Shown here one piece after another: positions 1 to 64,000 of a DNA stretch of 64,000 nt; the stretch's first letter is position 1, and every line of letters begins with the position of its first letter. The position numbers and the translations under genes were made by a program. This DNA comes from Sulfurimicrobium lacus (GTDB taxonomy: Bacteria; Pseudomonadota; Gammaproteobacteria; Burkholderiales; Sulfuricellaceae), in assembly GCF_011764585.1 (NCBI RefSeq), contig NZ_AP022853.1:2823501-2887500 (forward strand), read 5' to 3'. Under the pieces are notes generated by a model. That model was not told the DNA's origin. It saw only the letters and a list, made by a program, of their open reading frames with translations, and did no database searches.

Positions 1-1401
1 GAACTCCTGCCACGACACCAGCGTGCCGGAAGGCCCGCTGATCTGCACCGCGTGCGCGTCGTCGCCGCCGCAATCGCGCAGGATCTGCTCCACCGTGACG
101 CCGAAGGGATATTCGTAGATGCCGGGGCGGGAAACGTCGCCGGAAATGGACAGCAGCTTGGTGCCGGTGGACTGCGGCGTACCCTGGGCGGCGAACCACT
201 CGCCGCCATGCAGGCCGATCTTCGCCGCAGCGGCGAAGGTTTCGACATTGTCCACCACGGTCGGTCGGCCCTTGTAGCCATGCGTCACGGGGAACGGCGG
301 CCGGTTGCGCGGGCGTCCGCGCTTGCCTTCGAGGGACTCGATCAGCGCGGATTCTTCGCCGCAGATGTAGGCACCGGCGCCGAGGTGAATTTCGATATCG
401 AAACTGAAGCCAGCCTCGCCGAGGATGTTGTCGCCCAGCAAGCCGGCCTCGCGCCGGCGCTTCAGCACCGCTTCGAGCGGCTCCAGCAGGTAGCGGTATT
501 CGCCGCGCAAATAAAGGAAACCCTTGCTGGCCCCGACCACACGTGCCCCTATCGTCATGCCCTCGAACACCAGGTCGGCGTAGCTGGTGAGCAGCACCCG
601 GTCCTTGAAAGTGCCCGGCTCGCCCTCGTCGGCGTTGCACACGATGAAACGCTCGGGATTGCCGCCGATGTCGCAGATGACGCTGCCTTCCTCCTCGGCC
701 ACGGCGGCGTGGCAGAAAGTCCATTTCGAAGCGGTCTTGAAGCCCGCGCCACCGCGCCCGCGCAAGTTGGCTTTATCCACTTCGGCCAGGGTTTCCCGCG
801 TACCGCGCGTCAGGGTGGCGCGGATGGCGCTGCCGGATTCGAACGCGTCGCCGAGCAGGGTATCCTTGCGCCGGATGTTGTCCACCACCTCGAACAGCAT
901 GGGCGGCCAATCCGCCACCGGTTTGCGGCTGCGGATCAGTTCAGCGATCAGGTCCAGCCGGTTCTGATCCAGATTGGTCAGCGCCCAGCCGTTCACCAGC
1001 GCTGCCGGCCCCTGGTCGCACATGCCGGTGCAGGAAGTGGTGTCCACGCTCACCAGGTTGTCTTCCGACACCCTGCCCTGCTCAACCCACAGCTTGTTGC
1101 AGAAATACTGCATCAACTCGCGGTTACCCAGCATGTTGTCGGTGATGTTGTCGGAGAACAGGACGCGGTACTCTCCCGCCGGTTGGAGCGAAAGAAAGGA
1201 ATAAAAACCGGCCACGCCTTCCACTGAATCCCGGGGAATGCCCAGATGACTTGAAATGCAGGTCACCGCCTCGGGAGGAATGAAGTGGAGCGTATCCTGC
1301 ACATCGCGCAAGATTTGCAGCAGTCGCGATGCATCGGCCCCGTGCCGCTGAAGCACAGGCGACAGACGCTGTTCAATATCGGGAAACTCGCATGGTTCCA
1401 T
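1..1401 (-). CDS. hoxF: NAD-reducing [NiFe] hydrogenase, diaphorase subunit HoxF (3' end cut by window)
   Basis: This is the FMN/NAD-binding diaphorase subunit of a bidirectional cytoplasmic hydrogenase, passing electrons between the hydrogenase module and NAD+. The 467 residues seen are a fusion of a NuoE-like thioredoxin-fold domain (about 1-165) and a NuoF-like domain. The NuoF part shows the FMN/NAD motifs LRGRGGAGF, CNADEGEPGTFKDR and GAGAYICGEESALIES, and the visible end reads ISGPSGTLVSW, as in HoxF. The C-terminal [4Fe-4S] part lies beyond base 1. In the NuoE part only the second cysteine pair (SCTGMC) is present; the first C-x4-C is replaced by Ser/Asp. The ATG at 1401 has AGGGTGG upstream; an in-frame alternative lies at 1393. 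The gene runs divergently from ovoA. A free-standing NuoF or formate dehydrogenase beta chain is less likely because of the fusion. Confidence 0.85.
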   Translation of the reverse strand, partial: MEPCEFPDIEQRLSPVLQRHGADASRLLQILRDVQDTLHFIPPEAVTCISSHLGIPRDSVEGVAGFYSFLSLQPAGEYRVLFSDNITDNMLGNRELMQYFCNKLWVEQGRVSEDNLVSVDTTSCTGMCDQGPAALVNGWALTNLDQNRLDLIAELIRSRKPVADWPPMLFEVVDNIRRKDTLLGDAFESGSAIRATLTRGTRETLAEVDKANLRGRGGAGFKTASKWTFCHAAVAEEEGSVICDIGGNPERFIVCNADEGEPGTFKDRVLLTSYADLVFEGMTIGARVVGASKGFLYLRGEYRYLLEPLEAVLKRRREAGLLGDNILGEAGFSFDIEIHLGAGAYICGEESALIESLEGKRGRPRNRPPFPVTHGYKGRPTVVDNVETFAAAAKIGLHGGEWFAAQGTPQSTGTKLLSISGDVSRPGIYEYPFGVTVEQILRDCGGDDAHAVQISGPSGTLVSWQEF

Positions 1402-1574
1402 GGGACCACCCTTTGCCAAGGTATGAGGTACTGAACTTCTGATTCACTATACTATAAAGTTATGACAATTCCTCTACCTAAAAATACTCCATCGAACCTC
1501 CGCAGATATACGCCCTCTCGCCCTCTCCAGCTTTCCTGCTAGAATTTCCACCCACGCCGCAATAAGGGAACAGC

Positions 1575-3686
1575 ATGCCGCGCATTCTCTTCAACCGCAC
1601 CCCGATGCTCGCCGGCAGCGATATACAGGCGCTGCGCGGCCAGATTCGCAACTATTTCCACGCCACCAGCGACCGCTACGAGCAGCTGTTCGAAATCCTG
1701 GCCAGCGACGACGCCTATTACCGGAAGCCCATCGCGCTGCGCCATCCGCTGATTTTCTATTACGGCCACACCGCCACCTTCTTCGTCAACAAGCTGGTGC
1801 TGGCCGGACTGCTGGAACAGCGCATCGACCCGAAATTCGAATCCATGTTCGCCGTGGGCGTGGACGAGATGAGCTGGGACGACCTTGACGATGCCCACTA
1901 CGACTGGCCGCGAGTCGAAGAAGTGCGGGCCTACCGGGCCAGGATGCGGGAGGCGGTGGACGAAGTAATCCGCGACGCGCCGCTGGACCTGCCGGTGAAC
2001 TGGGACAGCCCGTGGTGGGCGGTCATGATGGGCATCGAGCACGAGCGCATTCACCTCGAGACTTCCTCGGTGCTGATCCGCCAGCACGCGCTGGCCTTCG
2101 TCCGACCGAACTCCGCTTTCATCCCCTGCCGCAACAGCGGCGCGTCGCCGGACAACGACCTGGTCGACATCCCGGCCGGCACAGTACGCCTCGGCAAGGA
2201 CAAGGCCGACCCGTACTACGGCTGGGACAACGAATACGGCAAGCATCAGGCGGACATCCCCGCCTTCCGCGCCGCGCGCCACCTGGTCAGCAACGGCGAA
2301 TTTCTCGGGTTCGTCGCGGCCGGCGGCTATGCGGACGAGCGCTGGTGGCAGGAGGAAGGCCGCCCCTGGAAAAGCTTCGCCCAGGCTGCCCATCCCACCT
2401 TCTGGATCAGGGATGGCGAGAACTGGCAGCTGCGCCTGATGACCGAGGTCGTGGCCATGCCCTGGGACTGGCCGGCGGAAGTCAATTACCACGAGGCCAA
2501 GGCGTTCTGCAACTGGAAGGCCGCGCAATCCGGACAGCCGGTGCGCCTGCCCACGGAAGATGAATGGCAGCGCCTGTATGACACCTCCGGCCTGGCCGAG
2601 ATCGCGCCTGAGCAGGCCGCGCCCGCCAACATCCACCTCGACCGCTACGCCTCCGCCTGCCCGGTAACCGAGTTCCGTCACGGCGAACTGTACGACGTGA
2701 TCGGCAACGTGTGGCAATGGACCGAAACGCCGATCTACCCTTTCGAGGGCTTTCAAGTCCACCCACTCTACGACGATTTCACCACCCCGACCTACGACGG
2801 GCGCCACAACCTGTTCAAGGGCGGCTCGTGGATCTCCTGCGGCAACGAGGCACAGTCCAGCGCGCGCTACGCCTTCCGGCGCCACTTCTTCCAGCATGCC
2901 GGCTTCCGCTACGTGGTGTCCGACGCCCCGCCCGCCGCGCCCGCCTCGCACTACGAAAGCGACAAGCTGCTGTCCGAATACGCCGAGTTCCATTACGGCG
3001 ACGAATATTTCGGCGTGCCCAACTTCCCGCGCGCCCTGGCGCAGCTGGCCATCCGCGCCATGGGCGACAAGCCGGCGCGCACGGCGCTCGATCTGGGCTG
3101 CGCCGCGGGGCGCGCCAGCTTCGAACTGGCGCGGCATTTCGACCATGTCACCGGGATCGACTTTTCCGCCCGCTTCATCGGCCTCGGTGTGCAACTCGCC
3201 GAAACCGGCGTGCTGCGCTACACCCTCGCCGACGAAGGAGAACTGGTGCGCTACCAGGAACGCAAGCTGGCCGCCCTTGGGCTGGACAGCGTGGCCGGCA
3301 AGGTCGAGTTTCTGCAGGGCGACGCCTGCAACCTCAAGCCCCTGTTCTCCGGCTACGACCTGATCCTCGCCGCCAACCTCGTCGACCGCCTCTACAGCCC
3401 GGCCAAATTCCTCGCCACGGTGCACGAACGCCTCAATCCAGACGGCTTGCTTCTCATCGCCTCGCCTTACACCTGGCTGCCCGAGCACACAAAACGCGAG
3501 GAATGGATCGGCGGCTACAAGAAGGACGGCGAAAGCTTCACCACCCTGGACGGGCTGAAGCAAATGCTCGGCCCGCATTTCCGCCTGCGCGAAGGCCCGC
3601 TCGAAGTACCCTTCGTCATCCGCGAAACGCGGCGCAAGTTTCAACATACCCTGTCTGAAGTCACGATTTGGGAACGCAAGGATTGA
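1575..3686 (+). CDS. ovoA: Ovothiol synthase OvoA (5-histidylcysteine sulfoxide synthase and methyltransferase)
   Basis: OvoA is a non-haem iron enzyme that joins cysteine to C5 of histidine with oxygen, giving a sulfoxide; its C-terminal domain later N-methylates 5-thiohistidine to ovothiol A. The 703 residues comprise an N-terminal DinB-like domain with the iron ligands H65 and the HxxxHxE set H156/H160/E162, a formylglycine-generating-enzyme/sulfatase-modifying domain (about 180-455), and a class I methyltransferase domain (about 470-703) with the SAM motif LDLGCAAGR near residue 504. Length and domain order match bifunctional OvoA rather than EgtB. The ATG at 1575 has AAGGGAA upstream. 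Its stop overlaps the start of the next gene, a C-S lyase. Confidence 0.93.
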   Translation: MPRILFNRTPMLAGSDIQALRGQIRNYFHATSDRYEQLFEILASDDAYYRKPIALRHPLIFYYGHTATFFVNKLVLAGLLEQRIDPKFESMFAVGVDEMSWDDLDDAHYDWPRVEEVRAYRARMREAVDEVIRDAPLDLPVNWDSPWWAVMMGIEHERIHLETSSVLIRQHALAFVRPNSAFIPCRNSGASPDNDLVDIPAGTVRLGKDKADPYYGWDNEYGKHQADIPAFRAARHLVSNGEFLGFVAAGGYADERWWQEEGRPWKSFAQAAHPTFWIRDGENWQLRLMTEVVAMPWDWPAEVNYHEAKAFCNWKAAQSGQPVRLPTEDEWQRLYDTSGLAEIAPEQAAPANIHLDRYASACPVTEFRHGELYDVIGNVWQWTETPIYPFEGFQVHPLYDDFTTPTYDGRHNLFKGGSWISCGNEAQSSARYAFRRHFFQHAGFRYVVSDAPPAAPASHYESDKLLSEYAEFHYGDEYFGVPNFPRALAQLAIRAMGDKPARTALDLGCAAGRASFELARHFDHVTGIDFSARFIGLGVQLAETGVLRYTLADEGELVRYQERKLAALGLDSVAGKVEFLQGDACNLKPLFSGYDLILAANLVDRLYSPAKFLATVHERLNPDGLLLIASPYTWLPEHTKREEWIGGYKKDGESFTTLDGLKQMLGPHFRLREGPLEVPFVIRETRRKFQHTLSEVTIWERKD

Positions 3687-4852
3687 GCTTCGACTTCGAC
3701 CGCGCGATCGACCGCAACGGCACGGCCAGCGTCAAGCACGATGGCTGCGCAGGCTATTTCGGCACGCCGGACGTGCTGCCGATGTGGGTCGCGGACATGG
3801 ATTTCGCCGCCCCCGAAGCCGTCACCCGGGCACTCGCGGCGCGCGCCGCCCATCCGGTCTACGGCTACACCTTCTACCCCGACGACCTCTACGAGGCCCT
3901 GAGCGCGTGGCTGCAAAAGCGCCACGGCTGGCAGGTCGAACGCGACTGGGTCATCATGGCGCCGGGGGTGGTGCCCTCGCTGCACGCCGCCGTGCTGGCC
4001 TTCGCCGCCCCCGGCGAGGCGGTGGTGGTGCAGCCGCCGGTGTATTTCCCCTTCTTCAGCGCCGTCACCGACACCGGCCGCAAACTCGTGCTCAATCCCT
4101 TGCGCCTGGAAAACGGCCGCTACGCTATCGACTTCGAGCAGCTCGAGCGCTGCGCCGCCGACGGCGCGCGCCTGCTACTGCTGTGCTCACCGCATAACCC
4201 GGTGGGGCGGGTATGGACCCCGGACGAACTGCGCGAAACCCTGCACATCGCGCGGCGGCACGGCATGACGGTACTGTCGGACGAAATCCACGCCGACCTG
4301 GTGTACCCCGGCGAGCGCCACACCGCCCTCGCCACCCTGGCACAAGCCGGCGACACACTGGTCACCGCCGTCGCCCCGAGCAAGACCTTCAACATCCCCG
4401 GGCTGGGCCTGTCCTGCCTGATCGTCCCCGACCCGGCGCAACGCACCGCGCTGCGCAAAGTCTTCGCCACCCTCGCCCTCGGCCACTCCAACCCCTTCAG
4501 CATCGCCGCCTTCGAAGCCGCCTACCGCGACGGGGAAGCCTGGCTGGACGCGCTGCTGGTCTACCTGCGCGACAGCCGCGATTTCGTCGCCGCCTACCTG
4601 GCGGAACATCTGCCCGGCATCCGGCTCATCCAGCCGGAGGGGACTTATCTGCTGTGGCTGGACTGCAGGGAACTAGGCATGAACGACGCGGAGTTGAAGG
4701 AATTCTTCGTGAGCACAGCACGCGTGGGAATGAATCCCGGCACGGTGTTCGGCGCTGGGGGCAGCGGCTTCATGCGGCTGAATATCGGGGCGCCGCGGCG
4801 TGTGGTGGCGGAAGCCCTGGTGCGGATCAGGGCAGCGATTGCCGAGCACTAA
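3683..4852 (+). CDS. PLP-dependent C-S lyase, MalY/PatB type; probable ovothiol sulfoxide lyase OvoB
   Basis: This is a fold-type I aminotransferase-like enzyme of the cystathionine beta-lyase (MalY/PatB) family. The PLP lysine is in SKTFNIPG near residue 234, and WVADMDF near the N-terminus and the SDEIHADLVY motif are family hallmarks. The TTG at 3683 overlaps the ovoA stop (TTGA), and the resulting N-terminus MSFDFDRAIDR matches MalY proteins; an in-frame TTG at 3668 is the alternative. Ovothiol synthesis needs a PLP enzyme to cleave the histidylcysteine sulfoxide made by OvoA, so the coupling points to that role (OvoB). A general cystathionine beta-lyase is the fallback. The family call is firm; the substrate is inferred from position. 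Confidence 0.85.
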   Translation: MSFDFDRAIDRNGTASVKHDGCAGYFGTPDVLPMWVADMDFAAPEAVTRALAARAAHPVYGYTFYPDDLYEALSAWLQKRHGWQVERDWVIMAPGVVPSLHAAVLAFAAPGEAVVVQPPVYFPFFSAVTDTGRKLVLNPLRLENGRYAIDFEQLERCAADGARLLLLCSPHNPVGRVWTPDELRETLHIARRHGMTVLSDEIHADLVYPGERHTALATLAQAGDTLVTAVAPSKTFNIPGLGLSCLIVPDPAQRTALRKVFATLALGHSNPFSIAAFEAAYRDGEAWLDALLVYLRDSRDFVAAYLAEHLPGIRLIQPEGTYLLWLDCRELGMNDAELKEFFVSTARVGMNPGTVFGAGGSGFMRLNIGAPRRVVAEALVRIRAAIAEH

Positions 4853-4872
4853 AAGTCAATAGCCATCTTTTT

Positions 4873-6753
4873 CTAAGTCATCAGCTTGCGCAGCAGCGGT
4901 TCCAGCTTCTCCGCCGCCATGGGGTGGGAAATGAAGTACCCCTGGCCCATGGTGCATCCGATATCCTTGAGCAAGTCATATTGCGCCTGCTCCTCGATAC
5001 CCTCCGCCACGGTGTACATCTGGAGGTTGCGCCCCAGCGCCTCGATCGTTTTCACGATCGCCAGATTCTTTCCGTTGGTCTGAATTTCGCGCACGAAGGA
5101 AGCATCGATCTTGAGGCAAGATATGGGCAATTCCTTGAGATATTGCAGCGACGAGTAACCGGTTCCAAAGTCATCGATGGCGATCGAAATCCCCATGTCG
5201 CGCAGGGCTTTGAGCTTGCCCAGGGCTTTTTCCGCACTGCCCATCAGCACGCCTTCGGTGATCTCGATTTCAAGATAGCTCGGCGGCATGCGCATTTCCC
5301 CCAGCAATCTTGCGAGCTGGCCGATGAAGGCATCGTCACGGAACTGCAGTGGTGATACGTTGACCGCCATCTTCAACAGGAAGCCTTGGTCCGACCACGC
5401 CCGCCACTGCGCACAGGCCTTGCGGAATACCTGTTCGCCGATGGCACCGATCAGGCCGGCTTCCTCGGCAACGGGAATAAACTGCAGCGGTGGCACCATG
5501 CCGTTTTCCGGGCAATTCCAGCGCACCAGCGCTTCCACGGCACTCACCCTGCCGCTCGCCATATCGATCTGGGGCTGAAAGTGCAGCACGAACTCGTCCC
5601 GCTCCAGCGCCAGCTTGAGACGCTGCTCCATGCGATAGAACCCGGACATTTCCTCCGCCAGATCCGCCGAGTAGAACTGGATGTTGTTCTTGCCCTCGCG
5701 CTTGGCCTTGTACATCGCGGCATCGGCGTTCTTGATCAGGTCTTCGGATGTTTCGCCGTCAGCGGGAAAAACCGCGATTCCGATACTGCCGGTCACACGG
5801 AATTTGTGCTCGTTCACCGTAAAAGTCTGGTCCAGCAACGCCAGGATTTTCTCGGCGCTGCGGAATTGTTCGTCCTTTTTTTCCATTTTTTCGACAATGA
5901 CGAATTCGTCACCGCCAAAGCGCGAAATGAATATCTGGGCGTTCTTGCCGCCTCCCTCGGATACGCCGCCCTCGAACTGCTTGGCGATCTGGCGCAGCAA
6001 GGCATCCCCCACGGTATGGCCGAAGGTATCGTTGATGTATTTGAAGCGATCCAGGTCGAGAAACATCACTGCAAAATGGCGCCCCCCGGCTGCGGCTTCA
6101 TAAATCCAGTCATGCAGCTTCTCCATGAGCCAGCGCCGGTTGGGCAGCATGGTCAAGGGATCGTACTTGGCCGAAATCTCGATCTGCTGCTCGTAAACCC
6201 TGCGCTGGGTGATGTCCACATTGGAGGAACGCACGCCGATGGTATTGCCATTTTCGTCCTGTACCGTACCGCACAGGTGCTCGACCCAGCGAATATCGCC
6301 ATCCCTGGTAACAATGCGAAACTCGACGGTTTCGGCCAAGCCCTCGCCGTTGATGTTGTGGATATGCGCGTTCCACACCTCCATGTCGTCGGGGTGGATA
6401 AGCCGGTTCATGAAATTGGGTTCACGATAAAAATCATCCTGAACGTAGCCAGTCAGCGACTTGCAGGCGGGGGAAACGTATTCGTACTCGCCGCTGATTT
6501 TGCGGAAGTAGTTGAACTCGGGTGCGAAATCCGCGAGGGCGGAGAACAGCCGCGCATTGCCGGCCAGCCTGGCGCGCAACACCCCGACCTTGCCCACCAG
6601 AAGACCGAGCACGATCCCGAGCGACATGGGAACGACCACCATGCGCGGGTAAAAGGTTTTCATGACGAAAATGCTCTGGATGGCAAAGAAAGACAGCACA
6701 ATGGCCAACGCCAGAAAAATCGAGATCAGGTAAGTTCGCGCGGATTTATTCAT
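4873..6753 (-). CDS. Membrane PAS-GGDEF-EAL protein (c-di-GMP turnover)
   Basis: A 626-residue inner-membrane protein with two N-terminal membrane segments (about residues 8-30 and 36-55), a PAS/PAC sensor region (about 70-190), a GGDEF domain (about 200-370) with an intact RFGGDEF motif, and an EAL domain (about 385-620) with EALVRW and DDFGTGYSSL. Both catalytic motifs look intact, so it may make and degrade c-di-GMP, or one domain may only regulate. It converges on the ovoA pair with 20 bases between stops. Its start lies about 380 bases from that of nifJ, read the other way. Confidence 0.93.
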   Translation of the reverse strand: MNKSARTYLISIFLALAIVLSFFAIQSIFVMKTFYPRMVVVPMSLGIVLGLLVGKVGVLRARLAGNARLFSALADFAPEFNYFRKISGEYEYVSPACKSLTGYVQDDFYREPNFMNRLIHPDDMEVWNAHIHNINGEGLAETVEFRIVTRDGDIRWVEHLCGTVQDENGNTIGVRSSNVDITQRRVYEQQIEISAKYDPLTMLPNRRWLMEKLHDWIYEAAAGGRHFAVMFLDLDRFKYINDTFGHTVGDALLRQIAKQFEGGVSEGGGKNAQIFISRFGGDEFVIVEKMEKKDEQFRSAEKILALLDQTFTVNEHKFRVTGSIGIAVFPADGETSEDLIKNADAAMYKAKREGKNNIQFYSADLAEEMSGFYRMEQRLKLALERDEFVLHFQPQIDMASGRVSAVEALVRWNCPENGMVPPLQFIPVAEEAGLIGAIGEQVFRKACAQWRAWSDQGFLLKMAVNVSPLQFRDDAFIGQLARLLGEMRMPPSYLEIEITEGVLMGSAEKALGKLKALRDMGISIAIDDFGTGYSSLQYLKELPISCLKIDASFVREIQTNGKNLAIVKTIEALGRNLQMYTVAEGIEEQAQYDLLKDIGCTMGQGYFISHPMAAEKLEPLLRKLMT

Positions 6754-7131
6754 CTTTATCTTTTTTTTCCTTCGAACTTTTCCTTCTCGGGTGCGTCAAC
6801 TACTATGAATAGCGGCGAGAAAATAGCCGTATCCTCCCGTCTTCCCGCCACCGCTTTTATCACGCCGGGCGTATCGGCGCTGCAGCAGACCGCAGGTCGT
6901 GTCCAGGCAAACAGGAACGCACCGTTGGGCATCTTCACCCTCTCCTCCGAGGCTGTATTTTATGTATTTTTCATAACAGCCTATCATCCAAACTTGTCCA
7001 ACGACAAGCGGCGCATGTAAAACCAACCGTTCGTTGATCGAACTCAAGCGGAACGCTTTTATGCGTTGCCATATTGGGGTAACAGGTTTAATGTAATTTT
7101 TATTTTTTGGTTCAGTTTTTCGGGGGTCATC
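6754..7131. other. Intergenic region between divergent GGDEF/EAL gene and nifJ
   Basis: These 378 bases hold the start regions of both divergent genes. The nifJ side carries an FNR/Anr-like palindrome and a -10-like hexamer (listed separately), followed by an AT-rich leader. The other half contains a 60-codon reading frame on the minus strand (6756-6938) ending three bases before the GGDEF/EAL start; it has no recognisable domain and I do not call it a gene. I see no transposon or RNA gene. Confidence 0.6.
7034..7075 (+). promoter_or_regulatory. Candidate FNR/Anr-dependent nifJ promoter
   Basis: TTGAT-CGAA-CTCAA at 7034-7047 differs in one base from the FNR/Anr consensus TTGAT-N4-ATCAA. A -10-like CATATT lies at 7070-7075, predicting a transcript start near 7082, which puts the centre of the palindrome at about -41.5, the classical position for a class II FNR activator. 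Low-oxygen induction would suit an oxygen-sensitive PFOR. This is a pattern match, not an experiment. Confidence 0.5.
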
Positions 7132-10722
<3,591 letters not shown>

Positions 10723-10743
10723 CCAACTTTCATCATTGAAATG

Positions 10744-10775
10744 GCAACGGGGATGGCAAATGCCATCCCCGTTGC
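10744..10775 (+). terminator. Hairpin terminator after nifJ
   Basis: Two perfect 15-base inverted arms (10744-10758 and 10761-10775) are separated by two bases, 21 bases after the nifJ stop, and followed by a short ACTTT run. The stem is very strong but the T-run is poor, so it may be a weak intrinsic terminator or protect the 3' end. Confidence 0.65.
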
Positions 10776-10790
10776 ACTTTAAATCCTCAT

Positions 10791-11093
10791 ATGACTACAT
10801 CACTGCCCTACGACGAAGATACCCGCACCAGGGTCAACCTTGAAACCTCACGCATCCCGTGGAAAGAACTGCTGCGTTTTTTCGCGGGCGGAACGGTGAT
10901 TGCCGTCAGCAACGAACTGGACCTGGTGGAAGTCGCCGTGCAGATTTCACACGACAACAAAGCCCAGGTCGAGCAATGGATGCTGGCGGGGAAAGTTGCG
11001 CGGGTGTCGGACGAACTGGCCAAAGAGTGGCTGGAAACGGATGCCGTCCTGTGGGCAGTGATCGTCAAACCGTGGATTCTGGTTCAACCCTGA
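10791..11093 (+). CDS. DUF2288 family protein
   Basis: A 100-residue soluble protein with no membrane segment. The segment NLETSRIPWKELLRFF followed by VIAVSNELDLVEVA and a C-terminal WAVIVKPWILVQP resembles the DUF2288 family of small proteobacterial proteins of unknown function. It begins 15 bases after the nifJ hairpin, without a strong ribosome site, and converges on the next gene. Function unknown; the family call rests on motif memory. Confidence 0.75.
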   Translation: MTTSLPYDEDTRTRVNLETSRIPWKELLRFFAGGTVIAVSNELDLVEVAVQISHDNKAQVEQWMLAGKVARVSDELAKEWLETDAVLWAVIVKPWILVQP

Positions 11094-11140
11094 AGGGTAA
11101 AGCGCTTCGATCGGCTCGCAAGGCAAAGCCAGCCGCAGGT

Positions 11141-11695
11141 TTAACGCCAGACGTCCGTGTGTTCCTTCAACTTGACGCCGTAAAGCATCATGATCTCGGA
11201 AGCGATTTCCCGGTTGAATCCTTCGCGGTCGCCGCGCTCGTCGAAGCTCAAACCCTGCAGATAACTCTCTGACTCCGGGTCGGGCCACAACATCACCAGC
11301 TTTTCCACAATGCGGGGATAGTTTTTTTCCAGTTCGGACATATAGGCATCCGACGCGGAGGGCTCCGTTTTCCTGGCCGCGGCCTTCTCCGAAGCCTGGG
11401 AGGAAAGGGATTTGGGTTGCACCGTCCTCGCAAACGGCGAGTCGCCGCCAGGTGTTTCGAGCCGGGTAATCTGGTCCAGCGTCATGAACAAAGCGGGGTC
11501 CGAATTTTTCGCCCGCCGACTGGCGCGCGAGCGCCACACCAGCACCAGGACCACGATCAGGACGATGCCGCCAACGGCCAGCAGCATGAAGTTCCCGTCA
11601 TCCGCAGCGGCGGGTGAATTCGAGGCGCTGGCCGTGGCTGCCCAAGTCGGGCCGGCCAACAAGAGTGCTTGTTGCAGCAGTTTTCTAGTCAACAT
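11141..11695 (-). CDS. Hypothetical single-span membrane protein
   Basis: A 184-residue protein with an N-terminal signal-like segment ending around ATASA, a short Ala/Asp-rich stretch, a strong membrane span (about residues 36-55, LLAVGGIVLIVVLVLVW) and a basic stop-transfer patch (RSRASRRAK). A low-complexity linker follows, then a C-terminal acidic/aromatic segment (about 120-184) that looks folded. The charge pattern puts the C-terminal part in the cytoplasm. I do not recognise the family. It is divergent from the diheme cytochrome gene with 248 bases between starts. Confidence 0.7.
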   Translation of the reverse strand: MLTRKLLQQALLLAGPTWAATASASNSPAAADDGNFMLLAVGGIVLIVVLVLVWRSRASRRAKNSDPALFMTLDQITRLETPGGDSPFARTVQPKSLSSQASEKAAARKTEPSASDAYMSELEKNYPRIVEKLVMLWPDPESESYLQGLSFDERGDREGFNREIASEIMMLYGVKLKEHTDVWR

Positions 11696-11943
11696 AACAT
11701 TGTTCAGTGTAGGGAAAATTCAAAAGCGCAAATGGTACCTCATCCCCGCCGGCAAACCAACCACGGCAGCGCTTGCCGCCAATTCCAGCAGTGTTTCAGT
11801 ATAAGTAAGCACTTCAAGCATTTGACTGCCATGCCGGCGCCATGGACAAGAAATTTGATTTGCATTTTTCAGGGCTGCGTTTAACACATCGTCATTGGTG
11901 TAAAATTTCCCGGCAAATCCAACAACAAGACAGAGGACAAAAC

Positions 11944-12570
11944 ATGACTCAACACCTTTTCGTGCGTCACCATTTCTGCATTTCAACGCTGATGACAACC
12001 CTGCTGGCTCTGCCTGTTGCTGCACAGGCAACCAGTACGCCGGATCGAACCGGCAAGGAAGTCGTCGAGGCCACCTGCATCGTATGCCATGGCCCCGGCA
12101 AGGATGGTGCGCCCAGATTCGGCCACAGCGACGAATGGTCGAAGCGCGCGTCACAGGGCATAAACACCCTGACGAGTCATGCGATTACCGGGATTCGCAA
12201 AATGCCGGCACACGGCGGTGAAGGATCGCTGTCCGATCTGGAAATCAGCCGGGCGATTTCCTACATGGTGAGCGGCGGCAAGGCTCCAGACCCCAAGACG
12301 GCCTACAGTTCGCCGCAACAATGGAGCGGCGAGCAGATCGTCAAGGCGCGCTGCGGAGAATGCCATTCCATCGGCAAGGGCGGCGCGCCGCACATCGGCA
12401 ACATGGAAGAATGGTCGCCACGGCTCAAGTCCGGAGTGGAAAATCTCGTCAAATCCTCCATCAGGGGACACAACGCCATGCCCTCCCGGGGCGGACTGGC
12501 CAACCTGAGCGATGCCGACATGCGTGCTGCCATCACCTACATGGTGACCCCCGCAAACGCAACCAAGTAG
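11944..12570 (+). CDS. Periplasmic diheme cytochrome c (two cytochrome c5-like domains)
   Basis: A 208-residue exported protein with a signal peptide (cleavage probably after VAAQA) and two tandem homologous domains, each with a haem-binding site, CIVCH and CGECH, and a likely distal methionine in the matching KMPAHGG and AMPSRGG motifs. Each ends with an ISYMV/ITYMV helix as in cytochrome c5. It is probably a periplasmic electron carrier to terminal oxidases or denitrification enzymes. The ATG at 11944 was chosen for the AGAGGAC ribosome site and the signal peptide; the frame is open further upstream. It is followed by a hairpin before the convergent ybbP. Confidence 0.9.
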   Translation: MTQHLFVRHHFCISTLMTTLLALPVAAQATSTPDRTGKEVVEATCIVCHGPGKDGAPRFGHSDEWSKRASQGINTLTSHAITGIRKMPAHGGEGSLSDLEISRAISYMVSGGKAPDPKTAYSSPQQWSGEQIVKARCGECHSIGKGGAPHIGNMEEWSPRLKSGVENLVKSSIRGHNAMPSRGGLANLSDADMRAAITYMVTPANATK

Positions 12571-12587
12571 CAATATCCGCGCAAGCA

Positions 12588-12619
12588 CGTCACCGCCGCC
12601 CCTTCAGGCGACGGTGACG
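12588..12619. terminator. Hairpin between convergent cytochrome c and ybbP genes
   Basis: CGTCACCGCCGCC (12588-12600) pairs with GGCGACGGTGACG (12607-12619) around a six-base loop, with one internal mismatch. It lies 17 bases after the cytochrome stop. No long T-run follows, so termination strength is uncertain. Confidence 0.5.
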
Positions 12620-12712
12620 CTTGGTTTCAGCAGCGCTGACCCGCAGTATCCACAACAGCCATTCCTCGGAAACTCATTTCCACCAGGTTTAACTCAGCCG
12701 GAAGAATTGATA

Positions 12713-15199
12713 TCACCCCAGTTGCCGCAAGGTCAGCAATGGCGGCTGACGCAACACGCCGCGCGTACCCAGCCACCCTGCCAGCGTCACGCCCACGCCT
12801 CCCGCCACCAGCGCCACCAGCCATAGCCACGGGTTGAACTGGTAGGGCAGATGGAATACCCGCGTAGCAAGGAAGAATCCCAGGCCGCTCGCCGCCATGG
12901 CAGCCACACCGCCCGCCAGCAGACCGATCAGCGCGAACTCGGTAAGCTGGCTCAACGCCAGTTGCCTGCGGCTCGCGCCCAGGGTACGCATAACGGCCGC
13001 TTCGTACATCCTTTCCTCACGCGTGGCAGCGATTGCCGCGTAGAGCGCCATCAAGCCCGCCGCCAGGGTAAACAGGAAGACGAATTCGACCGCAGCCGCG
13101 ACGCGGTCCATCATCGCCCTTACATGCCCCATCAGCGCCGCCACGTCGATCACGGTCAGGTTGGGGAAAGCCTTGACCATGTCGTTGAGCAGCATCTCCT
13201 GGCCGGGCGGCAGGTAAAACGCGGTGATGTAGCTGGCCGGGTAGCGCTCCAGCAATGCCGGCGGCGCGATGACGAAAAAGTTGACGCGAAAGGAATCCCA
13301 GTCCACTTTGCGCAGGCTGGTGATACGCGCGGTGAAATTCTGCCCCGCCACCTGGTAGCTCAACTTGTCTCCCAGCTTGAGGCCGAGTGTCTTGGCGATG
13401 CCCTCCTCCACCGATAGCTGCGCTGCATCGGGATCGCCGGCACGCCACCAGTTGCCGGCAAACAGCTGGTTGTCGCCTTGCATGCGTTCCGCCGAGGAAA
13501 GGTTGAACTCCCGTTCCATCAGGCGCTTCGCACGATCGTCCGGATAGTCCGCGGCAGTCGTCTGCCTGCCGTTGATGGCGACCAGTCGCCCGCGCACCAT
13601 GGGGAACAGTTCGGGGCTGGCCATGCCGCGTCCGGCAAAAAACTCCCGCAGTGCAGGCAGTTGCTGCGGCTGGATATTGATGATGAAACGGTTGGGCGCG
13701 TCATGGGGCAAAGTAGTCTGCCAGCTGTGCAACAGGTCGCCGCGCACCAAGGTAAGCAGCAGCAGTGCCGTCAGGCCGAAGCCGAGGGCGACCACTTGCC
13801 CTGCACTGGTGTGGCGCCGCCGCACCACGTTGGCCAGACCATAGCGCCATGCGCTCCTCATTCCGCTGCGCCACGGCGCCAGCAGCCGAATCAGGCCATA
13901 CGCCAACAGCAGAGACAGCGCCGCGACGGCGACCAGTCCCACCAGCACGTACAGCCCCAGCTTGACCTCGCCGGCCTGCCACAGCAGCAAACCGGCGAGC
14001 GTCACTACGCCGAGCGCGAAGCTGAGCAGATTGAAGCGCTGCGGCATGCCCAGTTCGCGCCGCAGCACCCAGATCGCCGGCACCCGCTGCAGGCGCTGCA
14101 AGAATGGCAAGGCGAAGCCGAGCAGGGTTGCCATCCCGGTCAGTACCCCCTGTGCCACGGGCAGCAGGGACGGTGCCGGCAAGCCGTTCGCCACCAGGTG
14201 TTCCAGCTGATGCGCCAGCACCCATTGCGCGCCATAACCCAGCAGGCACCCGGCCAGGCTGGCCATGAGGCCGAGCCACAGGAACTGGTAAAGGTAGAGG
14301 CGGAATACTTGCGCTTGCATCGCCCCGATGCAGCGCATCACGGCACAGCCGTCGAGGTGGCGTTCGAGAAAGCGCCGCACCGAAAGCACGATCGCCACCG
14401 CCGCCAGGATGACACTGGTGAGCGCGGCTAGACCGAGAAACTTGCCGCCCCGCTCCAGCGCGGAACGGATTTCCGGCCGCGCATCGCTCACCCCTTCCAG
14501 CTTTTCGCCCCTCCCCAGGCGGGAAGCGGCCCAGGTACGATAGGCTGCAATGGCTCTCGCTTCTCCCGCCAGCATCAGACGATACGTGATGCGGCTGCCG
14601 GGCTGAACGAGCTGGGTGGCAGGCAGGTCGGACAGGTTCATCATCAAGCGGGGGGCGATGCTGAACATGCCGCCACCGCTGTCAGGCTCGAAGCTCAACT
14701 CGGCCGCCACTGCCAGTTGCGACGCGCCTACCTCGACCCGGTTGCCAGGCGCCAGGCGCAACTGCTCGCGCAAACGCTTGTCCAGCCACACCGTGCCGGG
14801 CGCGGGGATGCCGGACGCGGCAGACTCGCCTTGCGCCGTCTGGAGGCGCAGCGCGCCCCTAAGTGGATAACCGCCTTCCACCGCTTTGACTTCAGCCAGC
14901 TGGTTGCCGCTGGCGCTGATGATCATGCTCGGGAAAGTGCGCGTACGCACCAGCTTCAAACCGCGCCGTCGGGCTTCCTGAGAAAAAAGCGGCGCGATTT
15001 CGTGGTCCGCCACCAGCACCAGATCAGCCCCCAGCAACTGGCTCGCTTCGCCACCCAGCGCCTGGCTCACCCGATCGGTAAAGAAGCTCACCGCCGTGAC
15101 GCCACCCACCGCGACCACCAGCGCCAGCGCCAGGGCATACAACTCCCCGGCCCGCCATTCGCGCAGCAGCATGCGCCAGGAGAGTCGCACCAGGTTCAT
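12713..15199 (-). CDS. ybbP: ABC transporter permease, YbbP/FtsX type
   Basis: An 828-residue inner-membrane protein. It has an N-terminal span (LYALALALVVAVGG), a large periplasmic domain, then two groups of membrane helices with FtsX-like permease regions (about residues 245-480 and 690-828). YbbP works with the ATPase YbbA in an ABC complex of the MacB/LolCDE superfamily whose substrate is not settled. The ATG at 15199 gives MNLVRLSWRMLLREW, the family N-terminus; it follows the ybbA stop by four bases, so the two are co-translated. The tesA-ybbA-ybbP divergent layout is the one known in E. coli. Confidence 0.9.
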   Translation of the reverse strand: MNLVRLSWRMLLREWRAGELYALALALVVAVGGVTAVSFFTDRVSQALGGEASQLLGADLVLVADHEIAPLFSQEARRRGLKLVRTRTFPSMIISASGNQLAEVKAVEGGYPLRGALRLQTAQGESAASGIPAPGTVWLDKRLREQLRLAPGNRVEVGASQLAVAAELSFEPDSGGGMFSIAPRLMMNLSDLPATQLVQPGSRITYRLMLAGEARAIAAYRTWAASRLGRGEKLEGVSDARPEIRSALERGGKFLGLAALTSVILAAVAIVLSVRRFLERHLDGCAVMRCIGAMQAQVFRLYLYQFLWLGLMASLAGCLLGYGAQWVLAHQLEHLVANGLPAPSLLPVAQGVLTGMATLLGFALPFLQRLQRVPAIWVLRRELGMPQRFNLLSFALGVVTLAGLLLWQAGEVKLGLYVLVGLVAVAALSLLLAYGLIRLLAPWRSGMRSAWRYGLANVVRRRHTSAGQVVALGFGLTALLLLTLVRGDLLHSWQTTLPHDAPNRFIINIQPQQLPALREFFAGRGMASPELFPMVRGRLVAINGRQTTAADYPDDRAKRLMEREFNLSSAERMQGDNQLFAGNWWRAGDPDAAQLSVEEGIAKTLGLKLGDKLSYQVAGQNFTARITSLRKVDWDSFRVNFFVIAPPALLERYPASYITAFYLPPGQEMLLNDMVKAFPNLTVIDVAALMGHVRAMMDRVAAAVEFVFLFTLAAGLMALYAAIAATREERMYEAAVMRTLGASRRQLALSQLTEFALIGLLAGGVAAMAASGLGFFLATRVFHLPYQFNPWLWLVALVAGGVGVTLAGWLGTRGVLRQPPLLTLRQLG

Positions 15200-15203
15200 G
15201 GTC

Positions 15204-15887
15204 TCATTCCACTTCCAGACGGCCATCCGCGAGGCGCAATCTGCGCCCGCAGCGCTGCGCCAGTTCGGCATCGTGGGTCACCAGCACCAGCGTGGTACCT
15301 TGCTCGCGGTTCAACCCGAACAGCAGGTCGATGATGCGGGCGCCGGTCGCGCTGTCGAGGTTGCCGGTCGGTTCGTCGGCCAGCAGCAGCTTCGGCTGCG
15401 GCGCAAAGGCACGGGCGATAGCGACGCGCTGCTGTTCGCCGCCGGAAAGATGTTTCGGGTAGGTGTGCAGGCGGTCGCTCAGGCCCACCCGCTCCAGCAC
15501 GGCAAGGGCCTGTTGCTTCGCTGAGCCGGAACCGGCCAGTTCCAGCGGCAACATGACGTTCTCCAGCGCTGTCAGGGCCGGCAGCAACTGGAATGACTGG
15601 AACACAAAGCCGATCAGGCGTCCGCGCAAGGCGGCGCGGCCATCCTCGTCGAGCGCAAAAAGGTCCTCGCCGGCAATGTGCACCGCGCCTCCGCTGGGCA
15701 AATCCAGCCCGGCCAGCAGGCCCAGCAGGGTGGATTTGCCCGAGCCCGACGCGCCCAAGATCGCCACCGATTCGCCGCCGGCGATTTCCAGGTCGAGCTG
15801 GTGCAAGATGGTAAGATAACCGCTCCCGACCGGCACTTGCTTGGACAGGCGCGACGCCTGCACGATTAATGAAGAAGGAGAGTTCAT
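15204..15887 (-). CDS. ybbA: ABC transporter ATP-binding protein, YbbA/LolD type
   Basis: A 227-residue ATPase with Walker A GASGSGKST, Q-loop, signature LSGGEQQR, Walker B LLLADEPT and an H-loop in THDAEL. It energises the YbbP permease next door. Two starts are possible: the ATG at 15887, whose bases overlap the tesA start codon on the other strand, or the ATG at 15908, 21 bases inside tesA. Neither has a strong ribosome site. Confidence 0.93.
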   Translation of the reverse strand: MNSPSSLIVQASRLSKQVPVGSGYLTILHQLDLEIAGGESVAILGASGSGKSTLLGLLAGLDLPSGGAVHIAGEDLFALDEDGRAALRGRLIGFVFQSFQLLPALTALENVMLPLELAGSGSAKQQALAVLERVGLSDRLHTYPKHLSGGEQQRVAIARAFAPQPKLLLADEPTGNLDSATGARIIDLLFGLNREQGTTLVLVTHDAELAQRCGRRLRLADGRLEVE

Positions 15888-16488
15888 GCTGATCCGCTGG
15901 TTGCTCATCTACGTACTGCTGTTTGTGCCCACGGCCTGGGCCGGGCCGACGATCCTGGTGTTCGGCGACAGCCTGTCGGCCAATTATGGCGTGGCCGTCG
16001 AATCCGGCTGGGTGAGTTTACTGCAACAGCGCCTGATGCAGAATCAATATAAATACCAGGTCGTCAATGCCAGCATCAGCGGTGAAACCACGGCCGGCGG
16101 GCTGACTCGCATCGACACCGCCCTGGCAACGCATAAGCCGGCCATCGTCATCGTCGAACTGGGCGCCAACGACGGGCTGCGCGGCCTGCCGCTGCAAGCC
16201 ATGCGCGACAACCTCGACGGCACGATCCGCGCCTGCATCGCCAGACGGGCCAAAGTGCTGCTAGTCGGCATGCGCTTGCCGCCTAATTACGGCACGGCTT
16301 ACAACGAACGCTTCAGCATGATCTACCCGGCCCTGGCGAACAAATATCATACCGCTCTGCTCCCCTTCCTGCTCGAAGGCATGGCCGACAAACGCGACAT
16401 GTTCCAGGCAGACAATCTACACCCCACCGCTGCAGCGCAGCCAATCGTTCTGGAAAACGTCTGGAAACGGCTCCGCCCTTTGTTGTAA
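15886..16488 (+). CDS. tesA: Arylesterase / multifunctional thioesterase-lysophospholipase TesA (SGNH hydrolase)
   Basis: A 200-residue periplasmic SGNH-family hydrolase. A signal peptide (about residues 1-19, ending TAWAG) precedes block I FGDSLSANYG (nucleophile Ser), block III GANDG and block V DNLHPT (Asp/His). These enzymes hydrolyse acyl-CoA thioesters, lysophospholipids and aryl esters. The ATG at 15886 has GGAG eight bases upstream and matches E. coli TesA. The start codon overlaps the divergent ybbA start. Confidence 0.94.
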   Translation: MLIRWLLIYVLLFVPTAWAGPTILVFGDSLSANYGVAVESGWVSLLQQRLMQNQYKYQVVNASISGETTAGGLTRIDTALATHKPAIVIVELGANDGLRGLPLQAMRDNLDGTIRACIARRAKVLLVGMRLPPNYGTAYNERFSMIYPALANKYHTALLPFLLEGMADKRDMFQADNLHPTAAAQPIVLENVWKRLRPLL

Positions 16489-16672
16489 CCCCCTCCCCTG
16501 CGGGAAAAGCAACAGCGCCCTCTCTTTAAGCACATATACCTAAGCAATTAGGTAATGGCGCAAATGGATAGTTCGCAGCGGAAAAACTAGACTGCAATCA
16601 GCTTGTAACTGTCGCGGCCCGCAGATGTCGCGGCGCCTTTCTCACCTTGTTGCGCCCGCCAGAGGTGGCACT

Positions 16673-17014
16673 ATGAAACTGGATGAAGTGTGCAATAACG
16701 CGCAATGCCCCTTTGCACCAGAAATGCCGCGGATTTGTCCTGGGCTGAAACCGGTGTTAGATGAGACCAGGCAGGCGAAAGCACAGCTCATTGCGCACAT
16801 CGGACATGAGTTGCGCACCCCGCTCAATACCATCCTCGGCTTCGCCCAGATGCTGGACTGCTGCAGCGACGACACGAAGCTTGGGGAAGAGAGGGAAAGC
16901 ATCGATTCGATTCTCGCTGCCAGCAGGCAGCTGCTGCACAGCATCGGCACCCTGCTCGCGCTGGAGACAGTCGAGATCGGAGATCCGGAAAGCGAATTAA
17001 GGAGCCCATCATGA
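16673..17014 (+). CDS. Stand-alone histidine-kinase dimerisation/phosphoacceptor (HisKA) domain protein
   Basis: A 113-residue protein with a Cys-rich N-terminus (C8, C13, C23 region) and a HisKA domain carrying the H-box HELRTPLNTILGF. There is no room for an ATPase (HATPase_c) domain: the stop follows the second helix of the HisKA unit. It might receive phosphate from another kinase, act as a phosphotransfer domain, or block kinase dimers by hetero-pairing; it might also be the remnant of a longer kinase. The ATG at 16673 gives a compact protein; an upstream in-frame ATG at 16625 is possible. Its stop overlaps the next start (ATGA). Confidence 0.7.
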   Translation: MKLDEVCNNAQCPFAPEMPRICPGLKPVLDETRQAKAQLIAHIGHELRTPLNTILGFAQMLDCCSDDTKLGEERESIDSILAASRQLLHSIGTLLALETVEIGDPESELRSPS

Positions 17015-17229
17015 TCGACAACATTCATCCCCAGGCTACGCAGAGCATGTATCACGGCGCATTGCAGAGCGAAGCGATAACCCGGAACGGTCGGCGCATT
17101 TTCGTCGTTCCGGACAGTCGCGACCAGGAATGGCGCTGGACGGTCGGATTAATGCGCGTGAAAACGGCATACAATTACTGGCGCAACGGTTACAGGTGGC
17201 GCGCCTCCTGGATATTGGCGCAACGGTAA
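17011..17229 (+). CDS. Small hypothetical protein coupled to the HisKA gene
   Basis: A 72-residue basic, Trp/Arg-rich protein with no membrane segment and no family I recognise. Its ATG overlaps the stop of the HisKA gene (ATGA at 17011-17014) with AAGGAG just upstream, so translation is likely coupled. It ends nine bases before the convergent msrA stop. Confidence 0.5.
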   Translation: MIDNIHPQATQSMYHGALQSEAITRNGRRIFVVPDSRDQEWRWTVGLMRVKTAYNYWRNGYRWRASWILAQR

Positions 17230-17238
17230 ATCCGCCAG

Positions 17239-17790
17239 TTAGCGCTCGTGCGATTTCAATTTGGCGGCGAATTTGCTCCGCAGCTTGGCCACTTTGGGCG
17301 CCACCACGACCTGGCAATAAGGCTGCTGGGCGTGCAGTTTGTAATAATCGCGGTGATAGTCTTCGGCCGGATAGAACACGGGCGCCGCGACGATTTCGGT
17401 CACGATGGGTCGCGCCCATACACCCTCGGCCGTGAGTTCGGCGATCATTTTTTCCGCCTCGGCCTTCTGTTCCGGCGAATGGTAGAAAATGACCGAACGG
17501 TACTGGCTGCCGACATCGTTGCCCTGGCGGTTCAGGGTAGTGGGGTCGTGGATGGCAAAGAAGGCGGTCAGAATTTCGCGGTATGAAATTTGGCCGGAGT
17601 CGAAGCTGACGCGCACCACTTCGGCATGACCGGTGGTACCGCTGCACACCGCATCGTAATCGGGATTTTCCAGGCTCCCGCCGCTATAGCCGGGAAGCAC
17701 TTGTTCAACACCTGCCAGCTCACCCAGAGCGGCCTCGATACACCAGAAGCAACCGCCTCCAAGCGTAGCGGTCTCAAGCTTTGTATTCAT
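17239..17790 (-). CDS. msrA: Peptide methionine-(S)-sulfoxide reductase MsrA
   Basis: Reduces methionine-S-sulfoxide in proteins. The 183 residues begin MNTKLETATLGGGCFWC with the catalytic Cys in GGCFWC, followed by GYSGG, the HAEVV and FFAIHDPTTLNRQGND motifs, and YHRDYY near the end, all MsrA hallmarks. The frame is open to 17844, but the N-terminus from 17790 fits the family. The C-terminus has few cysteines, so the resolving Cys is uncertain. Confidence 0.95.
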   Translation of the reverse strand: MNTKLETATLGGGCFWCIEAALGELAGVEQVLPGYSGGSLENPDYDAVCSGTTGHAEVVRVSFDSGQISYREILTAFFAIHDPTTLNRQGNDVGSQYRSVIFYHSPEQKAEAEKMIAELTAEGVWARPIVTEIVAAPVFYPAEDYHRDYYKLHAQQPYCQVVVAPKVAKLRSKFAAKLKSHER

Positions 17791-18017
17791 ATGCACCAGC
17801 GCTTTTTGGCGAGGGAAGAGCAAAGAGTATAGCCACCGGAGCATAAATCCGGATGTCGTAAGGACATAAAATCTTTTATCTTGATGATCCGGCGCATAAG
17901 AATAGACTCTTTTATGATGATGAATTATCAGACCTAAAGATCAGGTTTCAGTTCGTTAGTTCAAAGCTTCGCTAACTGTCTGCCGTTTTTGCGATCCTGA
18001 TTTGCTGGGGGTGCCCA

Positions 18018-18362
18018 ATGAATTTTGATTTCGACAAAATGATGGTCCTGGCGCGGGAGAACCCCCAGGAATTCGAGCGCCAGCGCCACGATCTCCTAGA
18101 AGAGGTCATCGAGAGCCGGGCGGACATCAAATGGGCCAAAGCGTTTCAGTCCCGTATCGACATGGAACGGAGAAAAGCGAGAACCCCCCTCGGCTGCTGC
18201 ATTCATCTATATTCCAGGATGTGGGACAGCTTCTATAATCTGGATGAGCAATTCCAAAGATTACTGACGGCACTCGATCCCCGGAACGGCAATAAAACGC
18301 CTCAAGCTGAAGAAACAAAATCGCTTCCCTCAGCAAAGATACTCATGTTCAGAAAACGCTGA
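18018..18362 (+). CDS. DUF3135 family protein
   Basis: A 114-residue soluble protein starting MNFDFDKMMVLARENP, with FERQRHDLLEEVI and a helical remainder typical of DUF3135, a family of unknown function in beta- and gammaproteobacteria. GGGGGTG lies just upstream of the ATG. Its last 14 bases overlap the 3' end of the convergent lon gene. Confidence 0.8.
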   Translation: MNFDFDKMMVLARENPQEFERQRHDLLEEVIESRADIKWAKAFQSRIDMERRKARTPLGCCIHLYSRMWDSFYNLDEQFQRLLTALDPRNGNKTPQAEETKSLPSAKILMFRKR

Positions 18363-20775
18363 TCACTTTCCCTTCAGAGTCTTTCTCCGCAAACACAACT
18401 TTCACCACATCCTTGAACTGACGGGCGAAGTGCACCTTCACCCCTTCCCGGATGTGCTCGGGCAGTTCGTCGAAATCGCGCCGGTTGGCTTCGGGCATGA
18501 TCAGTTCCATGATCTTGATGCGCCGCGCTGCGATGACTTTCTCGCGCACCCCGCCGATGGCCAGCACCTCGCCGGTCAGGGTCAGTTCGCCGGTCATGGC
18601 CAGGGGGCGGGCGACTTTCTGGTTGCGCGCCAGCGACAGCAGCGCCGTCGCCATGGTGACGCCGGCGCTCGGGCCGTCCTTGGGCGTCGCGCCTTCGGGC
18701 AGGTGCAGGTGCACGAAAGCCTCGTCGAAGAACTTCAGGTCGCCCTTGAATTCCTTGAGATGCGAGGTGACGTAGCTATAGGCGATCTCGGCCGACTCCT
18801 TCATCACGTCGCCCAGCTGGCCGGTGAGCTTGAAGCCGCGATTGCGGGTGTGGACGCGCGTCGCCTCGATGGAGAGCGTCACACCGCCCATCGCGGTCCA
18901 GGCCAGCCCGGTGACCACGCCCAGCCCGCTCAATGGTTTTTCATTGGTGAACAATGGCTTGCCGAGATAAGTTTCCACCTGTTCCACGCCGAGACGCGCC
19001 GGGCCTTGCTCGCCGTTCATCAGCTTGACGACCGATTTACGTACCAGCCGGCCGAGCTGTTTCTCTAGGTTGCGCACCCCGGCCTCGCGGGCATAGCCTT
19101 CGACGACATGTTTCAGACCGGCATCGCTGATCGCCAGCTCGCCGCGTTTCATGCCCGCCTTTTCCAGTTGCTTGGGCCACAGGTGATGCTTGGCAATGGT
19201 GACCTTCTCGGAGGTGATGTAGCCTGCCAGGCGGATCACTTCCATGCGGTCGAGCAGCGGCCCCGGAATGGTGTCGAGCTGGTTGGCGGTACACACGAAC
19301 AGCACCTTGGACAAATCGAAGCGCACGTCGAGGTAATGATCGAGGAAATCGCTGTTCTGTTCCGGGTCCAGCACTTCCAGCAGGGATGAAGCCGGGTCGC
19401 CCTGATAGGAGGCGCCGATCTTGTCCACTTCGTCGAGCATGATCACCGGGTTGGCCACGCCACATTCCTTGATGGCCTGCACGAACTTGCCCGGCATGGC
19501 GCCAATGTAGGTGCGGCGGTGCCCCTTGATTTCCGCCTCGTCGCGCATGCCGCCGAGGGAAAAGCGGTAGAACTCGCGTCCCAGGGCATCGGCAATGGAG
19601 CGCCCGATGGAAGTCTTGCCCACCCCCGGCGGGCCGACCAGCAGGACGATGGAACCGGCGATCTCGCCCTTGTGCGCGCCCACCGCGAGGAATTCGATGA
19701 TGCGTTCCTTCACGTCTTCCAGACCGTCGTGGTCGCGGTCGAGAATCTTGCGCGCGCGCTTGAGGTCGAGCTTGTCTTTCGAATACTTGCCCCACGGCAA
19801 CTGGGTCAGCCAGTCGAGGTAATTGCGCGTCACCGCATATTCCGGCGAGCCGGTTTCGAGCATGGACAGCTTCTGCATTTCTTCATCCACGCGTTGCTGC
19901 GCCGCCTCGGTCAATTCGAGCTTGGCGAGGCGTTCGTGGAAGCGGTCGATCTCGGCGGTCTTGTCGTCCTTGGCCAGGCCGAGTTCCTTCTGGATGGCCT
20001 TGAGCTGTTCGCGCAGGAAGAACTCGCGCTGGTTCTTGGTCATCTTCTCGTCGACCTGCTCGCGAATCTGCGACTGCAGGCGTGCGACATCGAGTTCCTT
20101 CTTGATCAGCACCAGCACTTTTTCCATGCGGCGGCGCAGGTTGAGTGCCTCCAGCACGTCCTGCAGCTTCTCCTTGGGCGCGGTGGTGAGCGAAGCGGCG
20201 AAATCGGTGAGCAACGAGGGCTCGTTGGGGCTGAAGCGGTTGAGGAAGAACTTCAGCTCTTCGCTGTAAAGCGGGTTGAGCGGCAGCAGCTCCTTGATCG
20301 AGTTGATGATCGCCATGGCGTAGGCTTTCACCTCGTCGGTATTGGCGCCGCGGTTGTCGTTGGGGTATTCCACCTGCGCCAGGTAAGGCGCCTTGTCCGA
20401 GAGCCATTTGACGATACGGAAACGCTTCTGCCCCTCCGCTATGAACTGTATCTTGCCGTCGGCGCGCACCGGGTGATGCATGTGCACCGCGGTACCCGTA
20501 GCGTAAAAATCCTGCGGCTTGACGTCGTCGGTACTGCTCGGACGCACCATCACCAGGCCGACCATTTTCTGCGCGGTTTCGCCGATTTTCTCCACGGTAT
20601 CCAGCCATGGTGCCATGTTCATCAGCAGCGGCAGGGTCTGCGCCGGGAAGAAGGGGCGTTCGCTGAGCGGCAGGAGATAAAGGGTATCGGGCAGCGTCTG
20701 TACCGTCAATGCAAGCTCGGAAGACCCAATCGGTTCGATCACTACGCCTTCAATCGCTTCGTTTACGTCAGACAT
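18349..20775 (-). CDS. lon: ATP-dependent protease Lon
   Basis: The soluble AAA+ serine protease that degrades misfolded and regulatory proteins. The 808 residues contain the N-terminal LonN domain, a coiled coil, the AAA+ module with Walker A GPPGVGKTS (about residue 360) and Walker B VIMLDEVDK, and the C-terminal protease domain with catalytic Ser in KDGPSAGVTM and the Lys about 43 residues later. The ATG at 20775 is preferred because AGGA sits five bases before it; the ATG at 20781 would abut the ribosome site. A sigma-32-like promoter lies upstream. Confidence 0.96.
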   Translation of the reverse strand: MSDVNEAIEGVVIEPIGSSELALTVQTLPDTLYLLPLSERPFFPAQTLPLLMNMAPWLDTVEKIGETAQKMVGLVMVRPSSTDDVKPQDFYATGTAVHMHHPVRADGKIQFIAEGQKRFRIVKWLSDKAPYLAQVEYPNDNRGANTDEVKAYAMAIINSIKELLPLNPLYSEELKFFLNRFSPNEPSLLTDFAASLTTAPKEKLQDVLEALNLRRRMEKVLVLIKKELDVARLQSQIREQVDEKMTKNQREFFLREQLKAIQKELGLAKDDKTAEIDRFHERLAKLELTEAAQQRVDEEMQKLSMLETGSPEYAVTRNYLDWLTQLPWGKYSKDKLDLKRARKILDRDHDGLEDVKERIIEFLAVGAHKGEIAGSIVLLVGPPGVGKTSIGRSIADALGREFYRFSLGGMRDEAEIKGHRRTYIGAMPGKFVQAIKECGVANPVIMLDEVDKIGASYQGDPASSLLEVLDPEQNSDFLDHYLDVRFDLSKVLFVCTANQLDTIPGPLLDRMEVIRLAGYITSEKVTIAKHHLWPKQLEKAGMKRGELAISDAGLKHVVEGYAREAGVRNLEKQLGRLVRKSVVKLMNGEQGPARLGVEQVETYLGKPLFTNEKPLSGLGVVTGLAWTAMGGVTLSIEATRVHTRNRGFKLTGQLGDVMKESAEIAYSYVTSHLKEFKGDLKFFDEAFVHLHLPEGATPKDGPSAGVTMATALLSLARNQKVARPLAMTGELTLTGEVLAIGGVREKVIAARRIKIMELIMPEANRRDFDELPEHIREGVKVHFARQFKDVVKVVFAEKDSEGKVISVF

Positions 20776-20813
20776 GTTCATCCTGGGAGGCAGTTATTTT
20801 TACCCTACGGACT

Positions 20814-20839
20814 TTGTGGCGAATGTTTCACAATTCAAG
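20814..20839 (-). promoter_or_regulatory. Candidate heat-shock (sigma-32) promoter of lon
   Basis: Read on the minus strand, CTTGAA (20834-20839) and CCACAA (20814-20819) are separated by 14 bases, close to the sigma-32 pattern CTTGAA / CCCCAT with 13-15 base spacing. It ends about 40 bases before the lon start. Lon is a heat-shock gene in proteobacteria. The -10 match is imperfect. Confidence 0.45.
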
Positions 20840-20987
20840 CCCGCGCTGCAAATGCGCCCCGTCAGGGGCTGGATACTACGTAGTTTCCATACACGATATA
20901 CAGGCTGTAATTTATACCCTGGGAAATTCGAATGTGTAACCATCAATTGAAAATGCCAATCCTATCGGCATACAGGAGATGCGCATC

Positions 20988-21368
20988 ATGGCACACGAAG
21001 GCCTGCACGAAAACGAAGAAAAGCTTGCCCCGGCGACCCTGGATTCCCACCGTGCCATCCTCTCCCTGATGGAGGAATTCGAGGCGGTCGACTGGTACCA
21101 CCAGCGCGCCGATGCCTGTAACAACGCGGAATTGCGCGCCATTCTGCTGCACAACATGCACGAGGAAATGGAGCACGCTGCCATGATCCTGGAATGGCTG
21201 CGCCGCAGTACCCCCAGGCTGGACGAAATCCTGCGTACTTACCTGTTCAGCCAGGGCGACATCACCCTGGCCGAGGAAGTGGCGACCGGCAAGATCGCCG
21301 GCGCGGAGCCGCTCCAGGGCGGGGCGGCGACACCGCATCTGACGGTCGGCAGCATGAAAGGAGCCTGA
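20988..21368 (+). CDS. Encapsulated ferritin-like protein (EncFtn) with encapsulin targeting tail
   Basis: A 126-residue ferroxidase cargo of an encapsulin shell. EncFtn is half a ferritin: two helices that form an active site only on assembly into an annular decamer. The sequence has the conserved MEEFEAVDWYHQR and HNMHEEMEHAAM motifs supplying Glu/Glu/His iron ligands, then EWLRR and RTYLF. The C-terminus is a flexible tail ending LTVGSMKGA, matching the encapsulation peptide type LTVGSLRG. The ATG at 20988 sits nine bases after AGGAG; the ATG at 20979 abuts that site. The shell gene begins one base after this stop. Confidence 0.93.
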   Translation: MAHEGLHENEEKLAPATLDSHRAILSLMEEFEAVDWYHQRADACNNAELRAILLHNMHEEMEHAAMILEWLRRSTPRLDEILRTYLFSQGDITLAEEVATGKIAGAEPLQGGAATPHLTVGSMKGA

Positions 21369-21369
21369 C

Positions 21370-22188
21370 ATGAACAACACCAATCTTCCGTTTGACGCCT
21401 CCATTCTCACGCGCATGGAGGAACTGGCGGTGACCGAGGCGCGCAAGGTCCTCACGGCGCGCCGCTTCCTCCCGGTGGACGGGCCTTTCGGCCTGGGCTA
21501 TGTGGCTGCCCCGGCAGGCAACGACGACCAGCGCCAGCACGCTTCCCACGGCGCCACCACCATCATTTCCCGCACCATCCCGGTGCCCATGATCTTCCGC
21601 CACTTCACCCTGAGCCGGCGCCGTGTTTCCGCCCATACCGAGATGGGCCAGCCGCTCGATCTCAGCGCCCTCGGCCAGTCCACCCTGGAGCTGGCATCGC
21701 GCGAGGAGGAGCTGATCTACCGCGGCGATGCGGAATTCGGCCTGGACGGGCTGTGCACCGTGGAGAGCCGCAACCATCTGCCGGGCGGCGACTGGAACGA
21801 CGTGGAACAGGTGCTGCGCGACGTGCTGTCCGCCGTCACCTTGCTGGACAAGTCGCATTTTCACGGCCCCTATGCGCTGGCGCTCGAACCGCGCCTCTAC
21901 AACAACCTGTTCCGGCGCTACCCGGAAGGCTCCGACCTGCTGCAGATCAACCATCTGCAAGGCCTGTGCACCAACGGCATTTTCAAGACCGATATCGAGG
22001 GCGCAGTGCTGGTCGCCCCCGAGGCCGGCACCCTGCTCATCGGCGAGGATTTCACCGTGGACTACACCTTCCCCGATTCGGCCCATTTCAACTTCACTGT
22101 GCGCGAGTCCATGGTGCTGCGCCTCGATGCGCCCAAGGCGATCTGCACCATCACCCCGGCAACTCAGGGCCAGCGGACCAAAAAATGA
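21370..22188 (+). CDS. Encapsulin shell protein (family 1, HK97 fold)
   Basis: Forms the icosahedral protein nanocompartment that holds the ferritin-like cargo. The 272 residues show encapsulin features: the N-terminal helix that docks the cargo peptide, the E-loop region around PMIFRHFTLSRRR, the central YHGPYALAL-like motif (here FHGPYALALEPRLYNNL), and the C-terminal DFTVDYTFPDSAHFNFTVRES strand region. Length is typical of family 1 shells. One base separates it from the cargo gene, and AAAGGAG precedes the start, so cargo and shell are made together. A FAD reductase follows 37 bases after its stop. Confidence 0.94.
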   Translation: MNNTNLPFDASILTRMEELAVTEARKVLTARRFLPVDGPFGLGYVAAPAGNDDQRQHASHGATTIISRTIPVPMIFRHFTLSRRRVSAHTEMGQPLDLSALGQSTLELASREEELIYRGDAEFGLDGLCTVESRNHLPGGDWNDVEQVLRDVLSAVTLLDKSHFHGPYALALEPRLYNNLFRRYPEGSDLLQINHLQGLCTNGIFKTDIEGAVLVAPEAGTLLIGEDFTVDYTFPDSAHFNFTVRESMVLRLDAPKAICTITPATQGQRTKK

Positions 22189-22224
22189 CGCCGCGCGGCA
22201 GCACTGACGAAGGGAAAACGCGCC

Positions 22225-23421
22225 ATGACTAAATTCGATTACGTGATCGTGGGCGGCGGCCTGGCCGGTGCCTCGGCCATCGAGGGCATCCGGGAGCGCG
22301 ACGAGAAGGGGAGCATCCTGCTGCTCAGCGCGGAAGCTCACCCGCCCTACGACCGCCCGCCGCTTTCCAAGAAACTGTGGTTCGGCAAAACCCGGGTGGA
22401 AGAGATCTTCCTGCACGACCAGGCGTTCTACGACGAGCGTGGGGTAAACATGCTGCTCGGCGAAAAGGCGGAGAAACTCGATCCGCATGAGAAAACCGTC
22501 GCCACTGCAAGCGGCAAGCGCTACCTCTTCGGCAAACTGCTGCTGGCAACCGGCGCTTCGCCGCGCCGTAGCGACATTCCCGGCGGCGACCTGGAAGGCA
22601 TCTGCTATTTCCGCACGCTCGACGATTACCTGCGCATGCGCAGCGATGCGAAAGTCGACAGGACCGCGCTGATCGTCGGCGGCGGGTTCATCGGCTCGGA
22701 GCTTGCCGCCGCGCTCAACCTCAATCTCGAAGTCACCATGATTTTCCCCTCGCTCACTCTTTGTCGCCGGGTGTTTCCGGAAGCCCTCGGCATGGCGGTG
22801 CAGCGACATTTCCAGGAACGCGGCATCCGCGTGATCCACTCCGACTCTCCGGTGTCCTTCAGCAAGAACGGCGGCGGATTCCGCACTGAGACCATGAGCG
22901 GCAAAAGTATCGAATCCGACCTGCTGATCGTCGGTATCGGCGTCGATCCGGACATCGGCCTAGCCCGGGACGCGGGGCTGGAAGTGGGTAACGGCATCGT
23001 GGTCAACGAGTATCTCGAAACGACCCATCCCGACATTTACGCGGCCGGCGACAACGCCTTTTTCCCCTATCCTGCGCTGGGCAAGAGCATGCGCATCGAG
23101 CACTGGGACAACGCGCTGACGCAGGGACGCTGGGCCGGCTCGAACATGGCCGGGGCGCACGAGCCTTTTACCTACCAGCCGTATTTCTTTTCGGACCTGT
23201 TCGAGTTCGGCTACGAAGCCACCGGCGAGGTGGACACCAGCCTGGAAACCTTCGCCGACTGGCAGAAGGAAAACCATACCGGGGTGATCTATTACCTGCG
23301 CGAAGGCCGCGTACGCGGGGTGATGATGTGCAACGTCTGGGACCGGCTCGATGCCGCGCGCGAACTGATCCGCAAGGGGGAAATCGTCACGCACGACAGC
23401 CTGCGCGGCGCCATACGCTGA
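22225..23421 (+). CDS. FAD/NAD(P)H-dependent ferredoxin reductase-like oxidoreductase in encapsulin operon
   Basis: A 398-residue flavoprotein of the AIF/ferredoxin-reductase (pyridine nucleotide-disulfide oxidoreductase) class. It has an N-terminal FAD site VIVGGGLAGASAIEGI, ATGASPRR, an internal NAD(P)H site LIVGGGFIGSELAAAL and a second FAD motif IYAAGDNAFF, plus a C-terminal domain. It lacks the redox-active disulfide. Being third in the operon after cargo and shell, it is a good candidate for the reductase that returns stored ferric iron to the ferrous state, directly or through a ferredoxin. Its last residues include SLRGA, resembling the ferritin tail SMKGA. The ATG at 22225 lies beyond AAGGGAAAA. 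The function in iron release is inferred. Confidence 0.88.
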   Translation: MTKFDYVIVGGGLAGASAIEGIRERDEKGSILLLSAEAHPPYDRPPLSKKLWFGKTRVEEIFLHDQAFYDERGVNMLLGEKAEKLDPHEKTVATASGKRYLFGKLLLATGASPRRSDIPGGDLEGICYFRTLDDYLRMRSDAKVDRTALIVGGGFIGSELAAALNLNLEVTMIFPSLTLCRRVFPEALGMAVQRHFQERGIRVIHSDSPVSFSKNGGGFRTETMSGKSIESDLLIVGIGVDPDIGLARDAGLEVGNGIVVNEYLETTHPDIYAAGDNAFFPYPALGKSMRIEHWDNALTQGRWAGSNMAGAHEPFTYQPYFFSDLFEFGYEATGEVDTSLETFADWQKENHTGVIYYLREGRVRGVMMCNVWDRLDAARELIRKGEIVTHDSLRGAIR

Positions 23422-23523
23422 ACCCGGGATGGCCGCGCCCTGAAGCATCGGGGCGCTGACGAAGAAAATTTGTGCCGCGGCACAAACAAATCATCGCCGT
23501 CCTTGCAATACAATAGAAGCCCT

Positions 23524-24096
23524 ATGAAAAAAATCATTCCCTGGCTTCTAATCCTTCTCTGCGGCAGTGCCTCCGCCTTCGAATTCCCGTCCAGCTCACC
23601 TGCAACCCAAACCATCGCCGCCAGCGGCACCGTCCAGCTGGCGTTCTCGCCGCAAGACGATGCCGGCGCACTGGTGATCCAAGCCATTCGCGGCGCCAGA
23701 AAACAGGTGCTGGTGCAGGCCTACAGCTTCACCCATCGCCAGATCGCCTATGCCCTGATGGATGCCAGGCGCCGTGGAGTGGACGTGCAACTGATCGCCG
23801 ACGACGAACAGATACGCCGGATGGAGCGCGGCCTGGTGCCGAGGATCGCCGCTTCCGGGGTGACCACATTCGTGGATAACGTCCACAGCAGCGCCCACAA
23901 CAAAATCATGGTGATCGACGCCGGCACGCCCCAGGCCGCGGTCATCACCGGATCTTTCAATTTCACCCAGGCAGCCCAGAACAAGAACGCTGAGAACCTG
24001 CTGGTGTTCCGTGGCAACCCCCAGCTGACGCAGGCCTATCTCGCCAACTGGCAGCGGCACCGCGCCCATGCCAGACCGTATGAACCAGGCCGTTGA
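23524..24096 (+). CDS. Secreted phospholipase D-like nuclease (Nuc family)
   Basis: A 190-residue periplasmic protein with a signal peptide (about residues 1-19, ending SASAF) and one PLD motif: HNKIMVID followed by GSFNFTQAAQNKNAEN. Single-HKD enzymes of this kind (Nuc endonuclease) dimerise to build the active site and cut DNA non-specifically. The ATG at 23524 starts the signal peptide directly; the open frame upstream is not homologous. It begins 102 bases after the encapsulin-operon reductase and is followed 15 bases later by an MscS channel gene. Confidence 0.88.
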   Translation: MKKIIPWLLILLCGSASAFEFPSSSPATQTIAASGTVQLAFSPQDDAGALVIQAIRGARKQVLVQAYSFTHRQIAYALMDARRRGVDVQLIADDEQIRRMERGLVPRIAASGVTTFVDNVHSSAHNKIMVIDAGTPQAAVITGSFNFTQAAQNKNAENLLVFRGNPQLTQAYLANWQRHRAHARPYEPGR

Positions 24097-24111
24097 TTAC
24101 AGGGCGCGCCA

Positions 24112-25374
24112 ATGAATAACACTCAAGAAATCCGCAATCTCCTGTTCGACCTTTTCAGCGACCTGCAGCAAGCCGACATCTGGTGGCAGCTCGGCGTGCT
24201 CGTATTCAGCCTGGTCCTGGCCTGGCTGTTCATGCGCCTGATCCGCGCTCAGGTGCCGGTGCAGGAAGGCGCCTGGAAACTGGGCATGGGGGGCGTCAAC
24301 CGCATTACTTTTCCATTGGCCGCACTACTGCTGGTATTGAGCGGCAAAGCCGTGCTGCAGCACTGGCAGCACGTCGCCCTGCTCAACGTCACGGTGCCGC
24401 TGCTGCTCTCGCTGGCCCTGGTACGACTCGCCGTGTACGCGCTGCGCCACATTTTTGCCCCGAGCGGCTGGCTGCAAACTTCCGAACGTTTTATCGCCAT
24501 CCTGATCTGGAGCGGCGTGGCCTTGCACATCACCGGCTTTCTGCCGGAAATACTGCAAGCGATGGACGATCTCAGCTTCCACGTCGGCAAAAACAAGATA
24601 TCCCTGCTGCTGATTTTGAGCGGACTGCTCTCCGTTGCCGTGACCATGCTGGTCGCGCTATGGATCGCCAGCAGCATGGAGGGGCGCCTGATGCGCGCGG
24701 AGCATTTGAACATGAGCCTGCGCGTGGTCCTGGCGAAATTCCTCCGCGCCGTGCTGGTGCTAATCGGGATGCTCGTCGCCCTGCCCCTCGCCGGCATCGA
24801 CATTACCGTGTTATCGGTGTTTGGCGGCGCGCTCGGCGTGGGCATCGGTTTCGGCCTGCAGAAAATCGCCAGCAATTACGTCAGCGGTTTCATCATCCTG
24901 CTCGATCACTCCATCCGCATCGGCGACCTGGTAACCGTGGACAACCGTTACGGCACGGTCACCAAAATCACTTCCCGCTATGCGGTGATCAAGGGCTCGG
25001 ACGGCACGGAAGCGCTCATCCCCAACGAAACCCTGATCACCTCCACGGTGCTGAACCACTCCTACACCAACCATGAGCTGCGCGTATTCATCCCGCTGCA
25101 GGTCAGCTACGACAGCCCGCTCGAAAAGGCCATGGAAATCATGATGGAGGAGGCGGGCAAACACGCGCGCGTGATGCAGGAGCCGCCACCCCAGGTATTT
25201 CTGAAGAATTTCGGCGATAGCGGCATCGATCTCGAACTGAGCGCCTGGATCAACGATCCGGAAGAAGGTCAGCAGAACCTGCGCTCGGAAATCAACCTGG
25301 GAATATGGCGGCGCTTCCAGCAGGAAGGTATTGAAATTCCTTATCCGCAACGCGTCGTTCGGCTGGTGTCTTAA
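24112..25374 (+). CDS. MscS-family mechanosensitive ion channel
   Basis: A 420-residue inner-membrane protein with about five membrane helices. The pore helix and beta domain are unmistakable: GALGVGIGFGLQKI, then YVSGFIILLDHSIRIGD, VTKITSRYAVI and IPNETLITS. It vents ions under hypo-osmotic stress. A C-terminal alpha/beta domain (about 320-420) ends IPYPQRVVRL, as in this family. The stop is separated by five bases from the next gene. Confidence 0.94.
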   Translation: MNNTQEIRNLLFDLFSDLQQADIWWQLGVLVFSLVLAWLFMRLIRAQVPVQEGAWKLGMGGVNRITFPLAALLLVLSGKAVLQHWQHVALLNVTVPLLLSLALVRLAVYALRHIFAPSGWLQTSERFIAILIWSGVALHITGFLPEILQAMDDLSFHVGKNKISLLLILSGLLSVAVTMLVALWIASSMEGRLMRAEHLNMSLRVVLAKFLRAVLVLIGMLVALPLAGIDITVLSVFGGALGVGIGFGLQKIASNYVSGFIILLDHSIRIGDLVTVDNRYGTVTKITSRYAVIKGSDGTEALIPNETLITSTVLNHSYTNHELRVFIPLQVSYDSPLEKAMEIMMEEAGKHARVMQEPPPQVFLKNFGDSGIDLELSAWINDPEEGQQNLRSEINLGIWRRFQQEGIEIPYPQRVVRLVS

Positions 25375-25379
25375 AAAAT

Positions 25380-26054
25380 ATGGAAGATATATTCGAAGAA
25401 CTCCAGCTGCACGTCGGCGACCGCATGCAAATCGAGGTGCCGTCACGGCGCCACGACATGAAATTTTTCACCACCCTGGTGGGCTATGTGAAAGGACTCA
25501 GCGTGCTGCTGCGCACGCCCATCGTGGACAGCTTGCCGCTACCCATGCGCGATGGCGAGAAACTGATCGTGCGCGGGTTTTCCGGCAAGGAAACCTTCTC
25601 GTTCGAAACCACGATCGAACGCATTTGCCGCGAACCCTTCTACTACCTGCATCTGACCTACCCCGAAGTCATCAGCACCACGAAGATCCGCGATGCGGAA
25701 CGCGTCAGGGTCAACCTGCCGGTCAAGGTCACGCCGGCAGGCGCAAGCATCGCCAAACACGCGACGATTTCCAATATCAGCACGGCGGGCATCCTGATCG
25801 ATGCCGAAGAAGAGCTGGGCGAAAAGGACCAGGAAATCAACGTTTCCTTCCACTTCACCATCCAGCCCAACGACTACGATGCCCACATCGAAACCGCTGC
25901 GCTGATCCAGAACGTGGCACTGCAGGACAACCCGTCGGGAGATTTTACTTTTCAGTACGGCGTCAAGCTGCTCAAGCTGCAAAGCAGCCAGGCGATCCTG
26001 CTGCAAAATCTCATCTACCAGAAACTGCTGGAGAATCACCACAACCTGACGTGA
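25380..26054 (+). CDS. PilZ-domain c-di-GMP receptor (YcgR-like flagellar brake)
   Basis: A 224-residue two-domain protein. The N-terminal part (about 1-105) resembles the YcgR N-terminal domain (LHVGDRMQIEVPSRR). The C-terminal PilZ domain has the c-di-GMP-binding RDAERVRVNLPV and the NISTAGILID motif. It probably couples c-di-GMP to motility or surface behaviour; no flagellar genes are in the window. It directly follows the mscS gene. Confidence 0.88.
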   Translation: MEDIFEELQLHVGDRMQIEVPSRRHDMKFFTTLVGYVKGLSVLLRTPIVDSLPLPMRDGEKLIVRGFSGKETFSFETTIERICREPFYYLHLTYPEVISTTKIRDAERVRVNLPVKVTPAGASIAKHATISNISTAGILIDAEEELGEKDQEINVSFHFTIQPNDYDAHIETAALIQNVALQDNPSGDFTFQYGVKLLKLQSSQAILLQNLIYQKLLENHHNLT

Positions 26055-26073
26055 GGAAGGCGGCATCGGATTG

Positions 26074-26186
26074 ATGGGTATCGCTGCGCTCAACCCACCC
26101 TACGGCTCTATGACCCAGGCGATGCCCAACATCCGCGCCACGGAAAAATGTAGGTTGGGTTAGCCCCGCCTGGGCGTAACCCAACA
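26074..26186. repeat. Dispersed palindromic repeats downstream of the PilZ gene
   Basis: Two hairpin-forming units lie in the gap before alaS: a segment at 26074-26105 ending CAACCCACCCTAC, and 26149-26186, where TGTAGGTTGGGTTAG pairs with CGTAACCCAACA. They belong to the same GGTTGGGTTA / TAACCCAACC kind as the element at 47647-47765. The remainder of the gap (26055-26212) holds nothing else I can name. Confidence 0.6.
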
Positions 26187-26212
26187 AACCCAATCTTCCT
26201 ACCTCGCGTTGA

Positions 26213-28834
26213 TTACAACTTGCCCTTCACCCACTCGACCACGCCGGCCAGCGCCTGCGGCAGATTTTCCGGCTGGGTGCCGCCGGCCTGGGCCATGTCG
26301 GGACGGCCGCCGCCCTTGCCGCCGACCTGCTGGGCGACGAAGTTGACCAGTTCCCCCGCCTTTACCTTGCCGGTCAGGTCGGCGGTCACGCCTGCAATCA
26401 GGGTGGCCTTGCCGTCGTCCACTGCGGCCAGCACGATAGCGGCGCTCTTGAACTTGTCCTTGAGCTTGTCCAGGGTCTCGCGCAGGGTCTTCACGTCCGC
26501 ACCTTCCAGGGTGGCCGCCAGCACTTTCGCGCCGTTGATTTCCACCGCTTGATTGGCGAGGTCGTCGCCCTGGCTGGAGGCGAGTTTGGATTTGAGCCTG
26601 GAGAGTTCCTTTTCCAGGGCTTTCACGTTTTCCATCACCTGGGCGATCTTGGCCGGCAATTCCTGCACCGGAGCCTTGAACGCGCCCGCGGCCTGTGCCA
26701 GCAATGCCTGCTGGTCCTGCACGTAGGCCAGGGCGTTATCGCCGGTGATCGCTTCGATGCGGCGCACGCCGGCGGCCACGCCGCTCTCGGCCAGGACCTT
26801 GAACAGGCCGATGTCGCCGGTGCGCGCCACGTGCGTCCCGCCGCACAGCTCGCGCGAGCTGCCGATGTCCAGCACCCGCACCTCGTCGCCGTATTTCTCG
26901 CCGAACAGCGCCATGGCGCCCAGTTTCTGGGCTTCCTCGATGGGCACGACGCGCGTCTGGGTGGCGACGTTGGCGAGGATCTCGGCGTTGACGATGTCTT
27001 CCACGCGGCGGATGTCCTCGGCCGACATGGCCGCATTGTGCGCGAAGTCGAAGCGCGTCTTGTCCGCGTCGACCTGCGAGCCTTTCTGCTGCACGTGGCC
27101 TCCCAGCACTTCGCGCAATGCCTTGTGCATCAGGTGGGTGGTGGAGTGGTTGCGCATGGTGCGGGCGCGTGCCTGGGCGTCCACCCTGGCGCTCACGCCG
27201 TTGCCGACGCTGAGCTTGCCGGTGCGCACCACGCCGTGGTGGCCGAACACGGTGGCCTGGATTTTCTGCGTGTCTTCCACCGCGAAAATGCCGTGCGAGC
27301 TGTGCAGCACCCCGCGATCGCCCGCCTGCCCGCCCGACTCGGCGTAGAACGGCGTGTCGTCCAGCACCACCACGCCGCTTTCGCCTTCCAGCAGTTCCTT
27401 CACCAGCGCGCCGTCCTTGTACAGGGCCAGCACCTTGCCCTTGGCTTCCAGCTTGTCGTAGCCGTGGAAAACGGTAGCCGGGCCGTCGTATTCGAGGTTG
27501 GCTGCCATCTTGAACTTGCCGGCGGCGCGCGCCTGTTCTTTCTGGTGCGCCATGGCGGCATCGAAGGCCGCCGCATCCACACCGACGCCTTGTTCGCGGC
27601 ACACGTCCTGGGTCAGGTCGAGCGGAAAACCGTAGGTGTCGTGCAGCTTGAAGGCGGTCTCGCCGTTGAATGTCCTGTTGTCCTTGCCAGCCATCTCGGC
27701 CAGTTCCGCTTCCAGGATCGCCATGCCGTGCTCGATCGTGGCGAAGAAGCGCTCTTCTTCCTGCTTCAGCACATCGGTGACGCGGGCCTGGTTTTCCTTC
27801 AGCTCGGGATAGGCATCGCCCATCTCGCTCACCAGGTCGACCACCATTTTGTGGAAGAAGGCGGCGCGGGCGCCCAGCTTGTAGCCGTGGCGGATGGCAC
27901 GGCGGATGATGCGGCGCAGCACGTAGCCGCGCCCTTCGTTGCCGGGGATGATGCCGTCGGCGATGAGGAAGGAGCAGGCGCGGATGTGGTCGGCCAGCAC
28001 CTTGAGGGACGGGCTGTCCAGGTCGGCGCAATGGGTTTCGCGCGCGGCGGCTTTGATCAGGGCCTGGAACAGGTCGATCTCGTAGTTGGCATGCACGCCC
28101 TGCAGCACGGCGGAGATGCGCTCCAGTCCCATGCCGGTATCGACACTGGGCTTGGGCAGCGGGTGCATCACGCCCTGCTCGTCGCGGTTGAACTGCATGA
28201 ACACGTTGTTCCATATCTCGATGTAGCGGTCGCCGTCCTCCTCGGGCGTGCCGGGCAGGCCGCCGGGGATGTGTTCGCCGTGGTCGTAGAAGATCTCGGT
28301 GCAGGGACCGCAGGGGCCGGTGTCGCCCATCATCCAGAAGTTGTCGGAAGCGTAGCGCGCGCCCTTGTTGTCGCCGATGCGGATCACGCGCTCGGCGGCG
28401 AGGCCCATTTCCCTGGTCCAGATGTCGTAAGCCTCGTCGTCCTCGGCGTAGACCGTGACATACAGTTTCTCCTTGGGCAGCTTGAACACTTCGGTGAGCA
28501 GTTCCCAGGCGTACTTGATGGCGTCGCGCTTGAAGTAGTCGCCGAAGCTGAAATTGCCCAGCATCTCGAAGAAAGTGTGGTGACGCGCGGTGTATCCGAC
28601 GTTTTCCAGGTCGTTGTGCTTACCCCCGGCACGCACGCACTTCTGCGAGCTGGCTGCGCGGGTGTAGGGACGCTTGTCGAAGCCGAGGAATACGTCCTTG
28701 AACTGGTTCATCCCGGCGTTGGTGAACAGCAGGGTCGGGTCCTCGTGCGGCACCAGTGAGCTGGACGCCACCACGGTGTGCCCCTTGGAGGCGAAGTAAT
28801 CGAGAAATTGCTTACGGATTTCACTGCTTTTCAT
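26213..28834 (-). CDS. alaS: Alanyl-tRNA synthetase
   Basis: Charges tRNA-Ala. The 873 residues contain the class II catalytic domain ([27 protein letters not shown]), the tRNA-recognition domain, the editing domain with zinc ligands in [11 protein letters not shown] and CGGTHV, and the C-terminal DHHA1 oligomerisation domain with [15 protein letters not shown]. The ATG at 28834 gives the universal N-terminus [14 protein letters not shown]; the open frame to 28924 reads through a palindromic repeat and is not coding. Confidence 0.97.
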
Positions 28835-28874
28835 GCTTGCTTTCCAAAAAATCTGTTGTTGCCAGCCAAAACCA

Positions 28875-28969
28875 TTAACCGCAAAGGACGCAATGGTACG
28901 CAAAGGAAGGCGATAATTCCACAAGCCTTACCGTTTTCCCTTTGCGTACCTTCGCGTCCTTTGCGGTAA
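28875..28969. repeat. Long imperfect inverted repeat built from 9-base direct repeats
   Basis: The left arm (28875-28908) contains CCGCAAAGGA, CGCAATGGTA and CGCAAAGG in tandem. The right arm (28936-28969) is its near-complete inverse, separated by 27 bases. It lies between alaS and the lipoprotein gene. An element of the same design with different sequence is at 52629-52759. Confidence 0.8.
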
Positions 28970-28990
28970 AAAGTTGTCCCTTAAAATTCG

Positions 28991-29338
28991 CTAATTTCGC
29001 TTCGTTTCCTTGATGCGCAGACCGAGCGACTGTCCGCCCACGATCGCCGCGCTCTCCACCACGCCCCTGACGTTGACGGTATCGTTCACCGCCGGCAGCG
29101 TGTCGTGCGCGATGACCGTCACCTCGCCGCTACCGTCATCCACCACATACATACTGAGGTCGATGAGCGGAATCTTGGTCACATCCTTAACCTTGCCCCG
29201 GATGCGCACTTCCTTGCCTTCGAACTGCGCCGGCGCGGCGACGATCTCCTTGACCGGCGTCTGACCGAAGGGCAGATAATCGCAACCGGACAGCAACAGC
29301 AATCCGGCCAGCGACGCACTCAACAGTATTTTCTTCAT
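28991..29338 (-). CDS. Small lipoprotein with an OB-fold-like domain
   Basis: A 115-residue lipoprotein: signal peptide with lipobox LLLSGC, then about 90 residues whose pattern (FEGKEVRIRGKVKDV, MYVVDDGSGEVTVIA, NVRGVV) is that of a small OB-fold beta-barrel. Its partner is unknown. The ATG at 29338 starts the signal peptide and lies four bases after the recX stop, so it is probably co-transcribed with recA-recX. Confidence 0.8.
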   Translation of the reverse strand: MKKILLSASLAGLLLLSGCDYLPFGQTPVKEIVAAPAQFEGKEVRIRGKVKDVTKIPLIDLSMYVVDDGSGEVTVIAHDTLPAVNDTVNVRGVVESAAIVGGQSLGLRIKETKRN

Positions 29339-29342
29339 AAAT

Positions 29343-29789
29343 TCAATCTCCGTTGCCTTGCAAAACCTTGCCGATGACACCGGAACTGAAACCGCGGCTC
29401 ATCATGAAACGTATCTGCTTCGCGCGCTCCCTGGCGTCCTGCGGCAGGACGCCGAACTTCTTCGCCCACACCGCACGCGCCGCTTCCAGCTCGCTTTCGC
29501 GCAACTCGGGCAGGACTGCCGCCACCGCGTCCGCGCTGACGCCTTTTTCCTTCAGCTCCTGAACGATGCGCTGGGCGCCGTATTTGCTGCGGCGCGCATG
29601 CACGATCTGCTCGGTGAAACGCGCTTCCGACAGCCAGCCGCGCTGCGCGAAATCGTCCAGCAACGACTCTACTTCATGCTCGTCTTCAGCGTGGGGGGCC
29701 AGCTTGCGTTTCAGCTCCAGACGCGAATATTCGCGCCGCGAGAGAAAACCGAGCGCGCGCTCCCTAAGACTGAACTGACTTGGGCGAAT
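29343..29789 (-). CDS. recX: Regulatory protein RecX, apparently starting at ATT
   Basis: RecX binds RecA filaments and modulates recombinase activity. The conserved protein includes SLRERALGFLSRREYSRLELKRKL, written here in parts: SLRERALGFL, SRREYSR, LELKRKL, then LLDDFAQRGWLSE and MMSRGFSSGVI. The first standard start codon in frame is a TTG at 29663, which would remove the conserved first 42 codons. No ATG, GTG or TTG lies between that and the recA stop. ATT at 29789-29787 sits seven bases after AGGGG, giving 148 residues, the usual RecX length. A CTG at 29792 is the alternative. It follows recA by 14 bases. Confidence 0.85.
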   Translation of the reverse strand: MRPSQFSLRERALGFLSRREYSRLELKRKLAPHAEDEHEVESLLDDFAQRGWLSEARFTEQIVHARRSKYGAQRIVQELKEKGVSADAVAAVLPELRESELEAARAVWAKKFGVLPQDARERAKQIRFMMSRGFSSGVIGKVLQGNGD

Positions 29790-29803
29790 CAGTTCGCCCC
29801 TAC

Positions 29804-30835
<1,032 letters not shown>

Positions 30836-31085
30836 AATGATTCCTTAAATTTAACCCGTGGATTATGTCACAGTTGCAACAGTGCTAAAACACCTTGAAG
30901 GGAAGGATCAACCTGCTTGACCGCCCATGCAAAGCGTACAGCGCCAGTGGCTTACCAGGTGAGCCACCGGAGAGAACCGTTTTATTCGCGCATTGCAAAA
31001 ATTTGCTTCCGGTAATCCGCGAAACAGTGCAAAAAAATAAAAATAAATCAGAAAAACGCCATGACGCAACGTATAGGCACATCGC

Positions 31086-31277
31086 ATGAAATCTAGCCTT
31101 CCCCAAAGAAGGTCGGCCGCCTTGGCTTTTTCCGTAATCCTGACAAGCCTGATTTTGATTCCTTCATGCTTCGCCGTTGCCACCTTAATGCAGATCAAGG
31201 TCAGCACGCTGGACCCGGAGCAGCTCGTGAAACACGTTTTCATGGCGTGCGATAAATTAGCGGGGAGGAAAGGCTGA
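31086..31277 (+). CDS. Small exported protein coupled to a diguanylate cyclase gene
   Basis: A 63-residue protein with a signal peptide (hydrophobic core LAFSVILTSLILIPSCFA). The mature part is only about 30 residues (MQIKVSTLDPEQLVKHVFMACDKLAG). The Cys in IPSCFA could be a lipobox, although the match is poor. Its stop overlaps the ATG of the next gene (TGATG), implying coupled translation. I do not recognise a family. Confidence 0.5.
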   Translation: MKSSLPQRRSAALAFSVILTSLILIPSCFAVATLMQIKVSTLDPEQLVKHVFMACDKLAGRKG

Positions 31278-33964
31278 TGTGGCCATGGCGACGCGTTCCG
31301 GACACCTCCCCCCTCCTGTTGCAAGCCTCGATCCGGCTGTTTTTGGGGCTGTGTGTGGCCATTCTGGCGATCGGCTTGCTGATGGGGTGGATCGTGCATC
31401 TGTCGCAGGAAAAAGTGGCCGAGCATGACATCCAGGACGCCGTCGAATACTTCTCCGAAGGCATCAAGAATATGTCGCAGCGCGGAGAAAAGTCCGCCAT
31501 CCGCTACAAAAGCCACCTCGAATTCACGCGAATACTGGAAGACCCGGCTAAGCGGTGGGTCAACCTCAGCAGCTATCTCACCACCCAGAACATCGGCGAT
31601 AACTTTTCTGCCTTGCTGGTGGCCGACGCGCATGATCGTGTGCTGTTCTCCTACGGGTTCGACGTAAAGGCGCTTCCCGCCACCATCCCCAGCCCACCGG
31701 ATATCGGCTGGTACTACCGCGAACAGGATGCAACGCTCTATCGCTACTATGTCCAGCACATCTGGCTGGGCGCCGAGGGAAGGGGGCATCTCATCCTGTT
31801 TCAGGCCATTAACCACGGCCTGCTGCGTGAATTCGCCACGCCCAACACCCACCTCTTCCTGCGTTGGCATGGGCAGGTGATTGCCTCGTCCCTGGGCGAA
31901 CACGGCAAAACGCTCGAGCTTCTGCATCAGGCCGGACAAATGAACCATGACGGCATGCGGTTCGAACAGGAAAGCATCAAGTGGGGCGAAGGCGCCGACA
32001 GCCCGGAACTCGTGGTCCACCGGCAGATCGAGAGCCTCTTCGAGGCCAGGGAAGTCATCCTGGGCCTCCTTGCGGGTCTGGTCGGCCTGTTTCTGGCCCT
32101 ATGGGCCTCGATCGGCTTCTGGGTTTACCGTACCACCGGGCGTATCGCACTGGTGGGCCAGGCATCACGCCAATTCATCCAGGATGGCCATCCCACCCCG
32201 GCGCTTAAACGCCTGCTGGAGAAAGCCTGTCGCCCCCGCGGGGACGAAATTAACGAAGTGGCCAGGTCACTCGGGTCGCTGACCGACACGGTGGCGCAGA
32301 ACGACGCCGAGCGGAATGCTTACATGGCAACCTTGCGCGAAAGCGAGGCCAAGATACTGGAAATCACTTCGGTGCTGGCGGACGGGGTGTATGTGCTGGA
32401 CAGGGACGGGCTGATCACTTTCGTCAACCACGAAACCGAGCGCCTGCTGGGGTGGACGGCAGCCGAACTCCTGGGCAAGAACGGGCACGATACTTTCCAC
32501 TACAAACGTCCCGATGGCACCCCGATTTCTTCCGACTCCTGCCCGGTCCATCAGACCATCGATACCGGGCAAACCTACCGATCCCCCGACGACTGGCTGG
32601 TCCGCAAGGACGGCAGCAGCATCCCTGTTTCCATCGTCTCCAGCCCCATCGTCCGGGACGGGATAGTGACGGGGTCCGTAGCCGCCTTCCATGACATCAC
32701 CCAGCGACTGGAAACGCAAAAAGCGTTGCGCGAAAGCGAGGAAAGATTCCGCCTGATCAGCACCTCAGCCATGGACGCGATCGTCATCGTCGGTCCGGCA
32801 GAAGAGATCACCTACTGGAACCCCGCAGCGGAAAGAATTTTCGGCTACCCGGCAATCGAGGCGCTGGGACAGAAGATGCATGACCTGATCACCCCACTCC
32901 GCCATCGCGAGGATTCGCGCCGCGGCTTCGACCGTTTCCGCTCTTCGGGCGAAGGCGCACTGATCGGTAAAACTTTCGAGATCACCGCGCTGCGCAAGGG
33001 CGGCGAGGAATTCCCCATCGAAATTTCCATTTCCGCCTTCCGGATCAAGGACCAGTGGCACGCACTGGGCATCATCCGCGACATCAGCGAGCGCAAGAAA
33101 GCGGAACAGGAATACAAGACCATCATCCAGACGACGATGGACGGCTACCTGGTGGTCGACGCCCACGAAGGCCGCTTCCTCGACGTCAACGACGCCTATT
33201 GCAAGATGCTGGGTTACAGCCGGGAAGAAATCCTGACCTTGAGGATATCGGATGTCGAGGCCATGGAATCGCCCGAACAGGTCAGGCAGCACAACGAAGA
33301 GCTCCGCAACAGGGGATGCGCGCAGTTCGAGACCCGCCACCGCTGCAAGGACGCCAGGGTCATCGACGTCGAGATCAGCGCGACCTACCTCGACATCCGG
33401 GGCGGCGTGTTCATCGTCTTCATCCGCGACATCAGCGAGCGCAAGAAAGCGGAAGAGCAAATCCGCCAGCTGGCCTATTACGACACCCTCACCAACCTCC
33501 CCAACCGCCGGCTGCTGCTGGACCGCCTCAACCAGTCCATCGTCCAGGCGAAACGCTATCAGCGCGCCGTGGCCGTCATGTTTCTCGACCTGGACCGCTT
33601 CAAGCACATCAACGACACGTTGGGCCACGACGTCGGGGACGAACTGCTGAAGGCGGTGGCAACTCGCCTGAACGCTTGCGTGCGGAACGGCGATACGGTA
33701 TCGCGGCAAGGGGGCGACGAGTTCGTCATCGTCCTGGCGGAAATTTCCCAACCGACGGATGTCGCGCTGGTGGCGGAGAAGATCCTCGCCACGCTGGGAG
33801 AGCCCGTTACCGTCAAGGGCCACGAATTGCACATGACCACCAGCATCGGGATCGCACTCTTCCCCGTCAACGGAACCGATGATGCCCTGGAACTCATGAA
33901 GAAGGCGGATACCGCCATGTATGCCGTGAAGGAAGCCGGCAGGAATGGCTACCGGTTTTACTGA
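31277..33964 (+). CDS. Membrane sensor diguanylate cyclase (multi-PAS, GGDEF)
   Basis: An 895-residue protein: membrane helix (about 17-39), periplasmic sensory region (about 40-255), second helix (about 258-280), HAMP-like segment, three PAS/PAC units (about 345-470, 480-600 and 605-725, each closing with an ITQR or DISERKKAE linker) and a C-terminal GGDEF domain with intact RQGGDEF. There is no EAL domain, so it should make c-di-GMP in response to periplasmic and PAS signals. The start overlaps the stop of the small exported protein. Confidence 0.92.
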   Translation: MWPWRRVPDTSPLLLQASIRLFLGLCVAILAIGLLMGWIVHLSQEKVAEHDIQDAVEYFSEGIKNMSQRGEKSAIRYKSHLEFTRILEDPAKRWVNLSSYLTTQNIGDNFSALLVADAHDRVLFSYGFDVKALPATIPSPPDIGWYYREQDATLYRYYVQHIWLGAEGRGHLILFQAINHGLLREFATPNTHLFLRWHGQVIASSLGEHGKTLELLHQAGQMNHDGMRFEQESIKWGEGADSPELVVHRQIESLFEAREVILGLLAGLVGLFLALWASIGFWVYRTTGRIALVGQASRQFIQDGHPTPALKRLLEKACRPRGDEINEVARSLGSLTDTVAQNDAERNAYMATLRESEAKILEITSVLADGVYVLDRDGLITFVNHETERLLGWTAAELLGKNGHDTFHYKRPDGTPISSDSCPVHQTIDTGQTYRSPDDWLVRKDGSSIPVSIVSSPIVRDGIVTGSVAAFHDITQRLETQKALRESEERFRLISTSAMDAIVIVGPAEEITYWNPAAERIFGYPAIEALGQKMHDLITPLRHREDSRRGFDRFRSSGEGALIGKTFEITALRKGGEEFPIEISISAFRIKDQWHALGIIRDISERKKAEQEYKTIIQTTMDGYLVVDAHEGRFLDVNDAYCKMLGYSREEILTLRISDVEAMESPEQVRQHNEELRNRGCAQFETRHRCKDARVIDVEISATYLDIRGGVFIVFIRDISERKKAEEQIRQLAYYDTLTNLPNRRLLLDRLNQSIVQAKRYQRAVAVMFLDLDRFKHINDTLGHDVGDELLKAVATRLNACVRNGDTVSRQGGDEFVIVLAEISQPTDVALVAEKILATLGEPVTVKGHELHMTTSIGIALFPVNGTDDALELMKKADTAMYAVKEAGRNGYRFY

Positions 33965-33989
33965 GCGCGCGATGGCGCGGTGCGGCGCA

Positions 33990-34472
33990 TCACATCCGCG
34001 CCAGCACACCCCGCAACGCCTTCTCCACCGCCTGCAACCGGACCTCGCGCCGGTCACCGGAGAAGCGGCAACACTCGCTTTCCACCTCCCCGCCCCTCAC
34101 CGCCCAGGCAAAGCAAACCGTGCCCACAGGCTTATCGGGAGAACCGCCGGTCGGGCCGGCAATCCCGCTGATCGCCAGGGAAATTCCGGCCTGGCTGCGC
34201 GCCAGCACCCCGCTCGCCATTTCCCTCACCGTCGCTTCGCTCACGGCCCCATGAAGCGCCAGGGTTTCCGTCGCCACGCCGAGCATTTCCTGCTTGGCTT
34301 CATTGGTGTAAGTGATGAAACCCCGGTCGTACCACGACGAACTGCCGGACACCGCCGTCACCGCCTCGCCCACCCAGCCGCCGGTGCAGGATTCGGCGGT
34401 CGCCAGCATCCAGCCTTTGGCCTTCAGGGCCAAACCGGTTTCCTCGGCAAGTTGGTACAAGGCGTCATCCAT
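33990..34472 (-). CDS. pncC: Nicotinamide-nucleotide amidohydrolase PncC (CinA C-terminal domain)
   Basis: Deamidates nicotinamide mononucleotide to nicotinate mononucleotide in pyridine-nucleotide salvage. The 160 residues are the CinA C-terminal domain alone, with TAESCTGGWVGEAVT, GSSSWYDRGFITYTN and GIAGPTGGSPDKPVGTV. It overlaps the upstream pgpA gene by eight bases and ends an apparent thiL-pgpA-pncC operon. Confidence 0.93.
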   Translation of the reverse strand: MDDALYQLAEETGLALKAKGWMLATAESCTGGWVGEAVTAVSGSSSWYDRGFITYTNEAKQEMLGVATETLALHGAVSEATVREMASGVLARSQAGISLAISGIAGPTGGSPDKPVGTVCFAWAVRGGEVESECCRFSGDRREVRLQAVEKALRGVLARM

Positions 34473-34944
34473 AAAATCGCTCCAGCAGTTTCAACACGGC
34501 CAGCGCGTAGCCCGCCGCCAGCAGGTCATCCAGCATCACGCCGAAACCGCCTTTGACGTGCTGGTCGAAATAGCGGATGGGGAAAGGTTTCCAGATATCG
34601 AACAGGCGGAACAGCAGGAAGGCGATGGCGTACCACGACCAGTCGGGCGGCGTGAAAGCCAGGATCAGCCACATCGCCACGATCTCGTCCCACACCATGC
34701 CACCGTGGTCGGGCACGCCCAGCGCCTTGCCGGTCACCTCGCAGAACCAGACCCCGGCCACGAAAGACAAGCCCACCACGGCCAGCAGAGGCCCCAGCGG
34801 CAGGAAATACGCCAGTATCAGGTAGAGCGGAATCGCCGCCAGCGATCCGGCGGTGCCGGGCGCGACCGGGCTGAGTCCGGAGCCGAAGCCTATGGCGAAA
34901 AAATGCGCCGGATGACGCAGGATGAATTTCAGGTCAGGCTGCAA
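34465..34944 (-). CDS. pgpA: Phosphatidylglycerophosphatase A
   Basis: Removes phosphate from phosphatidylglycerophosphate to give phosphatidylglycerol. The 159-residue membrane protein has FGSGLSPVAPGTAGSL near the N-terminus, the metal/active-site stretch HGGMVWDEIVAMW, and FRLFDIWKPFPI and GGFGVMLDDLLAAGYA near the end. It overlaps thiL by 11 bases upstream and pncC by eight downstream, as in many proteobacteria. Confidence 0.95.
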   Translation of the reverse strand: MQPDLKFILRHPAHFFAIGFGSGLSPVAPGTAGSLAAIPLYLILAYFLPLGPLLAVVGLSFVAGVWFCEVTGKALGVPDHGGMVWDEIVAMWLILAFTPPDWSWYAIAFLLFRLFDIWKPFPIRYFDQHVKGGFGVMLDDLLAAGYALAVLKLLERFYG

Positions 34945-36010
34945 AGTGATCGAAGCCTTTCGCGCTAACTTCCATGATTTCCCCCGCGCGCAGCAGCCGT
35001 AGACCTGCCGTGTCGGTCATGCGCCCGATGCAGGTCAGCGGCAATTCCAGTTTCCGCGCCAGATCCAGAATCGTTTCATGACGATCGGCAGGCGCGGCGA
35101 AGCACAGTTCGTAGTCATCCCCACCCGCCAGCACGCAGTTTTGCGCTACTACCTGAACCTCGCGTAGCGAGTCCGCGTCCCTCTTCTCGCCGGATTGAGC
35201 GGCTTTGCCGCCAATCCCGGCGGGGACACCCCTTGCGGGCGCTCCCGCAAGCGGGAGAGAGCTAGGAGAGAGGGGGCCGATATAGCGCCGCATGACCTCG
35301 TGCAGGGGCAGATTCTCGAAATGGATTTCCGCGCCCACTCCCGACTGCTCCAGGATATGCCCCAGATCGGCTAGCAGGCCGTCGGAAATGTCGATAGCCG
35401 CCGTGGCGATGCCGCGCAGCGCGATGCCCGCCGCGACGCGCGGTTGCGGCAGGTGGAGGAAAGGCAGCATCGCCGCGGCTTCCATGTGCTCCAGCTCGAC
35501 GCGACGCTGGTAGTGCGCCAGCGCCAAAGCGGCGTTGCCCAGCGTGCCGGACACCCAGATTTCATCTCCCGGCTTGGCACCGTCGCGGCGCAAGGCCTGT
35601 CCCGCCGGCACTTCGCCCATGATCTGCACGCAGATATTGAGCGGTCCGCGCGTGGTGTCGCCGCCGATCAGCTCCACGCCGAACTTGCCCGCGAGTCCGA
35701 AAAAACCGCCGGCGAAGCCGCGCAGCCATTTCTCGTCGGCGGCCGGCAAGGCAACGGCCAGCGTCGCCCAGCGCGGCACGGCGCCCATCGCCGCCATGTC
35801 GGAAAGGTTCACCGCCAGGGATTTGTGCCCGACCGTGCCGGGGCCGTCGGCCTCGCCGAAATGCCGCCCCGCCACCAGCATGTCCACCGAAACCGCCAGC
35901 TCCATGCCCGGCGAAACCCGCAGCAACGCTGCATCGTCACCGACGCCCAATATCGCGCTGGGGGTCGGTCGGGTGAAATACTGGCGTATTAAATCGAACT
36001 CGGAGGGCAT
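34934..36010 (-). CDS. thiL: Thiamine-monophosphate kinase ThiL with an in-frame repeat insertion
   Basis: Phosphorylates thiamine monophosphate to the cofactor thiamine diphosphate. The 358 residues show MPSEFDLIRQYF, GDDAAL, the metal site VSVDMLVAGRHF, VNLSDMAAMGA, GGDTTRGPL, DISDGLLADLGHI and GGDDYELCF. Between RRYIG and CVLAGGDDYEL there are roughly 45 extra residues (SLPLAGAPARGVPAGIGG and onward) encoded by a dispersed repeat also found near 53202. The frame is kept, and the insert lies in a variable loop before the conserved motif, so the enzyme may still work. It starts two bases after the parE stop. Confidence 0.93.
   Translation of the reverse strand: MPSEFDLIRQYFTRPTPSAILGVGDDAALLRVSPGMELAVSVDMLVAGRHFGEADGPGTVGHKSLAVNLSDMAAMGAVPRWATLAVALPAADEKWLRGFAGGFFGLAGKFGVELIGGDTTRGPLNICVQIMGEVPAGQALRRDGAKPGDEIWVSGTLGNAALALAHYQRRVELEHMEAAAMLPFLHLPQPRVAAGIALRGIATAAIDISDGLLADLGHILEQSGVGAEIHFENLPLHEVMRRYIGPLSPSSLPLAGAPARGVPAGIGGKAAQSGEKRDADSLREVQVVAQNCVLAGGDDYELCFAAPADRHETILDLARKLELPLTCIGRMTDTAGLRLLRAGEIMEVSAKGFDHFAA
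35176..35275. repeat. Dispersed repeat copy inside thiL
   Basis: Bases 35176-35242 resemble 53202-53272, sharing AGCGGCTTTGCCGCC-like and GGCGGGGACACCCCTTGCGG-like blocks with a few changes. The copy continues into a palindrome, CTCCCGCAAGCGGGAG (35242-35257), typical of REP-like elements. Here it is translated as part of ThiL. Confidence 0.7.
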
Positions 36011-36012
36011 GG

Positions 36013-36303
36013 CTAGTGGCGTTCCTGCCAGTAACCCGGCTCACGTCTTAAATGCATCACCGCCAACACCTGGATCTGATCGCCTTCTGCCCGGTATAAC
36101 ACGCCGAACGGGAAGCGATTTGTCAGACAACGACGAACATCCTCGAACAACACCGGCCAAGCCAAGGGAAAATCGACCACATTCTGGATGGTTTTCAGCA
36201 CCTCCAGCGAAAAGTCCCTGCCCAATCCCGCCTCAGCTGATTCGTAATATTCGATCGCAGCGAAGAACTCGGCCTCCGCCTCGGGGTGAAAAACAAACTT
36301 CAC
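36013..36303 (-). CDS. ParE/RelE-family toxin
   Basis: A 96-residue protein with the ParE fold pattern: FHPEAEAEFFAAIEYYE, GRDFSLEV, FPLAWPVL, RRCLTNRFPFGVLYR and VLAVMHLRREPGYW. ParE toxins poison gyrase; RelE relatives cut mRNA, and sequence alone does not separate them. Its start overlaps the antitoxin stop (ATGA) and its stop lies two bases before thiL. Confidence 0.9.
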   Translation of the reverse strand: MKFVFHPEAEAEFFAAIEYYESAEAGLGRDFSLEVLKTIQNVVDFPLAWPVLFEDVRRCLTNRFPFGVLYRAEGDQIQVLAVMHLRREPGYWQERH

Positions 36304-36527
36304 GATGGAAAGCGTGAGCGCAGCCGGTCCATCACTGCCTCGCCGGAAACACCCTTTACCTGACCAGCGCGCAACTCCGCGCTACGACGGCGAGCCACTT
36401 CCGCCCACTTGCTATCGATGCCAGCATCCGGCTGATTGAGCGAGCGCAGCAGGGAGTCGACTACAAGAGCGCGCTCCTCGACAGGCAGGCATTCCGCCTC
36501 ATGAATGATTTCAGTTGTACTTAGCAT
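36300..36527 (-). CDS. Addiction-module antitoxin (CHP02574 type)
   Basis: A 75-residue helical protein with the pattern IIHEAECLPVEERALVVDSLLRSL and a C-terminal VMDRLRSRF that should wrap the toxin. This is the usual partner of ParE-like toxins of this class. It overlaps the toxin start by four bases, the usual arrangement for a toxin-antitoxin pair. Confidence 0.88.
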   Translation of the reverse strand: MLSTTEIIHEAECLPVEERALVVDSLLRSLNQPDAGIDSKWAEVARRRSAELRAGQVKGVSGEAVMDRLRSRFPS

Positions 36528-36542
36528 TTTGATATTCCCATT

Positions 36543-36824
36543 TCAGCAAAGAGAGGCTCCCCACTCTAAATCCACTTCACGCGGTGCCACGGAAAGACGA
36601 TCGAAGACCCCGCCATCCTTCGGCACGGCAAGCAGATGGGCGACAAAACACGGTGCGGCGGCCTGAGCGCTGTGCTGCAAGGCCTCGAAAGCCTGCTCGG
36701 AAAGGGCCACCACCGCATCCTTGCCGCGACGGGTGATGTGCTGCGGTTCGCCGCGCATCGCCGCTTCCACTACTTCGCTGAAGCGGGCCTTGGCATCCTG
36801 AAGTTGCCACTGGGTTGTACGCAT
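36543..36824 (-). CDS. Phd/YefM-family antitoxin without an adjacent cognate toxin
   Basis: A 93-residue protein with the Phd/YefM DNA-binding N-terminus (TQWQLQDAKARFSEVVEAA and ITRRGKDAVVAL). GAGGACAT precedes the ATG. No VapC, Doc or RelE-like gene of its own follows; the next gene is the separate antitoxin-ParE pair. It may control that pair as well, or be an orphan left after toxin loss. Confidence 0.85.
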   Translation of the reverse strand: MRTTQWQLQDAKARFSEVVEAAMRGEPQHITRRGKDAVVALSEQAFEALQHSAQAAAPCFVAHLLAVPKDGGVFDRLSVAPREVDLEWGASLC

Positions 36825-36909
36825 GATGTCCTCGCACGGAATTCGGTCAGATTAACAGACTATATTGCGCTCTGCATTTACACCGCGAGTCAATAGACGC
36901 CCGGCAGAT

Positions 36910-38820
36910 CTACTCCGCACCCTTCTGCTTCGCTTCCAGCTCTTCCCAGCGCGCCAGCACCACCAGCATTTCTTCCTCGATCTCGCCCACTCGCGCCTGC
37001 AGGCGCTTTGCTCCTTGCGGATCGCTGCGGTAGATTTCGCCATCGGCCAGCTTTACGCCGATTTCTTCCTGCTCGCGCTCCAGCGCTTCGATCTTGCCCG
37101 GCAGGGCTTCCAGTTCGCGGGTTTCGTTGAAATTCAGCTTGACCCGGACGGCCGGTTTGGCGGGCTTGGCGGCAGTTTTTTGCGGCGCCTCGGTTTTCTT
37201 TTCCGGCAGCGCTTCGCGTGCACGCTTGACCCGCACGTAATCGTCGTAGCCGCCGGCGTATTCCTGCAGCTCGCCGTCGCCCTCGAAGGCGATGACCTGG
37301 GTCACCACGTTGTCGAGGAAAGTCCGGTCGTGGGAAACCAGCAGCACCGTGCCGCTATAGTCCTGGAGCAGCGATTCGAGCAATTCCAGGGTTTCGATGT
37401 CGAGATCGTTGGTGGGCTCGTCCAGCACCAGCACGTTGGCCGGGCGGGTGAAAAGGCGCGCCAGCAGCAAGCGGTTGCGCTCGCCGCCGGACAGCGACTT
37501 CACCGGGGAACGGGCGCGCTGCGGGGCGAACAGGAAGTCTTCGAGATAGCTGATGACGTGCTTGCGCTCGCCGCCGATCTCGATGAAATCGCTGCCCTTG
37601 CTGATGGTGTCGATCAGGGTGGCCTCGTCGTCGAGCTGGGCGCGGAACTGGTCGAAATAGGCTACGGCGATCTTGGTGCCCAGCTTGACCGTGCCGCTAT
37701 CCGGCTGCAGCTCGCCCAGGATGAGCTTGAGCAGCGTGCTTTTTCCCGCGCCGTTGGGGCCCACCAGGCCGATCTTGTCGCCGCGCAGCACGCGACCGGA
37801 GAAATCACGGATGATGACTTTGTCGCCGTAGGCCTTGCTGACATTTTCCAGCTCCGCCACCAGCTTGCCCGAACGCTCGCCCTGGTCGACGTTGAGGTTG
37901 ACCGTGCCGCTGCGCTCGCGGCGCGCGGCGCGCTCGCGGCGCAACGCCTCGAGCCGCAGCACGCGCCCCTCGTTGCGGGTACGGCGCGCCTGGATGCCCT
38001 TGCGGATCCAGACTTCTTCCTGGGCCAGCACCTTGTCGAATTTCTCGTTGTGCACCGCTTCGATTTCAAGCAGTTCCTGCTTCTTGATCTGGTAAGCGGA
38101 AAAATTGCCGTCGAAGCCCACCAGCAGGCCGCGATCCAGCTCGACGATGCGCGTCGCCACGTTGTCAAGAAAGCGCCGGTCGTGGGTAATCAGCAACACG
38201 CTGCCGTTGAATTCATTGAGCAGCCCTTCGAGCCATTCGATGGCGGAGAGATCCAGGTGGTTGGTCGGCTCGTCCAGCAACAGCATGTCCGGCGCCATCA
38301 CCAGCGCACGCGCCAGGGCCACGCGCTTTTTCTGGCCGCCGGACAAGGCGCCGATCTTGACGTCTTCGGGCAGCGCGAGCCGGCTCATGGTGGCCTCCAC
38401 CCGCGCCTTCATGTTCCAGCCGTCGTGCGCTTCGAGCGCCACCTGCAGGTCGTGCATGCGCGCCAGCAAGGCGTCCATGTCGGCATCCGGGTCGCCCATG
38501 GCGTGGGTGACTTCGTGGTAGTCGATCAGTATCTGGTGGGCGTCGCCGAGCCCCTCGGCCACGGCTTCGAACACCGTGTGCCCGGGGTCGAGCTCGGGCT
38601 CCTGCGGCACATAGGCCAGCTTCATCCCCGGCGCGCGCCACACGCGGCCGTCGTCGGGTTGTGCCGTACCGGCGATGATTTTGAGCAGGCTGGATTTGCC
38701 GGTGCCGTTGCGCCCGATCAGGCCGACTCGTTCGCCCGGCTCCAGCACCAGGTCGGCGTGGTCCAGCAGCGGCACATGACCGAACGCGAGAGATACTTTA
38801 TCTAGTTGTATTAATGGCAT
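36910..38820 (-). CDS. uup: ABC-F ATPase Uup
   Basis: A 636-residue soluble protein with two ABC cassettes (Walker A GRNGTGKSS and GPNGAGKST; signatures LSGGQKKR and LSGGERNR), an inter-domain linker and a C-terminal coiled coil (about 560-636) typical of Uup. ABC-F proteins act on ribosomes rather than in transport; Uup is also linked to precise excision of transposons and branched DNA. Two bases separate its start from the dksA-like stop. Confidence 0.93.
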   Translation of the reverse strand: MPLIQLDKVSLAFGHVPLLDHADLVLEPGERVGLIGRNGTGKSSLLKIIAGTAQPDDGRVWRAPGMKLAYVPQEPELDPGHTVFEAVAEGLGDAHQILIDYHEVTHAMGDPDADMDALLARMHDLQVALEAHDGWNMKARVEATMSRLALPEDVKIGALSGGQKKRVALARALVMAPDMLLLDEPTNHLDLSAIEWLEGLLNEFNGSVLLITHDRRFLDNVATRIVELDRGLLVGFDGNFSAYQIKKQELLEIEAVHNEKFDKVLAQEEVWIRKGIQARRTRNEGRVLRLEALRRERAARRERSGTVNLNVDQGERSGKLVAELENVSKAYGDKVIIRDFSGRVLRGDKIGLVGPNGAGKSTLLKLILGELQPDSGTVKLGTKIAVAYFDQFRAQLDDEATLIDTISKGSDFIEIGGERKHVISYLEDFLFAPQRARSPVKSLSGGERNRLLLARLFTRPANVLVLDEPTNDLDIETLELLESLLQDYSGTVLLVSHDRTFLDNVVTQVIAFEGDGELQEYAGGYDDYVRVKRAREALPEKKTEAPQKTAAKPAKPAVRVKLNFNETRELEALPGKIEALEREQEEIGVKLADGEIYRSDPQGAKRLQARVGEIEEEMLVVLARWEELEAKQKGAE

Positions 38821-38822
38821 AT

Positions 38823-39221
38823 TTAGAGAGACGGCGTACCTTCGCTGGCATGGGTTTTTTCATGGATCTGCTGGCACCGGACACAGCGCAGGGCTGTGGG
38901 GTAAGCAAGCAGGCGTGCGATCACGATAGCTTCGGCGCAATCGATGCAAATCCCGAATTCGCCCTGTTTCAAGCGCTTGCGCGCCGCTTCGATATCGCGC
39001 ATTTCATTGATTTGCCGGTCCGCCCTTGCCGCAGCGATATCCGCCAGCGCATCGGCCATCGATTCATCGCCCTCGTCAGAGCCGCCCGATTCGGCGAAGT
39101 CGGCGAAATGCTGCTCCCCGGACCCGGCCAGCTCGGCCCGCACTTCATCGAGCAGCTGCTGGTAGCGCTGCTTCAGCACCTCTTCGAGCTGCTGGCTCTG
39201 TTCCACCGTAAACGTTTTCAT
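38823..39221 (-). CDS. DksA/TraR-type zinc-finger protein
   Basis: A 132-residue protein with an N-terminal coiled coil (QSQQLEEVLKQRYQQLLDEV) and a four-Cys zinc finger CIDC...CVRC at the C-terminus (C-x2-C-x17-C-x2-C). It belongs to the short DksA-like group that binds the RNA polymerase secondary channel. The coiled-coil tip appears to be Ala/Asp-rich (ADALADIAAARADRQ). The ATG at 39221 gives MKTFTVEQ; an upstream in-frame ATG at 39284 is less likely. Confidence 0.88.
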   Translation of the reverse strand: MKTFTVEQSQQLEEVLKQRYQQLLDEVRAELAGSGEQHFADFAESGGSDEGDESMADALADIAAARADRQINEMRDIEAARKRLKQGEFGICIDCAEAIVIARLLAYPTALRCVRCQQIHEKTHASEGTPSL

Positions 39222-39329
39222 AAATCCCTCGATTCCGGGCAATTCCCGAAGAATGTTGAAGTTTAACATAGCCCCCTCCCGCATCAGCCGCCGCCCACGG
39301 CCCGAAATTTAGCGTAAAATCCCGCCTTC

Positions 39330-39405
39330 GCCCCGGTAGCTCAGTGGATAGAGCAACCCCCTCCTAAGGGGTAGGTCGGACGTTCGATTCGTCTTCGGGG
39401 CGCCA
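39330..39405 (+). tRNA. tRNA-Arg (anticodon CCT)
   Basis: The sequence folds into a full cloverleaf: acceptor GCCCCGG with TCGGGGC, D arm GCTC-GAGC, anticodon arm ACCCC-CTCCTAA-GGGGT with anticodon CCT, variable loop AGGTC, T arm GGACG-TTCGATT-CGTCT, discriminator G and encoded CCA at 39403-39405. It reads AGG codons. A TAAAAT hexamer at 39315-39320 is a plausible -10 box. No integrase or attachment-site duplication is visible nearby. Confidence 0.95.
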
Positions 39406-39591
39406 ATCCATTCGAAATAGCCAGGAAATCCGCCGGAAATTCCGATCGCTTGCCGTTCTAAAATGATCCGCAAAAAGGCCGGCATCGATCGAGCCGGCGG
39501 CAGCTGCGAATAAGAACGCAGCGCTCATCGTCACGCTGCCACGGCAGGCACCAAGGATCGCGCTTACCCCATTCAGGGGTTGAACGCTTCG

Positions 39592-42500
39592 CTACCCTTC
39601 CCTATAAAAAGCAAACTTGTTGCGGCCTTCAGCCTTGGCCGCATACATTGCCACGTCGGCCCGTTTCAGCATTTTGTCTTCGTCCGCCGCATCCCGCGGG
39701 AACAAGGCGATTCCGATGCTCGTGGAGATAAAAACCTCATGCCCATCGAGATCGAACGGGGGCGCAAAAACAGCCAGGATCTTCTCCGCCACTCTTGCCG
39801 CATCTTCCTCAACCGTGATCTCGGGGAGAATCACCGTGAATTCGTCCCCGGCCAGGCGAGCCACGGTATCCGATTCGCGTACGCATGCCCGGATGCGCGT
39901 TGCAGCTTGCTGCAACAGCACGTCGCCGGCGTGGTGGCCGAGCGTATCGTTCACCGACTTGAAGCGATCCAGGTCGAGGAACATGAGCGCGCCGGGGTGG
40001 CTGGCACGCTTCGCCGACGCCAGCGTCTGGCGCAGGCGGTCGAGGAACAGGGCGCGGTTGGGCAGATTGGTGAGCGAATCGTAATGCGCCATGTGTTCGA
40101 TACGCGCCTCGGCCTCTTTTTCGGCGGAGATGTCCTCCAGAATGGCGATGAAGTGCGATACCGCCCCATGCGCATCCCGCATCGGCGTGATCGTCTGGCG
40201 CACGAAGAACTCCGACCCGTCCTTGCGCCGGTCCACCATTTCGTTGCGCCACACATCACCGCGCAAAATGTCGCGCCACATTTTCTCGACGAAGGTGGAA
40301 TCCTGTTTGCCGGAATTGAGGATGCGGGGCGTCGCGCCCAGTGCGTCGCGCTCGCCGAAGCCGGTCAAGACGGTAAATGCCTTGTTCAGCCACAGGATGC
40401 GCCCGCTGTTGTCGGTGATGAAAACGCCATTGGCCGTGGCGGACAGCGCCGTACTCAGCAACATCACCTGCTGCTGATCCCTGGCCGTTTCCAGGGCAAC
40501 GCAAATGCGGCTGGCAATGCCCGAAAGGTGCTGCAACACGTCGGGATCGTCAAAGCTGTGTTCGTGCTGCGAATACACCGTGAAGGCACCGTAGATTTCC
40601 CCGCGGATGATGAGAGGGAGGCCCAGGATGGCTTTGAGGTTGTGCCGCCTGGCCGAGTCGCGCCAGGGCTGGAAACCGGCGTCGGAGAGATTGAATACCT
40701 GCGCTTGCCCGGTTCTGATGGTCGTGCCTGTCGGCCCCTTGCCCTGCGGCGTATCGTCCCAGCGCACGCCGACGCTTTCCAGCTCGCCGCGATAACCGCA
40801 TGCCGGCCCGGCGTCGGCCATGATCGTTACCACGCCCTGTGGTTCCTTGCGCCCCAGCCAGATGTACGGATAGCCGAAAATTCGCGCCACTTCGACGCAG
40901 ATAAACTCGAATATCTGCTGGATGGACTGGCCGCGCAGGACCTGCTGATCGATGCCGTGCTGCAGCTGGTCGACCCCCTGCAGCTGATACTGTTCGGTAA
41001 CGTCGGCGGCATAGACGGCAAGATTCACCACCTTGCCGTCCGCATCGAAAACCGGGTAGGCGTTGATGTCGAAGCGAATGCCATCCCGGATGTCCTGGAA
41101 ATGGGCCGCCGTCCCGGACTGGAACACCTTCGCGGCAAAAGATTTCCGGGACTGCGCGAGGTCCGGCGGCAGGAGCGCATAGAAATTCGCGCCCACGATT
41201 TCGTGCTGTTCCTTGAGCAGGCGATGCGCGCCGACCTCATTGATCGCGATGATGGTGCCTTCTTCGTCGAGCAATATCGCTGTTTCCATGGTGGCGTTGA
41301 TCAGGGCGCGCGATGTGCCTTCGCTGCGCTGCAGTGCGGTCTCCGCCAGCTTGCGATCGGTGATGTCCTGTACCGTCCCCATCGAGCGCAGAGCCTTGCC
41401 GTCCTGGCCGAACTCCGTTTCGCAGCGCTCATGCACATACTTGACTCTGCCATCCGGTAACAACAGCCGGTGTTCGATTTCGTAGGAGGCCTTGTTTTCC
41501 AGGGAGTCGAGATAAGCCTGATTGACCGCTTGCCGGTCATCCGGGTGGATCGCGGCGAGGAACGCCTCGTAAGAGGCTCCGAACGAATCGGCGTCGATTT
41601 CGAAGATGCGGAAAATCTCTTCCGACCACCATAGTCTGTTCGTCGCCAGATCGAGCTCCCAATATCCCAGGCGCGCAATCTGCTGTGCCGCCACCAGGCG
41701 CGCCTGGCTGTCGCGCAATGCCGTTTCCATTTGCGTGCGCTCGGTGATGTCGTAGAACCATCCGAGCACGGCTGACTCGTTCCCGTACTCCAGCGTAAGG
41801 TAGGATGCGAGCGCCCATTTCCGCTTCCCGCCGGACATGCGCAACTCAACCAGTTTGTTGGTTACGCCATCGCCCCGCGACAAGCGCGCAAGCACCTCCT
41901 CGTATTCCTCGGGACGCGCGTAGTAGGCTTTGGGGTCGACCCCGATCACATCATCCGGTACCGAGTCGATCAGTTCGGCGTAACGCTGGTTGGCAAAGAG
42001 CACCCTGCGGCCCGAGGAGCTGGCGATACGCACCGCGATCGGGCTGGTCTCCAGCATGTAGCGGAACCTCGCCTCGTTCTGGCGAATCGTTTCCTCCGAA
42101 CGCTTGCGTTCCGTAATCTCGATTTTCACCGCGACATAATGGGTGCTGACGCCGGCCGCATTTTTCACGGGCGACAGGTGCACCTCTTCCCAATACAGCT
42201 CACTATTTTTGCGCTTGTTGATCAGTTCACCGTGCCAGACCATCCCGTCGGCGATTGTCTGCCACAAATTCTGGTAGGTCTCCATCGGGGTCAGCCCGGA
42301 TTTGAGAATGCGCGGGTTGCAGCCAATCGCCTCCTCGGGCTGATAGCCGGTGACCTCGACGAATTTCGGATTGACGTACTGGATGGTGCCGTCCAGGTCG
42401 GTGATAACGATCGAGGCCGGGCTTTGTTCGATCACGGTGGACAGCTTGCGCAATTCATCTTCGGCCGCCTTGCGCTCGGTAATGTCTTCGACGATTGACC

Positions 42501-43707
42501 AGATGTATTTCTGGCCATCGTTGCCGCTCACCAGCGTGCCGTTGAGCCGCAAGGAAACCGCGCTGCCGTCCTTGCGGACGTATTCTTTTTCATAGGGGCC
42601 ATAGCGGCCGTTGCGTTCCAGAGACTCAAGTTGCCGCGCCTCTTCGGCCTCATACTTCCTGGGCGTGAGCGTCCAGTAGTCCAGGGCTTTCAGCTCTTCG
42701 GCGGGATAGCCGCAAATATCCCGGAACGCCTCATTGAATTCGACATAGCGGCCTTTCATGTCGGTCAATGCGATGCCCAGCGGCGATAGTTCGTATAGCC
42801 CGCGCAGCTTTTCTTCGCTCTCGCGCAGGGTGCTTTCCGCCAGCAGCCGTTCGGCCTGCAAGGCGGTAATCAGCAGGCCCGTCAGCACGGTCGTCGCCAT
42901 GTAGCTCCACAAGAGGAACAGGCTGGTGTGCACGTCGGACAGGAGAAAAGGGCTAAAGCCGACTGCCGTGCCCCAGGCTGCCAGCACCGAGAAACCCAGG
43001 CCCGCCAATCCGGCGCCGGTACTCCCGAAGCGCAGGGCGATCCACGCGACCAGCGGCAGGGTCAGGAACACGAGAGGCAATGAGCGCCCCATCTGCTCAT
43101 AGTTGTAGATGAATGCGAGCCAGGCCATCGGGCCGGCGACGAGCGCCCAGAGCAGCAGTTCCCGGCGGGAGTGGATCTGCTGTTCGACGTTCTTCCGGCT
43201 AAGCGTCAGGAGAAAAGAAGCGGCCAACAACACCCCTACGGTATCCCCCATCCACCACGACAGCCAGGCGGAGCCCGTAGATTCATAAGGCATCAGCCCA
43301 GCCAGATGGAGGCTGGCGACCCCGCACGATGCGGAAACCGTCATGCCGGCGCTGGCAGCCGAGATGAAAGTACCCACGTCTCTCCGGCGGTCGAACGCGC
43401 CATGGAATTTGGCGCGCTTTAGCCATGCCGTGGTCAGGAGCGGGCCAAGCGTGTTACCCACGGCAATGCTTGCCGCCAGGAGCACGGGGGATCCGATGGA
43501 TAGATTGACGAAAAAAGCACCGAGCAGGACGCCGGGCCATACGCCCCAGCCCCAGCGAAGCAGCCCGGCCACAGCGATGCCCGTCGGCAGCCAGACCAGC
43601 GTGATGTGCGAGCCGACATAGGGAATCTGCAGCCCGAGCCAGCCAGCCACAAAGTAAGCAAGGGCCAGAACAACAACTCTAATCAATCCTGCGTTCACCG
43701 GATGCAT
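39592..43707 (-). CDS. MASE1/multi-PAS/GAF/GGDEF membrane sensor protein
   Basis: A 1371-residue protein: N-terminal MASE1 membrane sensor with about eight helices (residues 5-295, HITLVWLPTGIAVAG), a chain of about six PAS/PAC units, one GAF domain (about 940-1080, HGIDQQVLRGQSIQQI onward) and a C-terminal GGDEF domain. The signature reads RLAGDEF, so the first Gly of GGDEF is Ala; such variants can still be active. No EAL domain. Its many sensor units suggest integration of several signals, perhaps redox. The gene is divergent from the large PPi-PEPCK-like gene. Confidence 0.92.
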   Translation of the reverse strand: MHPVNAGLIRVVVLALAYFVAGWLGLQIPYVGSHITLVWLPTGIAVAGLLRWGWGVWPGVLLGAFFVNLSIGSPVLLAASIAVGNTLGPLLTTAWLKRAKFHGAFDRRRDVGTFISAASAGMTVSASCGVASLHLAGLMPYESTGSAWLSWWMGDTVGVLLAASFLLTLSRKNVEQQIHSRRELLLWALVAGPMAWLAFIYNYEQMGRSLPLVFLTLPLVAWIALRFGSTGAGLAGLGFSVLAAWGTAVGFSPFLLSDVHTSLFLLWSYMATTVLTGLLITALQAERLLAESTLRESEEKLRGLYELSPLGIALTDMKGRYVEFNEAFRDICGYPAEELKALDYWTLTPRKYEAEEARQLESLERNGRYGPYEKEYVRKDGSAVSLRLNGTLVSGNDGQKYIWSIVEDITERKAAEDELRKLSTVIEQSPASIVITDLDGTIQYVNPKFVEVTGYQPEEAIGCNPRILKSGLTPMETYQNLWQTIADGMVWHGELINKRKNSELYWEEVHLSPVKNAAGVSTHYVAVKIEITERKRSEETIRQNEARFRYMLETSPIAVRIASSSGRRVLFANQRYAELIDSVPDDVIGVDPKAYYARPEEYEEVLARLSRGDGVTNKLVELRMSGGKRKWALASYLTLEYGNESAVLGWFYDITERTQMETALRDSQARLVAAQQIARLGYWELDLATNRLWWSEEIFRIFEIDADSFGASYEAFLAAIHPDDRQAVNQAYLDSLENKASYEIEHRLLLPDGRVKYVHERCETEFGQDGKALRSMGTVQDITDRKLAETALQRSEGTSRALINATMETAILLDEEGTIIAINEVGAHRLLKEQHEIVGANFYALLPPDLAQSRKSFAAKVFQSGTAAHFQDIRDGIRFDINAYPVFDADGKVVNLAVYAADVTEQYQLQGVDQLQHGIDQQVLRGQSIQQIFEFICVEVARIFGYPYIWLGRKEPQGVVTIMADAGPACGYRGELESVGVRWDDTPQGKGPTGTTIRTGQAQVFNLSDAGFQPWRDSARRHNLKAILGLPLIIRGEIYGAFTVYSQHEHSFDDPDVLQHLSGIASRICVALETARDQQQVMLLSTALSATANGVFITDNSGRILWLNKAFTVLTGFGERDALGATPRILNSGKQDSTFVEKMWRDILRGDVWRNEMVDRRKDGSEFFVRQTITPMRDAHGAVSHFIAILEDISAEKEAEARIEHMAHYDSLTNLPNRALFLDRLRQTLASAKRASHPGALMFLDLDRFKSVNDTLGHHAGDVLLQQAATRIRACVRESDTVARLAGDEFTVILPEITVEEDAARVAEKILAVFAPPFDLDGHEVFISTSIGIALFPRDAADEDKMLKRADVAMYAAKAEGRNKFAFYREG

Positions 43708-44172
43708 CCCCTGCCGTAAATCTTGTTGCCAGTTTCAGAAATTCTATCCATGGGCAGCGGCGCCGTTCCAGCCCGAAGCACCGAATGGTTCACCAATGGG
43801 CATGACGAACTGGGTTGACCCATGCGGCGTCTCATAGTGACATCTTCCGACCTTTTACCGGCTTATGCAATGGAGGCACGGCAACGTGATTACCGCAAAA
43901 AGAAGCGCCATTCTTGACTGTTTTACACGGCTTTTTAACGCATATTTCGGGTGCTACCGGGCATGAATAAAACGCCTCAGCAATCAAATAACCGGTTGTT
44001 TTTACGCTGTTCGTTTTGTAGTCAATGGGATCTAACGGGCATGCGATTTGCATTTCGCGGGGGAAAGTTGCCCCCGAAAACCTCCAGAGTGTCAAAAAAC
44101 CGCCGATTTCAGGGTAAAATCTCTCCTTTTTTCGTCCGGTGTCGTCAAGCACGAACAAAGGTAAGAGAATTC
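43708..44172. other. Intergenic region between divergent MASE1/GGDEF and PPi-PEPCK-like genes
   Basis: These 465 bases are AT-richer than their surroundings. A TAAAAT -10-like hexamer at 44115-44120 and AGGTAAGAG just before 44173 fit a promoter and ribosome site for the rightward gene. A hairpin GGGGGAAAGTTGCCCCC is at 44058-44074. Open frames here (43832-44158 minus; the extension of the rightward frame from 43951) show no family features, so I call no gene. Confidence 0.5.
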
Positions 44173-47100
44173 ATGGATCTAAATCAATTTCTTGGGTTGG
44201 GCGACGGTTCTGAAGATGCGCAGGAAGCGCGCGAACGCCTGCAGCTGTATATCAACCTGAAATTATCCTCGTCCGGCCAGCCGGCCTGCGAGCAAGGCAG
44301 CGACAGCAACTTCCTCGAAGTTGCCGACAGCCTGCTCAAAAGCTACCGGGAAAAATCGCGTCTGCTGTCCGGCTATCTGTGCCCGCCCGACCAGCGCATC
44401 CAGTCTTTCCTTGACGACTACCTGGCCGACGTTGCCGAAGGCGTCGTCCCGCGCCTGCCGGAAAATACTCTGGTACTCGACCGCCACGGCGTGGCGCGGG
44501 AGCTTTCCCTGCCGGCCAGGTCGGACGAGTTCAAAAGCGAATATGTCAGCAGCTACCGCATCCGCAACGGCGTGCTGCACAACCCCACCAGCGACCGCCG
44601 CACCACCAAGGGCTCGTTCCACGTGGCCGAAGACGGCCTGCCCATCCCCGGCGACAAGAAGGCCGTGCCCAAGCTCACTTTTGCGCGCCTGCTGAAGGCT
44701 GCGCTCAACCCGCCGGAACATCTGCTGCGCCTGCCGTTCACCGCCACGCAGAAACATGAAGCGAAAATGTTCGTCTCGCTGCTGCTGCGCCCGGTGGTGT
44801 GCCCCGAAATCCCCGGCCACGAAGCAGAAAAGAGCATGGAAATCCGCTTTTTTGCCCCGGGCAGCCTGGTGAGCAACCTCGATTTCGTCGAAAGCATTTT
44901 CGGCAATGGCGGCAATCCGGTACTGGCCTCCAACGATGCCGGTCTCGACGTGGATCACTGGTCCGGCCACAGCGGCTGCGTCATCCTTGCGCCACACCTG
45001 GTTCAATTCACCAAGAAAGAACTTGGCCTGCCCCAGCGCGATAAAGCCACGCCGCGCCAGATCGCGGATGGCATGTGCTGGAGCGACGAAGGCGAGCTGT
45101 ACAACGACGGTGCAGCCTTCAAGATCACCGCGCGCGACGAGCGCGGCGTGATCGTCACCATTCTTGCCGACAACTACTACGGCTACTGCAAGAAGGAAGT
45201 CAAAACCCAGATCAGCTACGCCGCCAACCTCTTCGGCCTGGCCGAAGAGGAACACGCCGGCGGCGCACTGGCCTTCCCGCGCCACAACCACGGCGAGGAA
45301 TTCGGTGTGGACAGCGTCACCCGCGTGGCCGGTTATAGCTTCGAGGAAATGGTGGCGAACTACGGCGCGCTGATGGACCTGCAGCCCCAAGGCTACGCCA
45401 TCGACAAGCTGCACCCCGAAGTGGTCTATGTGCCACAGGACCTGCGCATGGACCTGCCGAACCAGACCATCAGCTGGCTCCAGGGCGACACGCGCCAGTC
45501 GATCAAGCTGCAGCCGGGCAAGATCTACGTCCAGCCCAACGGCTACAAGGTCGAAATGCAGAAGCACCCCGGCGCGCCTTCATGGCGCCTGGTGGGCACC
45601 GACCCGGAAGGCACTTTCTGCCACAAGCCCTGCACCGTGTCGGGCGGCGGCAAGTCGGAAATTTCCAAGTCGATGACCGACGCCGTGATCTACGCGCCGC
45701 TGTTCGTCGCCAACCTGGAGCACGATCTCGACCAGGTCGAGGCTATTTTCAACCGCGACTACGGCACGCGCTTCAAGCCTGGCTGCGAATCCGAGGACCG
45801 CGACCCCAGCCGCAAGCTGCTCAGCGCGGAGCGCAGCATGGGCTCGGTGATCAAGGTGCTCACGCCCTCCCCGTCCTATTCCGACGAGTTCAACGTCTGG
45901 CTGGAAGGCGTGCCGGACCGCATCCTCGCCCTGGCTTTCGTGATCAAGCGCATGTATCGCCCGGACTGGGGCAACGACTGGCGCAAGTTCCTGTCGGTGG
46001 ATTTCGTCAACGGCCACCCCGGCCACGAACTGAAGCTGGGCGAGCGCAAGCTGGTCGGCTCCTACCTGCGCGTAGGCTTCACGGAAAAAGGCGCGTGGCG
46101 CGTGTTCAAAATGCGCCAGGACTTCATCCCCGCCGAAAAAGTGCAGATGGAAGACGACATCACCGCATCGGTGGTAGTCCCGGTCGAAGTGCTGCCCAAC
46201 ACCTCGCCGAAAAGCGCCGACCCGTGTGTCAAGCTGGTGCGCAACTGCGAATACCGCCTGTTCCAGCGCCCGGACGACGCTATCCACCGCGGTTTCGACA
46301 AGCAGACCGAAAAGGACATGGCGCAGCGCGACAACTTCTTCGCGAACTACGAGCCGCTCCAGGGCGAGAAGCTGACCGAAATCGTCGACGACGTGGTCGG
46401 CTTCGGCCAGTACACCGAGCCGATGCGCAACATCCTGCAGCAGGCGCACGATACCGGCGAAACGGTAGTGTCCTCAGCCCACCCGCGCATCGTCGACGGC
46501 AAACCGAGCAAGAACCCGCGCTACCTCCAGCTGCGCACCGACATCGCCAACCCGGTACGGCGCTACGTCGCCGAAATCGGCGCGCGCTTCAACCGCCGCG
46601 TGCCGCTCGGCACCGCCGTGGTCGAACCGGTCAACGCCGTGCTGACCGGTCGCCGCAACAACCCGCCGGAGCCCGGTATCCGTCCGCTGGCCGTGTACAA
46701 CCCGATCCACTACCAGGAACTGCCCGAGCTGTTCATGGACTTCGTGTGCAGCCTCACCGGCAAGTCGCCCTCCACCACCGGCGCCGGCAGCGAAGGCGCC
46801 CTGACCAAGGGGCCGTTCAACGCCCTGCGCCCCACGGCAGACCTCAACAATGCGCTGGTGTCCTTCATTCTCAGCGGCTACGCCGGATACTCGACCGCCG
46901 CCGGACACGTCGGGCCCAAACTGCGCGTCGATCACGACATCAGCCTGCTGGTGCCGGAAATCTGGTCGCGCCTGTCGTCAAAGGTGCGCGATCCGCGCTT
47001 CATGATCGAAAACGGCTACCTGGAAAAAATCGAGGACTTCGAATACCAGGGCCGCCCGATCCAGGCCAGCCGCCTCGGCTACCGCATCACCGAGCGCTTC

Positions 47101-47631
47101 GTGCACGGTTTCATGGGCAAGATGTTCGATGCTCCCCGCGCGGTATTCGGCGAGGAAATCCTGCGTCCGGAAAGCCAGGGACTGGACGTGTTCGCCGACG
47201 GCGTGGAAAACATCGTCGAAGCCCAGCAGAACGTCGCGGCATGCTACATCAAGGACGGCAGCGTGGAAGACGCCTGCCCGCCGCTCAAAGCCCTGCTCCA
47301 CATCATGGCCAGCGGCAGCTATGAAGGCAAGGATGTGCACCACCCCGACATCCGCGCCATGTTCACGCGCGAAGCGCTGCTCGCTTCCGACTGGTACCGC
47401 GAACGCCTGGAAACCAAACAGGCGCGGGATATCGCGCTATGGAAACGCCATGTCGCCTACCTGGAGTCCTTCGCCGTGCGCAGCAGCCATCAGGACGTGG
47501 CGGAAAAACTCGACATTCTCAGCCGGGTGAAACTGGCCAGGACCAAGCTGGAATGGGTGAGCGGCAGCGCCTACCTGCAAAGCCTGCGCGGCACCATCGG
47601 CGCCGATCCGATGGGGCGCGCCGGGAAGTAG
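44173..47631 (+). CDS. Very large cytosolic protein; candidate PPi-dependent phosphoenolpyruvate carboxykinase
   Basis: A 1152-residue soluble protein without signal peptide or membrane spans. Near residue 490 it has TVSGGGKSEISKS, which lines up with the kinase loop of ATP-type PEPCK (LSGTGKTTLS). Length (about 1150) and a GKSPSTTGAGSEGALTKGPFNAL motif fit the unusual PPi-type PEPCKs known from Entamoeba and Propionibacterium, about twice the size of ordinary PEPCKs. If so, it interconverts oxaloacetate + PPi with PEP + CO2 + Pi. The ATG at 44173 was chosen for the ribosome site and because the upstream extension looks non-coding. Family assignment is from memory of length and motif and could be wrong; it is certainly an expressed-looking single gene. 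Confidence 0.55.
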   Translation: MDLNQFLGLGDGSEDAQEARERLQLYINLKLSSSGQPACEQGSDSNFLEVADSLLKSYREKSRLLSGYLCPPDQRIQSFLDDYLADVAEGVVPRLPENTLVLDRHGVARELSLPARSDEFKSEYVSSYRIRNGVLHNPTSDRRTTKGSFHVAEDGLPIPGDKKAVPKLTFARLLKAALNPPEHLLRLPFTATQKHEAKMFVSLLLRPVVCPEIPGHEAEKSMEIRFFAPGSLVSNLDFVESIFGNGGNPVLASNDAGLDVDHWSGHSGCVILAPHLVQFTKKELGLPQRDKATPRQIADGMCWSDEGELYNDGAAFKITARDERGVIVTILADNYYGYCKKEVKTQISYAANLFGLAEEEHAGGALAFPRHNHGEEFGVDSVTRVAGYSFEEMVANYGALMDLQPQGYAIDKLHPEVVYVPQDLRMDLPNQTISWLQGDTRQSIKLQPGKIYVQPNGYKVEMQKHPGAPSWRLVGTDPEGTFCHKPCTVSGGGKSEISKSMTDAVIYAPLFVANLEHDLDQVEAIFNRDYGTRFKPGCESEDRDPSRKLLSAERSMGSVIKVLTPSPSYSDEFNVWLEGVPDRILALAFVIKRMYRPDWGNDWRKFLSVDFVNGHPGHELKLGERKLVGSYLRVGFTEKGAWRVFKMRQDFIPAEKVQMEDDITASVVVPVEVLPNTSPKSADPCVKLVRNCEYRLFQRPDDAIHRGFDKQTEKDMAQRDNFFANYEPLQGEKLTEIVDDVVGFGQYTEPMRNILQQAHDTGETVVSSAHPRIVDGKPSKNPRYLQLRTDIANPVRRYVAEIGARFNRRVPLGTAVVEPVNAVLTGRRNNPPEPGIRPLAVYNPIHYQELPELFMDFVCSLTGKSPSTTGAGSEGALTKGPFNALRPTADLNNALVSFILSGYAGYSTAAGHVGPKLRVDHDISLLVPEIWSRLSSKVRDPRFMIENGYLEKIEDFEYQGRPIQASRLGYRITERFVHGFMGKMFDAPRAVFGEEILRPESQGLDVFADGVENIVEAQQNVAACYIKDGSVEDACPPLKALLHIMASGSYEGKDVHHPDIRAMFTREALLASDWYRERLETKQARDIALWKRHVAYLESFAVRSSHQDVAEKLDILSRVKLARTKLEWVSGSAYLQSLRGTIGADPMGRAGK

Positions 47632-47646
47632 CGCACCGTTATAGAC

Positions 47647-47765
47647 GTAGGGTGGGTTAGGCACGCATTTGTGCCGTAACCCACCAGCGTGCCGCAAGGC
47701 ACTCATCAAAGTCGAGTTGCTGAGCAACGCCTGGTGGATTGCGCGAAACGCTTAATCCACCCTAC
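47647..47765. repeat. 119-base palindromic element with GTAGGGTGG terminal inverted repeats
   Basis: The ends GTAGGGTGG (47647-47655) and CCACCCTAC (47757-47765) are perfect inverse copies. Inside are two hairpins, the first pairing GTGGGTTAGGCAC with GTGCCGTAACCCAC. It has the look of a REP/MITE-like non-coding element. It lies between the PPi-PEPCK-like gene and metK. A short CTCCCCTTGAAGGGAG palindrome follows at 47778-47793. Confidence 0.7.
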
Positions 47766-47804
47766 ATTCGCCATTCCCTCCCCTTGAAGGGAGACGATGG
47801 AACG

Positions 47805-48983
47805 TTACACGTTGAACATGGCCAATCTTTCCGCCTGATCCACGCGCTCCCAGCTGAATTCCGGCTCCGACCTGCCGAAATGCCCATAGGCGGCGGTCTG
47901 GCGGTAGATAGGCCGGCGCAGTTCGAGGCTGTCGATGATGCCGCGCGGCGTCAGTCTGAAGGTGCCGCGTACCATCGCTTCCAGCTTTTCATCCGGCACG
48001 GTTCCGCTGCCGTAGGTTTCGATCAGCAGCGAGACCGGTTCCGCCACCCCGATGGCGTAAGCCAGCTGCACCAGGCAACGCTTCGCATAGCCCGCCGCAA
48101 CCAGATTCTTGGCGATATACCGCGCCATGTAGGCCGCCGAGCGGTCCACTTTGGTCGGGTCTTTCCCTGAAAAAGCGCCGCCGCCGTGCGGGCAGGAGCC
48201 GCCGTAGGTATCGACGATGATCTTGCGCCCGGTCAGGCCGGTGTCGCCGTTGGGACCGCCGATTTCGAACGGGCCGGCGGGATTGACCCACAGCTTGAAG
48301 TCCGGGGTGCGCAGCTCGAGCGGCACCAGCGGGTCGATGACCTCGCGCGTGATTTCCTGCGCCACCCAGGCCGGGTCGAGGTCGCGCTCGATCTGGGTGG
48401 AAATGACCACGTTCTCGACACCCGCCACGCGCTGCCCTTCGTAGGCGACGGTCACCTGGCTTTTCGCATCGGGGCGCAGCCACGGCAATTCACCGGATTT
48501 GCGCAGCTCGGCCAGCCGCTTCACCAGGCGGTGCGCCAGCCAGACCGGGTAGGGCATGAGGTCCGGCGTCTCATCGCAGGCGTAGCCGAACATCAGCCCC
48601 TGGTCGCCGGCGCCGATGTCTCCGCCCGCCAGCGTGATGCCCTTGTGGATCTGGATGGACTGGTGATTGAAGCGCACCTGCACTTCGCAGGTGTTGGGGT
48701 CAATGCCGGTTTCGGCATCGCGGTAGCCGATGTCGCGCAGCACCTGGCGGGCGATCTCCTCGGCGCGGCTCTCGATCTCGCTGAACAGTTCCTTGCGCAC
48801 GGTTTTGAACTCGCCGGCAATCACTACCAGGTTGTCCGCCACGAAAGTTTCGCAGGCCACCTTGGCTTCGGGTTCCTCGGCCAGAAAAGCGTCCAGGATG
48901 GCGTCCGAGATCTGGTCGGCGATCTTGTCCGGGTGGCCTTCCGCGACGGATTCGGAGGTAAACAGATGACGTCTGATATTCAT
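47805..48983 (-). CDS. metK: S-adenosylmethionine synthetase
   Basis: Makes SAM from methionine and ATP. The 392 residues contain FTSESVAEGHPDK, GAGDQGLMFGYA, GGPNGDTGLTGRKI and GGGAFSGKDPTKVDRSAAY. The ATG at 48983 is preceded by AAAGGAA; the frame is open to 49082 but family homology starts here. A small hairpin (TGCGCAAAATGCGCA) lies in the 77-base gap upstream; I see no SAM riboswitch. Confidence 0.97.
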   Translation of the reverse strand: MNIRRHLFTSESVAEGHPDKIADQISDAILDAFLAEEPEAKVACETFVADNLVVIAGEFKTVRKELFSEIESRAEEIARQVLRDIGYRDAETGIDPNTCEVQVRFNHQSIQIHKGITLAGGDIGAGDQGLMFGYACDETPDLMPYPVWLAHRLVKRLAELRKSGELPWLRPDAKSQVTVAYEGQRVAGVENVVISTQIERDLDPAWVAQEITREVIDPLVPLELRTPDFKLWVNPAGPFEIGGPNGDTGLTGRKIIVDTYGGSCPHGGGAFSGKDPTKVDRSAAYMARYIAKNLVAAGYAKRCLVQLAYAIGVAEPVSLLIETYGSGTVPDEKLEAMVRGTFRLTPRGIIDSLELRRPIYRQTAAYGHFGRSEPEFSWERVDQAERLAMFNV

Positions 48984-49060
48984 TGATTTCGTTCCTTTAT
49001 GACTGCGTTGCGCATTTTGCGCAGCGATTATTCCACAAGATTCCTGAAAATGTGGCCGAT

Positions 49061-50182
49061 CTAACGCACCGCAAGGCGCCACAGCGACGTCACCTCGGCG
49101 GCGCGCGCGGCGTGAAGCGGGTCGCTGGCGTCCGAGGCGCGGGGATGGGTCGGCTTGACATCCATGCGCCCCACCACTTTCAGCCCCGCTTTATCGAATG
49201 CGGCCAGCAGCGCCTCCCGCGAACGCAGCCCCAGGTGCTCGGCCAGGTCGGACAGGATCAGCCAGCCCTCGCCGCCCGCTTCCAGGTGCTCGGCCAGCCC
49301 GCCCAGAAAGCCAAGCAGCATGCGGCTCTCCGGGTCGTAAATCGCATGTTCGATGGGCGAATTCGCGCGCGCCGGCAGCCACGGCGGATTGCACACGATG
49401 AGCGGCGCCCGCCCTGCGGGAAAAAGATTCGCGGAGACGATCTCCACCTGTTCGCCCAGTCCGAGCCGCGTGAGATTCTCGCGCGCGCACGCCAGGGCGC
49501 GCGGGTCCTGGTCGGTGGCGACGACGTGCTTCACCCCCCGGCGGGCCAGCACCGCCGCGATCACGCCGCTCCCCGTGCCGATGTCGAAAGCCAGTTCAGA
49601 GGAAGGCAGCGGCGCCTCGGCCACCAGTTCCACGTACTCGCCGCGCACCGGCGAAAACACGCCGTAGCAGGGGTGGATGCGGCCGCCGAGCGCCGGGATT
49701 TCCACGCCCTTCTTGCGCCACTCGTGCGCCCCGATCAGGCCGAGCAACTCGCGCAGCGAGACCAGCGACGGCCTCTCGGCAGGACCATACGCCTCCATGC
49801 AGGCCTCCCGCACATCCGGCGCACGCCGCAAGGGAATGGCGTAATCCGCCTCCAGCGGCAGCAGCAGCATGCCCAGGATGCGCGCACGCTGGGACTGGAA
49901 CTGGCGGTGAAAATGGAAGGCCTCGCTCGGCGAGATAGCCGGCTTGCGCGGCTTGCGGTCGATGCGGCGCGCCATGGCCTGCTGCAACTGGCGCGCGTTC
50001 TGATAATCCCCGCGCCACAGCAGCGCGGTGCCCTCGCAGGCCAGGCGGTAGGCGGTATCCGCCGTCATGCGGTCATCGGCGACCGTCACGCGCTTGGGCG
50101 GCGGCGCGCCGCTCTCCGAACGCCAGCGGGCGGATCGGTTTTCGTCCGCCTCGGACCATTCAACAACGGGAAATTCAGTCAC
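49061..50182 (-). CDS. Class I SAM-dependent methyltransferase with NPPW motif
   Basis: A 373-residue protein whose C-terminal half is a Rossmann methyltransferase: AFDIGTGSGVIAAVLARRG (SAM site), VVATDQDPRALA and the catalytic VCNPPWLP, as in enzymes that methylate amide or ring nitrogens (PrmC, TrmN6-like). The N-terminal half is helical and Arg-rich and may recognise the substrate. The start is a GTG at 50182. It is upstream of and codirectional with metK, which supplies SAM, with 77 bases between. The substrate is unknown. Confidence 0.82.
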   Translation of the reverse strand: MTEFPVVEWSEADENRSARWRSESGAPPPKRVTVADDRMTADTAYRLACEGTALLWRGDYQNARQLQQAMARRIDRKPRKPAISPSEAFHFHRQFQSQRARILGMLLLPLEADYAIPLRRAPDVREACMEAYGPAERPSLVSLRELLGLIGAHEWRKKGVEIPALGGRIHPCYGVFSPVRGEYVELVAEAPLPSSELAFDIGTGSGVIAAVLARRGVKHVVATDQDPRALACARENLTRLGLGEQVEIVSANLFPAGRAPLIVCNPPWLPARANSPIEHAIYDPESRMLLGFLGGLAEHLEAGGEGWLILSDLAEHLGLRSREALLAAFDKAGLKVVGRMDVKPTHPRASDASDPLHAARAAEVTSLWRLAVR

Positions 50183-50356
50183 GCAGCTGCAACCTTTGGC
50201 GTTTCGCCAAAAAAATCAAAAAACGAACAATACAGCAGTCAGCCGGCAAGAACCACTTGCGCCAGCGCAGCCGAACAATTTCGGCAGAGGTGCGAACATT
50301 CCGGAAAATCCGCAGTCAACGAGTTATGTGAGCTTATCCCTCAAAGGAGGTTCGCC

Positions 50357-50644
50357 ATGTTACGCAAACTCGCTGGAAATGGCCTTTTCCTGCTGCTCCT
50401 GGTCCTGGGTGGCTGTGTCGTCTACGACCCCTACCCTGGCTACTACTACGATTACCCCCAATACTCCCCCCGCTATCACTACTGGGGACCACCCATGGAG
50501 TTCCGCTATCACCACCACCGCGGCGGCTGGCATGATGGTCTGAACCAGGAGGATGGCGCGCTAAAACTGCCCTTCCGGCTGGGGTTTCAGGACGAGCCGC
50601 TCATGTGTCCCGATCCGGGATCTCGGACATTGCCGACGGGGTGA
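50357..50644 (+). CDS. Small Tyr/Pro/His-rich lipoprotein
   Basis: A 95-residue protein with a signal peptide and lipobox LVLGGC (lipidated Cys near residue 20), followed by a Tyr/Pro-rich segment (YDPYPGYYYDYPQYSPRYHYWG) listed here as YDPYPGYYYDYP and QYSPRYHYWG, a His patch FRYHHHRGGWH and a polar tail. The ribosome site AAAGGAGG is nearly ideal. Function unknown; the His cluster could bind metal. Confidence 0.75.
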   Translation: MLRKLAGNGLFLLLLVLGGCVVYDPYPGYYYDYPQYSPRYHYWGPPMEFRYHHHRGGWHDGLNQEDGALKLPFRLGFQDEPLMCPDPGSRTLPTG

Positions 50645-50696
50645 CGCGATTTAAGTGTCGGCACGGACCGTACACGACTGATCGGGGGAGCGCCGC

Positions 50697-51470
50697 CTAC
50701 TGCTTCCGGCTCTTCTCGATCAGGTCGTAGGCGATCTGCACTTCCTTGGCCTGCTCGGTGGCCACGGCGATCATGTCTTCCGGCACGCCCTGCCCCATCA
50801 GCTTGTCCGGATGATATTGGCTCATCAGCTTGCGGTAGGCACGTTTGACTTCCTGGTCGCTGGCTTCCCTGTTCACGCCCAGCGCCTTGTAGGCGTCGTC
50901 CAGGGCGCTGGCCGATGCAGTCTGACCGGCGCCGAAGTGCGACTGGTTCAGGACCATATCCAGCATGCTCCGGAATGCGGCCGGGCTATAGCCGAGATTT
51001 CCGGCGATCTCCATCAGCAGGCGCTCCTCGATCTCGTCGATGCGCCCGTCGGACAGTGCCATGACGATGAGATAGACCAGCAACATCTGCTTCAGGCTGT
51101 GCGTATGGCCGCAGACGGCCATGAATTGCCCCAGGACGGGCTGGTAATCGAAGTCCGGCGCGGCGCCGCGCTTGAACAGCGCAATGGCTTGCTGGCGGTG
51201 CTCGGCCGACATGCCCAGCTGGCGGATAAGCTGCTCCACGTGCCCGACTTCTTCCTCGGAGATGCGGCCATCGGCCTTGGCGATTTTCCCCATCAGGACG
51301 AAAACGGTTTCAAGAAAAACGGCCTGGCGGTGCGCGGCGCTGAGCGGGTTTACGCCGCCGGCACCGTAGGCGTTATAGCGGTCGATCGCGCTGCCCAGGA
51401 AATAGCCGGCGATGGCGCCGAAAAATCCGAAGAAATAAAAGCCCAGCAAGGCGCCGACGAGTTTGAACAA
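50697..51470 (-). CDS. djlA: DjlA-type membrane co-chaperone (TerB + DnaJ domains)
   Basis: A 257-residue DnaK co-chaperone: an N-terminal membrane helix (LVGALLGFYFFGFFGAIAGYF), a TerB-like helical domain (about 65-175, FVLMGKIAKADGRIS and VMALSDGRIDEIE), and a C-terminal J domain with YHPDKL (the HPD motif) near residue 235. The TTG at 51470 gives the usual short DjlA N-terminus and leaves room for a divergent promoter; the ATG at 51530 would add 20 residues and almost abut the DUF1415 start. Confidence 0.9.
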   Translation of the reverse strand: MFKLVGALLGFYFFGFFGAIAGYFLGSAIDRYNAYGAGGVNPLSAAHRQAVFLETVFVLMGKIAKADGRISEEEVGHVEQLIRQLGMSAEHRQQAIALFKRGAAPDFDYQPVLGQFMAVCGHTHSLKQMLLVYLIVMALSDGRIDEIEERLLMEIAGNLGYSPAAFRSMLDMVLNQSHFGAGQTASASALDDAYKALGVNREASDQEVKRAYRKLMSQYHPDKLMGQGVPEDMIAVATEQAKEVQIAYDLIEKSRKQ

Positions 51471-51524
51471 GACAATTCCCGGTATGCGTGCGAAAACGCC
51501 GATTATATCCGGGCCCGGCGCTGG

Positions 51525-51539
51525 TATCATGCGCCCATG
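51525..51539 (+). promoter_or_regulatory. -10-like box and start codon of a probable leaderless transcript
   Basis: TATCAT (51525-51530) is followed by GCGCCC and then the ATG of the DUF1415 gene at 51537. No ribosome site is present. This spacing would place the transcript start at or next to the ATG. The same layout is seen before srkA. Expression evidence is needed to be sure. Confidence 0.4.
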
Positions 51540-52115
51540 AAAAATCATCCCGACATCGATACCATCATTGCCCGCACCCGCTGCTGGATCGAGCGCGTAG
51601 TGGTCGAACTGAACGTTTGCCCGTTCGCCCGCAAGCCTTACGAGGGCGGGAAAGTGCGCTATGTTGTGAGTGCCGCGGCGCGGCCGGAAGACCTGCTGGA
51701 CGAAGTTCAGCGCGAACTGGAGTTGCTGCGCGCGACGGATGCCGCGGAAATCGAGACCACGGTGCTGATCCATCCTTACGTGCTGAGCAACTTCCTCGAC
51801 TACAACGACTTCCTCGGCATCGTCGATGCCTTGATCGAAGAAGGCGGATACGAGGGCGAATTCCAGGTGGCGAGCCTGCATCCCGATTACCAGTTCGCCG
51901 GCACCGAGCCCGACGCTGCCGAGAACTACACCAACCGCTCGCCCTACCCCATCCTGCATCTCCTGCGCGAAGCGGAACTGGCGCGCGCCATCGCCGGGTA
52001 CGCCCGCCCGGACAAGATTCCGGAACGCAACATCCGCACCCTGGAGAAACTTGGCGCGGCGCGCATGCGCGAAATTCTCGACGAATGCATGCGCATCGGG
52101 AGCGACGACGCGTGA
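51537..52115 (+). CDS. DUF1415 family protein
   Basis: A 192-residue soluble protein beginning MKNHPDIDTIIARTRCWIER, with LNVCPFARKPYEGGKVRYVVS, HPDYQFAGTEPDAAENYTNRSPYP and LHLLREAELARAI, the conserved core of DUF1415. Conserved Cys and aromatic residues suggest an enzyme or metal protein, but no function is known. It is followed, with stop/start overlap, by a MOSC-domain gene, which hints at a shared role. Confidence 0.88.
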   Translation: MKNHPDIDTIIARTRCWIERVVVELNVCPFARKPYEGGKVRYVVSAAARPEDLLDEVQRELELLRATDAAEIETTVLIHPYVLSNFLDYNDFLGIVDALIEEGGYEGEFQVASLHPDYQFAGTEPDAAENYTNRSPYPILHLLREAELARAIAGYARPDKIPERNIRTLEKLGAARMREILDECMRIGSDDA

Positions 52116-52576
52116 AGGCAAAGCTGCTGGGGATCGCCGTCAAGCCGGTTCGCCTGCAGCCGATGCAATTGCGCGAGACGGGTGAATTAAGCCTGCAGGC
52201 AGGCCTGGTCGGCGATAGCCGGGGCAAGCCCGGCCCACGCCAGGTTACCTTGCTTTCCCTGGCAGCGTGGCACACGGCCTGCAATGAAATCGGCGTAATT
52301 TTGCCCTGGACGGAACGCCGCGCCAATCTTCTGGTCGGAGACTTGCCGCTTTACCAGTCCGCCGGTTCCCGCATCGTGATCGGCGATGCTGTGCTGGAAA
52401 TAACCGGCGAGACCGACCCCTGCGAACGCATGACGGCGGTACACCCGAAACTGTTCGATGCGCTGGTTCCCGAATGGCGCGGCGGGGTGTGCTGCCGGGT
52501 ACTGCGCGGCGGGGCGGTCACGTTGGGAATGGAGATCGAACTGGCCTCCGCGAATGAGATAGCGGAATCGGGCTGA
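52112..52576 (+). CDS. MOSC-domain protein
   Basis: A 154-residue MOSC-domain protein starting at GTG 52112, overlapping the DUF1415 stop. It has AGLVGDSRGKPGPRQVTLL, RANLLVGDLPL, and the conserved Cys in ITGETDPCERM. MOSC domains occur in molybdenum-cofactor sulfurases and molybdopterin-dependent reductases such as YiiM; stand-alone ones reduce N-hydroxylated compounds. The specific substrate is unknown. Confidence 0.88.
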   Translation: MKAKLLGIAVKPVRLQPMQLRETGELSLQAGLVGDSRGKPGPRQVTLLSLAAWHTACNEIGVILPWTERRANLLVGDLPLYQSAGSRIVIGDAVLEITGETDPCERMTAVHPKLFDALVPEWRGGVCCRVLRGGAVTLGMEIELASANEIAESG

Positions 52577-52628
52577 ACGGAATTCAGACCGCCGCCGCAG
52601 ACCTTAATTTATCCTTAAAAACTCAGTT

Positions 52629-52759
52629 AGCCACAGAGAACACAGAGTTCACAGAGGAAAAACAGGCGCTTGGAGGGTTGCTGCCGGTCACCCATTGGGT
52701 ACGGCAGGGGCAGATCGCAGCCCATTGTTCTCTCTGTGTTCTCTGTGAACTCTGTGGCT
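52629..52759. repeat. Inverted repeat of tandem 9-base units (CACAGAGAA type)
   Basis: The left arm (52629-52659) has CACAGAGAA, CACAGAGTT and CACAGAGGA in tandem; the right arm (52730-52759) carries the same units inverted. About 70 bases separate the arms. It lies between the MOSC and glutaredoxin genes and matches in design the element at 28875-28969. Confidence 0.8.
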
Positions 52760-52795
52760 TGAACTACGGTTTTTTATGTAACTTTGGAATTTAAT

Positions 52796-53182
52796 ATGAG
52801 ATCAGTAATAAGAATGTTTTTCAGGACCTTACGCCTCGTGATCGGCCCGTTCATGCTGCTTTGGGAAGCGGCGACCACGCCCAAGGGCATCGTGCGCCAG
52901 CCAGACCAGCAAAAGCAGGTCGACCAGCATTGCCGCAGCCTGGCCCTTTACCAGTTCAAGACCTGCCCTTTCTGCATCAAGGTCAGGCGCGAAATCAGCC
53001 GCCTGTCGCTCGGCATCGAACTGCGCGATGCGAAAAACGACCCGCAACACCACGAAGCTTTATTGCAGGGCGGCGGCGCGGTCAAGGTGCCGTGCCTGAG
53101 AATCACGGACGAACAGGGCAACAGCCGGTGGATGTACGAGTCCGCGGACATCATCCAGTACCTGAACGAACGCTTCGCCTAG
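52796..53182 (+). CDS. Membrane-anchored glutaredoxin
   Basis: A 128-residue protein with an N-terminal basic/hydrophobic segment (MFFRTLRLVIGPFMLLWEAA) followed by a glutaredoxin-fold domain with the CPFC active site (YQFKTCPFCIKV), the cis-Pro in AVKVPCLRI, and the glutathione-site ESADIIQYLNERF. The N-terminal segment suggests tethering to the inner membrane facing the cytoplasm. The ATG at 52796 is preferred to the TTG at 52784. Confidence 0.85.
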   Translation: MRSVIRMFFRTLRLVIGPFMLLWEAATTPKGIVRQPDQQKQVDQHCRSLALYQFKTCPFCIKVRREISRLSLGIELRDAKNDPQHHEALLQGGGAVKVPCLRITDEQGNSRWMYESADIIQYLNERFA

Positions 53183-53201
53183 GGCGGGAATGCGCCGCGA
53201 T

Positions 53202-53360
53202 CGTCCCTTCCCCTTTCTCGCCAGAGCGAGCAGCTTTGCTGCCGCTCTCGGCGGGGACACTCCTTGCGGGTGCAAGGGGAAGGTCAGGATGGGGATGGGT
53301 TGAAACCGGAGCTGAGTTTTTACCCCATCCCCCACCCAACCTCCCCCTTGAAGGGGGAGG
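53202..53360. repeat. Dispersed repeats downstream of the glutaredoxin gene
   Basis: Bases 53202-53272 are a copy of the repeat inserted in thiL (35176-35242). Further on, 53340-53360 is a perfect palindrome with 10-base arms, CCTCCCCCTT and AAGGGGGAGG, around one base; it could also stop transcription from either side. The rest of the gap between 53183 and 53379 shows nothing else. Confidence 0.65.
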
Positions 53361-53379
53361 AACGAAACCTGCTAGACGA

Positions 53380-56300
53380 CTACTTAGCGCGATGAATGGC
53401 CGGCCGGGCGAGGGTGCCGTCCAGCCTGTAGTTGCCGCGCATGGTCTTCTTCTTTTCTTCCAACGAGAGCTTGACGGCCCCGGACAGGGCACCCTTGGCG
53501 GAAACTTCGCCATACCCTTCGACCAGTAGCCCTTTGCCCGCCATGCGCATCACCCGGTATCCCTGCCGGTCGCCGGAAGGTTCGAGCCTGAACGACCACA
53601 CGTCGAAGGGCGTTTGCCCGATATAGATCGCCTCGACCGCGTAATGCAGTGTTTCCGCCAGGTCAAATCCCGTTACGGCACCGTCGCGCAGCGTGACGCT
53701 GCCGGTCAGCAGCGGCTGCCGCAATAGCTGCTCAGGCATTGTTGCCTGCTGGAGGAAGCTGAAGGCGGCATCGAGCTTGCCGGAAACAATCGGGGAATCC
53801 GGCTTGGCGGAAGACGCGGCGATATTCGCCCCAGCAATGCGCACGTCTCCGGCGGCAGACCAGCCGGCATCCCAGGACAAGGTGAGCGAGCCGCTGACCT
53901 TCCCGCCGGAAACGCTGCCGCTCAGATCGTCGAACCGGATGCTCCGATCGCCTGCCTTGGCGGTGGCATGCAAGGATGAGATTTTGACCGGCAGGAAATA
54001 AAGCGGCGCAATGTCGCTTGCGCTGACAGACACGCCAAGGCCGCCTTCCGGCGCGGGCGCGAAGTCAGCGCGCAGCGCGCCATCCTCGCTGGCCAGCGAG
54101 GCCTTGTCCAGCCGTCCTGCAGCCGAAAAATCGAAATCGCCCCGGAAAGCAGGGAACGCCGGATCGCTTGCTGCGATTTTCAGGTTCCGCACGGTGACCC
54201 GCGCAACCTGGTAGGCCGGCTGTTGCTGCGCATTCTTCGCGGGCCAGCCGGCAGCCGTTTCCAGCATCCCCGGCGCCAGATCCACTTTCTCCAGCTCGAT
54301 GCGCTCGACCTTGCGAGCGCTGCCGAGCAGCGTTCCCCAACCGGCATAAATCGTGGCTACGGCAATGCGGCTGTCGCCCTGCGATCCGATCCGCACCTGG
54401 TCGAGTTTGAGATGCGGCGAAGGAAGGAGCACGACATGCATGGACTGAATCTTCACCGGCTCACCCAGTTTCGTGCTCGCCAGCTTCTCGAGCTGAGTGC
54501 GGGAAGAACCGAGCGGCACGAAATTGATCCCCACACCAGCCAAAACCAGCAATGCCACGAGCCCTGCGGCTCCCCATTTGATCCGGGTTAGCAGGACGGC
54601 CTTCCTGTCGCCGGACTCCCCCGGCTCGCGCTCCTCGCGCGCACTGAGCATGGCCTCTTTCCGGGCGACTTTTTCCGCCGCCTCGCGGGCTTTGCGCTCG
54701 GCTTTTTCCTGTGCCTTGCGCTCTGCCTCTTCACGCGCACGGCGTGCCTCGTCCGCCTTGGCCTGGCGCTGGGCTTCCTTGCGAGCCAGACGTTCGGCTT
54801 CGTCCTGAGCCTTGCGCTCCGCCTCTTCGCGCGCGCGGCGTGCCTCTGCTTCCTTGGCTATGCGCGCAACTTCCTCGCGGGCGGCGCGTTCGTCTTCTTC
54901 CTGAGCCAGTCGCTCGGCTTCCTCGCTGGCGGCGCGCTCCGCTTCTTCCCGCGCCAGCTGCTCGGCTTCTTCGCGTGCGCGGCGTTCCTCTTCTTCCCGG
55001 GCTAGAAGCTCCACTTCCTCGCGAGCGGCGCGCTCTGCTTCTTCACGCGCCAGCTGCTCGGCCTCTTCGTGTGCGCGGCGTTCCTCTTCTTCCCGGGCCA
55101 GACGCTCGGCTTCCTCGCGGGCGGCACGTTCCGCTTCCTCGCGGGCGGCACGCTCGGCTTCTTCACGCGCCAGATGCTCGGCCTCTTCGCGGGCGCGGCG
55201 CTCCTCTTCTTCCCGGGCCAGGCGCTCTGCTTCCTCGCGGGCGGCGCGCTCAGCTTCTTCCCGCGCCAGCCGTTCTGCCTCTTCGCGCGCGCGGCGTTCC
55301 TCTTCTTCCCGGGCCAGGCGCTCTGCTTCCTCGCGGGCGGCACGTTCCGCTTCTTCCCGCGCCAGCTGCTCTGCTTCTTCGAGGGCGCGACGCTCCTCTT
55401 CTTCCCTGGCTTGGCGCTCCGCTTCCTCGCGAGCGGCACGTTCCGCTTCTTCCCGCGCCAGCTGCTCGGCCTCTTCGCGGGCGCGGCGTTCCGCTTCTTC
55501 CTGGGCTAGACGCTCCGCTTCCTCGCGGGCGGCACGCTCGACTTCTTCGCGCGCACGGCGTTCCTCTTCCTCCTTAGCTTGGCGTTCCGCTTCCTCGCGG
55601 GCTATACGTTCGGCATCCTCCTTCGCCTTACGCTCGGCCTCTTCGCGCGCGCGGCGTTCCTCTTCTTCCCGCGCCTTCAAGCGTTTGGCGATTCTTTCTT
55701 CCCTGGTTTTGCGCTCGGCTTCCTCGCGGGCGGCACGCTCTGCCGCCTCCTTCGCCTTGCGTTCAGCTTCTTCGTGAACCCGGCGGGCCTCTTCTTCCCT
55801 TGCCACACGCTCCGCTTCCTCGCGGACAGCGCGTTCCGCTTCTTCCATCGCCTTACGTTCGGCTTCTTCACTCGCTCGGCGCGCCGCTTCTTCCTTGGCC
55901 AAGCGCTCAGTTTCCTCACGGGCGGCGCGTTCCGCGGCCTCCTGCGCCTTGCGTTCGGCTTCTGCGCGAACCCGACGGGCTTCTTCTTCCTTGGCCTGAC
56001 GCGCAGCTTCCTCGCGAGCAGCGCGTTCCGCGGCCTCTTGCGCCTGGCGTTCGGCCTCGGCGCGAACCTGGCGCGCCTCTTCTTCCCTGGCCTGGCGTTG
56101 TGCTTCCTCGCGGGCGGCATGCTCGGCTTCTGCCTTCGCCTTGCGTTCGGCTTCTTCACGAGCAAGACGCTCCGCCTCCTCCTTGACCCTTGCCTCGATC
56201 TGCAACTGGCGCTCGACTTCTTCTCTTGCAGCCAGTTGCTCGGCTTCCTGTTGAAGCTTTTCCTCGATATCGGCCAGGGAAATCAAATCCTCTTCATCGG

Positions 56301-56646
56301 CTTCCGTCTCGGACGGCTTCTGCTTTTCCAGCGCTTCCATGAATGCCTGGGTGTCTGCGACGGTGACGTAAATGCCTTGACGCGAATGCTCGGGGGCATT
56401 GATGGTGAATTGACCGGCAGGTATATAGCTTTCGCGAATCAGCCGCTCCTGGAGCAATGCCTCCAGTTCCGGCATGAGTCTGTTTTCCTTCATGCCCGAT
56501 GTGGCGATGACATTCTCGACCGTCGTCTTCCCGTCGATCAGCGCGAGGATTTTTTGCCGCCGGTCCGCGAAAATACCCCAGCGACCTTTGGATTCGTTTA
56601 TTCCTTTTGGGGTTTTTTCGAAGACGGTTTGCTTGTCGATGGACAT
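53380..56646 (-). CDS. Giant inner-membrane protein: cytoplasmic charged helix plus AsmA-like periplasmic domain
   Basis: A 1088-residue protein. Residues 1-110 form a small winged-helix-like domain (ILALIDGKTTVENVI, MPELEALLQERLI). Residues about 125-670 are an almost unbroken Glu/Arg/Ala-rich helix of 8-residue repeats (AREEAERL type). One membrane helix (about 682-708, GLVALLVLAGVGINFV) follows, and residues 710-1088 resemble AsmA/TamB-family beta-rich proteins (LGEPVKIQSMHVVLLPSP; KLDQVRIG; the closing GYGEVSAKGALSGAV). AsmA-like proteins are linked to lipid movement or membrane-protein insertion. The ATG at 56646 gives MSIDKQTVFEKTP; the frame is open further to 56760. Confidence 0.85.
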   Translation of the reverse strand: MSIDKQTVFEKTPKGINESKGRWGIFADRRQKILALIDGKTTVENVIATSGMKENRLMPELEALLQERLIRESYIPAGQFTINAPEHSRQGIYVTVADTQAFMEALEKQKPSETEADEEDLISLADIEEKLQQEAEQLAAREEVERQLQIEARVKEEAERLAREEAERKAKAEAEHAAREEAQRQAREEEARQVRAEAERQAQEAAERAAREEAARQAKEEEARRVRAEAERKAQEAAERAAREETERLAKEEAARRASEEAERKAMEEAERAVREEAERVAREEEARRVHEEAERKAKEAAERAAREEAERKTREERIAKRLKAREEEERRAREEAERKAKEDAERIAREEAERQAKEEEERRAREEVERAAREEAERLAQEEAERRAREEAEQLAREEAERAAREEAERQAREEEERRALEEAEQLAREEAERAAREEAERLAREEEERRAREEAERLAREEAERAAREEAERLAREEEERRAREEAEHLAREEAERAAREEAERAAREEAERLAREEEERRAHEEAEQLAREEAERAAREEVELLAREEEERRAREEAEQLAREEAERAASEEAERLAQEEDERAAREEVARIAKEAEARRAREEAERKAQDEAERLARKEAQRQAKADEARRAREEAERKAQEKAERKAREAAEKVARKEAMLSAREEREPGESGDRKAVLLTRIKWGAAGLVALLVLAGVGINFVPLGSSRTQLEKLASTKLGEPVKIQSMHVVLLPSPHLKLDQVRIGSQGDSRIAVATIYAGWGTLLGSARKVERIELEKVDLAPGMLETAAGWPAKNAQQQPAYQVARVTVRNLKIAASDPAFPAFRGDFDFSAAGRLDKASLASEDGALRADFAPAPEGGLGVSVSASDIAPLYFLPVKISSLHATAKAGDRSIRFDDLSGSVSGGKVSGSLTLSWDAGWSAAGDVRIAGANIAASSAKPDSPIVSGKLDAAFSFLQQATMPEQLLRQPLLTGSVTLRDGAVTGFDLAETLHYAVEAIYIGQTPFDVWSFRLEPSGDRQGYRVMRMAGKGLLVEGYGEVSAKGALSGAVKLSLEEKKKTMRGNYRLDGTLARPAIHRAK
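54640..56277. repeat. Degenerate 24-base coding repeats for the charged helix
   Basis: About 1.6 kb of imperfect 24-base units encode 8-residue blocks such as AREEAERA, AREEAERL and AREEEERR. The repetition makes every reading frame open on both strands. Copy number is prone to change by slippage and the assembly could be collapsed here. Confidence 0.85.
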
Positions 56647-56903
56647 GCTTGATTTTTTCCGGACGGGTGACGATTGGCGCACGGGCGAATGGTTTGATTT
56701 TATTCTACGCCAAACGCCATGAAATCCGGAATGGACAAATGCCTTGCGGACCTCATGCACATGAACTTTTTGTCATATTAAAACGTCCGCGCAGGAAGTT
56801 TTTTGGGAAGTGAACCATTCCTTCGTTGAACGAATCAAATTTGCATACCGATTTCAGCCACGAAATGTGACTTCAACCTTGTGTAACAAAAAGGAGAACC
56901 ATC

Positions 56904-57410
56904 ATGCTGGATTCATTGAAACGGGTAGGCAAGGACATCGGCCGCGAGATCAACCGCGCCTGGGAAAATCTTTCGGAAGGCTGGCGCGAGCTGCTGAGCC
57001 GGGGCAACAACGCGCTCACCCACTTCTCGCGCAACAAGGAAGACGAACTGGCCACCGGCAACACCCTGACGGCCTTCCCGCGCTGGAGCCTGCTGGCGGG
57101 AGAAGTGGAAGAAACGGAAAAGGAAATCGTGGTGCGCGTTGAAGTCCCAGGCATGGACAAGGACGACTGCCACATCTCGATCGAGGGCAATACGCTTTAC
57201 CTGAGCGGCGAGAAACGCTTCGAGCGCGAAACGCACGACAGCACCTACCATGTCATGGAGCGTGCTTACGGCTCGTTCCGGCGCGCCATCCCCTTGCCGC
57301 GCAACGTCGACACCGAGCAGGCCGAGGCCAGCTACAAGAACGGCGTATTGAGCGTGCGCCTGCCCAAGTCCGGCAACCAGACCGCCAGAACCATTCCGGT
57401 CAAGGGATGA
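56904..57410 (+). CDS. Small heat-shock protein Hsp20
   Basis: A 168-residue holdase chaperone with an N-terminal helical arm (MLDSLKRVGKDIGREINRA) and the alpha-crystallin domain (about 65-160): EIVVRVEVPGMDKDDCHISI, YLSGEKRFE, YGSFRRAIPLP and the closing YKNGVLSVRLPK. AAAAGGAGAACC lies just before the ATG. Its stop overlaps the next gene (ATGATG / TGA). Confidence 0.94.
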   Translation: MLDSLKRVGKDIGREINRAWENLSEGWRELLSRGNNALTHFSRNKEDELATGNTLTAFPRWSLLAGEVEETEKEIVVRVEVPGMDKDDCHISIEGNTLYLSGEKRFERETHDSTYHVMERAYGSFRRAIPLPRNVDTEQAEASYKNGVLSVRLPKSGNQTARTIPVKG

Positions 57411-57976
57411 TGAAGTTCAGCCTGCAGGCAGCTGTGGCGCTAATGTTGTTGTGCGCCGCGGCTGTCGGCTTCGCATCATCCGGCGGCAAGGAGGACAGGA
57501 CCATGGGTTTCACGCTCACATCTAGCGCTTTTTCTCACAATGGCGCGATTCCCTCGCTCCACACTTGCGACAGTCGCGACGTGTCGCCGCCCCTTTCGTG
57601 GACGCCGCCGCCCGCCGGCACCAAAAGCCTGGTGCTGATCGTCGACGACCCGGATGCGCCCGACCCCGCTGCGCCCCGGATGACCTGGGTGCACTGGGTG
57701 CTGTACAACATTCCGCCAGGCACCACAGGCCTGGCGGGGGGGATGACCGCGCAAGACCTCCCGCACGGCACCCTGCAGGGCACCAACGACTGGCAGCGCA
57801 GCGCCTACGGCGGGCCATGCCCGCCGGTGGGACGTCATCGCTATTTCCACAAGCTGTACGCCCTCGACACCCTGCTGCCAAACCTGAAAATTCCTACCAA
57901 AGCCACGCTCGAGAGGGCCATGAAAGGGCATGTGCTGGCCCAGGCCGAACTGGTCGGGCTGTATCAGAAGCACTGA
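57407..57976 (+). CDS. Exported PEBP-family protein (YbhB/YbcL type)
   Basis: A 189-residue periplasmic protein with a signal peptide (about 1-23, ending GFASS) and a phosphatidylethanolamine-binding-protein fold: SPPLSWTPPPAGTKSLVLIVDDPDAP, VHWVLYNIP, and YGGPCPPVGRHRYFHKLYALD. Start at ATG 57407 or 57410, overlapping the hsp20 stop. The family is common in bacteria but its ligand is unsettled. Confidence 0.9.
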   Translation: MMKFSLQAAVALMLLCAAAVGFASSGGKEDRTMGFTLTSSAFSHNGAIPSLHTCDSRDVSPPLSWTPPPAGTKSLVLIVDDPDAPDPAAPRMTWVHWVLYNIPPGTTGLAGGMTAQDLPHGTLQGTNDWQRSAYGGPCPPVGRHRYFHKLYALDTLLPNLKIPTKATLERAMKGHVLAQAELVGLYQKH

Positions 57977-58001
57977 TGGCTGCTTGCCATATCGGAAACA
58001 C

Positions 58002-58043
58002 TGACGGCTGCTGCCGTCACGGGCGCCATGTACAATGGCGCCC
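58002..58043 (+). promoter_or_regulatory. Two adjacent perfect hairpins before srkA
   Basis: TGACGGC/GCCGTCA at 58002-58008 and 58013-58019 and GGGCGCCAT/ATGGCGCCC at 58021-58029 and 58035-58043 are both perfect inverted repeats, each with a short loop. The second overlaps a TACAAT -10-like box (58031-58036) and ends next to the ATG at 58044. They may end transcription from the PEBP gene, or the second may be an operator for srkA. Confidence 0.5.
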
Positions 58044-59036
58044 ATGACTATCGACGGCACCACTCCTTTCTCGGCGCTCACCCCGGACGCCATCCTGAAC
58101 TCGCTCGACAGCGTGGGTTTGCGTGGCGACGGCCGCCTGCTGGCGCTCAACAGCTACGAAAATCGGGTTTACCAGGTCGGCATGGAGGAAGGGCCGCCGC
58201 TGGTGGCGAAGTTCTACCGCCCGGCGCGCTGGACGGACGCCGCCATTCTCGAAGAGCACGCCTTCGTCGAGGAACTGGCCGAGCGCGAGATCCCTGTCGT
58301 GCCGGCGCTCAAGCTGGGCGGGGGCAAGACGCTGCACGCCTTCGAGGGTTTCCGCTTCGCGCTGTTCCCCAGGCACGGCGGCCGCGCGCCGGAACTCGAT
58401 GACAGCAACACGCTGGAATGGATGGGCCGCTTCCTCGGCCGCATTCACGCCATCGGCGCCCTGCGTCCCTTCCATGAGCGCCCCACGCTGGATATAAAGA
58501 GCTTCGGCGAGGAGCCGCGCGATTACCTGCTGGCGCACGACTTCATCCCGACCGACCTGAACGAAGCCTACCGCAGCGTGGTGGCGCAGGCGCTGGACGG
58601 GGTGCGGCGCTGCTTCGACCGCGCCGGCAAAGTGCCGATATTGCGCCTCCACGGCGACTGCCACGCCGGCAATGTGCTGTGGACCGACAGCGGCCCTCAC
58701 TTCGTCGACTTCGACGACAGCCGCATGGGGCCGGCGGTGCAGGATCTGTGGATGCTGCTTTCCGGCGAGCGCGCCGACATGACGCGCCAGCTCGCCGACG
58801 TGCTCGCGGGCTACGAGGATTTTTACGATTTCGACACCCGCGAACTGCACCTCGTCGAGGGGCTGCGCACCTTGCGCCTGATCCACTATGCCGCCTGGCT
58901 TGCGCGCCGCTGGGACGACCCGGCGTTTCCCGCGGCCTTCCCCTGGTTCAACTCGCAACGCTACTGGCAGGACCGCGTTCTCGAATTGCGCGAACAGATC
59001 GCGCTGATGGACGAGGGACCGCTGTGGTCGGCTTAA
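58044..59036 (+). CDS. srkA: Stress response kinase A (YihE/RdoA)
   Basis: A 330-residue APH-like Ser/Thr protein kinase that counters stress-induced death in enterobacteria. It has YENRVYQVGM, FPRHGGRAPE, the catalytic HGDCHAGNVLW and VDFDDSRMGPAVQDLWMLL, then WLARRWDDPAFP. The ATG at 58044 is preferred; the ATG at 58035 lies inside a palindrome. The transcript may be leaderless. Confidence 0.93.
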   Translation: MTIDGTTPFSALTPDAILNSLDSVGLRGDGRLLALNSYENRVYQVGMEEGPPLVAKFYRPARWTDAAILEEHAFVEELAEREIPVVPALKLGGGKTLHAFEGFRFALFPRHGGRAPELDDSNTLEWMGRFLGRIHAIGALRPFHERPTLDIKSFGEEPRDYLLAHDFIPTDLNEAYRSVVAQALDGVRRCFDRAGKVPILRLHGDCHAGNVLWTDSGPHFVDFDDSRMGPAVQDLWMLLSGERADMTRQLADVLAGYEDFYDFDTRELHLVEGLRTLRLIHYAAWLARRWDDPAFPAAFPWFNSQRYWQDRVLELREQIALMDEGPLWSA

Positions 59037-59105
59037 CACCGGGCGCCCTGAGCGCATAAAATTTAACTATACCTGACCAAAACGATGGTGTAATTTATCG
59101 CTTCA

Positions 59106-61367
59106 ATGACCAAGCCCTTAGCCCAAACCACGAACACCCAAGTCATCAAGCTGGAAGAAGAGCTATACAAGCGCAACCAGCAGATCGCCTTGTTCAAGGA
59201 AGTGGTCATGGCGGTGCGCGAGCGCTTCGACGTCGAAGGCATTTTCGACATGGTGGCCAGCTTCGCGCAGGGGCTGATCAAGGCCGAAACCGTCCTGATT
59301 CCCGTGCTGGACGACAACTGCACCACCTACACCTACCGCGCCGGCTGCGGCCTGAATGCCGAGGAAATCGTCGGCGAAAGCCTGGACATCAACCTGGGCA
59401 TCTGCGGCTGGGTATGGAAGCACCAGCGCCCCTGGTGGCACGGCGTGCTGGAAGAGCTGGACGCGGAAGAGCGCAACAAGTGGGAAAAGGAAGTCGGCAG
59501 CGTCATCCTGGTACCGGTGGTGGGCCGCAACCACTTTCTCGGCGGCATCGCCGGCATCAACAAGATCGGCGGACGCGACTTCGACCGCAACGACCTCGAC
59601 CTCCTCACCCTGTTGGCCAGCCAGGTCGCCATCGCCATCGACAACAACAGCCTGATCGAGCAACTGGAGCAGGCCAACCGCAGCCTGTTCAGCGAGAAGA
59701 AAAAAGCCCAGGTCACCCTCTCGTCCATCGGCGATGCGGTGATCACCACCGATACCCAGGGACGCATCGAGTACCTCAACCCGGTTGCCGAACAGATCTT
59801 CGCCACCAGCCTGAGCGAGGCCAGATCGAAGCGCCTGGCGGAACTGGGCACCCTGTTGTTCGAACACAGCCGCAAGGAAGCCGGTAACCTGGTGGAGCGC
59901 TGCCTGCACAGGGGCGGACTGCCGGAACAGTACAACACCCTGGTCCTGGTGCGCGACGAGCGGCGGGAAATCTACCTCGAACCCAGCGCCGCGCCGATGC
60001 GCGACCAGAACGGAAAAGCGTTCGGCGTCGTGCTGGTGTTGCGCAACACGACACAAACGCATGAACTGACCAGCCAGCTTTCGCACCAGGCCACGCACGA
60101 CGCCCTGACCGGGTTCTTCAACCGCCACGAGTTCGAATACCGCATCAAGCAGGCCATCCACGACGCCCATGTGAGCAACAGCGAGCACACCCTGCTGTAC
60201 ATGGACCTCGACCAGTTCAAGGTGATCAACGACACCTGCGGCCATATCGCCGGCGACGAGCTGCTGAAGCAGTACACCGCCAAGCTGGCCAGCCGGCTGC
60301 GCCAGGACGATATCCTGGCGCGCATCGGCGGCGACGAGTTCGGCCTGCTGCTGCAAAACAGCACCACCGAGCAGGCGCTGGCCTTCGCCAACAAGATTCT
60401 GGAGCTGACGCAGCATTTCCGCTTCGTCTGGGAAGACAAAACCTTCAGCATCGGCATCAGCATCGGCCTGATCAACATCGATCGCGAAAGTGCATCCGTG
60501 ATGCACATCATGAGCCGGGTCGACGCCGCCTGCCACATGGCGAAAGAAGCCGGGCGCAACCGCATCTACGTGCACGACGAGGCCGACCAGGCGCTGCACG
60601 CGCGCCACGGCGAAATGGAATGGACGCCGCGCATCACCAAGGCGCTGGAAGAACAGCGCATGGAGCTCCATTACCAGCCCATCGTGCAGCGCGATGCGCC
60701 GGCGGACCTCGTCAGCCATTACGAGATCCTCATCCGCATGCGCTCCGAATCCGGCCAGCTGATCGCCCCCGGCGCCTTCCTGCCGGCCGCGGAGCGCTAC
60801 AACCTGATCGCCACCATCGACCGCTGGGTCGTCAGTACCTATTTCCGCTGGCTGGCTGAGCACCCCGGCCACCTGCAAGCGCTGGAGCTCGGCTCCGTCA
60901 ATCTCTCCGGCAACTCGCTGGGCGATGACGGCTGTCTGACGCACATCGAGAACGCGCTCAAGGAATTCGCCATCCCGCCGGAGAAAATCTGCTTCGAGAT
61001 CACCGAAACGGAGGCCATCGCCAACCTCGGCAAGGCCACCCACTTCATCAACCGGCTCAAGAACCATGGCTGCAAGTTCGCCCTCGACGATTTCGGCAGC
61101 GGCTTTTCCTCCTATGCCTACCTGAAGAAGCTGCCGGTCGATTTTCTCAAGATCGACGGCATGTTCGTCAAGGACATCGCCTCGGATGCCGCGGACTACG
61201 CCATGGTCGAGTCGATCAACCACATCGGCCACGTCATGGGAAGAAAGACCATCGCCGAGTTCGTCGAGAACCAGCGCATCATGGACACGCTCAGCAAGCT
61301 CGGCGTCGATTACATGCAGGGCTACGGCATCGCCAAGCCGCGCCCATTGAGCGGGCTGCTCGAATAA
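59106..61367 (+). CDS. GAF-PAS-GGDEF-EAL protein (c-di-GMP turnover)
   Basis: A 753-residue soluble protein: N-terminal helix, GAF domain (about 30-190), PAS/PAC (about 205-320), GGDEF (about 330-495, RIGGDEFGLLL) and EAL (about 505-753, DDFGSGFSSYAYL, with the signature YEILIRM, so the Ala of EAL is Ile, a tolerated change in many active enzymes). No membrane segment. A TAATTT hexamer lies 9 bases before the ATG and no ribosome site is seen, so the transcript may be leaderless. Confidence 0.92.
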   Translation: MTKPLAQTTNTQVIKLEEELYKRNQQIALFKEVVMAVRERFDVEGIFDMVASFAQGLIKAETVLIPVLDDNCTTYTYRAGCGLNAEEIVGESLDINLGICGWVWKHQRPWWHGVLEELDAEERNKWEKEVGSVILVPVVGRNHFLGGIAGINKIGGRDFDRNDLDLLTLLASQVAIAIDNNSLIEQLEQANRSLFSEKKKAQVTLSSIGDAVITTDTQGRIEYLNPVAEQIFATSLSEARSKRLAELGTLLFEHSRKEAGNLVERCLHRGGLPEQYNTLVLVRDERREIYLEPSAAPMRDQNGKAFGVVLVLRNTTQTHELTSQLSHQATHDALTGFFNRHEFEYRIKQAIHDAHVSNSEHTLLYMDLDQFKVINDTCGHIAGDELLKQYTAKLASRLRQDDILARIGGDEFGLLLQNSTTEQALAFANKILELTQHFRFVWEDKTFSIGISIGLINIDRESASVMHIMSRVDAACHMAKEAGRNRIYVHDEADQALHARHGEMEWTPRITKALEEQRMELHYQPIVQRDAPADLVSHYEILIRMRSESGQLIAPGAFLPAAERYNLIATIDRWVVSTYFRWLAEHPGHLQALELGSVNLSGNSLGDDGCLTHIENALKEFAIPPEKICFEITETEAIANLGKATHFINRLKNHGCKFALDDFGSGFSSYAYLKKLPVDFLKIDGMFVKDIASDAADYAMVESINHIGHVMGRKTIAEFVENQRIMDTLSKLGVDYMQGYGIAKPRPLSGLLE

Positions 61368-61584
61368 CGACTTGAATCCGGCGACTTCCGTGAATGGGCG
61401 TGCACTTGCTTCTACCGGATTTTCCCCCGGCTAAATCAAGCGAATTTCCCGCCATTTCTACCTGATTGCCCCCCGGGCAGATCAATCGATACGGCCCTGT
61501 GCGGTGCTATCATCGGTCCAACGCTCCACCGTTCCCGCGCCATCCGGACGCGGGCCTCGCCCGCAAGGGGCATTGGAGGTCAGG

Positions 61585-62349
61585 ATGTTCACCACCAATC
61601 CGTTCCTCCCGCTGTCCGAATTCGTGTCACCCGCCGTCATGCAGGGCTACGTCGTGTTGATGGCGCTCGCGGTTGCCGTCGGAACGGCGTTCGATCTCCT
61701 TCATGACAGGAAATTCGAATTCTTCCTGCGCGACAGGAAGCGGCGCAAGGCGGCCGCGCAGCGGCAGCTCGGCGGCGCGGACATGGCCGCCATTGCGGCC
61801 AAAACCCTGGCGCACGACGTTGCGACGTTCGGCGAATTCTGCAACCGGCAGCGGCGGATTTCGCATGTCCTGATGTTCTACGGTTTCGTGCTTTACCTGC
61901 TCACGACCATCGCGCTGATATTCGTCTATCCGGCCGACACGTCCACGCCAGCCGTCCTCCCGCTCTTGTGGAACCTCGGCGCCCTGATGACGCTGCTTGG
62001 CGGTTACTGGTTCTTCTTCCTGCTCCGGGTGAACGTGGTCCATGACGGCCAGCCGCCCTGGCGACTGGTGCGCGCGGACCTGTTCATCGTCACCCTGCTT
62101 GCCAGCGTGAGCTTCGCGCTGCTGTTCGAATTGGCGGCAATGGCGGGCAACCCTGCCGCGACCGGGTTATGCGCCGGCCTCTACATCCTCTTCACCACGG
62201 CGCTGTTTGTTTCCGTGCCCTGGTCCAAGTTCGCCCACATGTTCTACAAGCCCGTGGTGGCCTTCCAGAGACGGGTCGAGGAAGCCGACGGTTCGTCCGA
62301 CTTGCCGAGCCCGACAGGAGGCGAGCGATGCCCACCTTCACATACATGA
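61585..62349 (+). CDS. aprM: APS reductase membrane anchor AprM
   Basis: A 254-residue membrane protein with five or six helices (QGYVVLMALAVAVGTAF, HVLMFYGFVLYLLTTIAL, LLGGYWFFFLL, FIVTLLASVSFALLF, and a final helix near GLYILFTTALFV). A C-terminal HMFYKPVVAFQRR motif resembles NarI/HdrE-like electron carriers. AprM is thought to link the soluble AprBA to the quinone pool in sulfur oxidisers that lack Qmo. The ATG at 61585 has GGAGG upstream. Its 3' end overlaps aprB by 22 bases. Confidence 0.88.
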   Translation: MFTTNPFLPLSEFVSPAVMQGYVVLMALAVAVGTAFDLLHDRKFEFFLRDRKRRKAAAQRQLGGADMAAIAAKTLAHDVATFGEFCNRQRRISHVLMFYGFVLYLLTTIALIFVYPADTSTPAVLPLLWNLGALMTLLGGYWFFFLLRVNVVHDGQPPWRLVRADLFIVTLLASVSFALLFELAAMAGNPAATGLCAGLYILFTTALFVSVPWSKFAHMFYKPVVAFQRRVEEADGSSDLPSPTGGERCPPSHT

Positions 62350-62783
62350 CGCGCTGCGACGGCTGCGGCGAGTGCGTGGATATCTGTCCCTCCGACATCA
62401 TGCACATCGACCCGGTCTACCGCCGGTCTTACAACGTCGAGCCGAATTTCTGCTGGGAGTGCTACTCGTGCGTGAAGGCCTGCCCGCAGCACGCGATCGA
62501 CGTGCGCGGGTTTGCCGACTTCGCGCCGCTGGGCCACAGCGTCAGGGTGCTGCGGGAAGAGAAAATGGGCACCATCTCGTGGAAGATCCGCTACCGCGAT
62601 GGGCGGGTGAAGGAGTTCACCTTCCCGATCCGGACCACGCCCTGGGGTTCCATCAAGCCGCCATCCGATTACGCGGCGCCCGACGCAAACGCCCTGGGTT
62701 CCCAGATGCTCGCGCACGAGCCCACGGCGCTCGGGGTGGAGATGCTGCCGACCCTTCCGGTTCTCGACAAGAAAGAGGTGTGA
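62328..62783 (+). CDS. aprB: Adenylylsulfate reductase beta subunit
   Basis: The 151-residue iron-sulfur subunit carries two [4Fe-4S] clusters, in CDGCGECVDICP and CWECYSCVKACP, with a C-terminal tail (TFPIRTTPWGSI) that wraps AprA. It relays electrons between the FAD of AprA and the membrane. AGGAGGCGAG precedes the ATG at 62328. It overlaps aprM and ends four bases before aprA. Confidence 0.95.
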   Translation: MPTFTYMTRCDGCGECVDICPSDIMHIDPVYRRSYNVEPNFCWECYSCVKACPQHAIDVRGFADFAPLGHSVRVLREEKMGTISWKIRYRDGRVKEFTFPIRTTPWGSIKPPSDYAAPDANALGSQMLAHEPTALGVEMLPTLPVLDKKEV

Positions 62784-62787
62784 TGCC

Positions 62788-64000
62788 ATGAGTCAGCGAT
62801 CTTCAAAAAACATCAAGTTCGTGGACGCGGACATCCTCGTCATCGGCGGCGGTTTCGGCGGCTGCGGCGCCACTTACGAATCCCGCTACTGGGGGCGTGA
62901 CCTGAAGATCGTACTGGTCGAGAAGGCCAACATCGAGCGCAGCGGCGCCGTCTCGCACGGCCTCTCGGCGATCAACTGCTACATGGGTATGCAGTGGGGC
63001 GAGAACCAGCCGGCCGACTTCGTGCGTTATGCGCGCGGCGACCTGATGGGGCTGGTGCGCGAGGATTTGATCTTCGACATCGCCCGGCATGTCGACTCCA
63101 CGGTCCACAAGTTCGAGGAATGGGGCCTGCCGATCATGAAGGACCCGAAGACCGGCAGATACCTGCGGGAAGGGAAATGGCAGGTGATGATCCACGGCGA
63201 GAGCTACAAGCCGATCATCGCCGAGGCCGCCCGGAAGTCCGCCAGCGAAGTCTACAACCGCATCATGGTGACCCATCTGCTGATGGACAAGACGCGCCCC
63301 AACCGGGTGGCCGGCGCCCTCGGCTTCAACGTCCGCGACGGGCAGTTGCACGTGTTCCGCGCCAAGGCGGTGATCGTCGCCGCCGGCGGCGCCTCGCACG
63401 TGTTCCGGCCGCGCTCGGTCGGCGAAGGCGCGGGGAAGACCTGGTACGCCCCCTGGAGCAGCGCCTCGGCCTACGGCCTGGTGTTGCGCACCGGCGCCAA
63501 AATGATCCAGATGGAAAACCGCATCGTCCTCGCCCGCTTCAAGGACGGCTACGGTCCGGTCGGCGCCTGGTCGCTGCTGCTCAAGGCGCAGACCACCAAC
63601 GCTTACGGCGAGAACTACGAGGCCGCCCGGCTCGACGAAATCAAATCCCTGGTCGGCAAATACGCGGAGACCACGCCGCTGCCGACCTGTTTGCGCAATC
63701 ACGCCATGCTGCAGGAGGTCAAGGCCGGCAACGGCCCCATCTACATGCAGACCCAGCAGGTGCTCGACACCAAGGAGAAGGAAAATACCGGCTGGGAGGA
63801 TTTCCTCGACATGACGGTCGGCCAGGCGGTGGTCTGGGCGTCGCAGAACATCGACCCCAAGGAGAAACCGTCCGAGCTGACCACCTCCGAGCCTTACGTC
63901 ATGGGCTCACACGCCACCTGTTCCGGCGCCTGGGCCAGCGGACCGGAGGACTGCGCCCCGGCGGACTACCAGTGGGGCTACAACCGGATGACCACGGTCG
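62788..64000 (+). CDS. aprA: Adenylylsulfate reductase alpha subunit (3' end cut by window)
   Basis: The flavoprotein subunit; in sulfur oxidisers it runs in reverse to make APS from sulfite and AMP. The first 404 residues are present: FAD-binding ILVIGGGFGGCGATYE, the YMGMQWGENQPADFVRYAR region, FRAKAVIVAAGGASHVF, the GEGAGKTWYAPWSSASAY and MENRIVLARFKDGYGPVG active-site stretches, and SHATCSGAW. AGAGGTG precedes the ATG. The remainder lies past the window. Confidence 0.97.
   Translation, partial: MSQRSSKNIKFVDADILVIGGGFGGCGATYESRYWGRDLKIVLVEKANIERSGAVSHGLSAINCYMGMQWGENQPADFVRYARGDLMGLVREDLIFDIARHVDSTVHKFEEWGLPIMKDPKTGRYLREGKWQVMIHGESYKPIIAEAARKSASEVYNRIMVTHLLMDKTRPNRVAGALGFNVRDGQLHVFRAKAVIVAAGGASHVFRPRSVGEGAGKTWYAPWSSASAYGLVLRTGAKMIQMENRIVLARFKDGYGPVGAWSLLLKAQTTNAYGENYEAARLDEIKSLVGKYAETTPLPTCLRNHAMLQEVKAGNGPIYMQTQQVLDTKEKENTGWEDFLDMTVGQAVVWASQNIDPKEKPSELTTSEPYVMGSHATCSGAWASGPEDCAPADYQWGYNRMTTV

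Follow-up and report, generated by a model that had tools for sequence, protein, structure and literature searches.

The encapsulin locus

The window analysed here is a stretch of 64,000 nucleotides from the genome of Sulfurimicrobium lacus (contig NZ_AP022853.1, positions 2,823,501 to 2,887,500). Three intact open reading frames lie head to tail within it, all on the + strand, and their products are an encapsulated ferritin-like protein (EncFtn), a family-1 encapsulin shell protein and an AIF-like FAD/NAD(P)H-dependent oxidoreductase (referred to below as the reductase). The three genes, together with an upstream segment, form a block flanked by lon on the left and by a gene for a PLD-like nuclease on the right. 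The features of the locus are as follows, in window coordinates.

18349-20781, - strand: lon protease gene, left flank of the block (open reading frame and profile)
20850-23505, no strand: block of ~2.65 kb between lon and PLD, consisting of the EncFtn, shell and reductase genes and the upstream segment (edges +/- ~10 nt)
20876-20903, + strand: EncFtn upstream segment, similar to the EncFtn upstream segment of genome G375 (shuffle comparison)
20953-20971, no strand: imperfect palindrome ATGCCAAT-CCT-ATCGGCAT, just 5' of the EncFtn ribosome site (sequence)
20988-21368, + strand: EncFtn, encapsulated ferritin-like protein, 126 aa (profiles, ferroxidase residues, targeting tail)
21333-21365, + strand: C-terminal targeting peptide PHLTVGSMKGA of EncFtn (tail pattern, tails of relatives)
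21370-22188, + strand: family-1 encapsulin shell protein, 272 aa (profile scores)
22225-23421, + strand: AIF-like FAD/NAD(P)H-dependent oxidoreductase, 398 aa (profile scores, PDB sequence matches)
23524-24096, + strand: PLD-like nuclease gene, right flank of the block, ATG at 23524 (open reading frame and profile)
24112-25374: MscS gene, after PLD (open reading frame and profile)
25380-26054: PilZ gene, after MscS (open reading frame and profile)

A first-pass annotation of this DNA described cargo, shell and FAD/NAD(P)H reductase as consecutive genes, an order borne out by the open reading frames and the profile scores. It placed them one and 37 bases apart; the EncFtn and shell genes are indeed separated by 1 nt, while the second figure is a difference of coordinates and the gap between shell and reductase is 36 nt. 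Its description of the genes as an operon agrees with what is seen in that gap, where no terminator-like site was found on the coding strand; the sequence around it has a folding no better than that of shuffled sequences (z 0.75). Nor was any sigma-70-like promoter found on the coding strand between 20780 and 26220. EncFtn, shell and reductase are probably co-transcribed. The segment upstream of EncFtn resembles that of G375 (1 of 500 shuffles is as good, in one of 14 comparisons); in the search for a shared EncFtn promoter in six relatives G375 alone stood out, and T08, G010, G011, G012 and G111 did not.

EncFtn and its shell

The ferritin-like protein scores 126.4 bits against PF22277 (cut-off 27) and 123.2 bits against TIGR04535, narrowly below the curated cut-off of 125. 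In spite of the latter score, its membership of the EncFtn family is still supported by the Pfam match, by its residues and by its shell partner. The iron-coordinating residues of the Rhodospirillum rubrum EncFtn are described as Glu32, Tyr39, Glu62 and His65 (PMC5012862), and the ferroxidase-centre residues are all present in the window's protein as E30, Y37, E60 and H63, an offset of 2 relative to the R. rubrum numbering. The targeting tail that the first-pass annotation saw on the ferritin is genuine: the ferritins of four relatives end in the similar peptides PRLTVGAMKGA, PHLTVGSLKGA, PRLTIGAMKGA and RMTVGHMKGA, and a degenerate pattern for the tail has a single match in the whole genome, at EncFtn, with none for the reversed-pattern control. 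The shell protein scores 196.7 bits against the family-1 encapsulin model NF041155 (cut-off 100) and 168 bits against PF04454 (cut-off 24.3).

No match to PF00210, the family of ferritin, bacterioferritin and Dps, is found in the window's complete genome, although such matches are present in 8 of 10 genomes asked and in 14/14 controls. By this search the encapsulin is the only ferritin-type store found in the genome, which is thus a clean organism in which to ask what an encapsulin alone does for iron storage. The BFD domain occurs only in open reading frames of 809 and 946 aa, and there is no stand-alone Bfd.

The reductase

The product of the third gene matches Pyr_redox_2 (206.8 bits, cut-off 26.1) and AIF_C (60.6 bits, cut-off 25.9), and its best solved match in a PDB sequence search is mitochondrial AIF (E 2.9e-56), with ferredoxin-reductase types next. 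It thus shares the combination of Pyr_redox_2 and AIF_C with AIF and with the BphA4/putidaredoxin-type ferredoxin reductases, but is shorter than the matched AIF chains by ~100 or more residues. None of the best 25 of 42 NCBIfam matches reaches its equivalog cut-off (HcaD is the top one, at 241.3 against 450), and the natural electron acceptor is therefore left unassigned. A structure predicted from 11 sequences has a mean pLDDT of 60 and was set aside. The search of viral contigs for the reductase returned 18 pattern stretches, with no relatives among them.

The reductase starts at its FAD-binding strand, and no targeting peptide is present at either its N- or its C-terminus by the tail pattern, applied to the whole genome. 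The C-terminus is of the SLRGAIR type, and orthologues share this kind of tail whether or not a shell was detected in their genome. A role as cargo was rejected, both for want of a tag and because the tail is alike where no shell is found. Lacking a loading tag, the enzyme should remain in the cytosol. The pores of an encapsulin shell are too narrow for a folded enzyme of 398 residues, and on this ground too the reductase should act from the cytosolic side. The idea that it belongs to an encapsulin-specific subfamily was likewise rejected by trees, in which the three shell-adjacent reductases are placed apart; a constraint that unites them in a single clade lowers the log-likelihood by 155 units (p-AU 8e-37).

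Reductase genes beside encapsulin shells

An alignment of the window's shell subtype, scanned against 84,980 species genomes from which the window's own was possibly left out, recovers 27 loci. EncFtn precedes the shell in all 27, being cut by the contig end in one of them (L060). A profile of 20 reductases was then applied to 32 shell loci, made up of the window, the 27 scanned loci and four others taken from whole genomes, among them L116, whose shell is of the classical type. Some of the neighbour lists come from a crude longest-ORF script and include spurious neighbours; the counts given here rest on the profile searches.

The reductase directly follows the shell in three of the 32 loci, namely the window, L058 (Sulfuricella sp. 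T08) and L059 (the Sulfuricella MAG nzgw577), the latter two being the only such cases among the 27 scanned loci. Since L061, L073 and L083 end just past the shell, the adjacency amounts to 3/29 readable loci. Within the closest shell subclade, whose shells are 78-83% identical to that of the window, it is seen in 3/6; no reductase lies beside the shell in L057 (MAG STA_57), in L060 (MAG STA_41, with 4 kb readable downstream) or in L039 (G375), nor in any of the 23 readable loci with more distant shells. Two of these 23, L064 and L068, do have a more remote flavoprotein, over 6 kb away.

The first-pass annotation proposed asking whether this reductase is repeatedly found next to EncFtn and encapsulin in other genomes, and named its absence from the encapsulin loci of close relatives as evidence against its reading. 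The association does recur in the two Sulfuricella genomes, but fails in half of the close loci and in 23/23 readable distant ones, and the named absence is seen in part, in L057, L060 and L039.

In a phylum-wide sample of 398 genomes EncFtn is matched at E 0.001 in 33, and 21 of these, including the window's, are over the cut-off. Among the 20 other over-cut-off loci, 18 lack both tail and shell and two have both (L115 and L116, which are also counted in the 32 shell loci); no reductase of the profile is found in the stretch around any of the 20, a stretch that on the downstream side goes down to 0.9 kb, in L107. The 12 weak matches were left out of this count.

Reductase and shell in whole genomes

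Orthologues of the reductase at an identity of at least 67% are present in 9/22 genomes of the family sample, where two more sequences below 40% passed E 1e-40. In the order sample the reductase is matched at E 1e-90 in 21 of 399 genomes (at least 67% identity in 10) and a PF04454 shell in 15/399, the two sets of 399 being taken as the same. The family and order samples together hold 12 genomes with an orthologue at or above 67%. A shell is present in five of the 12 (G000, G004, G010, G011 and G375), and there is no PF04454 match in five others (G015, G017, G018, G055 and G171, order sample); G001 has no EncFtn match, and G014 stays out of the tally, its contig breaking off 45 nt before the reductase gene. 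Shell and reductase are on separate contigs in G011 and are 66 kb apart on one contig in G375. G012, which is 85% complete, has a shell and no reductase match.

Of the order-sample genomes, each of the five that carry the close shell subtype has the reductase as well. In figures that ignore relatedness this overlap is striking, and it is the strongest evidence for a link. On average over four independent contrasts in shell presence, the presence of the reductase moved with that of the shell in 1.3, moved against it in 0.2 and stayed as it was in 2.6, which is not significant given the few differing pairs. These contrasts were drawn on an alanyl-tRNA synthetase species tree of 16 genomes, partly chosen for having the reductase. 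The statement that the encapsulin operon carries its own reductase is therefore weak: the adjacency is real, but the gene is absent beside many shells, occurs in genomes where no shell was found, and its product is tagless.

History of the lon-PLD site

The arrangement PLD-MscS-PilZ is common to the window and to G018, G017, G015 and G019. In the last three, which are of the same genus, lon and PLD adjoin with roughly 90 nt between them, and relative to these the window has ~2.65 kb more, from ~20850 to 23505. In G018, also of the same genus, the order is lon, a short repeat element, reductase and PLD, with the reductase at the place that it has in the window. There is no EncFtn or shell gene at this site in G018, no PF04454 match in its genome, and the sole EncFtn-like match elsewhere is below the cut-off; nor is there a PF00210 match in this 91% complete genome. 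The short element that stands in place of EncFtn and shell has 17-nt inverted ends, whose sequence occurs in 83 copies with up to 1 mismatch (reversed control 0), and the wider segment that precedes EncFtn in the window is retained (0 of 500 shuffles as good). The G018 reductase is 89% identical to that of the window with a dN/dS of 0.134, other pairs listed being 0.113-0.279, and looks constrained despite the missing shell.

From these comparisons the three genes probably entered the lon-PLD site as one block. In the simplest history all three would have arrived together, with a later loss of the encapsulin pair from G018; a less simple one would have the reductase arriving first. Sulfuricella T08 has the same three genes in the same order with a second gap of 35 nt and other neighbours. 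The corresponding gap of nzgw577 measures 288 nt, part of it a repeat whose ends are inverted. The like order and the 35-36 nt gaps of the window and T08, in different surroundings, suggest that the three genes travel together.

Relation to known encapsulin systems

The EncFtn-shell pair is of the type known from R. rubrum Rru_A0973, with the same ferroxidase residues, a C-terminal peptide and the cargo gene directly upstream of a family-1 shell. It differs in that a reductase gene follows in the window and in two examined relatives, and in that the window's cargo falls just under TIGR04535.

The first-pass annotation began from the premise that the release of ferric iron from encapsulins is undescribed. 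This is out of date, since EncD of Myxococcus xanthus, an encapsulated flavin-binding ferric reductase, is reported in a 2024 review to free Fe2+ from the shell (PMC11202242); for EncFtn and IMEF systems the same review describes iron release as not yet demonstrated (PMC11202242). Elsewhere EncD is given a size of about 11 kDa (PMC12693112), and a shell-bound flavin in Thermotoga maritima is described as having no clear effect on release in vitro (PMC8610991). As it is described, EncD resembles the present case in that NAD(P)H and flavin chemistry is encoded for an iron encapsulin, as a candidate release step. It is set apart by the same description, being a tagged cargo of ~11 kDa, whereas the window's enzyme is a tagless AIF-like protein of 398 aa with Pyr_redox_2. 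By size, domain and tag the reductase would fall outside the EncD family of small tagged flavin-binding cargos. The original EncD study behind the review's statement is reportedly that of Eren et al. in 2024.

A second parallel is provided by the IMEF operons, of which 70% are reported to include a Bfd-like ferredoxin (Giessen 2019, PMC6668986), and by the IMEF-bearing Firmicutes, most of whose genomes are described as having no ferritin or bacterioferritin genes (PMC6668986). In both systems, as far as the IMEF account goes, a redox protein is encoded with cargo and shell, and the window's genome resembles the IMEF genomes in having no PF00210 match. The IMEF partner is a 2Fe-2S ferredoxin associated with another cargo family, and many of these ferredoxins are described as having an N-terminal targeting-like motif, in contrast to the untagged flavoprotein of the window. 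That an iron encapsulin is encoded along with a redox partner is thus a familiar theme. Among the literature matches listed, many subscription papers lying outside the search, none was on an encapsulin operon with a gene of the AIF-like or ferredoxin-reductase-like kind, and this is weak evidence for the novelty of the AIF-like family in such an operon.

A putative role for the reductase

The encapsulin module itself is unremarkable; the reductase gene, though a genuine partner, is loosely linked to it, and its role is putative. Our preferred reading, which we hold to be reasonably probable, is that a standard iron-storage encapsulin module is accompanied by a facultative cytosolic reductase that is not a dedicated encapsulin component. 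By analogy with R. rubrum EncFtn, the cargo would oxidise Fe2+ at a ferroxidase centre on the dimer interface, and the C-terminal peptide would hold it inside the family-1 shell, where ferric mineral would accumulate. The AIF-like FAD enzyme would accept electrons from NAD(P)H and, in the cytosol, may hand them to a small carrier or to free flavin as putative acceptor. If it helps at all to re-reduce the stored iron, it would then do so indirectly, acting on the outer side of the shell. That relatives have it as a free-standing gene, kept even in a genome with no encapsulin found, argues for a facultative rather than a dedicated partner. Counting against this are the overlap of shell and reductase in the order sample and the like triads of the window and T08; also, a genome with neither a PF00210 ferritin nor a stand-alone Bfd would want a release partner.

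The most serious rival, and one that we think rather unlikely, is that the reductase is a dedicated release enzyme, an outside counterpart of EncD; with electrons from NAD(P)H it would reduce a carrier, a flavin or the shell and so return the Fe3+ of this encapsulin to Fe2+. The co-directional genes with their 36-nt spacing speak for it, as do the apparent insertion of all three as a single block between lon and PLD, the presence of the triad in Sulfuricella T08 and in nzgw577 (there with a second gap of 288 nt), and a complete genome in which no other ferritin-type store was found and BFD occurs only within the 809- and 946-aa reading frames. Against it stand the 3/6 close and 23/23 readable distant loci in which the reductase is not beside the shell, the shell of G012 (85% complete) with no reductase match, the repeat with inverted ends that separates shell and reductase in nzgw577, and the conservation of the reductase where no shell is found. 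G018 is among the latter, and a genome (91% complete) that keeps the enzyme with neither a PF00210 ferritin nor an encapsulin argues against release from an encapsulin store as its main duty.

In a bolder form, which is speculative and which we consider unlikely, the three genes of Sulfuricella and its kin would together be a store-and-release cassette, both compact and transferable, in which an untagged cytosolic flavoenzyme discharges the core from outside by way of a diffusible carrier. This would be an independent second solution beside the inside one of EncD.

It is improbable that the reductase is instead a stress-linked electron donor, serving oxygen, nitric-oxide or iron-sulfur repair and sharing an operon with the encapsulin because the same stress calls for both. 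The homologues in G077 and G029, at 42-44% identity, adjoin Rrf2-type regulators (that of G077 is nearest to NsrR and RirA and below both cut-offs), and near them are a hemerythrin-type protein (tested in G077, with the same cluster in G029) and either a NorB-type nitric oxide reductase (G077) or NnrS (G029), while the orthologues in G017 and G015 follow another FAD oxidoreductase, with a 4-nt overlap in G017. Such neighbours, however, belong to the 42-44% homologues or to other sites, and none flank the window's copy. Finally, it is very improbable that the SLRGAIR tail is a weak loading peptide by which the reductase is packaged with EncFtn, since the resemblance of SLRG to GSL-type tails is superficial, there is no TVG core, the one genome match of the tail pattern is EncFtn, and a like tail is present on orthologues in genomes where no shell was found.

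If the reductase does release iron, it would represent a route from outside the shell next to the inside route of EncD. If it does not, the locus is a caution on inferring function from one tight operon, G018 having kept the enzyme with no encapsulin. The natural variants of the operon, with the triad, the pair alone or the reductase alone, provide ready-made comparisons.

Ferritin content and EncFtn-like proteins

A profile search of the complete 3.83 Mb S. lacus genome returned no match to PF00210, which covers ferritin, bacterioferritin and Dps; this profile is present in all 14 control genomes and in 8 of the 10 genomes asked. Short EncFtn-like proteins without a targeting tail or shell gene are encoded at loci L025, L027 and L034 and at 18 of the 20 over-cut-off EncFtn loci (L106-L125) fetched from the phylum-wide sample of 398 genomes, in which such tail-less, shell-less proteins outnumber the encapsulated kind. 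Immediately 5' of the ribosome site of EncFtn in the window is a palindrome that could be an operator:

Window 20953-20971: imperfect palindrome ATGCCAAT-CCT-ATCGGCAT

Genes and repeats adjoining the reductase

Two same-genus genomes carry a second FAD oxidoreductase followed by the reductase, the nearest type for that of L028 being PRK06370/MerA; in G017, one of the two genomes, the two genes overlap by 4 nt.

L028 5875-8525: second FAD oxidoreductase, then reductase
L029 7506-10330: second FAD oxidoreductase, then reductase

A Rrf2-type regulator and a hemerythrin-type protein are encoded beside the 42-44% identical reductase homologues of L050 and L051, which are adjoined by a NorB-type nitric oxide reductase and by NnrS respectively, and because of these neighbours a nitric-oxide link is possible for the distant homologue.

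The same-genus locus L023 (genome G018) has a short mobile-looking element at ~7309-7434, flanked by lon and the reductase. The 17-nt inverted end of this element matches at 83 places in G018, at 3 in the genome of the window and at 4 in G015; neither G017 nor a reversed-pattern control gave any match. A repeat also occupies the shell-reductase gap of Sulfuricella MAG nzgw577:

L059 4697-4984: repeat whose ends, CTAGTAGTCAGTCA...TGACTGACTACTAG, are inverted

Genes downstream of other shells

Downstream of the shell in L069, L071 and L072 there is repeatedly a gene of one shared cluster, by eye a putative metal-transporting ATPase; the L069 member has a histidine-rich start.
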